Source of the DNA: a virus
Length of the DNA: 20,341 nt
Strand: one strand, 5' to 3'
IMG/VR virus record: IMGVR_UViG_3300029923_000124
Span: 1 to 20,341 of that record
The position numbers were made by a program, and so were the translations under genes. This document shows, piece by piece, positions 1 to 20,341 of this stretch (within the stretch, counting starts at the first letter, position 1; each line of letters opens with the position of its first letter). The notes under the pieces are model-generated. The model searched no databases and was not told the DNA's origin. It saw only the letters and a list, made by a program, of their open reading frames with translations.

Positions 1-1
1 A

Positions 2-364
2 GGCAGGAAATTAGTAGTGAAAAGAGTTCACCATGATACTAAAGATAGGAAAAAGATTTTATCTAACTTCAGAGATGGAAAAATTGACATCCTTATATCT
101 AATACATTTATTGCCAGAGGGAAGAACTTCCCACTATTACAGTATATGCAGAATACTGCTAGCATGGACTCTAATGAAAAGACACTTCAGCTTATGGGTA
201 GGTTGGTTAGAACACATGAGAGTAAGACTAAAACTTACTTAGATGATATTCAATACAATGGTAAATATCTTTCAAAACATGCTAAGCACCGAAAAAACTA
301 TTATACTAAAGAGAACCTTAAAGTGATCATGTTAAATAGGTTAACACCCAAGAAGTCCTTATAA
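2..364 (+). CDS. C-terminal part of SF2 DNA helicase, UvsW-like (5' end outside window)
   Basis: The reading frame is open to the left edge, so this is the tail of a longer gene; a GTG at 17 lies inside the frame and is not a convincing start. The visible ~120 residues are the end of a RecA-like helicase C-terminal domain. Motif V appears as ILISNTFIARGKNFP and motif VI as QLMGRLVR (the Q-x-x-G-R-x-x-R pattern, with arginine fingers for ATP hydrolysis). They are followed by a basic tail rich in Lys and His. SF2 enzymes of the UvsW/RAD3-like type remodel branched DNA and D-loops during phage recombination, which fits the UvsX, SbcCD and polymerase genes downstream. The N-terminal Walker motifs are outside the window, so the exact subfamily cannot be decided. 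Confidence 0.75.
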   Translation, partial: GRKLVVKRVHHDTKDRKKILSNFRDGKIDILISNTFIARGKNFPLLQYMQNTASMDSNEKTLQLMGRLVRTHESKTKTYLDDIQYNGKYLSKHAKHRKNYYTKENLKVIMLNRLTPKKSL

Positions 365-384
365 AAACCCCAGGTACTACTAAT

Positions 385-391
385 TATAAAC
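385..391 (+). promoter_or_regulatory. TATAAAC leader box upstream of the 400 gene
   Basis: TATAAAC followed by an A-rich stretch ends 9 bases before the ATG at 400. The same box occurs at a similar distance before the genes at 6694 and 18947. No Shine-Dalgarno sequence is present, so it may be an A-rich translation-initiation leader; a promoter role is less likely because transcription would then start almost at the ATG. Confidence 0.35.
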
Positions 392-399
392 AAAACAAT

Positions 400-807
400 A
401 TGTCAACTAAAGTAAAGAAAAAGAAGTCACTACTGCCTGACTTGTCCAAGATGGATATCCTAAAGCCATTATCAATTACTGATATAGGGTCTAATGGTGA
501 TCCATGCTTTGGTAAGGCTTATGATCTGTCAACTAAAGAATGTAAGATGTGTGGAGATTCTGAATTATGTGCAATAGTATTTGCCCAGACAATGAATACC
601 ACAAGAGGTGAAATTGAGAAGGAAAAACATTTCAAGGACATGGATGTATTAATTGATATTCCAGGTGTAAAAAAATACATGAGGAAATTGAAGCGTACGG
701 GGTATATTAAGAAGGATATTATTACAATGTCCATGGCTAAGTTTGAAATAGCTAAATCAGATACAAGGGATATATATAGAAGTTTAAACAATTTAAAAGA
801 AGAGTAA
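400..807 (+). CDS. Unrecognised 135-aa protein with four-cysteine (zinc-ribbon-like) motif
   Basis: I do not recognise a named family. The N-terminus is Lys-rich (MSTKVKKKKS). A compact cysteine cluster follows: C36, C48, C51 and C57, in the segment DPCFGKAYDLSTKECKMCG and on to SELC. The spacing C-x11-C-x2-C-x5-C could bind one zinc ion. The C-terminal half is helical and charged, with no membrane segment. The ATG at 400 follows a typical A-rich leader of this genome. The stop overlaps the next gene's start as TAATG. Position between a helicase and nucleotide-metabolism genes suggests a DNA-related role, but that is only context. Confidence 0.8.
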   Translation: MSTKVKKKKSLLPDLSKMDILKPLSITDIGSNGDPCFGKAYDLSTKECKMCGDSELCAIVFAQTMNTTRGEIEKEKHFKDMDVLIDIPGVKKYMRKLKRTGYIKKDIITMSMAKFEIAKSDTRDIYRSLNNLKEE

Positions 808-1313
808 TGGATGATAATATACCAGGCTTCCCAGGTTACCATATAGCTAGAGGTGGGAAGTTATACAATAGGGGAAAGCCAAAACCAACGTATGTTCATA
901 AGAATGGGTACTTAAGGTCTAGGTTAAGAAATGAAAAAGGTAAAACTTATAACAAAACTATACATAGGCTAGTTGCCATAGCTTGGGTACCAAATCCAAA
1001 GCCTGGTATATATAATACTGTATTACATAATGATAATATAAGGTTACACAACTTTGATACAAACTTACACTGGGGTACACAACAGGAAAATATAGACCAG
1101 GCTATAAAAGATGGTATCATGAATGTAAAGGGTAAGAATAATCCCATGTATGGTGTACACAGAGATTGTAGGGGTAAAGTAAACAAAACCTTATCAGGTA
1201 ATAAGAAAACTCAGGTAAGGGGATTATACAAAACAGGAAACTATAAACTTACTGAGTTAGCAAAAAAGTTTTCAGTAGGAACTAAGAATATAAAACGAAT
1301 TATAAACATTTAA
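807..1313 (+). CDS. Free-standing HNH homing endonuclease (NUMOD4/HNH_3 type)
   Basis: The 168-aa protein has the order usual for phage homing endonucleases. A NUMOD4-like start (IPGFPGYHIARGGKLYNRGK) is followed by an HNH core containing IHRLVAIAW (H53), VLHNDN (H74, N75) and NLHWGTQQEN near 86-95. A NUMOD3-like GKNNPMYG lies near 109-116, and a C-terminal helix-turn-helix-like segment (LTELAKKFSVGTKNIKRI) would contact DNA. Such enzymes nick or cut a recipient genome near their own insertion site and spread by repair. The gene starts inside the stop of the previous gene (TAATG) and ends 11 bases before the next frame. No interrupted gene or intron boundary is evident around it, so it looks like an intergenic insertion. 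Confidence 0.85.
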   Translation: MDDNIPGFPGYHIARGGKLYNRGKPKPTYVHKNGYLRSRLRNEKGKTYNKTIHRLVAIAWVPNPKPGIYNTVLHNDNIRLHNFDTNLHWGTQQENIDQAIKDGIMNVKGKNNPMYGVHRDCRGKVNKTLSGNKKTQVRGLYKTGNYKLTELAKKFSVGTKNIKRIINI

Positions 1314-1324
1314 AACTTAACATT

Positions 1325-2197
1325 TTGGACATAAGAGATGTAAAAGAAGAACCACAAGTAGTAGAAGGTGGGATGTATTTAGAAAAGATTTATGAGTTAC
1401 AAAAGGTATTGGTAGACCACTATGTAAAAATTGAAGGCCTACCACCTTACCCAATTAGTGTAAACACAAAACCCAGCCAGATAATCCTGAAGGATTTTAC
1501 GGGTAGGGTAATTGAAGAACTTGCTGAAGGGTTTGAATCTCACCTATTGATTGATGAATTAACAAGTAACAACCTTTATTGGAGTGATGAGGATGGGAGT
1601 TCTAATGATTATCAACAAATGGTAAACCACCTTCAGAACTTAAATGAAGAACAGGCAGATGCAATGCATTTCATGACTGAGTTAATGATCTATTGCAACA
1701 TTCAACCAGATGATATCCAAGCTTGGATTGATGCTTATGTAAAGAAGTACAATTTTAATAGTATAAATGCTGGTGCTCCTTATGTTGGTACCGATGGTGA
1801 TGTAATAGCTAATGCTATAGAATTAGGCTATGCTATATTTGAAGGTGATTTAACTCTTAGTAGGGAAGGTGTTAACTTGGTTAAATACATTGATGAAGTA
1901 AAACTTAAGTATCTACCTGGGGCAAGATACCTATCAATGGAATTGATGGAGTTATCTGAAAAATTGCTTTGGAGAGTTACCTACCATATCAACATTTCAA
2001 GGAACTGTTTGAAAAACAAACCCTGGAAACAGTCTGGTGTTATGACTGATGAAACTCTATACCAATCTAAAGTAGTTGAAGCATTTGTATACATGATGAC
2101 TTACTTTGGGTTTATTGGTATGGGAAGCAAGGAGATATACTACTTGTACTTCAAGAAGAATATGGTTAATCAATTCCGTATTAAATCAAACTATTAA
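1325..2197 (+). CDS. dUTPase-like all-alpha NTP pyrophosphohydrolase
   Basis: The helical protein carries marks of the dimeric dUTPase/MazG superfamily, which hydrolyses dUTP to dUMP with Mg2+. A first helix (LEKIYELQKVLVDHY) precedes the metal-binding E-E-x-x-E pattern in VIEELAEGFES (E64, E65, E68). A second acidic pair lies in EEQADAMHFMTEL (D112, H115, E119). The ending YFKKNMVNQFRIKSNY matches the K-N-x-x-N-x-F-R nucleotide-binding ending of dimeric dUTPases. The product, dUMP, is a possible substrate for the thymidylate synthase-fold proteins encoded next. The frame opens with TTG at 1325; the first ATG is at 1373, which still precedes the first conserved helix, so the true start is uncertain. 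The stop overlaps the next ATG as TAATG. Confidence 0.65.
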   Translation: MDIRDVKEEPQVVEGGMYLEKIYELQKVLVDHYVKIEGLPPYPISVNTKPSQIILKDFTGRVIEELAEGFESHLLIDELTSNNLYWSDEDGSSNDYQQMVNHLQNLNEEQADAMHFMTELMIYCNIQPDDIQAWIDAYVKKYNFNSINAGAPYVGTDGDVIANAIELGYAIFEGDLTLSREGVNLVKYIDEVKLKYLPGARYLSMELMELSEKLLWRVTYHINISRNCLKNKPWKQSGVMTDETLYQSKVVEAFVYMMTYFGFIGMGSKEIYYLYFKKNMVNQFRIKSNY

Positions 2198-3126
2198 TGG
2201 GCAAGGTATCTGGCTCAATCCAAGAAAAATGCCACAACTTGGAATTTGCAACCTCCCAGGAAGCTTGGGAAGGTTTAAATGAAATGTTCATATACCATGA
2301 TAAAAGGTTATTTAAACATGGAGCATCATTTACATCGGGTATGTCTGCTGTATATAACATATTCATAAAGATAAGGAAAGCTTGGGTAGACCCAGAATTC
2401 GATTATGGTTTAATGTTTAATTACAGGGAACAGAAATGGACCACTCTAGTGAATAATTATTTAAACTTAAATAAACTAGACCTACTTAGGTCTAAAGTTC
2501 GCTACTTCCAGTCTAAGTATAACCAAAACTATAATATATCTTACTCATTTGATAACTCCCATGATAATGGGAAAGGTTGTTTATTAGCTGCAACATTTTC
2601 AAGGAGATTAAATGATGACATCCCAGTTATAACTGTAATGTTAAGGTCATCAGAGATAACTAAAAGGTTAATATTTGATCTCCTATTAGTACAAAGGATG
2701 GCAGAATATGTATATGGTAAAGAAGTAACCTGCATGATAAATATATTTGCAACTCAAATGTATTGCAATACAGAAACACTGGTAATGTATAATACTCATA
2801 GGCCACTTGCTGATGTACTTGAAGAAAACAAAAAGAAGTGGATGTCAAAGGGTATAGCAAAAGATTCATGGCCTGAAAGTTTATTAAAAACATTCAATAC
2901 CTTCATGGATAAACCTGAATCATTTGGGAGTTATAAGGTTTTCTTAAGAACTGCAAAATGCTTAAGACCTGATTATTACAAGGGGCACTATAAACCTTTA
3001 ATTGCAGTTAATATGGTTTTAGAATATGATGAGGGCATTGAATACCCCGAAACCGTCATAAGCTTCTCACAAAGAAAAGCATACAAAAAGAAACATAACA
3101 AACAACTTAAAAAACTAGTAGTATGA
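2197..3126 (+). CDS. Divergent thymidylate synthase-fold protein (paralogue A)
   Basis: This 309-aa protein is a distant thymidylate synthase (TS) relative, recognised by aligning with the E. coli enzyme by eye. C128 in GKGCLLAATF sits at the catalytic Cys146 position. R150-S151-S152-E153 matches the RSCD phosphate-binding motif, and D161 in RLIFD falls, with no gap, on Asn177. Y189 in QMYCN matches Tyr209, but the partner His207 is Gln (Q187). The two arginines that reach across the TS dimer (126/127) appear to be Asn and Tyr here. It overlaps by four bases (ATGA) with a second, better conserved TS-fold gene. It could be a dCMP or dUMP hydroxymethylase, a regulatory subunit, or a pseudoenzyme. 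Residues 201-309 form a longer C-terminal region than TS normally has. Confidence 0.55.
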   Translation: MGKVSGSIQEKCHNLEFATSQEAWEGLNEMFIYHDKRLFKHGASFTSGMSAVYNIFIKIRKAWVDPEFDYGLMFNYREQKWTTLVNNYLNLNKLDLLRSKVRYFQSKYNQNYNISYSFDNSHDNGKGCLLAATFSRRLNDDIPVITVMLRSSEITKRLIFDLLLVQRMAEYVYGKEVTCMINIFATQMYCNTETLVMYNTHRPLADVLEENKKKWMSKGIAKDSWPESLLKTFNTFMDKPESFGSYKVFLRTAKCLRPDYYKGHYKPLIAVNMVLEYDEGIEYPETVISFSQRKAYKKKHNKQLKKLVV

Positions 3127-3884
3127 GGATTTACGCAAACGCTTACGAGTTAATGTCAGAAACTGGCAGAAACTTATGGGAAATGGGTGCAGAGGTTAAA
3201 CCTAAAACTTATCAAGATAAGGTAATTGAGGGTGATGACAACTTTATTACAAAAGAACTTATCTGTGAACAGTATTGTTTAACTGACTTACCAGATGAGG
3301 ATTTATTATTCTTATTTGACCCACGTTCTAAGGACTGGACAAAGGCAGAATTTGTTGAAAGGGTATCAATTGGTAAAAGCCAAAATCCTGGGGAAGCCTA
3401 TAAACTTAGGCCAGATCTTTGGGAGCAATTCATAAACAGTAGAGGGAAGTTCGACTACAACTATAATGACCGGATGAGGTATGAAAAAGCCTTGTTTAGC
3501 AGATTAGAGCTGGATAACTTGTCTATAGTAATAAAGCAACTAATGTTTGACCACCAGACAAGGAAGGCAGTATTACCAATCTACACCCTAGATGATGTAT
3601 CCAAGATACCAGAGGGCAAAAGGATACCTTGTTCAATGTATTATGACTTCTTAGTAAGGGAAGTAAATGGTGAAGAACAATTAAACATAACCTACCACCA
3701 AAGGTCTGCAGATTATGTTACCCACTTTGGTAATGATGTATTCCTTGCCTGGAAACTAATGCAATATGTTGCTTCACTGATAAAAGTTAAACCAGGGTAC
3801 CTATACCATACCATAGATTCACTACACAGTTACAAAAAAGACTGGGTAAAACTTAAAACATCAGTAGGAGACTTCAAAAAATAA
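3123..3884 (+). CDS. Thymidylate synthase-fold enzyme, possible dCMP hydroxymethylase (paralogue B)
   Basis: The 253-aa protein aligns with E. coli thymidylate synthase (264 aa) over its core. LDNLSIVIKQL matches IDQITTVLNQL, and TRKAV gives the cross-dimer arginine region (R147, K148). C170 in RIPC is the catalytic cysteine. QRSAD (R194, S195, D197) is the phosphate loop, and H235-x-Y237 falls exactly on His207 and Tyr209. At the position of Asn177, which selects uracil over cytosine, it has D205. Asp there is the known feature of T4 dCMP hydroxymethylase, so a cytosine substrate is plausible. The reaction would transfer a one-carbon unit from methylene-tetrahydrofolate to C5 of the dNMP. 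The upstream paralogue and dUTPase are in the same operon. An ordinary thymidylate synthase role cannot be excluded. Confidence 0.72.
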   Translation: MRIYANAYELMSETGRNLWEMGAEVKPKTYQDKVIEGDDNFITKELICEQYCLTDLPDEDLLFLFDPRSKDWTKAEFVERVSIGKSQNPGEAYKLRPDLWEQFINSRGKFDYNYNDRMRYEKALFSRLELDNLSIVIKQLMFDHQTRKAVLPIYTLDDVSKIPEGKRIPCSMYYDFLVREVNGEEQLNITYHQRSADYVTHFGNDVFLAWKLMQYVASLIKVKPGYLYHTIDSLHSYKKDWVKLKTSVGDFKK

Positions 3885-3898
3885 TACTACTAACCTGT

Positions 3899-3926
3899 AA
3901 TGGGAGGACTTAATTGTTCTCCCATT
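3899..3926 (+). terminator. Hairpin before the DNA polymerase gene
   Basis: AATGGGAG at 3899-3906 pairs with CTCCCATT at 3919-3926, and the stem can extend inward with one G-U pair to a TTAATT loop. No T-run follows, so it is either a weak intrinsic terminator or an RNA-processing or translation signal. It lies 16 bases before the preferred polymerase start at 3942. Confidence 0.5.
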
Positions 3927-3941
3927 CGTCACCTTATAAAC

Positions 3942-6221
3942 ATGATATCAAGGTACCACATAATAAAGAATTTTAAAGAACTTAAACTACTTGTAAAAGC
4001 TTGCAAGGAAACTAAGTATGCAAGCTTTGACTTTGAATCTAATGCTAAAAGCATATACTCTGATGAGTTCTACCCTACTATACTATCCGTATCATTTCAA
4101 GTAGGTTCTTCAGTTATATTACCACTAGCTCATTTTGATTCACCATTCTTATCAGGTAAAAATAAACCAACCTGGCTTAAGATGTTAGAATACTTTGGTA
4201 GACATGTAATTGAGAATCCAGATATAACTAAGGTAGCATGGAATTGGAAGTTTGATAATCAGATAATGGCAAGGTACAACATCTGGCATAAGGGTAGAGC
4301 CTTAGATGGTATGCTTGCAAAATATCTCCTGGATGAGGAAAGGCCAATGGGTTTAAAAGATATGGTAAAAAGGTATCTACCTGAATTTTCAGGCTATGAA
4401 AATTATGAAGGTAGTAAATTGCCATGGGATAAAAAACCTTTAGAGGGGTTAAGTAAATATAGTGGACAAGATTCTGACTGTACCTTACGACTTATGCTAT
4501 TCTTTGAAAAGAAACTCATTGACTTAGGCTTCTATAGTTTATATAGAAATTTAATTATGATGGCTAGCAGAGTACTGGAGGATGCTGAAAGAAATGGTAT
4601 GAAGCTTGATATTGAACTAAATCATGAACTTGGTATTAAATATGATGCATTAACAGAAGAGGCCCAAAAGAAACTTAGGGAGATGTCAAGGGTTATGAAG
4701 TTTGAAAAGGCTTTAATAAAAGACAGGAGGGAAGCTTATATATCAAAGATAGAGGATGAAATTGAAGCTATAAATAATGAGATTGAAGAACTTGATGACC
4801 AAAAGAAAATCAATGCAGCTAATAAAAAGATTGATTCCAGGGAGGAAAAAATAAGCAGGTTAACAGTTGGTGACTTTAGAACTAATGATGAAAAGAAACT
4901 TATAGAGCCAATTAACTTTGGTTCACCATTAGTAATGGGGGCTTTACTTTACACCCATAAAAAAGGGTTTAAATTCCCCATACAAAACTATACTGATAAA
5001 GGTGCACCATCTACAGCTGAAGAGGATATACTAAAACTAAAGGATTATGATAAACATGGTTTTATAGATGGGCTTATAGAGTTAAGGGGGTTCCAAACCA
5101 TTAATTCCACATTTGTAAAAGGTATTGGTGAAAAGGTTGGATCAGATGGTAGGATTCACCCTAAGTTTAATATACATGGAACAACTACAGGAAGGCTTAG
5201 TTCTAACGACCCAAATTTTCAAAATCTCCCAAGGGTTACAACCAACGAGGATATTAAAAGGATGATGATACCAGGTGAAGGCAAGATATTCATCATGCTC
5301 GATTATTCTCAGGCTGAGTTAAGGGTACTTGCTCATCTTGCAAAAGAAGAAACCATGCTTATGTGGTTTAGAACTGGTAGGGATATTCACCTTGCTACAG
5401 CTTGTAAGAAATACAAAACTGATTATGAGGAAACACTTGTAATATATAAGGATGAACAACACCCCGAATATAAAACGTGGAAGAAGAGAAGAAAACAAGC
5501 TAAGACAATTAATTTTGGTATAGCTTATGAACAAACTGCTATGAAGTTATCTGAGTCACTATCTGAGCCAGGTGCACCAGTTTCAATTGAAGAAGCTCAG
5601 GTTGAGTTAGATGCTTGGTTTTTAGAATTTCCAAAGGTAAAGAAATTTATTGAAAAACAACATAGGTTTGCAGAGAAACATGGTTGGGTTAAAACAATGT
5701 TTGGTAGGAAGAGAAGGTTACCCGGAGTATATAGTGAAGTATATAGAGAATATCTAGAGGCATTAAGATTTGCATCTAATTCACCTATTCAGGGAACTGC
5801 TACTGACTTTGCACTATTCTCATCCATATTAATATGGGAAAAGATTAAACTAGGTGAGTTACCAAGAATACATGAAAACACAACAGTACATGACTCCATT
5901 GTATATGAGGCAGATCCTAAGGATGTAACTCCATTCTTAATCCATGCACTATGGTCAATATGCAAGAACCCAAGTACTAAACAGTACTTTGGCTTCCAAA
6001 TTGATGACGTTGAGATGGATGCTGACTTTGGGGTTGGAAGAAACTATGGTGAAGAATTGCCCTTTGTACCAGGCTATGACTATACTAATCTACTATCAAA
6101 AGACTTCAATAAAGATGATTATTACAAGGAATTTAATAAAGTACGGGACATCCCTTATTCAGATTTTCCAATTAAGTTCAATGATAACTTTAATAAAAGT
6201 AAAGCCCTATATGCAAGATAA
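3942..6221 (+). CDS. Family A DNA polymerase with 3'-5' exonuclease domain
   Basis: The replicative polymerase (759 aa from 3942) has an active-looking proofreading domain: ExoI SFDFES (D30, E32), ExoII WNWKFDNQ (D105) and ExoIII YSGQDSD (Y173, D177). The polymerase domain shows motif A LDYSQAELR (D454), motif B RKQAKTINFGIAY (K521, F525, Y529) and motif C TVHDS (D651). F525 corresponds to E. coli Phe762. There is no 5' nuclease domain; a separate FEN gene at 9129 supplies it. Residues about 240-320 form a charged helical insertion in the thumb. The frame also has an ATG at 3900, but that lies in a hairpin stem, its first 14 codons look non-coding, and the ATG at 3942 follows TATAAAC. The next gene starts 11 bases before this stop. 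Confidence 0.95.
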   Translation: MISRYHIIKNFKELKLLVKACKETKYASFDFESNAKSIYSDEFYPTILSVSFQVGSSVILPLAHFDSPFLSGKNKPTWLKMLEYFGRHVIENPDITKVAWNWKFDNQIMARYNIWHKGRALDGMLAKYLLDEERPMGLKDMVKRYLPEFSGYENYEGSKLPWDKKPLEGLSKYSGQDSDCTLRLMLFFEKKLIDLGFYSLYRNLIMMASRVLEDAERNGMKLDIELNHELGIKYDALTEEAQKKLREMSRVMKFEKALIKDRREAYISKIEDEIEAINNEIEELDDQKKINAANKKIDSREEKISRLTVGDFRTNDEKKLIEPINFGSPLVMGALLYTHKKGFKFPIQNYTDKGAPSTAEEDILKLKDYDKHGFIDGLIELRGFQTINSTFVKGIGEKVGSDGRIHPKFNIHGTTTGRLSSNDPNFQNLPRVTTNEDIKRMMIPGEGKIFIMLDYSQAELRVLAHLAKEETMLMWFRTGRDIHLATACKKYKTDYEETLVIYKDEQHPEYKTWKKRRKQAKTINFGIAYEQTAMKLSESLSEPGAPVSIEEAQVELDAWFLEFPKVKKFIEKQHRFAEKHGWVKTMFGRKRRLPGVYSEVYREYLEALRFASNSPIQGTATDFALFSSILIWEKIKLGELPRIHENTTVHDSIVYEADPKDVTPFLIHALWSICKNPSTKQYFGFQIDDVEMDADFGVGRNYGEELPFVPGYDYTNLLSKDFNKDDYYKEFNKVRDIPYSDFPIKFNDNFNKSKALYAR

Positions 6222-6654
6222 AATAACACAAATCAGTAAGATTAAGCGGGATGTATTAACTGTACACTATAAGGGTGAGAAAATAAACATAAACATTTCC
6301 CAGGAATTATCCATAAGTGAAAATGTTATCAACTCTCAATTAAAAGAGAGTCCTTCTAGTTATGCATTCCTTTGTTTACTAAGAGATAAACAAGTAAAAC
6401 TCCGTGATACTCTAGAAAGGAGCAAGGATGTTGCCTATAGTGAAGCTTATATATATTATAAGGGGTCTGGTAGTGGCATTACCAATGAAACAGCACAACA
6501 TAAGGCTAACTCTAACCCCAAATATAAAAGCTTATATAAAAAATACCTAAGGGCAGTTAGTAAGGCAAGCAACTTTATTTCAATATGCAGGGCCTATGAG
6601 GGTAGGGAAAAGATATTACAAACAGTATCAGCTAATCTACGTAGAGAACACTAA
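6211..6654 (+). CDS. Small helical protein, possible UvsY-like recombination mediator
   Basis: The ATG at 6211 (MQDKITQISKIKRDV) overlaps the polymerase end by 11 bases; the open frame extends upstream inside the polymerase gene, but that part is a shadow. The 147-aa product is helical and charged, with a central stretch KLRDTLERSKDVAYSEAYIYY, a glycine/serine turn, and C-terminal helices ending in YEGREKILQTVSANLRRE. Length and layout resemble T4 UvsY (137 aa), which loads UvsX onto gp32-coated ssDNA. Both a UvsX-like and a gp32-like protein are encoded within 2 kb. The residue-level match is weak, so the assignment rests mostly on size, topology and context. It could instead be an unrelated replication accessory protein. 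Confidence 0.6.
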   Translation: MQDKITQISKIKRDVLTVHYKGEKININISQELSISENVINSQLKESPSSYAFLCLLRDKQVKLRDTLERSKDVAYSEAYIYYKGSGSGITNETAQHKANSNPKYKSLYKKYLRAVSKASNFISICRAYEGREKILQTVSANLRREH

Positions 6655-6677
6655 AGAATTTCTATAAACTATTAATA

Positions 6678-6684
6678 TATAAAC
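6678..6684 (+). promoter_or_regulatory. TATAAAC leader box upstream of the GroES-like gene
   Basis: TATAAAC followed by AAAAACATT ends 10 bases before the ATG at 6694, nearly identical to the leader at 385-399. No Shine-Dalgarno sequence is visible. Confidence 0.35.
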
Positions 6685-6693
6685 AAAAACATT

Positions 6694-7104
6694 ATGAATT
6701 TAGCAACAATGCTTGGCCAGTCTCTTATTTCAAAAGATACTGCAATGTTAATCAACAGTGAGTTATACAAAAGGGGTCAGGTAACTGAGAACCGGGTTAT
6801 AATCATTACACCTAAAGAAATTGAGGGTAGGACTGCATCTGGTATAATCATACCCGGAGAAGTAACAGAAGGGGTACCAAGAAAGGGTATCTGTGTTCAA
6901 ATGGGAGAGTTCACTGAAGAGAATCGGACCTATACCTCTGTAGTTGGGATTGGTAATGTACTTACCTATGGCTTATATGCTGGTAAGGAAATTGATCTAC
7001 TAGAACCCCTATTAGTAAAAGGTTTTAACCCTGACAAACATGAACTAAGGTGTATATCAGTTAATGAGATTATGTATTCTGAGTATCCAATTAAACTAAC
7101 ATAA
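6694..7104 (+). CDS. GroES-like co-chaperonin
   Basis: The 136-aa protein fits the GroES/Cpn10 fold, as in T4 gp31, which caps host GroEL to fold phage proteins. NRVIIITPKEIEG (33-45) is the first strand. TASGIIIPGE (47-56) looks like the mobile loop, whose hydrophobic tripeptide binds GroEL (compare GGIVL in GroES). GICVQMGE, then VGIGNVLTYGLYAGKEI (84-100) and LRCISVNEIM (118-127), match the later strands, including the G-D/N-V-L pattern and the closing ILxxNDI-like strand. About 30 extra N-terminal residues and a longer central loop distinguish it from the ~97-aa bacterial protein. It lies between replication genes rather than capsid genes. The A-rich leader before 6694 supports the start. 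Confidence 0.78.
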   Translation: MNLATMLGQSLISKDTAMLINSELYKRGQVTENRVIIITPKEIEGRTASGIIIPGEVTEGVPRKGICVQMGEFTEENRTYTSVVGIGNVLTYGLYAGKEIDLLEPLLVKGFNPDKHELRCISVNEIMYSEYPIKLT

Positions 7105-7116
7105 TAAAGTAAAGTC

Positions 7117-7917
7117 ATGAGAGCAGAGAAGGAAGACAAAACTAAAAAGAAGAAGTTATCTACAGGTGGTAAAACTGCCCGTGAGAAAATGATGGACCGG
7201 AAAAAAGACCTTGAAAAACGTAGTGCAGGTGGTGGATTCATATTCCCAAAAGTTGGTACAACAAGGCTACGCCTAAAGTCACCAGGTGATGATGAAGAAT
7301 TAGCCATTGAGGTAATTCAGTTCTACCTGGGTAAAGAATTGGGTGGTGTGGTATCCCCAGCAACATTTGATGAACCCTGTCCATTTATGGATAAGTACAA
7401 AGAACTAAAGGATTCAGATGATGATGATGACAAAGCATTAGCAAAACGTCTGGTACCTAAAAGGAAGTATGCAATTGGGTGTGACTCTTACAAGGACGAA
7501 AAGGGTAAAGAAGTTGATCAAACTGACAAAGCAGTACTTGTTGCAAGAGGTGCTTACCAGGACATTACTGAACTCTACCTTGATGAGGATGAGTGGGGGG
7601 ATATGACTGATAAAAAAGAAGGGTATGATATTAAAATTATCAGAACTGGGGTTGGCCAACTAGATACATCTTATTCTGTATCACCTTGCCAAAAGAAAGC
7701 ATTACCCAAAGACCGTTCAAATACTTGCGACCTTGAAAAAATTGTAAGGTCACAAATTCCTTCATTTGAGGAACTTGAGGATACACTTGCTAAGTTCTTA
7801 AACTCAGGTGAGGATGGGGATGCTCCAGCAAAAAAACCCAAGGATAGTAAATCCAGGGACAAGTTCAAAGAAGGTCTAAAGGACAAAAAGAAAAAGAAAA
7901 GAGTAAGAGATATTTAA
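7117..7917 (+). CDS. T4 gp32-like single-stranded DNA-binding protein
   Basis: The 266-aa protein has the plan of gp32-type SSBs. A basic N-terminal arm (residues 1-36, Lys/Arg-rich) could serve cooperative binding. An OB-fold core starts around FIFPKVGTTRLRLKSP. Then EPCPFMDKY (83-93) and a Lys/Arg patch LAKRLVPKRKYAIGC (108-122) resemble the gp32 Cys and Lys-rich binding region; a full zinc motif is not visible. GVGQLDTSYSVSP (178-190) matches the last core strands. Unlike gp32, the C-terminal tail is very basic (KDKKKKKRVRDI), while acidic runs lie inside (DSDDDDDK at 99-106 and ELYLDEDEWGD). The recombinase gene follows, as expected for a replication-recombination module. Assignment rests on motif order, not on close identity. 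Confidence 0.75.
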   Translation: MRAEKEDKTKKKKLSTGGKTAREKMMDRKKDLEKRSAGGGFIFPKVGTTRLRLKSPGDDEELAIEVIQFYLGKELGGVVSPATFDEPCPFMDKYKELKDSDDDDDKALAKRLVPKRKYAIGCDSYKDEKGKEVDQTDKAVLVARGAYQDITELYLDEDEWGDMTDKKEGYDIKIIRTGVGQLDTSYSVSPCQKKALPKDRSNTCDLEKIVRSQIPSFEELEDTLAKFLNSGEDGDAPAKKPKDSKSRDKFKEGLKDKKKKKRVRDI

Positions 7918-7941
7918 TCCTACCCTAATAAAACAACAACT

Positions 7942-7976
7942 AGTAAGGGGCGGTATATTATATGTCGCCCCTTATT
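7942..7976 (+). terminator. GC-rich hairpin between SSB and recombinase genes
   Basis: TAAGGGGCG (7944-7952) pairs perfectly with CGCCCCTTA (7966-7974), and two more outer pairs (one G-U) are possible. The loop is a 13-base AT-rich stretch. Only ATTTC follows, so a classical T-run is lacking. It probably ends or attenuates the transcript coming from the SSB gene, or protects its 3' end. The recombinase ATG is 24 bases downstream. Confidence 0.6.
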
Positions 7977-7999
7977 TCATGTACTAAACAAAAAGATTC

Positions 8000-9148
8000 A
8001 TGGCAAAGAAAACTAAGATAGGTATAACCATACCTACAAAAAATGAGTTAATGAAAAGGTACCCTGGGATGTCAGTAGCTTCTGAAAATGATGATGATAG
8101 ATACCCAAGAATACCATCAAGGCATTTAGCCTTCAATTACCAAACAGGGGGAGGTCTTCCATATGGTAAAATCATGGAGATATATGGAGAAGAGTCTTCA
8201 GGTAAATCTCTAATGGCCTATGATTTCGCTTATGTAACCCAAGCATTAGGTGGAGTAGTTCTAATAGCAGATGCAGAACAAGCATTCACTAATGCCTGGG
8301 CAATAGCAAATGGATTAGATTTAACAAGGATAATAAGGTTACCTTCAACAGTAGTTGAAGAGATATCTGATTGGCTTGCAGATATGGCAATATATTGGAG
8401 ATCACAATTAACCCACAATGAACCCATATTATTCATATTAGACTCAACTGCTGCGTTGGATTGTATGGTAAATATCAATTCAAAAATGGTAGACTCTAAA
8501 GCCGATATGGGTAATAGAGCAAAAGCTATTTACAAGATGCTAAGGGTACGTTCTGAGTTAATGTTTAAACTAGGTGTATCACAGATATACATTAACCAAT
8601 TAAGAAAGAATCTAAAAGCTGGTATGTTTGAGAATCCTGATACTACACCAGGAGGCGGTGCAATGAAGTTTTATGCTTCTATACGTATTGCTTTTTATGG
8701 TGGTAAACAAATCCTTGAAAAGATAAAAGGTAAAGATAGGAAAGTAGGCAGGGTAACTTCAATAAGGGTTATGAAAAATAAAGTTGGGCCCCCAAGGGGA
8801 ACTATAAAGGGTGCACCCATGTATTTCAACCAGGATGGTAAAAAAGATATTGGCTTTGATAAGTATTATTTTTTATCCGACTCATTACTAGAAGCCGGTG
8901 CTATAAGCAAAAACAATGGTGGTACTTACTCTATAAAGGGTGTAACTTTATGTAGGGGGGATGAGAAATTCCTTGCATTAATTGAAAAAGATGATGATCT
9001 TCGTAGGAAGTTATTACGTAAAGCTAATATCAATACTATCAGCACTACAAGAAAGAAAATTGAAGGCTTAGGAGTTAACCTATTTCCAGTAGGTAATGTA
9101 AAGTATACGTCACAGGTAAAGGAGGCTGATGAGAATGAAGATGAATAG
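8000..9148 (+). CDS. UvsX/RecA-family strand-exchange recombinase
   Basis: The 382-aa ATPase forms filaments on ssDNA and pairs homologous strands. Walker A is GEESSGKS (63-70), and the catalytic Glu of RecA-type enzymes is E93 in IADAEQAF. Walker B is ILFILDST (143-150). The Gln switch is in INQLRKN (Q200), followed by the DNA-binding loop 2 segment TPGGGAMKF (216-224). The N-terminal ~45 residues lack the RecA helical domain, and the acidic ending DENEDE is typical of phage UvsX. It uses TAG, a stop used by only one other gene here, with TGA four codons later. Next-door SSB, the possible UvsY-like protein and SbcCD complete a T4-like recombination set. The following gene overlaps by 20 bases. 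Confidence 0.92.
   Translation: MAKKTKIGITIPTKNELMKRYPGMSVASENDDDRYPRIPSRHLAFNYQTGGGLPYGKIMEIYGEESSGKSLMAYDFAYVTQALGGVVLIADAEQAFTNAWAIANGLDLTRIIRLPSTVVEEISDWLADMAIYWRSQLTHNEPILFILDSTAALDCMVNINSKMVDSKADMGNRAKAIYKMLRVRSELMFKLGVSQIYINQLRKNLKAGMFENPDTTPGGGAMKFYASIRIAFYGGKQILEKIKGKDRKVGRVTSIRVMKNKVGPPRGTIKGAPMYFNQDGKKDIGFDKYYFLSDSLLEAGAISKNNGGTYSIKGVTLCRGDEKFLALIEKDDDLRRKLLRKANINTISTTRKKIEGLGVNLFPVGNVKYTSQVKEADENEDE
9118..9125 (+). promoter_or_regulatory. Strong Shine-Dalgarno sequence (AAAGGAGG) inside the recombinase end
   Basis: AAAGGAGG precedes three in-frame ATGs (9129, 9135, 9141) of the nuclease gene. Spacing is 3, 9 and 15 bases, so 9135 is best placed if the ribosome uses it. It stands out because most genes here have A-rich leaders with no such site; it also encodes residues of the recombinase, so it may be chance. 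Confidence 0.4.
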
Positions 9149-10037
9149 TTTATTAATAATTGATGGAGAAAATCTATTACACAGGGCATACCATAAGTTC
9201 TTAGGCTTCAAGTCTACTGAAGGAGTTCCAACTGGTGCAATATATGGTTTTCTAAAGATCCTACACTCTAATATATTTAGGTTCAAGCCTGAATATGTTA
9301 TTGTTACATTTGATAATGGCAGATCAAAACATAGGACTAACATACTTCCAGGTTATAAGACACGACCTAAAAAACTGGGTATGGATTATGAGTCATTACA
9401 AAAACAAAAAAAGTTGATAATGAAGATCCTTAGAAGGTTGGGAGTACCTTATGTATTTGATAAATCATTCAGTAATGAATGGGAGGCTGATGATTACATT
9501 GCTTACTTAGCTAAAACCTTTGAGGGTGAAGTAACTATACTATCCTCTGACAAAGATTTTCACCAACTGATATCTAAAAGGGTAAAGGTAATGAGCCCAT
9601 CTAAAGACCAATTAATCACTGAAGTTAATTGCATAAAGTTAACTGGGTATAATCCTGACCAATGTGTTGATTGGTTATCAATGGTGGGGGATGAATCCGA
9701 TAGCATACCCGGCTATAGAGGCATTGGAGAAGTAAAAGCTACTGCATTACTTAAGAAATATAACTGTATAGAGAAATTTATAATGGGCGATTACAAAGAA
9801 AGTAGGGTAAATAAGCAAACACTTAATGAAGTAATGACTAAGAATAGGCACCTTATTGATCTTAACTTCTTTATAAGAAAATACCCAATGGTAAAAAACA
9901 TACCCATAAAATATGGGAAGGATGAATTTATAAACAGGAAGCTAGTAACCATGTTTAATGGGTACTCTCTATCCTCATTCCAGTCTACTGAATTTATAAA
10001 CACCTTTAAAGAATTAAGCAAATGGAAAGTAAAGTAA
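9129..10037 (+). CDS. FEN/XPG-family 5'-3' exonuclease
   Basis: The roughly 300-aa protein is a free-standing 5' nuclease like T4 RNase H or the N-terminal domain of Pol I, which removes RNA primers and flaps. Metal-binding carboxylates appear in order: LIIDGENLLHRAYH (Asp), VTFDNGR, the NEWEADDYIAYLA cluster, and ILSSDKDFHQL. The helix-3-turn-helix follows in MVGDESDSIPGYRGIGEVKA, which grips the DNA duplex. It supplies the activity missing from the family A polymerase encoded upstream. The start may be 9129, 9135 or 9141; the first conserved residues follow all three, and 9135 has the best Shine-Dalgarno spacing. It overlaps the recombinase stop by 20 bases and the kinase gene start by 16, so translation is probably coupled. 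Confidence 0.92.
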   Translation: MRMKMNSLLIIDGENLLHRAYHKFLGFKSTEGVPTGAIYGFLKILHSNIFRFKPEYVIVTFDNGRSKHRTNILPGYKTRPKKLGMDYESLQKQKKLIMKILRRLGVPYVFDKSFSNEWEADDYIAYLAKTFEGEVTILSSDKDFHQLISKRVKVMSPSKDQLITEVNCIKLTGYNPDQCVDWLSMVGDESDSIPGYRGIGEVKATALLKKYNCIEKFIMGDYKESRVNKQTLNEVMTKNRHLIDLNFFIRKYPMVKNIPIKYGKDEFINRKLVTMFNGYSLSSFQSTEFINTFKELSKWKVK

Positions 10038-10672
10038 AACGTATTATGTTTGTGGGTCCCAGTGGGATAGGCAAGACCCACCTATCCAAGTTTATTGCAG
10101 ATAAATATGGTATACCATTCATAAGTGGTTCATACTCTGATATGGTACCATCAACTAAAGATCAAAGCCATGCTGATATGGTAAGCAAGGATTCAAAGGT
10201 AATTTATAATGAAGATTATAAGTTGCTATGGGCAAGGGCAAAGGTATACTTAGGCTATACTACTAAAGGTTTAAGTTTTGTAACCGACAGGTCATATATT
10301 GATAGCATTGCATATTTCATATACAAACTTTCAAAAGTAATACCCAAGTGTGAAATTGAAGGTTTTGAACATGCAGCAAAAATGCTATTATTCAGGGACT
10401 GTACCCACCTAATTGTAATGCAATGTACTGAATCAATGGTTGATACCTGGAGAGTTGAAAATAATGAAAAGAGGATATTAAATACATATTTCCAGTGGAT
10501 GGTATCTATGGTAATGATAGGAGTACTTAAAAGATTGGGCTTAAGAACTGGTAAATACTTTGGCCATACATACAGTTACATGCCAATGGGTATAAAAGTA
10601 CTTGTTTTAAATAACAGGAACATGGAGAATAACAAAGTACTAATCAGTAAATTCTTGGGCAATGTCAAATAA
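10022..10672 (+). CDS. P-loop nucleotide/nucleoside kinase-like protein
   Basis: The 216-aa protein begins with a strand and a clear Walker A, GPSGIGKTH (12-20). TDRSYIDSIAY near 88-98 resembles the D-R-S motif of deoxynucleoside and NadR-like kinases, where Asp/Arg hold the nucleoside and phosphate. LIVMQCTE (130-137) is the usual strand before the lid, and R144 and R151 could be lid arginines. Such kinases phosphorylate dNMPs or deoxynucleosides, or less often act as AAA-type ATPases. Context gives a use: a phage with dUTPase and two thymidylate synthase-fold proteins may need its own kinase to raise a normal or modified dNMP to dNDP. No substrate can be read from the sequence. It overlaps both neighbours (16 and 11 bases). 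Confidence 0.7.
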   Translation: MESKVKRIMFVGPSGIGKTHLSKFIADKYGIPFISGSYSDMVPSTKDQSHADMVSKDSKVIYNEDYKLLWARAKVYLGYTTKGLSFVTDRSYIDSIAYFIYKLSKVIPKCEIEGFEHAAKMLLFRDCTHLIVMQCTESMVDTWRVENNEKRILNTYFQWMVSMVMIGVLKRLGLRTGKYFGHTYSYMPMGIKVLVLNNRNMENNKVLISKFLGNVK

Positions 10673-11681
10673 AAGACCCATAGCAATTGCTTTCTCAGAC
10701 TTACACCTGAATATCTGGACTAAGTTTAACAAAGACAACAGCAGAACAATGAACCAGTTCGAGGTTCTTCACTACATAAGAAAGCAATGTATAAAAAAGA
10801 AGGTTCCGGCCTTCTTTCTTGGTGATATGCTACACAAACCCGAGAGCATCGATAGTGACCTATTCAGGCTTATAATTGAAGAGTTTATTAGGCTAAACAC
10901 AGAACCCCTTTGGAACTGCTTCTTCATTGAAGGCAACCATGAGATAAAGAATAAGAACCAATTGGTAACACTTGGCCAAGGCACTGCCCATACTGATAAG
11001 CCATCAGTCTATACCTCACCTGGTATAGTGTCATCGCTATCAAAAATATTCAACTTTCTAAATCCCATAAATGGGTACGTAGGTTTATATGGTGGATATA
11101 AGGTTTGGGGTATATCCTACCTTGACCATAACCAAGGTTTGAATAAACACTTAACTGAAATAATACTAAGGTTTAATCAGCATGATAAGAACATCCTATT
11201 ACTACATACAGATTACCCAGGTGCAAAAGATACTGATGGTTCTGAAGTTGGTTCAAGTGAAAATATCAATGTAAACCTTATCAATAAATTTGATCTAGTA
11301 TTATGTGGCCACATACATAAACCACAAAGGCTTTCAAAAAAGGTATACATGATTGGTGCACCCATCCAACAAAGGAGGACAGATAGGAATTGTGAAATGG
11401 GTTATTGGGTAATATACAATGACCTATCTGTTAAGTTTAAATCCCTTGCAAAGAAGTTCCCCAAATTTATAGATGTTGAAAAGGAAGAAGGTATTAAAGA
11501 TGATTATAACTATTACACAGTAATTCCTAAGCATATTCTAGTAAACACAGATACTAAGAGTAATAGAATTACTGCTAATCTTTCTAAAACTAAACTAGCA
11601 AAGAAGTATATGCGTGAAAAAGGCATCAAAGATAAAGACAAATCAAGGTTACTAACTAAACTACTGAAAGACAATGATTAA
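10662..11681 (+). CDS. sbcD: SbcD/Mre11-like nuclease (T4 gp47 type)
   Basis: The 339-aa protein has all five metallophosphoesterase motifs of Mre11-family nucleases: AFSDLHLN (D13, H15), FFLGDMLHK (D55), IEGNHE (N92, H93), LLLHTDYPG (H182) and LCGHIHKPQ (H217, H219). These bind two Mn2+ ions and cut DNA ends under control of the partner ATPase. The C-terminal ~100 residues are Lys-rich and probably include the partner-binding and capping regions. The gene overlaps the ATPase gene by eight bases, as in T4 47/46. In T4-like phages the pair resects double-strand ends to start recombination-dependent replication and degrades host DNA. Its start lies inside the end of the kinase gene. Confidence 0.9.
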   Translation: MSNKRPIAIAFSDLHLNIWTKFNKDNSRTMNQFEVLHYIRKQCIKKKVPAFFLGDMLHKPESIDSDLFRLIIEEFIRLNTEPLWNCFFIEGNHEIKNKNQLVTLGQGTAHTDKPSVYTSPGIVSSLSKIFNFLNPINGYVGLYGGYKVWGISYLDHNQGLNKHLTEIILRFNQHDKNILLLHTDYPGAKDTDGSEVGSSENINVNLINKFDLVLCGHIHKPQRLSKKVYMIGAPIQQRRTDRNCEMGYWVIYNDLSVKFKSLAKKFPKFIDVEKEEGIKDDYNYYTVIPKHILVNTDTKSNRITANLSKTKLAKKYMREKGIKDKDKSRLLTKLLKDND

Positions 11682-13389
11682 GTTTGGGAAACTAATAATA
11701 AAAGGCTTCTGCTCTATCCAGGATTATGAAATTGATCTTGATGGGGGGCATATAACTATTATACGAGGAGAAAATGGAGTAGGTAAAACTACGCTCCTAT
11801 CAGCAATAACATGGGTACTCTATAATAAGACAGCTAAGGAAGATGCTAAAGACGTAAACACATGGAAAGAAAGAAGGCCAAAAGATTACAGGGGTACTAG
11901 TGTAGAGATATACTGGAATAATGGTACAACACTACACCAAGTAATTAGGTGTTCTAACTATGGTGAAAAAGTACATGGCTCAAAGGGTGCTAATAGGCTG
12001 ATATATCTAATAGAAGGCGTAGAGGTTAAGAATAAAAGGAAGGATGAGATACAGGCCCTAATTGAAGCTAACCTTACACTATCCTACTCTCTATTCAAGA
12101 ACTCTATCATGTTTGGCCAGGGCCTAAAGAGATTAATACAAGAATCTGGTACAGAGAAAAGGAAACTATTCGAAGAAGTATTCGATGTAAGCTACCTATC
12201 AGTAGTAAGAACAGTTGCACAAAAGGAAAGGGACAAGATAAAAGAAGAACTTAGTTTAATAACAAATCCTTTAAATACAATGAGGGCTAGTTATGAAACT
12301 AATAAAGAAACCTACCTAGAACTAAAAGCAAGAGAATCAAATCAAGCAACTGCTATAGGTGAAGAACTTGAGGAATATATAACTCAACTAAAGGAAATAA
12401 AAAGAACTTTAAGAAGGTACGACCCAGAGATTGAAAAGTCACTAGCTAAGGCTACTGAAAAAAAGGTCCGGCTTAAAGAACAACTAGAAGAGTTACGAGA
12501 AAATTATAACTCTAACAAAAAAAAGGTATCAGATGTAACTTCAGTTAAAGGCTTAGGTAGTTTAGTAAAAGAGATTATTGGGTTAATCATAATAAACCCT
12601 CACTTGGCAATATCAAAGTTAAAAGAACTTGAATCGGCAATAGTTGAAATGAATAACTACCATGATGAGTATGAAAGGCTTAATAATAAGCTTATTAGCA
12701 TAAGAGATGAAGAAAATGAGTGGCATAACATAGTTGAGAAGAATAAGAAGAACCTGGAAATAGCTAATACTATAGAAAAGAAAATTGACATAATCAAGAA
12801 TGCCAAGTTAGAAGTACTTTCTCCTAAGTATAAAGAGAAGTATTTGAAATACAAAGAGGAGATAAGAGTTCTGGAAAAGAAGTTATTACCTATTGAAAAG
12901 CAACTCAATGATTATAATTGGGTAATAGATGATCCACTTGGTAGCAACGGGATCAAGTCATATATATTTGAATCATCAATGGATGGTATAAATGATATAC
13001 TAATGCAATATGCTGATACCCTGGGATTAAGAATAGAATTTGGGGTAGACCTATCAAATACAAGGAAGGACTTTTATACACTAGTAGAGATAGGTGGTAT
13101 AGTAGTTGATTATGCTGATTTATCCGGTGGCCAAAAGCAATTAGTTAATCTTGCTATGGCTTTTGCAATGTGGGAATCCACTTCTAGTACAAAAGATATT
13201 AATATACTATTTCTAGATGAAGTATTTGAAAGCTTATCTAGAAGTAATATCGAAATAGTGGTAGACCTTATAAAGCAATTGTCTAAGGGCAAGAGCATAT
13301 ACATCATCACACACCAGGAAAACCTACCCCTTAGCAATGCTAAGATCTTAAACCTAGACTCTAAGAATGGTCTAACTACCTTTAACTAA
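11674..13389 (+). CDS. sbcC: SbcC/Rad50-like ATPase (T4 gp46 type), no zinc hook
   Basis: The 571-aa SMC-like ATPase partners the SbcD nuclease. The N-terminal half-domain has Walker A GENGVGKTT (32-40) and a Q-loop-like FGQG (147-150). Two coiled-coil stretches follow, about 185-285 and 315-412. The C-terminal half-domain has the ABC signature LSGGQKQL (483-490), Walker B ILFLDEV (511-517) and the switch His in ITHQE (545-549). Oddly, the apex between the coils has no C-x-x-C zinc hook. The whole protein has only two cysteines (C13, C93), both in the ATPase head. The apex instead has the Gly- and Ile-rich segment VKGLGSLVKEIIGLIIINP (291-309). At 571 aa it is close to T4 gp46 in size and far shorter than bacterial SbcC. 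Confidence 0.9.
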   Translation: MIKFGKLIIKGFCSIQDYEIDLDGGHITIIRGENGVGKTTLLSAITWVLYNKTAKEDAKDVNTWKERRPKDYRGTSVEIYWNNGTTLHQVIRCSNYGEKVHGSKGANRLIYLIEGVEVKNKRKDEIQALIEANLTLSYSLFKNSIMFGQGLKRLIQESGTEKRKLFEEVFDVSYLSVVRTVAQKERDKIKEELSLITNPLNTMRASYETNKETYLELKARESNQATAIGEELEEYITQLKEIKRTLRRYDPEIEKSLAKATEKKVRLKEQLEELRENYNSNKKKVSDVTSVKGLGSLVKEIIGLIIINPHLAISKLKELESAIVEMNNYHDEYERLNNKLISIRDEENEWHNIVEKNKKNLEIANTIEKKIDIIKNAKLEVLSPKYKEKYLKYKEEIRVLEKKLLPIEKQLNDYNWVIDDPLGSNGIKSYIFESSMDGINDILMQYADTLGLRIEFGVDLSNTRKDFYTLVEIGGIVVDYADLSGGQKQLVNLAMAFAMWESTSSTKDINILFLDEVFESLSRSNIEIVVDLIKQLSKGKSIYIITHQENLPLSNAKILNLDSKNGLTTFN

Positions 13390-13425
13390 TTAAACTATTA
13401 ATAACTAAACAAACACAAACATGGG

Positions 13426-13971
13426 ATGGCACGAATTAACTCAAAAGCTAAGGGATCAAAAAATGAAAGAGATACCTGTAAGTGGTGGAAAGATTGGACA
13501 GGATATGAATTTAGTAGAGTGCCCTCTAGTGGTGGGCTTAGGTGGTCCCGTACAACGGATACTACGGGAGATATCATCTGTTCAGATAACAAACACTATC
13601 TCAGGTTCCCCTTTAGTATTGAGTGCAAAAACTATAAGGAAATTAATTTTGAGCATATCCTATTGGGAACAAAGGGAGCAAAAGTCCTCCAATTCTGGAA
13701 TCAAGCTCTTGAAGATGCGGAGAGGGGGAACAAGCTTCCTATCCTAATGATGAGGTATAATGGGATGAAAAAGGGAGATTACTTCTTTGTAGTTGATGAA
13801 CAATTTGGGGGAATACTAATTGATACCATGCCACATGAGGATGTAAATGTAATGCTTATAAATGCTAAACATATAAAGCTGATGATTGTAATGGCATCTG
13901 ATATCATTAAGTATGCTGATTACGCTAAAGTATATAAAGAGTCAAGGAAACGATTAAAAGCTAAGAAATGA
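13426..13971 (+). CDS. PDDEXK-fold nuclease, possible Holliday-junction resolvase
   Basis: The 181-aa protein begins KGSKNERDTCKWW (9-21), a start seen in archaeal Hjc-like resolvases and other PDDEXK nucleases, with a candidate metal-site Glu (E14). RVPSSGGLRW (31-40) is followed by TTGDIIC (D49) and FSIECKNYKE (E66, K68), giving the core D...E-x-K. Such enzymes cut branched DNA or particular structures, and the position after SbcCD suits resolving recombination intermediates. A restriction-like or repair nuclease is the alternative. An ATG at 13421 is out of frame and closer to the leader box, but its 108-codon frame has no recognisable content. The next gene starts four bases before the stop (ATGA). 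Confidence 0.7.
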   Translation: MARINSKAKGSKNERDTCKWWKDWTGYEFSRVPSSGGLRWSRTTDTTGDIICSDNKHYLRFPFSIECKNYKEINFEHILLGTKGAKVLQFWNQALEDAERGNKLPILMMRYNGMKKGDYFFVVDEQFGGILIDTMPHEDVNVMLINAKHIKLMIVMASDIIKYADYAKVYKESRKRLKAKK

Positions 13972-14681
13972 AAAAATCATCTAAGTGGTGTATTTTTAAC
14001 ATCAACAACAAACATTGCTTAACCATAGCTAAAGAACTTAAGGAAAAAGGGTATGATAAACTAGGGGTAAAGGTAAGCCTACCCACAGTATCAATCCTAA
14101 GGAAGAGGCAAAAGGGTAAGGATATTTATGAAGATGTCCCACTGCTATTCAACTATGGCTTTGTAAAGATGCCCACTGAGATGGCTTACTCTAGACCACT
14201 TTTAAGGAAACTAACTCGTGACATAACTGGGATAGGCTCATGGGTTAAATCAAATGATACAATGCATGAAAAGAAACTAAGAAGAAGAATTGATGGTGAA
14301 GACTTCGATGATTTCTCTAAGGTTGCTATTGCAAGTAACAATGAAGTAAGGAGATTTAAAAGGATGTCTAGAGAAAATAAGGTATACCAAGCAGATGAAA
14401 TAATAAACCTAAGTATTGACTCTTACGTAGTACTAAGGGGCTACCCATTTAATGGTGTTAATGCTACTATAAAAGAAGTCAACCTTGTTACTAAGGAAAT
14501 AACTGTAATGCTATACCCAGGCAATACTAATATGATAGTTAAACTCCCCATGGATAACGTAGTATACTCAATCTATCAAAACTATGATGAGAATAAACTA
14601 TTCTGCAACAGCACAGAATTAGATACTACAAATATCCAGTCTGAAGATATTGAAGATAAACTAACTAAAAGGCAATTCTGA
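13968..14681 (+). CDS. NusG/RfaH-like transcription elongation factor
   Basis: The 237-aa protein has a NusG-like plan. An N-terminal NGN-type domain starts KWCIFNINNKHC (6-17), continues with the helix IAKELKEKGY and a strand with LPTVSILRKRQKGKD. It closes with VPLLFNYGFVKMP (57-69), where family members have the conserved PLFPGYVFV-like strand. A charged linker (about 95-145) leads to a KOW domain: DSYVVLRGYPFNGVNATIKEVN (151-172) and EITVMLYPG. KOW folds carry V-x-G-P-F-x-G-x-x-G. NusG proteins bind the RNA polymerase clamp and change pausing and termination; RfaH-type paralogues act on chosen operons. A phage copy could direct host polymerase past terminators. The assignment is by pattern only. 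Confidence 0.62.
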   Translation: MKKSSKWCIFNINNKHCLTIAKELKEKGYDKLGVKVSLPTVSILRKRQKGKDIYEDVPLLFNYGFVKMPTEMAYSRPLLRKLTRDITGIGSWVKSNDTMHEKKLRRRIDGEDFDDFSKVAIASNNEVRRFKRMSRENKVYQADEIINLSIDSYVVLRGYPFNGVNATIKEVNLVTKEITVMLYPGNTNMIVKLPMDNVVYSIYQNYDENKLFCNSTELDTTNIQSEDIEDKLTKRQF

Positions 14682-15652
14682 TGAAAAAACATGAAGAGAT
14701 AGCATGGGCAATGCTGACTGACGTAGAGAAGAACAGTCTATATTTAACGTTAAACAATGGGATGTCTTCATGGGAAGCTGGAGAAGTATTAAAGCTATCA
14801 CACTATAAGTATTTAGAACTAAAAGAGAGGGCAGAGAAATTCTTTAGGCTATTTGTGGAATACTTCGAAATAGGCATAGAAAGTTTATTCAGCCCTCAAA
14901 CAGTTGCTGATTCAAGGTTTAGGGATTACATAGAAGCATGCTTAGAAAAACGTATAGTAAGAAGTGAAGCAATAACTTATTGTGGAGATTCCTCTTTAGT
15001 TGTACCAAGCATCAGTCAAACCTTCATAATAAAAAACATGGATAGGCTAAGCAAATCTGAATGTCAGATAGACATAAGGTTATACAAACTAATCATGGAA
15101 TTTGATCGATGGAATAACTGGAGAATACTACCCAGGAAAATACAACAACCTTCAGCATATAAACGAAGGAATAACAAAAGGGATAAGGTATACATTACTT
15201 ATATGAATAAACTTGCAGAATACAAAGTAAAAGCTATTATGAATATCTTCTGGTATGTTCCTCGAAAACCTAATAAAAAAATATACTATATTCCCTTAGT
15301 TTCTAGCACTTTATTTAGCGATGGCTACAAGGTAATACCCATAAAAACTGATGACACCACCTTAAAAAAACTATCCAAACTATGTATATACATATTTAAA
15401 GAAGAAGAACAAGCAGATGTATTTGGTTATATGCTAACAAGGTATTTCAAGGAAGATTTAAAAGCATCACAAGGTCAAAAGTATTGGCCAGAATACCGGG
15501 ACTGTTTAACTAGAACAGTAAACTATAACCAAGTAAACAATATAAACTTTTACATTGATAGACTTGATATGGCATATAACGACTTCACTCATAAACCAGC
15601 AAAAAATAAATCCCTACATAATGAAAGGAGAGCTCCTGATGAAATTTTTTAA
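14681..15652 (+). CDS. Unrecognised 323-aa protein with possible N-terminal helix-turn-helix
   Basis: I do not recognise a family. The start LTDVEKNSLYLTLNNGMSS, then WEAGEVLKLSHYKYLELKERA (12-51), has the rhythm of a sigma region 4-like or LuxR-like helix-turn-helix: L...E...L.L....G.S..E....L..S......L..RA. The middle (residues about 60-190) is helical with many charged residues. The segment 190-240 includes IFWYVPRKPNKKIYY and looks beta-rich. The tail is basic and ends in a T-run that becomes the stop. It follows the NusG-like gene with a TGATG overlap, so both may act in transcription; that is inference from context. No catalytic motif is visible. It ends 63 bases before the next gene and just before a promoter. 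Confidence 0.75.
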   Translation: MKKHEEIAWAMLTDVEKNSLYLTLNNGMSSWEAGEVLKLSHYKYLELKERAEKFFRLFVEYFEIGIESLFSPQTVADSRFRDYIEACLEKRIVRSEAITYCGDSSLVVPSISQTFIIKNMDRLSKSECQIDIRLYKLIMEFDRWNNWRILPRKIQQPSAYKRRNNKRDKVYITYMNKLAEYKVKAIMNIFWYVPRKPNKKIYYIPLVSSTLFSDGYKVIPIKTDDTTLKKLSKLCIYIFKEEEQADVFGYMLTRYFKEDLKASQGQKYWPEYRDCLTRTVNYNQVNNINFYIDRLDMAYNDFTHKPAKNKSLHNERRAPDEIF

Positions 15653-15655
15653 AAA

Positions 15656-15687
15656 TTAGTGTATATAATATAAATGTCGTATATTTG
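15656..15687 (+). promoter_or_regulatory. Bacteroidota-type promoter (-33/-7)
   Basis: TATATTTG at 15680-15687 is an exact match to the TAnnTTTG -7 box of Bacteroidota primary sigma promoters. TTAG at 15656-15659, 20 bases upstream, can serve as a degenerate -33 (TTTG) element. The gap is AT-rich and non-coding, and the next ATG is 29 bases after the -7 box. It would start a transcript for the genes from 15716. Confidence 0.65.
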
Positions 15688-15715
15688 CAAATAATTAATA
15701 ATTCAACAATTCAAC

Positions 15716-16279
15716 ATGAAAACCAGAGTCAAGAAACAAAAGGGAAACGACAAGAAGGCTAATATCAAGGGCATTGCTGGAACCCATGATAGAAAGTCTT
15801 ACAAGGACCTAAAACGGGAAGCCGTTATAAGGGGCATGGCTTTCCAAGATGTGGTAGAAGCAAACATCTACAGCCTAATTTCCTTTATCGAATCCAGCTT
15901 ATCAAAACCTGACCTTTCATTAATTGATCAATTCGATGACTGGGTGGATAATCAATTAGAACTTATTGGTTACTCAGCAGACAATGCAATGAGACATCCT
16001 CAACTACGGTTGGGGTTTATTGGTGAAAAAGACGAAGATGGAAACATCACTAAACACAAAAGAATTAAAGGCTTAACTAAACCTAAGAAAGTAAAAAGGG
16101 AACGAGATGAAGCTGGTTTATACAAAGGAACTAAAAAATCTTACACCTTCGAACTTGCAAGAAGGGGCAAGTCACTTGAGAAGGTTAATGCTAGGGTCCT
16201 AAAGAAATTCCCAGATGCCTCACTAAAATCAGTTAGCATATGGTTCCGAACTGCAAACAGGGAAGCTAAGAAAGCATGA
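15716..16279 (+). CDS. Unrecognised 187-aa basic protein with possible C-terminal DNA-binding helices
   Basis: No named family is recognised. It is the first gene after the promoter at 15656-15687, with an A-rich leader. The N-terminus is strongly basic (MKTRVKKQKGNDKKANIKG). A helical part follows around 28-85, and a Lys/Arg-rich linker around 110-135. The C-terminal segment (about 136-187) reads SYTFELARRGKSLEKVNARV, then FPDASLKSVSIWFRTANREA. That pattern, a helix, a short turn, and a second helix with S-V-x-x-W-F, looks like a helix-turn-helix. DNA binding is therefore plausible but unproven. Its stop overlaps the next start (ATGA). Confidence 0.75.
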   Translation: MKTRVKKQKGNDKKANIKGIAGTHDRKSYKDLKREAVIRGMAFQDVVEANIYSLISFIESSLSKPDLSLIDQFDDWVDNQLELIGYSADNAMRHPQLRLGFIGEKDEDGNITKHKRIKGLTKPKKVKRERDEAGLYKGTKKSYTFELARRGKSLEKVNARVLKKFPDASLKSVSIWFRTANREAKKA

Positions 16280-16647
16280 TAAATCAGGATATGGAAAAAG
16301 TATTTAATAGCCCCTCACTATTAACCATACTATATGAAAGGGCATTATTTGAAAATAGTGATAAAGCCATATACAATGAATACTTTACCTTTTACTTTAC
16401 TATAGAAGATTTTAGAAGGCTAATACTCATTGAAAAGCTTTTAAAACCTCACACGGGTAAATATGACACTATAAGATATGGGTTATTAGAAAATACTAAA
16501 GCTGATAAGCCTCTATCTGGGTGCACGGTATTTATACATGATGAACTAGATTGGGGTGACTCTTACCACCTAAAAACAAATACTGATAACTTTGAGTATG
16601 CTGGAGCACAATATGTTATCAATAATAAAGGGCTTTATAAATCATGA
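16276..16647 (+). CDS. Unrecognised 123-aa protein
   Basis: No family recognised. It is a mixed alpha/beta protein without membrane segments or signal peptide. The middle is aromatic-rich (IYNEYFTFYFTIEDFRRL), and the C-terminal part has short polar strands (GCTVFIHDELDWGDSYHL). It overlaps its upstream neighbour by four bases and the downstream one by four (ATGA), so it is part of a translationally coupled run of unknown genes. The second in-frame ATG at codon 6 is a possible alternative start. Confidence 0.7.
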   Translation: MINQDMEKVFNSPSLLTILYERALFENSDKAIYNEYFTFYFTIEDFRRLILIEKLLKPHTGKYDTIRYGLLENTKADKPLSGCTVFIHDELDWGDSYHLKTNTDNFEYAGAQYVINNKGLYKS

Positions 16648-17045
16648 GAAAAGTAAACGACCAAAAGATATATAAGAATAAGTACTACCCCTGGTACTAC
16701 AAGGAGAGCCTAAAAGTAAATCTTGTACCAATATCCTATTATACTAGAGAGGAAGCTTTATTTACTCTAGAAAAGCAATTTGGGAATAAGGGCATGCTAG
16801 AGCTAAAGGTAATCAAGGGGTCAGTTGCAATAAAGGAAGGCCTGGAACTTGGTAAGAACTCTTTTAGGTTAGATGGGAAAAGCCACCAAGTAAAAAAATA
16901 CTATGTCCCACCAGAATACCAATTCAACAGGTCAAGGAGAAGGACTTACTTCAAGCTTCTAAAAAGAAGGAATAAAGACAACCAGCCATCAGGAGTGGTA
17001 AGGTTACATAAAACATATAAACTAAAAACTTATGGTACTAGGTGA
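16644..17045 (+). CDS. Unrecognised 133-aa basic protein
   Basis: No family recognised. The protein is rich in Lys, Arg and Tyr. Clusters such as YKNKYYPWYYKE at the start and FNRSRRRTYFKLLKRRNK near 94-111 suggest nucleic-acid or protein binding. A short beta-like region (LELKVIKGSVAIKEGLELG, 52-70) separates them. It overlaps the previous gene by four bases and the next by 14. Confidence 0.7.
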   Translation: MRKVNDQKIYKNKYYPWYYKESLKVNLVPISYYTREEALFTLEKQFGNKGMLELKVIKGSVAIKEGLELGKNSFRLDGKSHQVKKYYVPPEYQFNRSRRRTYFKLLKRRNKDNQPSGVVRLHKTYKLKTYGTR

Positions 17046-17571
17046 TACTACAATAGATTGGGTAAAGGTATATAAGAAAAGGGACCTATCCTACAGGTTA
17101 TGGAAAAGGCTTTTAAATGGGGGAGATTGGCTTACCCTATATAAGGATGAAGAAATCCAGCCCAATGACCTACTACTTATTATGAAGATACATAAAATGT
17201 ATGTCATACCCCTAAAGAAGTTAATAAGAAAGTTACCCAAAATAATAGAAGCCTATGAGGCATGGCTACCCACAAGGAATATACCATTCCAAAAAACCAG
17301 TAAAGACAAGTACTTAGCTAAAGAATTAGCATTCAGAGGGTTTGTTCCTATTGCCCAATTTGATTACTCTAATACCAAGTTTTGCTATATAATGAGCAAC
17401 CGTTCAATAGAAAATACTATATGGGTATACCCTATGAAATTCACATTGAACTATGATCAATTACAAAAGGATATTAAAAAAGGCAAGGATATAAACATAA
17501 GGTATATATATCCCAATTTTGCAGCCATTGCCTTACAAGGTTGCACTAAAATTCAATACTGTAATTTATGA
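17032..17571 (+). CDS. Unrecognised 179-aa protein
   Basis: No family recognised. It begins MVLGDTTIDWVKVYKKRD and has a basic helical segment around 59-75 (VIPLKKLIRKLPKIIEAY). The C-terminal half has alternating aromatic and charged residues with three cysteines (C118, C171, C177) but no clear metal motif. Codon use (AGG and AGA for Arg, TTA and CTA for Leu) matches the neighbours. It overlaps the previous gene by 14 bases and the next by four. Confidence 0.7.
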   Translation: MVLGDTTIDWVKVYKKRDLSYRLWKRLLNGGDWLTLYKDEEIQPNDLLLIMKIHKMYVIPLKKLIRKLPKIIEAYEAWLPTRNIPFQKTSKDKYLAKELAFRGFVPIAQFDYSNTKFCYIMSNRSIENTIWVYPMKFTLNYDQLQKDIKKGKDINIRYIYPNFAAIALQGCTKIQYCNL

Positions 17572-17864
17572 TAAACGTAATAAAACAAGAAGAGCCTAAG
17601 TTGCCTAAGCTCAAATACTACTTGGCAACATATAAGAAGTATATGCCAGTTGAAACTGAGATTATAAAACATGTTAAGTACAACATTATACCCACAGATG
17701 AAATAACTAGTAAAGAACCATTAGATATCAGTGAGGATAATACCATTGATGATATTAAAAATGCTATTGCCCAATTGGTGCTATTCAATCAAGAAAACAA
17801 GAGCAATATACTTCAAGGAAGTTTGGGAAACTATATAATACAGCAAAAGCTCATTAATGAGTAA
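17568..17864 (+). CDS. Unrecognised 98-aa protein
   Basis: No family recognised. It is a small soluble protein: a Lys/Pro-rich start (EEPKLPKLKYYLATYKKY), a polar acidic middle, and an amphipathic C-terminal helix (DDIKNAIAQLVLFNQENKSN). It is the last gene of the coupled run starting at 15716. A 42-base AT-rich gap separates it from the poly-Asp gene. Confidence 0.65.
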   Translation: MINVIKQEEPKLPKLKYYLATYKKYMPVETEIIKHVKYNIIPTDEITSKEPLDISEDNTIDDIKNAIAQLVLFNQENKSNILQGSLGNYIIQQKLINE

Positions 17865-17906
17865 AACAACAATAACAATTATTAATTTTTAAAAAACAAT
17901 TACATC

Positions 17907-18347
17907 ATGGCTAAGAAAGCAAAAGTAAAAGAAGTAACAGTAGAGTCTACAGAATTTTTAGGCGGTGGCCTTATCAAAATCACCATGTCGGATGGTTCAA
18001 TCATCTTTGCATTAACAATCACCCAGGAAGTTATCGACCTAATTGCACCGGAAGCTGATGATGATGATGACGATGATTCGGACGATGATGATGATGATGA
18101 TGACGATGATTCGGACGATGATGATGATGATGATGACGATGATTCGGACGATGATGATGATGACGAAGTCACTGCAGAATCACTTGCCGAAATGGATTAT
18201 GAAGAACTGGAAGATGTCTGCGATGACAAAGACCTTGACACTGATCCTGATGACTTCGATGAGGAAGAAGTTGAAAAACTCCGGTCTGCCATCGCAAAAG
18301 AACTGGGCATCAAACTTCCCAAGGCTGCCAAAAAAGGCAAAAAATAA
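17907..18347 (+). CDS. Poly-aspartate-linker protein with SAP-like C-terminal helices
   Basis: The 146-aa protein has three parts. Residues 1-50 form a small beta-type domain (VTVESTEFLGGGLIKITMSD, then GSIIFALTI). Residues 51-86 are almost pure Asp with single Ser residues. The C-terminal part, MDYEELEDVCDDKDLDTDPD and on to KLRSAIAKELGI, looks like a SAP/LEM-like helix-extended-helix and ends in a Lys-rich tail. The role is unknown. The long polyanion could mimic DNA, bind basic proteins, or be a flexible linker; the basic neighbour at 18471 is one candidate partner. Codon choice differs from upstream genes. The opposite strand has an open frame of poly-Ser, which is a by-product of the repeats. 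Confidence 0.8.
   Translation: MAKKAKVKEVTVESTEFLGGGLIKITMSDGSIIFALTITQEVIDLIAPEADDDDDDDSDDDDDDDDDDSDDDDDDDDDDSDDDDDDEVTAESLAEMDYEELEDVCDDKDLDTDPDDFDEEEVEKLRSAIAKELGIKLPKAAKKGKK
18057..18164 (+). repeat. 33-bp tandem repeat encoding the Asp/Ser run
   Basis: Two identical 33-bp units (18084-18116 and 18117-18149) are preceded by a 27-bp truncated unit (18057-18083) and followed by a partial one (18150-18164). Each full unit is GAT x6, GAC, GAT x2, TCG, GAC. All lengths are multiples of three, so unit gain or loss keeps the frame. Such repeats can change length by slippage. Confidence 0.95.
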
Positions 18348-18352
18348 ACCAC

Positions 18353-18416
18353 TAAGGGGGGCTCACAGTACTGGTTATGAACCTTAAGCATAACACTTAC
18401 TTGACTACCCCCCTTA
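18353..18416 (+). terminator. Long-loop structured element after the poly-Asp gene
   Basis: TAAGGGGGG (18353-18361) pairs perfectly with CCCCCCTTA (18408-18416). The 46-base loop holds another stem, GTTATG (18374-18379) with CATAAC (18389-18394). The 3' side continues TGTTTT. It may be a terminator, but the large, structured loop is unusual and could be a regulatory RNA element or an mRNA 3'-end stabiliser. Confidence 0.55.
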
Positions 18417-18470
18417 TGTTTTACAACATTTCTTAAACACAAATATTTAATTTTTACAACAACACTCATT

Positions 18471-18860
18471 ATGGCTAAAGACAAATCAGCTTCAAAAAAA
18501 GACGAAGCTAAAGGAAAAGTAAAAGGTGCAGATGCTACAGCAGAAGCTGCAAAACTGGCAAAACGCGAAGCTCGCAAAGAGGCCCTTAAAGCCCGTCCAG
18601 ATGGACAACGTCAAAACTCGAAACAGATTGATACCCTTACGGTAGGTAAAACTACAGTTGAAACATTTGGTTGCTCGGTTCGTAAAACGGGTACCCTGGT
18701 AACAACAGTTATCAAAAACGAAAAAGGGGATGCTATTGCAGTTGCTGTCACATTCGTTCCGGGTGTTAAGGTGAAAGCCAAAAAAGGTCACGGAATGCTT
18801 CAACCGGGAGTTGCTGGTGAAGGCAAGAAAAAGAAAGGCGCTGAAGAAGACGAAGATTAA
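18471..18860 (+). CDS. Unrecognised 129-aa basic protein with Ala/Lys-rich N-terminus
   Basis: No family recognised. Residues 1-50 form a Lys/Ala/Arg-rich, probably unstructured or helical arm. Residues 52-100 look like a small beta domain: IDTLTVGKTTVETFGCSV, VRKTGTLVTTVIKNEKGD, and AIAVAVTFVPGVKVKAKKG. The tail is KKKKGAEEDED. It could bind nucleic acid or an acidic partner. All five Arg codons are CGN, and CTG/CTT, TTCG-like choices are common, unlike the AGG-rich replication genes; high expression would explain this, and so would a different origin. It is bordered by strong hairpins on both sides. Confidence 0.8.
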   Translation: MAKDKSASKKDEAKGKVKGADATAEAAKLAKREARKEALKARPDGQRQNSKQIDTLTVGKTTVETFGCSVRKTGTLVTTVIKNEKGDAIAVAVTFVPGVKVKAKKGHGMLQPGVAGEGKKKKGAEEDED

Positions 18861-18865
18861 TCTTC
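18852..18865. repeat. 14-bp perfect palindrome over a stop codon
   Basis: GAAGATTAATCTTC is a perfect dyad that contains the TAA stop of the preceding gene. It may be a protein-binding site or chance in an acidic-coding tail (GAAGAC repeats). Its two half-sites have no spacer, so it cannot form a good RNA hairpin. Confidence 0.35.
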
Positions 18866-18894
18866 ACAACAAAAACATTAGGTAAATTTGGGTT

Positions 18895-18924
18895 TAAAGG
18901 TAGGGGGGCAACTTCCTACCTTTA
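18895..18924 (+). terminator. Hairpin before the 18947 gene
   Basis: TAAAGGTAGG (18895-18904) pairs with CCTACCTTTA (18915-18924), a perfect 10-bp stem with loop GGGGCAACTT. The following bases are TTCATTTAT, a modest U-rich tail. It is 22 bases before the next ATG and may terminate the preceding transcript. Confidence 0.6.
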
Positions 18925-18930
18925 TTCATT

Positions 18931-18937
18931 TATAAAC
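18931..18937 (+). promoter_or_regulatory. TATAAAC leader box upstream of the 18947 gene
   Basis: TATAAAC lies 10 bases before the ATG at 18947, matching the spacing of the copies before 400 and 6694. Confidence 0.35.
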
Positions 18938-18946
18938 ATTCACAAT

Positions 18947-19150
18947 ATGGATGACGAGAAAGAAATTATTTATATTGCACTAAGCAATTCAATAAGTTAT
19001 TATAGAACTTTACTAGAATCAAGCAAGGAATTGCCCAAAGAAGATGAAATAATGGCTAAACATATTTTATTAAGAACTGAGCAATTATTAGATATGTATG
19101 CTTTGCTAATTGATGGTAATGAGAAACTAATGGATAGACCAAGATGGTAG
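18947..19150 (+). CDS. Unrecognised 67-aa helical protein
   Basis: No family recognised. It is a small acidic helical protein: MDDEKEIIYIALSNSISYYR, a Lys/Glu linker, then HILLRTEQLLDMYALLIDGN. It is too short and too polar for a membrane protein. The leader box TATAAAC sits 10 bases upstream. It ends in TAG and overlaps the next ATG by seven bases, which suggests the two are translated together. Confidence 0.7.
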   Translation: MDDEKEIIYIALSNSISYYRTLLESSKELPKEDEIMAKHILLRTEQLLDMYALLIDGNEKLMDRPRW

Positions 19151-19533
19151 GATTAAAAGAATTGTTATCACTAATACAAGAGTCACTAATTGACTTACAG
19201 GTAGTGGAGGCTAATCTATATGCTGCAAAAGCTAAAGGTAAACATGGTCTACAGGACATCATGTCTAAAAGGGCTGCAATGGTTAAGTCAAAGATAAGAA
19301 GTTACCAAACAAAACTTCTCAACTATGGACATGGGAACATCCTACATATTAACTTTAGGGTGATTGAAGAAAATGATTTTAAGGTGCCCCAGGAATTTAT
19401 TCATTACTATATTAATATAACAAGGGAAGAGGGGGAAGCTCTTTTAAACTATTGGGCAGATACCAAGGGCTTTAAAATACAAATCCTAGAGATTAAGGAT
19501 ATAGATACCCATAAATCCTATAAAAAGCTATAA
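19144..19533 (+). CDS. Unrecognised 129-aa protein
   Basis: No family recognised. The N-terminal half is a helical hairpin (LKELLSLIQESLIDLQVVEA and DIMSKRAAMVKSKIRSYQTKL), possibly a coiled coil. The C-terminal half alternates strands and a helix (ILHINFRVIEENDFKVP, then EEGEALLNYWADTKGFKIQI). The start overlaps the previous gene's end by seven bases. A 40-base A-rich leader without hairpin separates it from the next gene. Confidence 0.7.
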   Translation: MVGLKELLSLIQESLIDLQVVEANLYAAKAKGKHGLQDIMSKRAAMVKSKIRSYQTKLLNYGHGNILHINFRVIEENDFKVPQEFIHYYINITREEGEALLNYWADTKGFKIQILEIKDIDTHKSYKKL

Positions 19534-19573
19534 TCATATACTATAATACAAACCAATAAAAAACAACAACAAA

Positions 19574-20122
19574 ATGGCAAAATCTGAAGTTAAGGTAGCT
19601 ACTCCAAAGGTAGACGAAGAATTATTATTAAAGAACAAAAAGGCAACCAAAAAACTTGCTAAGTATTTTGAAGAAAACAAACTGGATCCTACAGTGGATT
19701 ACACCAAAAGCAAAAAGCATGGTGAAGCAGTTCGGGCTTTAGTAGCAGTCATTAATTCCACCAGGGATAAAATCAATGCCACCGCACCTGCTGAAAAAGG
19801 TAAGGGTGAAAGAACCAAAGAAAAGGTTGCAAAAGAAGGTGAAAAACCAAAGGAAAAGAAAGCATCAGTTCTTGCCAAATACGACTACCCATTGGTAAAT
19901 GGCAAAGAAATGACCTCGGGTGAAAAAAAGAAATACAGGGTTAAAATGCGTGCCGGTAACAAACCAGAAAAGGTAGAAAAGGTTACTGACAAAAAAGCTA
20001 AGACTTTGGTTGAAGCTAAGCCAGAAAAGAAATCGGTTAAAGTAGAAGCTCCTGCCGCTGAAGCTAAAAAAACGGATAAGAAATCTGACAAGAAAAAAAA
20101 GAAACATACCAAGGAAGATTAA
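19574..20122 (+). CDS. Unrecognised 182-aa Lys/Ala-rich (histone-like) protein
   Basis: No family recognised. A helical N-terminal part (VDEELLLKNKKATKKLAKYF and AVRALVAVINSTRDKIN, residues 14-69) is followed by a long low-complexity region of Lys, Ala, Glu and Pro. In it lies one compact ordered motif, YDYPLVNGKEMTSGEKKKYR (103-122). The tail (143-182) resembles the Lys/Ala/Pro tails of linker-histone-like and nucleoid proteins, so DNA compaction or condensate formation is possible, but no defined DNA-binding fold is seen. The ATG follows a run of CAACAACAA. Arg codons are mixed (AGG, AGA, CGT, CGG), so codon use is intermediate between the replication genes and the 18471 gene. Confidence 0.8.
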   Translation: MAKSEVKVATPKVDEELLLKNKKATKKLAKYFEENKLDPTVDYTKSKKHGEAVRALVAVINSTRDKINATAPAEKGKGERTKEKVAKEGEKPKEKKASVLAKYDYPLVNGKEMTSGEKKKYRVKMRAGNKPEKVEKVTDKKAKTLVEAKPEKKSVKVEAPAAEAKKTDKKSDKKKKKHTKED

Positions 20123-20181
20123 ATCAACACGGTAATAAATAGCCCGGTTCTTATCAAAGTATGAATCTCATTCTAACCCCC

Positions 20182-20211
20182 GACCGGAAATTGCACATGC
20201 TTTTTCCGGTC
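20182..20211 (+). terminator. Hairpin after the Lys/Ala-rich gene
   Basis: GACCGGAAA (20182-20190) pairs perfectly with TTTCCGGTC (20203-20211). The loop can form an inner GCA/TGC stem. TTAGTATTT follows. It lies 19 bases before the next ATG and probably ends the transcript of the preceding gene. Confidence 0.6.
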
Positions 20212-20230
20212 TTAGTATTTAACTAACATT

Positions 20231-20341
20231 ATGGACATAGCAAAAAAACTCCAGGAAACAGAAAACATATATAAGCCTAAACTCAGGGTGCAATACCTAA
20301 ATGAGGATGGAACTATTCAATCAGACCGATTGGTAGACCAG
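20231..20341 (+). CDS. Start of an unrecognised gene (3' end outside window)
   Basis: An ATG after a short A/T-rich leader (TTTAACTAACATT) opens a frame that stays open for 37 codons to the window edge. It starts MDIAKKLQETENIYKPKL and continues with a polar stretch RVQYLNEDGT. That is too little for a function. Codon use (AGG, CTA, ATA) resembles the main phage genes. The hairpin just upstream suggests that a new transcription unit or processing border lies here. Confidence 0.6.
   Translation, partial: MDIAKKLQETENIYKPKLRVQYLNEDGTIQSDRLVDQ

Follow-up and report, generated by a model that had tools for sequence, protein, structure and literature searches.

The window, by which we mean the whole stretch of DNA analysed here, is a 20,341-base phage fragment, and all coordinates refer to it. 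At its centre of interest lies an operon-like run of genes for a pyrophosphatase, two proteins of the thymidylate synthase (TS) fold, here called TS1 and TS2, and a family A DNA polymerase (Table 1). The two TS-fold reading frames lie where the first-pass annotation had placed them; they overlap by 4 bases, and the stop codon of the pyrophosphatase overlaps the start of TS1, so that both junctions of TS1 are overlapping ones. Downstream of the polymerase follow genes for a GroES-like protein, SSB, RecA, a FEN-type nuclease, a P-loop kinase and SbcD/SbcC, the last of these names being assigned partly by inspection of the sequences.

Table 1. Coordinates of the TS1-TS2 gene pair and of associated genes in the window.
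Feature	Coordinates	Strand	Assignment
Pyrophosphatase, all-alpha	1325..2197	+	PF08761 dUTPase_2, a family that also contains T4 gp56 dCTPase/dUTPase
TS1, diverged thymidylate-synthase-fold protein, 309 aa	2197..3126	+	Profile alignment, predicted structure, conservation
TS2, putative cytosine-type thymidylate synthase homologue, 253 aa	3123..3884	+	PF00303, fold, residues
Family A DNA polymerase	3900..6221	+	Directly 3' of TS2; adjoins the pair in nearly all relatives
P-loop kinase-like protein	10022..10672	+	AAA_28; weak thymidylate-kinase match

TS2 is recognisable as a member of the superfamily by its Pfam match to PF00303 (1e-16) and by its AlphaFold model (pLDDT 93.9), whose best Foldseek match is MilA (1e-15). 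Its key residues are R147, C170-S171, R194-S195-x-D197, D205 and H235-x-Y237; D205 lies 11 residues after the arginine (Arg+11) and is followed by H235 and Y237 at distances of 30 and 32 residues, which are the spacings around the Asn177 site of the E. coli enzyme, as had been read by eye from the window alone. R147, C170, R194, S195, D197 and D205 are invariant in all 57 of a diverse set of TS2 homologues, H235 is kept in all 50 homologues of the set counted for it, and position 237 is Tyr or Phe; given this invariance, the residue matches are not due to chance. The residue that follows the catalytic cysteine, at the site of position 147, is Ser in 40 and Thr in 17 of the 57 homologues, and it is Thr in T4 gp42 and in Xp15. 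TS2 thus departs from canonical thymidylate synthases in having Asp for Asn177 and Ser or Thr for His147, and also in the absence of the C-terminal tail, the chain ending 18 residues after H235. E79, which is Glu in 56 of 57 homologues, lies in a helix of the predicted model that may correspond to the Glu58/60 helix of folate enzymes; Glu45 had been considered as the equivalent of Glu58 and was dropped, as the model places it in a strand.

These substitutions point to cytosine as the base recognised. Position 205 of TS2 aligns with Asp179 of T4 gp42, the determinant of cytosine choice in that enzyme (PMC6400193), which agrees with the earlier suggestion that Asp at this site favours cytosine in T4 dCMP hydroxymethylase; the same selector Asp is shared by MilA, BcmA and T4 dCMP hydroxymethylase, whereas uracil enzymes have Asn (PMC5175136). 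All 57 TS2 and all 92 TS1 proteins compared have this Asp at the Asn177 site. A profile built from the isolate-type TS2 has the TS mutant N229D as its best PDB sequence and the phage dCMP hydroxylase AfhB as the next. In the MetaGPA study, phage contigs with modified cytosine carried Asp177 and differed from unmodified ones at position 147, which was the second position that separated the two groups (PMC8670742). As to the sugar, Ser195 and Arg147 of TS2 are the invariant equivalents of the deoxyribose-type residues Ser167 and Arg126, unlike the ribose-type residues of the CMP 5-hydroxymethylase MilA of mildiomycin biosynthesis, which has Ala176 and Lys133 in their place (PMC5175136). MilA nevertheless shares the selector Asp and is the best structural match of TS1 as well as of TS2.

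TS1 is a strongly diverged TS relative that databases do not recognise: by single-sequence search the window protein has no match in Pfam, NCBIfam or the PDB, a match to PF00303 is likewise absent in 25 diverse members of the family, and PHROGs lists the family as of unknown function. Its AlphaFold model (pLDDT 90.8, from an alignment of 47 sequences) nonetheless has a TS fold, as does that of TS2. The first 13 Foldseek matches of TS1 in the PDB are all MilA, T4 dCMP hydroxymethylase or AfhB, with uracil-type thymidylate synthases appearing only after them; with E-values of 8e-5 to 3e-3, a probability of about 1.0 and modest TM-scores of 0.34-0.52, the modelled relation to the solved TS folds appears distant but specific, and TS1 is, as judged from its model, a TS-fold protein nearest the cytosine branch. 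Profile comparison also relates TS1 to TS2 once the families are drawn widely, a first comparison from narrow families having been weak: the profiles of TS1 and TS2 align in register with P of 1e-5 to 5e-5, compared with 0.04 or worse for twelve decoy families taken from these phages, and place C128, R150 and D161 of TS1 on C170, R194 and D205 of TS2. The TS1 HMM also picks up several TS2 proteins in HMMER, in the same register. The placement of D161 at the Asn177 site, boldly made by eye in the first-pass annotation, was therefore right, with profile alignment, HMMER, Foldseek and conservation in agreement.

Among the 92 TS1 relatives, C128 and D161 are invariant (92/92), with D161 at Arg+11, and R150 is conserved in 91. 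Only four columns reach at least 98% conservation, namely Tyr88, Cys128, Arg150 and Asp161; by alignment these correspond to the TS nucleophile, the phosphate-binding arginine and the base selector, joined by one tyrosine. No other observation speaks as strongly as this pattern for a functional TS1, be it an enzyme in its own right or a contributor to an active site. Other parts of the canonical site are missing. TS1 proteins have no His-x-Tyr pair, with mostly Gln or Asn at the place of His207 (Gln in the window protein); at the place of Ser167 they have mostly Ala or Ser; and, by alignment and topology, they show no conserved Glu in helix 78-88, where TS enzymes keep Glu58, and no conserved Arg at 109-113, so that the Arg126'/127' pair appears to be absent.

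The occurrence of two paralogues side by side, which had been called unusual, turns out to be the rule. In a search started from TS2, TS1 adjoins TS2 in 68 of 80 viral loci, and this linkage survives reordering, since in 10 of the 68 TS1 lies downstream of TS2. The order helicase, small ORF, pyrophosphatase, TS1, TS2, polymerase recurs in dozens of viral contigs and in two MAG contigs; some contigs of this order have two TS1 genes. The remaining 12 TS2 loci have no TS1 nearby: 4 lie where a contig or locus ends, one of them (L163) with a TS1 at another place on its contig, and 8 have no TS1 on the whole contig. At least 8 TS2 loci thus have flanks but no detectable TS1, and TS2 can therefore do without it there. 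The notion that an Asp-type TS always needs TS1 was rejected on the same account, as T4, Microbacterium phage Lahqtemish and the 8 viral contigs appear to lack TS1. No TS1-TS2 gene fusion was found among the viral loci and the matches of the TS1 profile; two candidate fusion ORFs proved to be TS2 proteins cross-scoring with that profile.

Cultured phages show the same association. TS2 was found in 104 isolate records at 1e-8, and tblastn with two TS1 queries returned 102 isolate records whose counts by genus match those of TS2 one to one; TS1 is also present in the two leftover kinds, a Desulfofustis phage and a human-gut phage, so that essentially all 104 TS2 isolate records carry it. The pair of the cultured phages is a distant form of that in the window; these phages include Pseudomonas phage PMBT14, Serratia phages Serbin and Opt-155, Yersinia phage P744, Brevundimonas phage Strzyga, 68 Gordonia records, Streptomyces phage KimJongPhill and Mycobacterium phages, among them Muddy. 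All isolates checked residue by residue have the Asp of TS2 at Arg+11 and, in TS1, the Cys, the Arg and the Asp at Arg+11. TS1 is mostly annotated in them as 'hypothetical protein' and rarely as 'pyrimidine hmase synthase'. The papers on Azira (PMC10353413) and Serbin (PMC6509536) assign the cluster to nucleotide metabolism or thymine synthesis and do not comment on TS1, and no paper on the TS1-TS2 pair was found in the open-licence literature.

The two genes are closely linked, and often the stop codon of one overlaps the start codon of the other. This would also be expected if TS1 were a non-catalytic partner in a TS1-TS2 heterodimer, needed for the folding or regulation of TS2, the more so as TS enzymes work as dimers in which active-site arginines are shared between subunits (PMC6400193). 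The invariance of Cys128 in 92/92 sequences would be surprising in a passive subunit, however, and TS2 occurs without TS1 in the contigs described above, with no fusion of the two genes seen; we consider this explanation unlikely.

The neighbouring genes are of a kind that would fit a cytosine pathway. The first-pass annotation had named a dUTPase in this region, and the enzyme upstream of TS1 does belong to PF08761; since that Pfam family covers both this protein and the T4 gp56 dCTPase, a dCTPase/dUTPase like gp56 is the better reading. A separate beta dUTPase is encoded just upstream in 7 of 9 related contigs, and dCTP is therefore the likely substrate of the alpha pyrophosphatase. ThyX is encoded on a 56-kb contig of the same phage with identical genes (G001), and in one relative a complete Asn-type ThyA gene lies between two TS1 genes, next to the pair. 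With ThyX or an Asn-type ThyA to supply thymine in those phages, TS2 would not be needed for dTMP and would be free to act on dCMP. An Asp-type TS is likewise combined with ThyX in phage Xp15, which differs in having a single annotated TS together with a carbamoyltransferase, and no TS1 among its annotated genes. The P-loop protein has weak kinase matches; it is a candidate kinase for modified dCMP by analogy to T4 gp1 and because of the 'thymidylate kinase' genes that lie beside the pair in isolates.

In the cultured phages of the Gordonia CT cluster, Muddy, PMBT14 and Serbin, the corresponding module reads kinase, pyrophosphohydrolase, hypothetical protein, 'thymidylate synthase', dCMP deaminase, DNA polymerase I. 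It has the gene pair in the same order as the window, with TS1 and TS2 homologous by profile and all key residues present, but it is annotated as thymine synthesis and includes a dCMP deaminase, which was not found in the contig of the window phage. In surrounding the pair with genes for a kinase, a pyrophosphatase and a dCMP deaminase, these phages show the sort of company that MetaGPA linked to modified cytosine (PMC8670742). No glycosyltransferase or other hypermodification gene is present among the Pfam matches of the 44 proteins on the 56-kb contig, which is incomplete. A divergent C5-cytosine methylase homologue, on the other hand, is encoded in 5 of the 9 contigs examined, including all four over 60 kb, and the phage of the window has such a homologue; in two phages without TS1 it lies directly upstream of TS2. 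Its substrate may be the modified base, and its presence in the phage of the window is hard to reconcile with a complete replacement of cytosine.

These considerations make it likely that the genes in the window form the central part of a T4-like pathway to C5-modified dCMP for the phage DNA, in which TS1 is a second TS-fold protein. The dCMP route of TS2 in particular, anticipated in the first-pass annotation, appears well supported because the selector Asp is present in every homologue, Ser or Thr (a feature not mentioned there) follows the catalytic Cys, a member of the dCTPase family is encoded next to the pair, and the phage has ThyX. From the computed homology, fold, conservation and linkage we infer the substrates, the reaction, the order of the steps and the possible heteromer as follows. 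The pyrophosphatase would cut dCTP (and dUTP) to the monophosphate; Cys170 of TS2 would attack C6 of dCMP, with Asp205 holding N3 and N4 of the cytosine, and TS2 would substitute C5, most likely with a hydroxymethyl group derived from methylene-tetrahydrofolate, flavin-dependent hydroxylation or methylation being the alternatives at this step. The P-loop kinase would lift the product towards the triphosphate, to be used by the adjacent family A polymerase. TS1 probably binds the same or the already modified cytosine nucleotide covalently and performs a different step, since the 3'-OH-binding His, the arginines from the partner subunit and the acid of the folate helix are lost; it would do so as part of a heteromer with TS2, or else on its own as another enzyme of the route. 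The closest parallel is T4 gp42 with gp56, with which the system shares the TS fold, the Cys, the Asp at Arg+11, the Ser or Thr after the Cys, the dCTPase-family partner and a setting among replication genes; T4 differs in having one TS-fold cytosine enzyme together with glucosyltransferases, where we find a linked TS1 and see no glucosyltransferase.

5-Hydroxymethylcytosine is a possible product. TS-superfamily enzymes with this Asp yield 5-hydroxymethyl-dCMP (T4), 5-hydroxy-dCMP (AfhB; PMC13390438) or 5-methyl-dCMP, and sequence alone does not decide among hydroxymethyl, hydroxy and methyl products. Were the product hydroxylated, TS2 would be a dCMP 5-hydroxylase that uses flavin, comparable to AfhB from phage HY126 or to the RB69-type 5-hodCMP synthase, and the DNA would contain 5-hydroxycytosine, with TS1 helping to bind or reduce the flavin. 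The 5-hodCMP synthases belong to the TS superfamily (PMC13390438), and AfhB is the best PDB sequence relative of TS2 by profile (1.6e-11), its PDB entries being titled 'Monooxygenase dependent on riboflavin with dCMP and FAD' and 'dCMP hydroxylase-AfhB'. Both AfhB and TS2 are short phage TS-fold proteins with the Asp at Arg+11 that end soon after the His-x-Tyr/Phe motif. The better structural match, however, is the folate hydroxymethylase MilA, the nearly invariant Glu79 appears to lie in the counterpart of the Glu58/60 helix of folate enzymes, and a glycosyltransferase, usual in phages with 5-hydroxycytosine, was not found among the Pfam matches of the 56-kb contig, so that we think hydroxylation improbable. 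It is rather doubtful, too, that TS2 is a dCMP methylase that places 5-methylcytosine throughout the DNA, as in XP12: such 5mdC DNA exists (PMC8670742), and a single change of Asn to Asp converts TS to a dCMP methylase (cited in PMC8670742), but TS2 lacks the long C-terminal tail of E. coli TS, a trait that it has in common with AfhB and not with methylating TS. Least of all do we expect TS2 to be a diverged thymidylate synthase that makes dTMP, with TS1 an inactive paralogue or scaffold, even though it is so annotated in Gordonia, Mycobacterium and Serratia phages, the Azira and Serbin papers speak of thymine synthesis, and kinase, dUTPase and dCMP deaminase genes adjoin the pair in isolates: no TS2 member has the Asn177 and His147 that mark dUMP enzymes, some of the same genomes have ThyX or an Asn-type ThyA, and the catalytic Cys, Arg and Asp of TS1 are its best-conserved positions, unlike in a dead paralogue.

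Returning to the pathway to C5-modified dCMP, the TS1-TS2 pair reads, from its residues and its distribution, as a cytosine module of two proteins, widespread and with one TS-fold member that had gone unrecognised, rather than as an odd tandem. Tentatively, as an idea more plausible than probable, we propose further that TS1 represents an unrecognised active family of the TS fold that handles cytosine nucleotides covalently without the folate-activating Glu or the 3'-OH-binding His, and that the two proteins make up one enzyme of two components, possibly a heterodimer, which introduces a modification of cytosine, perhaps an undescribed one, into the DNA of more than 100 known phages, including Muddy and the Gordonia CT cluster.

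For the phages concerned, this means that the 'hypothetical protein' beside the 'thymidylate synthase' in more than 100 sequenced genomes would become a second TS-fold protein, and that clusters described as serving thymine synthesis would be re-read as cytosine-modification clusters. Altered cytosine may be present in the DNA of all phages with the pair; the prediction extends to well-studied phages, including Mycobacterium phage Muddy, which has been used therapeutically, and such a modification would matter for restriction and CRISPR as well as for how these phages are sequenced and engineered.

In one relative, three kinds of thymidylate-synthase-fold gene adjoin one another: TS1 (the diverged form), TS2 (the cytosine-type homologue) and a canonical ThyA with Asn at the base-selecting site (PF00303 match, 1e-78). 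Where TS1 itself is paired within a single phage, the paralogues are distinguished by the region of His207 (E. coli numbering), which is of Gln-x-Phe type in one and of Ser/Ala-x-Phe/Trp type in the other.

The site occupied in the window by an HNH/NUMOD homing-endonuclease-like gene carries a beta dUTPase in seven of nine related contigs; genes resembling this one are dispersed throughout the relatives. The polA adjoining TS2 is larger (1170-1421 aa) or split in several of them (L013, L019, L025, L006, L015, L016), probably through inteins or homing elements.

Among phages with TS2 and without TS1, two have a C5-cytosine methylase homologue immediately 5' of TS2, in the place of TS1; the genes that follow TS2 in L185 and L173 hint at further hypermodification in such phages.

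Coordinates of features in the window and in related viral loci (L) or the longer contig of the same phage (G001)
Feature	Location	Remarks
HNH/NUMOD homing-endonuclease-like gene	window 807-1313	
Short Asp-rich protein	window 17907-18347	long Asp runs interrupted by single Ser; built from repeated unit
TS1, Asn-type ThyA, TS1, TS2	L008:2667-6352 (L123:1086-4771)	consecutive genes
TS1 paralogue pairs	L010:7469-9372; L025:17182-19781; L027:18000-19767	
Divergent C5-cytosine methylase homologues	L181:2892-4001; L193:2910-3998; G001 6070-7149 (L030)	P-x-C-G and ENLP/DNLP motifs
Asparagine-synthase/amidotransferase, N6/N4-methylase-like gene, ThyX	L185:4693-8147; L173:4706-8187	directly after TS2; TS1 absent
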